NCBI GenBank assembly: GCA_022566355.1
Contig: JADFJB010000177.1
Span: 1 to 6,447, forward strand
Source: a candidate division KSB1 bacterium
Lineage (GTDB): Bacteria > Zhuqueibacterota > JdFR-76 > DREG01
Reading direction: 5' to 3'
DNA length: 6,447 nucleotides
The position numbers and the translations under genes were made by a program. The notes under the pieces were generated by a model that saw nothing but the letters and a program-made list of their open reading frames with translations, ran no database searches and had not been told where the DNA came from. Shown here one piece after another: positions 1 to 6,447 of the stretch (within the stretch, counting starts at the first letter, position 1; each line of letters starts with the position of its first letter).

Positions 1-798
1 ATGGAGTTGCAAAATCGGGTATTCTGGTGACATTCGAAGTTTTCAAAGGTCCCAATTTAGGCCAAACCGGTTCCGGCACCAGTCCAACCAATGGCAGTGG
101 CCAAGCCACATTTATTTATACCAGCAACGGTACGGCTGGCACGGATTCCATTGTAGCAAGCGGTTCGATTGATGGCGTACCCTTTGAATGTTTTGCCCAG
201 AAAGTTTGGGTAGATAATATGTGTACTTTGGAGGCAGAAACGGATACGAATCAAGTCGGTACGGATCATACATTGACTGTAACTATAAAACAGGATGGAG
301 TTGCAAAATCGGGTATTCCGGTGACTTTCGAAGTTTTCAAAGGTCCCAATTTAGGCCAAACCGGTTCCGGCACCAGTCCAACCAATGGCAGTGGCCAAGC
401 TACATTTATTTATACCAGCAATGGTACGGCTGGCACAGATTCCATCAAAGCAACCGGTTCGATTGATGGTGTTCCTTTTGAATGTTTTGCCCAGAAAGTT
501 TGGGTAGATAATATGTGCACATTAACACCGGCAACGGATCAGAATCAAATTGGCACAGATCATACGATAACAGCAATTGTTTTACTGGATGAAAATCCTG
601 TTCCGGGAATCCCAATTTCTTTCACCATCTTTAAAGGTCCTAATGCCTCTGGAATTGTAATAGAAATAACCGATGCCAACGGCGAGGCGGAATTTACTTA
701 TACCGGTAATGGCGGCGTCGGAACGGATTCGATCAAAGCCAGTGGTACCATTAATGGCGTTCAGTTCGAGTGTCTGGCAGAAAAGAAATGGGTTATTG
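1..798 (+). repeat. In-gene tandem repeat, 294-nt period (98-residue Ig unit)
   Basis: Three successive units of 294 nt start at 1, 295 and about 589. By hand alignment, units 1 and 2 differ at only about a dozen of their first 222 bases, while unit 3 is recognisable mainly at protein level. The first base of the window coincides with the phase of the base at 295, so the array continues to the left. The near identity of units 1 and 2 indicates recent duplication or gene conversion inside the gene. Confidence 0.93.
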
Positions 799-1559
799 CT
801 CAAAACATTAATGATGAGATTTCGGTGGCATTCCAATTTCCATTCTATAATCAAGTCACCAACCAGTTCCAATTTGAAGTGAAGCTGATAAATAGTTCAG
901 ATATGATTCTCTTCGCACCGTTTTTTGTCGAGTTCGAAACAATCATTTCAATACCAGAAGGTCACCCGATAACTGTGGATAATGCGGATCGTGGCGGAGA
1001 TGGTGTAGGCGCTGTGTATGACTACAGTAATTCTTTAGGAGGAGATGGCCAACTGGATCCGGGTGAAATGACATCCTTCAAAGTGTGGAGATTTAATGAT
1101 CCGGACATGGTGAATTTCTTTATTTTTGCCAATGTATTTTCTTTTATTCCAAATGGCGCTCTAATAGCAAAAGCAAATGGTAACGAACCTTTTAGGTTTT
1201 TTTCGGATGTAAAGGGCGGAAATCTTGAGATTTCAAGAATCTCTACGGCGTTAAACGAACCTGATCCGTTTAAGATTCCGACAGATTTCGGTTTGCAGCA
1301 AAACTATCCAAATCCGTTTAACCCGGAAACTACAATACGATACCAGCTTCCTAAAACATCTGAAGTGAAAATAAACATCTACAATCTGCAAGGTCAACTG
1401 GTCCGTACTTTAGTGAATGATAGTAAAGAAGCCGGATTTTATCAGGTAGTTTGGGATGCTAAAAATAATACTGGTAATGGGGTTCCAAGCGGTGTTTATT
1501 TGTATCGCATCCAGGCTGGTGCTTATATGGAAGTGCGAAAGTTGATGCTGTTGAGGTAA
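3..1559 (+). CDS. T9SS-sorted surface protein with tandem Ig-like (Big_1) domains, 5' partial
   Basis: The reading frame is already open at the left edge, so the N-terminus and signal peptide lie outside the window; 518 residues are visible. Residues 1-72, 73-170 and 171-263 are one incomplete and two complete Ig-like domains of the invasin/Big_1 kind (GIPVTFEVFKGPN, NGSGQATFIYT, GTDSIKA). Domains 2 and 3 each have one Cys in the first strand (C74, C172) and one in the last (C161, C257), so an intradomain disulfide is likely. Residues 266-410 form a less familiar domain with Asp/Gly-rich loops (GGDGQLDPGE) that could bind calcium. Residues 429-518 are a type A T9SS sorting domain (NYPNPFNPETTIRYQLP, ending RKLMLLR), which directs export across the outer membrane and is normally cleaved or anchored there. 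The likely role is adhesion or a surface stalk; no catalytic domain is visible. The next gene converges on it. Family assignment is confident; binding partner unknown. Confidence 0.92.
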   Translation, partial: GVAKSGILVTFEVFKGPNLGQTGSGTSPTNGSGQATFIYTSNGTAGTDSIVASGSIDGVPFECFAQKVWVDNMCTLEAETDTNQVGTDHTLTVTIKQDGVAKSGIPVTFEVFKGPNLGQTGSGTSPTNGSGQATFIYTSNGTAGTDSIKATGSIDGVPFECFAQKVWVDNMCTLTPATDQNQIGTDHTITAIVLLDENPVPGIPISFTIFKGPNASGIVIEITDANGEAEFTYTGNGGVGTDSIKASGTINGVQFECLAEKKWVIAQNINDEISVAFQFPFYNQVTNQFQFEVKLINSSDMILFAPFFVEFETIISIPEGHPITVDNADRGGDGVGAVYDYSNSLGGDGQLDPGEMTSFKVWRFNDPDMVNFFIFANVFSFIPNGALIAKANGNEPFRFFSDVKGGNLEISRISTALNEPDPFKIPTDFGLQQNYPNPFNPETTIRYQLPKTSEVKINIYNLQGQLVRTLVNDSKEAGFYQVVWDAKNNTGNGVPSGVYLYRIQAGAYMEVRKLMLLR

Positions 1560-1561
1560 AG

Positions 1562-1660
1562 ACGGCAGACGTGAAACGGCAAACGGCAGACGGAGAAAAC
1601 CACAGAGGCACAGAGGCGCAAAGTAACAAAGTGGCAAAGGTACAAAGTGAAAAGTGCCGG
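1562..1660. repeat. Patchwork of short direct repeats
   Basis: Several unrelated short motifs are iterated one after another. ACGGCAGACG occurs at 1562-1571 and 1583-1592, with AAACGGC doubled at 1574-1587. ACAGAGGC is doubled at 1602-1617. A CAAAGT-like motif recurs four to five times from 1619 to 1658. The plus strand is strongly purine-rich. No reading frame or hairpin is apparent. This is probably replication-slippage-derived or dispersed intergenic repeat sequence. Confidence 0.7.
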
Positions 1661-1661
1661 C

Positions 1662-1789
1662 GAATGGGAGAATGGACAAAAGAAGAAGGAGAACGTGAGA
1701 ATTGGGAGAATGGAAAAAGAAGAAGGAGAACGTGAGAATTGGGAGAATGGAAAAAGAAGAAGGAGAACGTGAGAATTGGGGGAATCTAA
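1662..1789. repeat. 37-nt tandem repeat array (about 3.5 copies)
   Basis: Near-identical units start at 1681, 1718 and 1755, each beginning AGAAGAAGGAGAACGTGAGA and continuing ATTGGGAGAATGGAAAA. A partial copy of the unit's end precedes them at 1662-1680, and the last unit degenerates at its 3' end. The units abut with no spacers, so this is not a CRISPR array. The period is not a multiple of three and no open frame crosses the array, so it is non-coding. It lies between the 3' ends of two convergent genes. Confidence 0.9.
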
Positions 1790-1988
1790 GATAGGTTGAT
1801 CCGGATAAAAAGTGGAATGATCAATCTAATCTTTGTTTTTGATTTTTGGAATTTTCTCTCATCGGAATGGAGTTACTTCTTTCATGTTCCGGAATCTGGC
1901 ATACGGAATCCAGCATCAACCATCAAATATCAGACGCAATTCGATTCCCTAATTCCCAAGCTCCTATTTCAAATTTATCATATCCTAC

Positions 1989-2384
1989 TTAATTACCACG
2001 ATCAAACCAGGATAATTCTCGCTGACGATTATTGATATACCGGAAAAACAGTCGGTCACTACTGGTTGGTACTTTGGTAAATTCAAGCGCGCAGGCAATT
2101 TCATTCGTAAGAAATTCAGTTACAATTCGTCTAACAATACCGCTCGCAACAGCAACGCCTACCTGGGGAAGATAAAAGTTCATATCAAGTATATGAGTAC
2201 CTGTTGTTGGTTTCATCCTAAGTTCCGGTAATTTTAAGGCCACTCCTCCGAGACTGATATCTATCACCTGTAACTTGTTAAATTCCCGGCCATTTAATTT
2301 GATATTGCTTAGCACAGGATTGCCCATAGCCGGGTTTACCCGTATGTATTTTCGTCTTTCTTGTTCTTTATCGGCAACCAGCAT
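1989..2384 (-). CDS. Single-domain PilZ protein (predicted c-di-GMP receptor)
   Basis: The 131-residue protein has both hallmarks of the PilZ domain: the RxxxR motif at residues 11-15 within RRKYIR, and the D-x-S-x-x-G motif at 42-47 (DISLGG). Strands typical of the PilZ barrel follow, and a family-like end (CALEFTKV, then FFRYINNRQREL). PilZ proteins bind cyclic di-GMP and pass the signal to motility, polysaccharide or secretion partners by contact; a cytoplasmic location is expected because no signal peptide or membrane segment is present. I chose the ATG at 2384 rather than an upstream in-frame start at 2432, because a strong AAGGAGG ribosome-binding site sits six bases before it and would otherwise be coding. 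The gene appears to be transcribed alone, 403 nt from the antiporter upstream, and its target cannot be read from the context. Confidence 0.9.
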   Translation of the reverse strand: MLVADKEQERRKYIRVNPAMGNPVLSNIKLNGREFNKLQVIDISLGGVALKLPELRMKPTTGTHILDMNFYLPQVGVAVASGIVRRIVTEFLTNEIACALEFTKVPTSSDRLFFRYINNRQRELSWFDRGN

Positions 2385-2390
2385 TTTTTT

Positions 2391-2400
2391 CCTCCTTTTT
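2391..2400 (-). promoter_or_regulatory. Strong Shine-Dalgarno site of the PilZ gene
   Basis: Read on the minus strand this is AAAAAGGAGG followed by six A residues and the ATG. The GGAGG core and six-base spacing are close to ideal, and this decides the start of the PilZ gene. The other genes in the window have no comparable site. Confidence 0.88.
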
Positions 2401-2787
2401 AGGTTAATGTTGGTAAGATTTTCCTGTTTCAAATTTCGTGTAAGGTTAATTATTTGGAAAACTGCGCAAAAAAACTTAAACTTACAAACACCGTGCCGTT
2501 TGGTGATTTTGGCTAGTTTGAGGTTAAAAACCAGGAAAAATATTATTCGGAATGGGCGAATTTAATCCAGGATTCGTTTGAACTGAACAAATTCAAAGCA
2601 GTGAGTTTGGGTGTGAAATATTTTCTGCTATTAATTCTTCTTTATTATTTGGAATATATTCGTTCATAGTCTTAGAGAATTCGAGGCTGAATACTTACCA
2701 AGATTACCAAAACCTAGTAATTCAACGCTACATTTAATATGACTTAGACGTTTTCTTTAATAATCCTGCTCATCTAGTTGATCCTGT
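2401..2787. other. Intergenic region between antiporter and PilZ gene
   Basis: This AT-rich stretch must hold the PilZ promoter and the 3' end of the antiporter transcript. On the minus strand there is a weak candidate promoter, TTGAAA and CATTAA separated by 17 bases, shortly before the PilZ ribosome-binding site, but the match is too poor to annotate separately. No GC-rich hairpin with a T-run follows the antiporter stop. Open frames here look like chance: no domain motifs and no ribosome-binding site. Confidence 0.5.
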
Positions 2788-4734
2788 CTAACCATTTGTC
2801 GAACCTTGCACCTTTCCAACAAATCTCAGGAAAACATACATAGCAATAATCCCAATAGGTATTAAGATGAGCGGACTAATACCGAAACCGGCCGGCAGAT
2901 AGCCAAACAATATTCCCGCGAATGCCGCCATTAATGCGTATGGAATTTGTGTTCTTACATGGTCGATATGATCTGCGCCAGAGGCCATCGATGACATAAT
3001 GGTCGTATCCGAAATGGGTGAAGAATGATCGCCAAAGACAGAACCGGAAAGGACAGCGGCTACGGTTGCAACCAGGATTGTCGAACCTAGTTCTGCGGAA
3101 AGGCCGGCATCTATGGACATTTGATGAGATAAAGGCACGACAAGCGGGGTGAGTATTGCCATTGTAGCCCAGGATGTTCCCGTTGCAAATGCAATAACCG
3201 CAGCTATAATGAAGGTTAAAACCGGCAAAAAGTGGGGAGTGAACAATCCCTTGGTTGCCTGCACAATATATCCGGCTGTGTTTAAATCCTTACAGATGGC
3301 GCCAATCGACCAGGCGAGTATTAAAATTACGATTGCCAATAACATTGCCTTCATTCCTGTGAGCCATGCTTCTATTGTTTCTGTCATAGTCAATATTTTT
3401 TGACTCATGGCCATGGCACCGGCAACAAAAACGCTCACGGCGGTGCCCCACATTAATGCGGCAAATGGGTCTGCCGCACCGATTATTTGAATGATACTCG
3501 ATGAACCGGCTTCGTTTGCCAGGGATAGATAACCACTATAATAGAGCCCGGCAAAAGAAACCACAATCATAACTAAAATCGGAACGATTGCATTATACCA
3601 GCGCAATGGTATACCGTCTTTATCTTTTTCAATTTCCATCTCCTGGGTATTAGAAAGCGGAACTGCTCCATCCCGCAAAACCGCACCGGTTTCGGTAACC
3701 CTTGTTTCGGCGGTTAGCATACTGCCAAAGTCTCTGCCGGTGTAGCCAATCAGGAAAACGGCAGCCATGGTAAAAATGCTGTAAAACGAATAGCCAATGC
3801 TGCGGAAAAAAATGAAATATCCGTCCCCATCCATTCCATTTGCTCTTAATGCATCGTCGATTAAACCGCTTTGGAATCCCACCCAGGTGGAAATAATTGC
3901 GATACTTGCGATAGGCGCTGCGGTTGAATCGACAATGTAAGACAGCTTTTCTCGTGAAATCCTTAACTTATCGGTAAGAGGGCGCATGGTATTGCCAACC
4001 ACGAGGGTATTGGCATAATCATCGAAAAAGATGAAAATACCCATTGCCCAGGTTGCAACCTGGCCGCTTCTCCTGGTTTTTGCATATTTTGATAATGACT
4101 GTACGATACCAGCCATCCCGCCGCACTTTGACATAATTCCCACCATGCCGCCGAGCAATAAACTAAAAACAATAACCGGAGTGTGAGACGGATCGGCGAT
4201 GGCGCCGATTACATATTGATCCAACGAACGCAAAAAGCCGATAATGGGCTGATAACCATTGAGAAAGATCGCCCCGAGCAAAATTCCAAAGAATAAAGAT
4301 AACACTACTTGCCGTAAAATCAGCGCCAGAAAAATCGCCAGAATTGGAGGAAAAATACTCAGGATGCCAGGGAGGACATAGAATCCTTGGTCATTTTGTA
4401 ATTCATTAAATCGGAATTGAAAATTTTGATTGCCAAGCTGTGAAATAACCACATTTTCAATAATATATTTGCCATTTACAAAAGGACCGATTCGATCCAA
4501 TTTTGTGATAGTGCCATTATTTTTTTGCCAGATGCCTTCACTATTGAGTGTGTCTGAAAAATCGCTGATCACATTGCCGAATTGATCCATTGCAGATATT
4601 GTAACCGTAAACGGAATATTTGCCAATACGACGGATGGAGAATCGATTATCAAATGATCAATCTTCTCAGTGGCATGAACAAGGTTGAATGGTAAAAAGA
4701 AACAAGAAATCAGAAGGGTTTTTTTTCGTAGCAT
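2788..4734 (-). CDS. NhaC-family Na+/H+ antiporter with N-terminal Ig-like extracytoplasmic domain
   Basis: The 648-residue protein has a membrane core from about residue 123 that is typical of the NhaC family (PF03553-type), which exchanges Na+ for H+ across the inner membrane for pH and sodium homeostasis. Signature stretches are PPILAIFLALILRQVVLS at 129-146, FFDDYANTLVVGNTMRP at 236-252, ATGTSWATMAILTP at 517-530 and GDHSSPISDTT at 568-578, with acidic and Ser/His residues expected in the ion path. Residues 1-21 form a signal peptide (MLRKK, then a hydrophobic run, ending VHA), and 22-121 look like an Ig-like beta domain (PFTVTISAMDQFGNVI, then GKYIIENVVIS). Ordinary NhaC proteins have about 450-510 residues, so this N-terminal 120 is an addition. 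There is no clear Shine-Dalgarno sequence; the start is supported by the signal peptide and by the matching start in the duplicated copy at 6303. Some relatives exchange organic acids, so the substrate is inferred. Confidence 0.9.
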   Translation of the reverse strand: MLRKKTLLISCFFLPFNLVHATEKIDHLIIDSPSVVLANIPFTVTISAMDQFGNVISDFSDTLNSEGIWQKNNGTITKLDRIGPFVNGKYIIENVVISQLGNQNFQFRFNELQNDQGFYVLPGILSIFPPILAIFLALILRQVVLSLFFGILLGAIFLNGYQPIIGFLRSLDQYVIGAIADPSHTPVIVFSLLLGGMVGIMSKCGGMAGIVQSLSKYAKTRRSGQVATWAMGIFIFFDDYANTLVVGNTMRPLTDKLRISREKLSYIVDSTAAPIASIAIISTWVGFQSGLIDDALRANGMDGDGYFIFFRSIGYSFYSIFTMAAVFLIGYTGRDFGSMLTAETRVTETGAVLRDGAVPLSNTQEMEIEKDKDGIPLRWYNAIVPILVMIVVSFAGLYYSGYLSLANEAGSSSIIQIIGAADPFAALMWGTAVSVFVAGAMAMSQKILTMTETIEAWLTGMKAMLLAIVILILAWSIGAICKDLNTAGYIVQATKGLFTPHFLPVLTFIIAAVIAFATGTSWATMAILTPLVVPLSHQMSIDAGLSAELGSTILVATVAAVLSGSVFGDHSSPISDTTIMSSMASGADHIDHVRTQIPYALMAAFAGILFGYLPAGFGISPLILIPIGIIAMYVFLRFVGKVQGSTNG

Positions 4735-4876
4735 TGGCTGTCCGAATTAGTGATTAATCCCAATTGAGTTGATTTTACAGCTTGAAGTATGAAGTATAGA
4801 AAAATTATTTAATAAACACAAGGGTAAAATAAAAGATAAAACCCTACAGCCAAGAAGAGGATATATTAATCATTCA
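4600..4876 (-). repeat. Copy 1 of a diverged direct repeat: antiporter 5' end plus promoter region
   Basis: This segment covers the first 45 or so codons of the antiporter, its leader and about 140 nt upstream. It matches 6172-6447 in the same orientation with scattered substitutions and a few small indels. The offset between copies is 1569 nt at the start codon and 1571 nt at the far end. Confidence 0.9.
4793..4821 (-). promoter_or_regulatory. Candidate sigma-70-like promoter of the antiporter gene
   Basis: On the minus strand TTGTGT (4816-4821) and TATACT (4793-4798) are separated by 17 bases, which would give a leader of roughly 50 nt before the ATG at 4734. The same arrangement with a better -10 (TATAAT) is kept in the duplicated copy at 6362-6390. 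The leader contains a GATTAATC palindrome at 4751-4758, also kept in the copy. The -35 is weak, so this is a prediction from sequence only. Confidence 0.45.
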
Positions 4877-4940
4877 GCTCATATACTTAAAGTTGAGGCT
4901 CAAAGAATTTGCTTTTTATTGATATTACATTTGAGTTCAT

Positions 4941-5034
4941 TCTAAAAAGGTGGGATACCGATTCCATCGTTCTCATAAGTATTTGTTTTTATGTATTAAT
5001 TTTTTTTAGAAAAGCGATGGCATCGGTTTTTAGA
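4941..5034. repeat. 94-bp imperfect inverted repeat (MITE-like)
   Basis: The ends are TCTAAAAA (4941-4948) and TTTTTAGA (5027-5034). Inside them ACCGATTCCATCG (4957-4969) pairs with CGATGGCATCGGT (5015-5027) with one mismatch. The middle is an AT-rich stretch of 45 nt. Nested inverted ends around a short non-coding centre resemble a miniature inverted-repeat element. The loop is too long for a normal intrinsic terminator. No clear target-site duplication is visible. Confidence 0.5.
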
Positions 5035-5093
5035 GTAGACTCACATTTATAATCTTCTATTAGATTCGTGTTTGACAGAAAACACATTAGCTG

Positions 5094-5147
5094 TCATTCC
5101 CGAATGCTTACCCGCTAAAAACATGCGGGCACAAGTTTATCGGGAAT
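5094..5147. repeat. GTCATTCCCG-type intergenic hairpin repeat
   Basis: ATTCCCGA (5096-5103) pairs perfectly with TCGGGAAT (5140-5147), and inside them CCCGC (5111-5115) pairs with GCGGG (5125-5129). The GTCATTCCCG start and GGGAAT end resemble small dispersed repeats known from many bacterial genomes, such as the ATTCCC-N8-GGGAAT repeats of Neisseria. Membership in a genome-wide family cannot be shown from one copy. Confidence 0.6.
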
Positions 5148-5196
5148 CTTCCAGATTGAAACGATAAGATTTCAGTCAAAAAAATAAGGAGGGGGA

Positions 5197-5229
5197 AAAC
5201 CTCTCAGGTTTTGAAAACCTGAGAGGTTT
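5197..5229. repeat. Perfect 33-nt palindrome (16-bp arms)
   Basis: AAACCTCTCAGGTTTT (5197-5212) and AAAACCTGAGAGGTTT (5214-5229) are exact inverted copies around a single G. Each arm itself holds an internal near-palindrome (AACCTCTCAGGTT). Such CCTCTCAGG/CCTGAGAGG elements occur as dispersed intergenic repeats in related phyla, as I recall. RNA from either strand would fold into a long hairpin, so a bidirectional terminator role is possible, but no T-run follows and no gene ends close by. Confidence 0.75.
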
Positions 5230-5459
5230 AATTAAGAGGGGTAATTGAGACAAACAAAATACTACAGTTCTATAGTTCCGTATTAAAAATACGTCACCGA
5301 ATTTATGCAACAGACCACTAAGCGAACTAACGCTAAAATGGTTGAAAATAACCGGCAATTTGTGGATACATCATACGTTCTGTATTAACTTACTGCCCCA
5401 ATAGTAATTAACTTGGATAATTCATGAATTATAGTTTTAAGCTTGAAGTTTCCAAAGTT

Positions 5460-5543
5460 GTCATTCTGGAAGAATCTATTTCCATAAAATTGAAAAAGCA
5501 TATTGTAAGTATAAAATAGTTGCAAAATAGATCCCTCCTGGAC
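5460..5543. repeat. GTCATTCTGGA-type inverted-repeat element
   Basis: GGAAGAATCTATTT (5468-5481) is the inverted partner of AAATAGATCCCTCC (5525-5538), 12 of 14 positions matching. The outer ends GTC and GAC extend the symmetry to an 84-bp element. Its right end overlaps a second hairpin, in which CCTGGAC (5537-5543) pairs with GTCCAGG (5567-5573) and ACCTT (5545-5549) with AAGGT (5553-5557). It contains no reading frame. It looks like a non-autonomous dispersed repeat. Confidence 0.5.
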
Positions 5544-5579
5544 GACCTTGAAAAGGTTCATGAATAGTCCAGGTTAATT

Positions 5580-5598
5580 AAACGTAATTATTACGTTT
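5580..5598. repeat. Perfect 19-nt palindrome over the stop codon of the 83-residue gene
   Basis: AAACGTAAT and ATTACGTTT are exact inverted copies around one T. The minus-strand stop codon at 5591-5593 lies inside. The stem is AT-rich with no loop bases to spare and no T-run after it on the minus strand, so it is a doubtful terminator; a protein-binding site or chance are alternatives. Confidence 0.5.
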
Positions 5599-5842
5599 CA
5601 GTACTTTTTTCCATAAAATGGCGTTCTAAATGTGTCGTTTGTGCAACTTCAAAAAAGCTGGTGGGATAAAGATAATCCTCGCCTTCGTCATCAATAATTC
5701 TGTAATCTGATCCTTCGATTTCAAGTACTTCGTATACTTTACCAATAGTCAGACTACCCGCCAACCCATTCTTAACTTCAATCCAATCTTTATTATCTTC
5801 AAGTTGGGCAATGCCCGAGTTACAAATACATTTTATTTTCAT
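5591..5842 (-). CDS. Small conserved-looking protein of unknown function (83 residues)
   Basis: I do not recognise a named family. The protein starts MKIKCICNSG with two Cys at 5 and 7. It has a core at 29-66 with alternating beta-like pattern (SLTIGKVYEVLEIE, then YRIIDDEGEDYLYP, then FFEV) that suggests a small SH3-like barrel. Similar LTIGKVYEV / IIDDEGE / YLYP small proteins occur as hypotheticals in many bacteria and phages, from memory. It is acidic overall, has no signal peptide or membrane segment and is probably cytoplasmic. The start ATG is 9 nt after the stop of the broken small gene at 5852, so the two are probably co-transcribed. A Shine-Dalgarno sequence is weak or absent. The coding pattern and the close spacing make it a likely real gene; a toxin-antitoxin or immunity role is possible but not shown. 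Confidence 0.7.
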   Translation of the reverse strand: MKIKCICNSGIAQLEDNKDWIEVKNGLAGSLTIGKVYEVLEIEGSDYRIIDDEGEDYLYPTSFFEVAQTTHLERHFMEKSTET

Positions 5843-5851
5843 GATAAATTT

Positions 5852-6089
5852 TTACTCTAGCCAACGTTTCCTTTTAACTTCGACTTTACCCACTCCTTTA
5901 GCTTCAAACCAATGAATTTCAGCTTTACGCGGTAAACCATCATATGGAGCTCTGATTAAAGCAATACCTTTTTTCCTTTTTCCATTCCTTGCCGCCATAT
6001 CTATTTCTTAAATAGTGCAATATCCGAATTGACTTGCTTCTTGCAATAGTTTCAATATCGGTAATGGGCGATAGAAATTCTATTTTCAT
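5852..6089 (-). pseudogene. Conserved small protein (78 residues when repaired) broken by a +1 frameshift in a poly-A tract
   Basis: Two overlapping frames together make one recognisable small protein. The first, from the ATG at 6089, reads MKIEFLSPITDIETIA, then YGGKEWKKEK. The second ends the protein with GIALIRAPYDG, then KAEIHWFEAKGVGKVEVK and the stop at 5852. From memory, a widespread family of hypothetical proteins has this order in one chain: DIE-IA, a SIR-like helix, YG-G-WRK-KGIA, and HWYEA-GIGK-E-K. Removing one base from the six-A run (plus-strand T at 5969-5974) joins the halves at WKKEKGIALIRA and restores that pattern over 78 residues. As it stands, the first frame runs on into unrelated sequence until 5940, and the second could only be made alone as a 48-residue protein from an ATG at 5998. 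The function is unknown. The gap to the 83-residue gene is 9 nt, suggesting an operon. The extra base may be real, a phase-variable tract, or a sequencing error. Confidence 0.75.
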
Positions 6090-6171
6090 TTTGAAATCTA
6101 ACAAAAGAATCAAGAAAAGCAATATTTGAATTTATGAAAAGAAACCTAAGAGGAGTCAGGAATCTTATGAC

Positions 6172-6303
6172 TGTAACTGTAAACGGAATATTTGTCAGTA
6201 GCACAATGAGCATTCACGTAACCAGGTTTAGTTTCTCAGTAGCATGAACAATGTTGAATGGTAAAAAGATGCAAAAAATCAGAATGATTGTTTTTCGTAG
6301 CAT
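6172..6303 (-). pseudogene. Truncated copy of the antiporter 5' end (signal peptide plus start of Ig-like domain)
   Basis: From the ATG at 6303 the frame reads MLRKTIILIFCIFLPFNIVH, then ATEKLNLVT, and stops at TGA (6214-6216), codon 30. The antiporter at 4734 starts MLRKKTLLISCFFLPFNLVH, so the signal peptide is conserved with mostly conservative changes. Beyond the stop the resemblance continues (NIPFTVT), with one codon missing, and is lost at about 6172; nothing of the membrane core is present. It is best read as the relic of a duplicated gene. A surviving 29-residue signal-peptide-like product is possible but unsupported. Confidence 0.85.
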
Positions 6304-6361
6304 TGGCTGTCCAAATTAGTGATTAATCTCAATTGAGTTGAATTTACAGCTTGAAGTATGA

Positions 6362-6390
6362 ATTATAGAGAAAATTATTACCAAACACAT
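6362..6390 (-). promoter_or_regulatory. Candidate promoter in the duplicated copy
   Basis: Read on the minus strand, ATGTGT (6385-6390) and a consensus TATAAT (6362-6367) are separated by 17 bases, exactly aligned with the predicted antiporter promoter. Transcription from it would run through the truncated signal-peptide relic towards the small genes at 6089 and 5842. The -35 is poor; the -10 is ideal. Confidence 0.4.
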
Positions 6391-6447
6391 GAGTAAAATA
6401 AATGCGATAAAACCCATATGCAAAAAGGAGGATATTTTAATCATTCA

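Follow-up and report, generated by a model that had tools for sequence, protein, structure and literature searches.

Probable relic of a locally duplicated antiporter 5' end, 1.57 kb from the intact gene, in a candidate division KSB1 bacterium

The window analyzed here is a whole contig of 6,447 nt (GenBank JADFJB010000177.1, assembly GCA_022566355.1) from a candidate division KSB1 bacterium, and the assembly to which it belongs comprises 213 contigs and 4.62 Mb. An antiporter gene with a PilZ gene downstream of it occupies the middle of the window, and a second, damaged copy of the antiporter 5' end lies at the right edge, beyond a region that carries three dispersed repeats and two small open reading frames (ORFs) (Table 1). 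At the other edge, in a protein that carries a sorting tail for type IX secretion, a bacterial Ig-like domain is repeated in tandem and in frame at 1-588 (294-nt unit, 87% identity); the contig begins inside this repeat, and the repeats seen are therefore a minimum. Between two genes, at 1678-1788, a 37-nt unit also stands three times in tandem (100% and 92% identity).

Table 1. Features of the antiporter locus and of the second copy of its 5' end
Feature	Position	Strand	Basis
Intact antiporter gene, 648 codons, NhaC-like Na+/H+, with signal peptide and N-terminal extension of about 120 residues	2788..4734	-	Pfam, orthologues
Reference copy of the 5' block, with promoter, leader and codons 1-45 of the intact gene	4600..4876	-	Alignment
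Promoter-like TTGTGT-17-TATACT belonging to the intact gene and starting 87 nt ahead of its ATG	4793..4821	-	G001 comparison
Dispersed repeat A, >30 copies of 112 nt that end in inverted repeats (TGAGT..TCTAAAA / TTTTTAGA..ACTCA)	4932..5043	.	Genome matches
Dispersed repeat B, at least 12 copies, about 90% identity	5232..5327	.	Genome matches
Dispersed repeat C, MITE-like, >20 copies of about 180 nt at 76-94% identity, with inverted ends of 24 nt	5400..5582	.	Genome matches
Small ORF 2, 83 aa, in the frame of ORF 1 after a single TAA	5591..5842	-	Weak relatives across phylum
Small ORF 1 (48 aa), lying downstream from the relic promoter	5852..5998	-	Open reading frame
Junction where antiporter-gene homology ends	6171..6172	.	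Alignment
Relic, second copy of the 5' block, up to the contig end upstream	6172..6447	-	82% identity
Scrambled stretch of the relic (equivalent of codons 25-38), 39 nt, including a 3-nt gap	6193..6231	-	62% differing columns
What is left of the relic frame, a signal peptide of 29 codons closed by TGA	6214..6303	-	Translation
Promoter-like ATGTGT-17-TATAAT of the relic	6362..6390	-	Sequence comparison

The product of the intact gene belongs to the NhaC-type antiporters of the Pfam family Na_H_antiporter (PF03553), which it matches over residues 281-612 (E of 1.4e-54; 185.9 bits versus a gathering cut-off of 23), and differs from them in its added signal peptide and N-terminal extension. An earlier note had placed an Ig-like domain in the duplicated part. 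This label finds no support here, as Pfam gave no Ig-like match in the N-terminal extension or the first 45 residues; bacterial Ig-like families were matched neither by the antiporter at 1e-3 nor by its first 45 residues at an E of 5. Matches to the antiporter were found in 36 of the 59 genomes searched, its own genome counted. The long form carrying the N-terminal extension, defined as a match that starts from near residue 5-30 with at least 46% identity, is present essentially once in each of these 59 genomes that has it, and in one relative (G033) it is divided between two contigs. Most other matches in relatives were paralogues of 32-45% without the N-terminal part. The antiporter with signal peptide and extension is conserved across much of the phylum and was also seen in Gemmatimonadota records. 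The PilZ gene also stands downstream of the antiporter in the nearest relative examined, G001 (67% identity), and in G004 (61%), and the left copy is thus in its ancestral place on its downstream side. G001 has no second antiporter 5' end within the 378 nt upstream of its antiporter gene, before a large, divergently oriented gene begins.

When the 4.62-Mb genome was searched with the 5' block of the intact gene, 4600-4876 matched 6172-6447 in direct orientation at 82% identity (E of 2.2e-68). The local alignment score of the two blocks was 166, compared to at most 21 in 300 shuffles, and an ungapped core (4664-4833 versus 6233-6402) reached 88% identity. The two copies are spaced 1.57 kb apart, with the starts of matching stretches separated by 1,569 to 1,572 nt, and have in common the promoter, the leader, the start codon and about 45 codons of the antiporter gene. 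These results bear out the earlier claim that the 5' block is present twice in direct orientation. The genome holds only these two copies, the next match being 30 nt long with an E of 0.09, and the earlier description of the second copy as a gene relic, to which many further copies would have been contrary, came through this search intact. On its upstream, promoter side the relic runs into the contig end at 6447, so that the length of at least 276 nt given before is a lower bound on that side only. The gene-body side stops within the contig, directly after GTTACA at codon 45-46, close to the approximately 47 codons after which similarity had been said to be lost; because this end lies inside the contig, the truncation of the relic is not a contig-end effect. 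No continuation on another contig was found in the genome assembly, where 4877-4912 had no match elsewhere and no contig overlapped the end. Nor does the genome contain a close second copy of codons 46-648, for which the next-best match was a 39% paralogue.

What is left of the reading frame in the relic encodes 29 residues (MLRKTIILIFCIFLPFNIVHATEKLNLVT) and ends in TGA, which agrees with the stop at codon 30 read earlier; compared to NhaC-type genes of PF03553, the relic keeps the signal peptide and the start of the extension only. Relative to the intact copy, 19 of 80 alignment columns differ upstream of the -10 box (24%), 4 of 64 from the -10 box to the ATG (6%), 9 of 72 in codons 1-24 (12.5%), 26 of 42 in codons 25-38 (62%) and 1 of 21 in the last 21 nt (5%). 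Once the scrambled stretch at codons 25-38 is removed, heterogeneity of divergence along the block is mild (variance test, P of about 0.02); the difference between the -10-to-ATG segment and the region upstream of it gave a Fisher P of 0.005, for segments that were picked after seeing the data. Part of the scrambled stretch is similar to the 22 nt directly before it (CATTGT..GCTACTGA.AAA; self-similarity P of 0.01 by shuffles) and possibly arose through slipped copying in unconstrained DNA, while candidate sources elsewhere in the window scored no better than shuffles.

The distribution of differences over codon positions was also compared. Codons 1-45 of the relic differ from the intact gene at 12, 8 and 13 sites in codon positions 1, 2 and 3, whereas comparison of the intact gene with its orthologue in G001 gives 190, 93 and 410 (Fisher P of 0.03). 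A strong third-position excess is likewise absent when the intact gene is set against G001 over the first 46 aligned codons only (27, 15 and 33), a stretch that evolves fast. The contrast points toward lost constraint in the relic, and with so small a sample of codons it makes a modest argument for neutrality. Upstream of the coding region 23 of 144 columns differ, versus 10 of 93 in the coding part minus the scrambled stretch. The observation that promoter and leader are kept about as well as the coding part therefore stands, and its description as unexpected does not: a young relic that decays at one rate throughout would show similar divergence in both parts, which leaves no need for a special explanation, even though the stretch from the -10 box to the ATG is somewhat better kept than the sequence upstream of it. 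The conservation upstream would reflect recent common origin and not a separate function.

The promoter-like sequence of the intact gene recurs in G001 with the same hexamers and equal spacing (TTGTGT-17-TATACT), 67 nt before the ATG. Over this stretch 23 of 31 nt are identical between the two, a value reached by 0 of 300 shuffles. The leader downstream of the -10 box cannot be aligned with that of G001, in which the -10 box stands 20 nt closer to the ATG. Directly after the first hexamer, the relic and G001 have TTTGG and the intact copy has TTTAT; judged by this comparison, the relic seems to keep an ancestral promoter detail that the intact copy has lost. The better-kept segment from the -10 box to the ATG, together with the perfect TATAAT and its 17-nt spacer in the relic, could mean either that this promoter is still under selection or that local gene conversion has occurred.

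Between the two copies, in 4877-6171, nothing recognizable as antiporter gene body or PilZ region was found. Repeat A occurs in both orientations in the genome and is MITE-like. A simple tandem duplication of 4600-6171 (1,572 nt) would place a further copy of 5583-6171, the single-copy part of the region, to the right of the relic. The assembly contains no such copy and thus lends this duplication no support, although one may lie beyond the contig end at 6447. ORF 1, on the same strand as the relic, begins 305 nt downstream of the latter's start codon. For ORF 2, weak relatives were seen in 9 further genomes of the phylum, as was a weak match (7e-8) to phrog_34144, a family of phage proteins whose function is unknown, and on contig C145 relatives of ORF 1 and ORF 2 lie inside one 118-aa frame. 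Neither small ORF had a significant match in Pfam, and ORF 2 had no match on plasmids. Since relatives occur elsewhere, both are probably real genes.

Taken together, the above-described results make it very likely that the antiporter locus underwent a local direct duplication, of which 6172-6447 is the decaying relic. The closest competing explanation, to which we give a small share of the probability, is promoter capture from the broken copy: promoter and leader of the relic would have been preserved, or copied, as a functional unit that now drives ORFs 1 and 2. The relic shares strand and order with both of these ORFs, which are themselves probably genuine, its TATAAT and 17-nt spacer are intact, the segment from the -10 box to the ATG is the best-kept long one, and no intrinsic terminator-like site was found in 4500-6447. 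However, the -35 hexamer of the relic is the weaker ATGTGT in place of TTGTGT, promoter-like sites show no clear excess here over shuffles, others lie nearer the ORFs (for example 6104-6077), and the post hoc choice of segments noted above applies to this comparison also.

It is improbable that sequence from another strain was joined near the contig end by the assembler. The fragmentation of the assembly into 213 contigs and the position of the relic at a contig end would suit such an artefact, but the truncation is on the inner side, away from that end, copies at 82% identity are hardly confusable for an assembler, and estimated contamination is 0.21%. Still less credence attaches to the idea that the block is present twice because it regulates the antiporter as a structured RNA or in the manner of a riboswitch: the leader is better kept than its surroundings, yet no Rfam match came near the gathering score, the predicted leader folds are weak and unlike between the copies, and the leader of G001 differs in alignment and -10 position as described above. 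A mobile element or dispersed repeat is the least probable identity of the block, despite the three dispersed repeat families in its neighborhood; with two copies in the genome, this reading of the block was rejected at the sensitivity of the search in this assembly.

For the relic of a local duplication, which we prefer, a sequence of events can be proposed. The duplication would have followed the split of this lineage from G001, because the signal peptides of the intact copy and the relic are 75% identical, whereas that of the intact copy can hardly be aligned with that of G001; gene conversion between the copies would remove this argument. The second copy would then have lost its 3' part, or never had one, and would have drifted since without a coding function. 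We give roughly even chances to a copying of the whole or nearly whole antiporter gene with later truncation, and a somewhat lower probability, of about one in three, to a copying of the 5' segment only. Traces of the rest of a second copy, such as a whole-gene tandem duplication might leave, were found neither in 4877-6171 nor elsewhere in the genome, and complete deletion would look alike. The locus resembles bacterial pseudogenes of tandem duplication: the copies are closely linked and face the same way, the second is truncated, interrupted by a stop codon and altered at every codon position, and relatives have essentially a single copy of the gene. It differs from them in that only the 5' end and promoter remain. 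Partial gene duplicates are a well-described class (Katju 2012, PMC3449122). As in the part of that account considered here, a truncated derived copy lies beside a full-length copy of ancestral type, the full length being confirmed in our case by orthologues; that part describes eukaryotes, and neither a new function nor a completed reading frame is evident at this locus.

The relic thus probably offers a clean local example of a duplicated gene that has shrunk until only promoter and signal peptide are left. Its significance beyond this genome is small, and would be greater only if the retained promoter drives the neighboring small ORFs.
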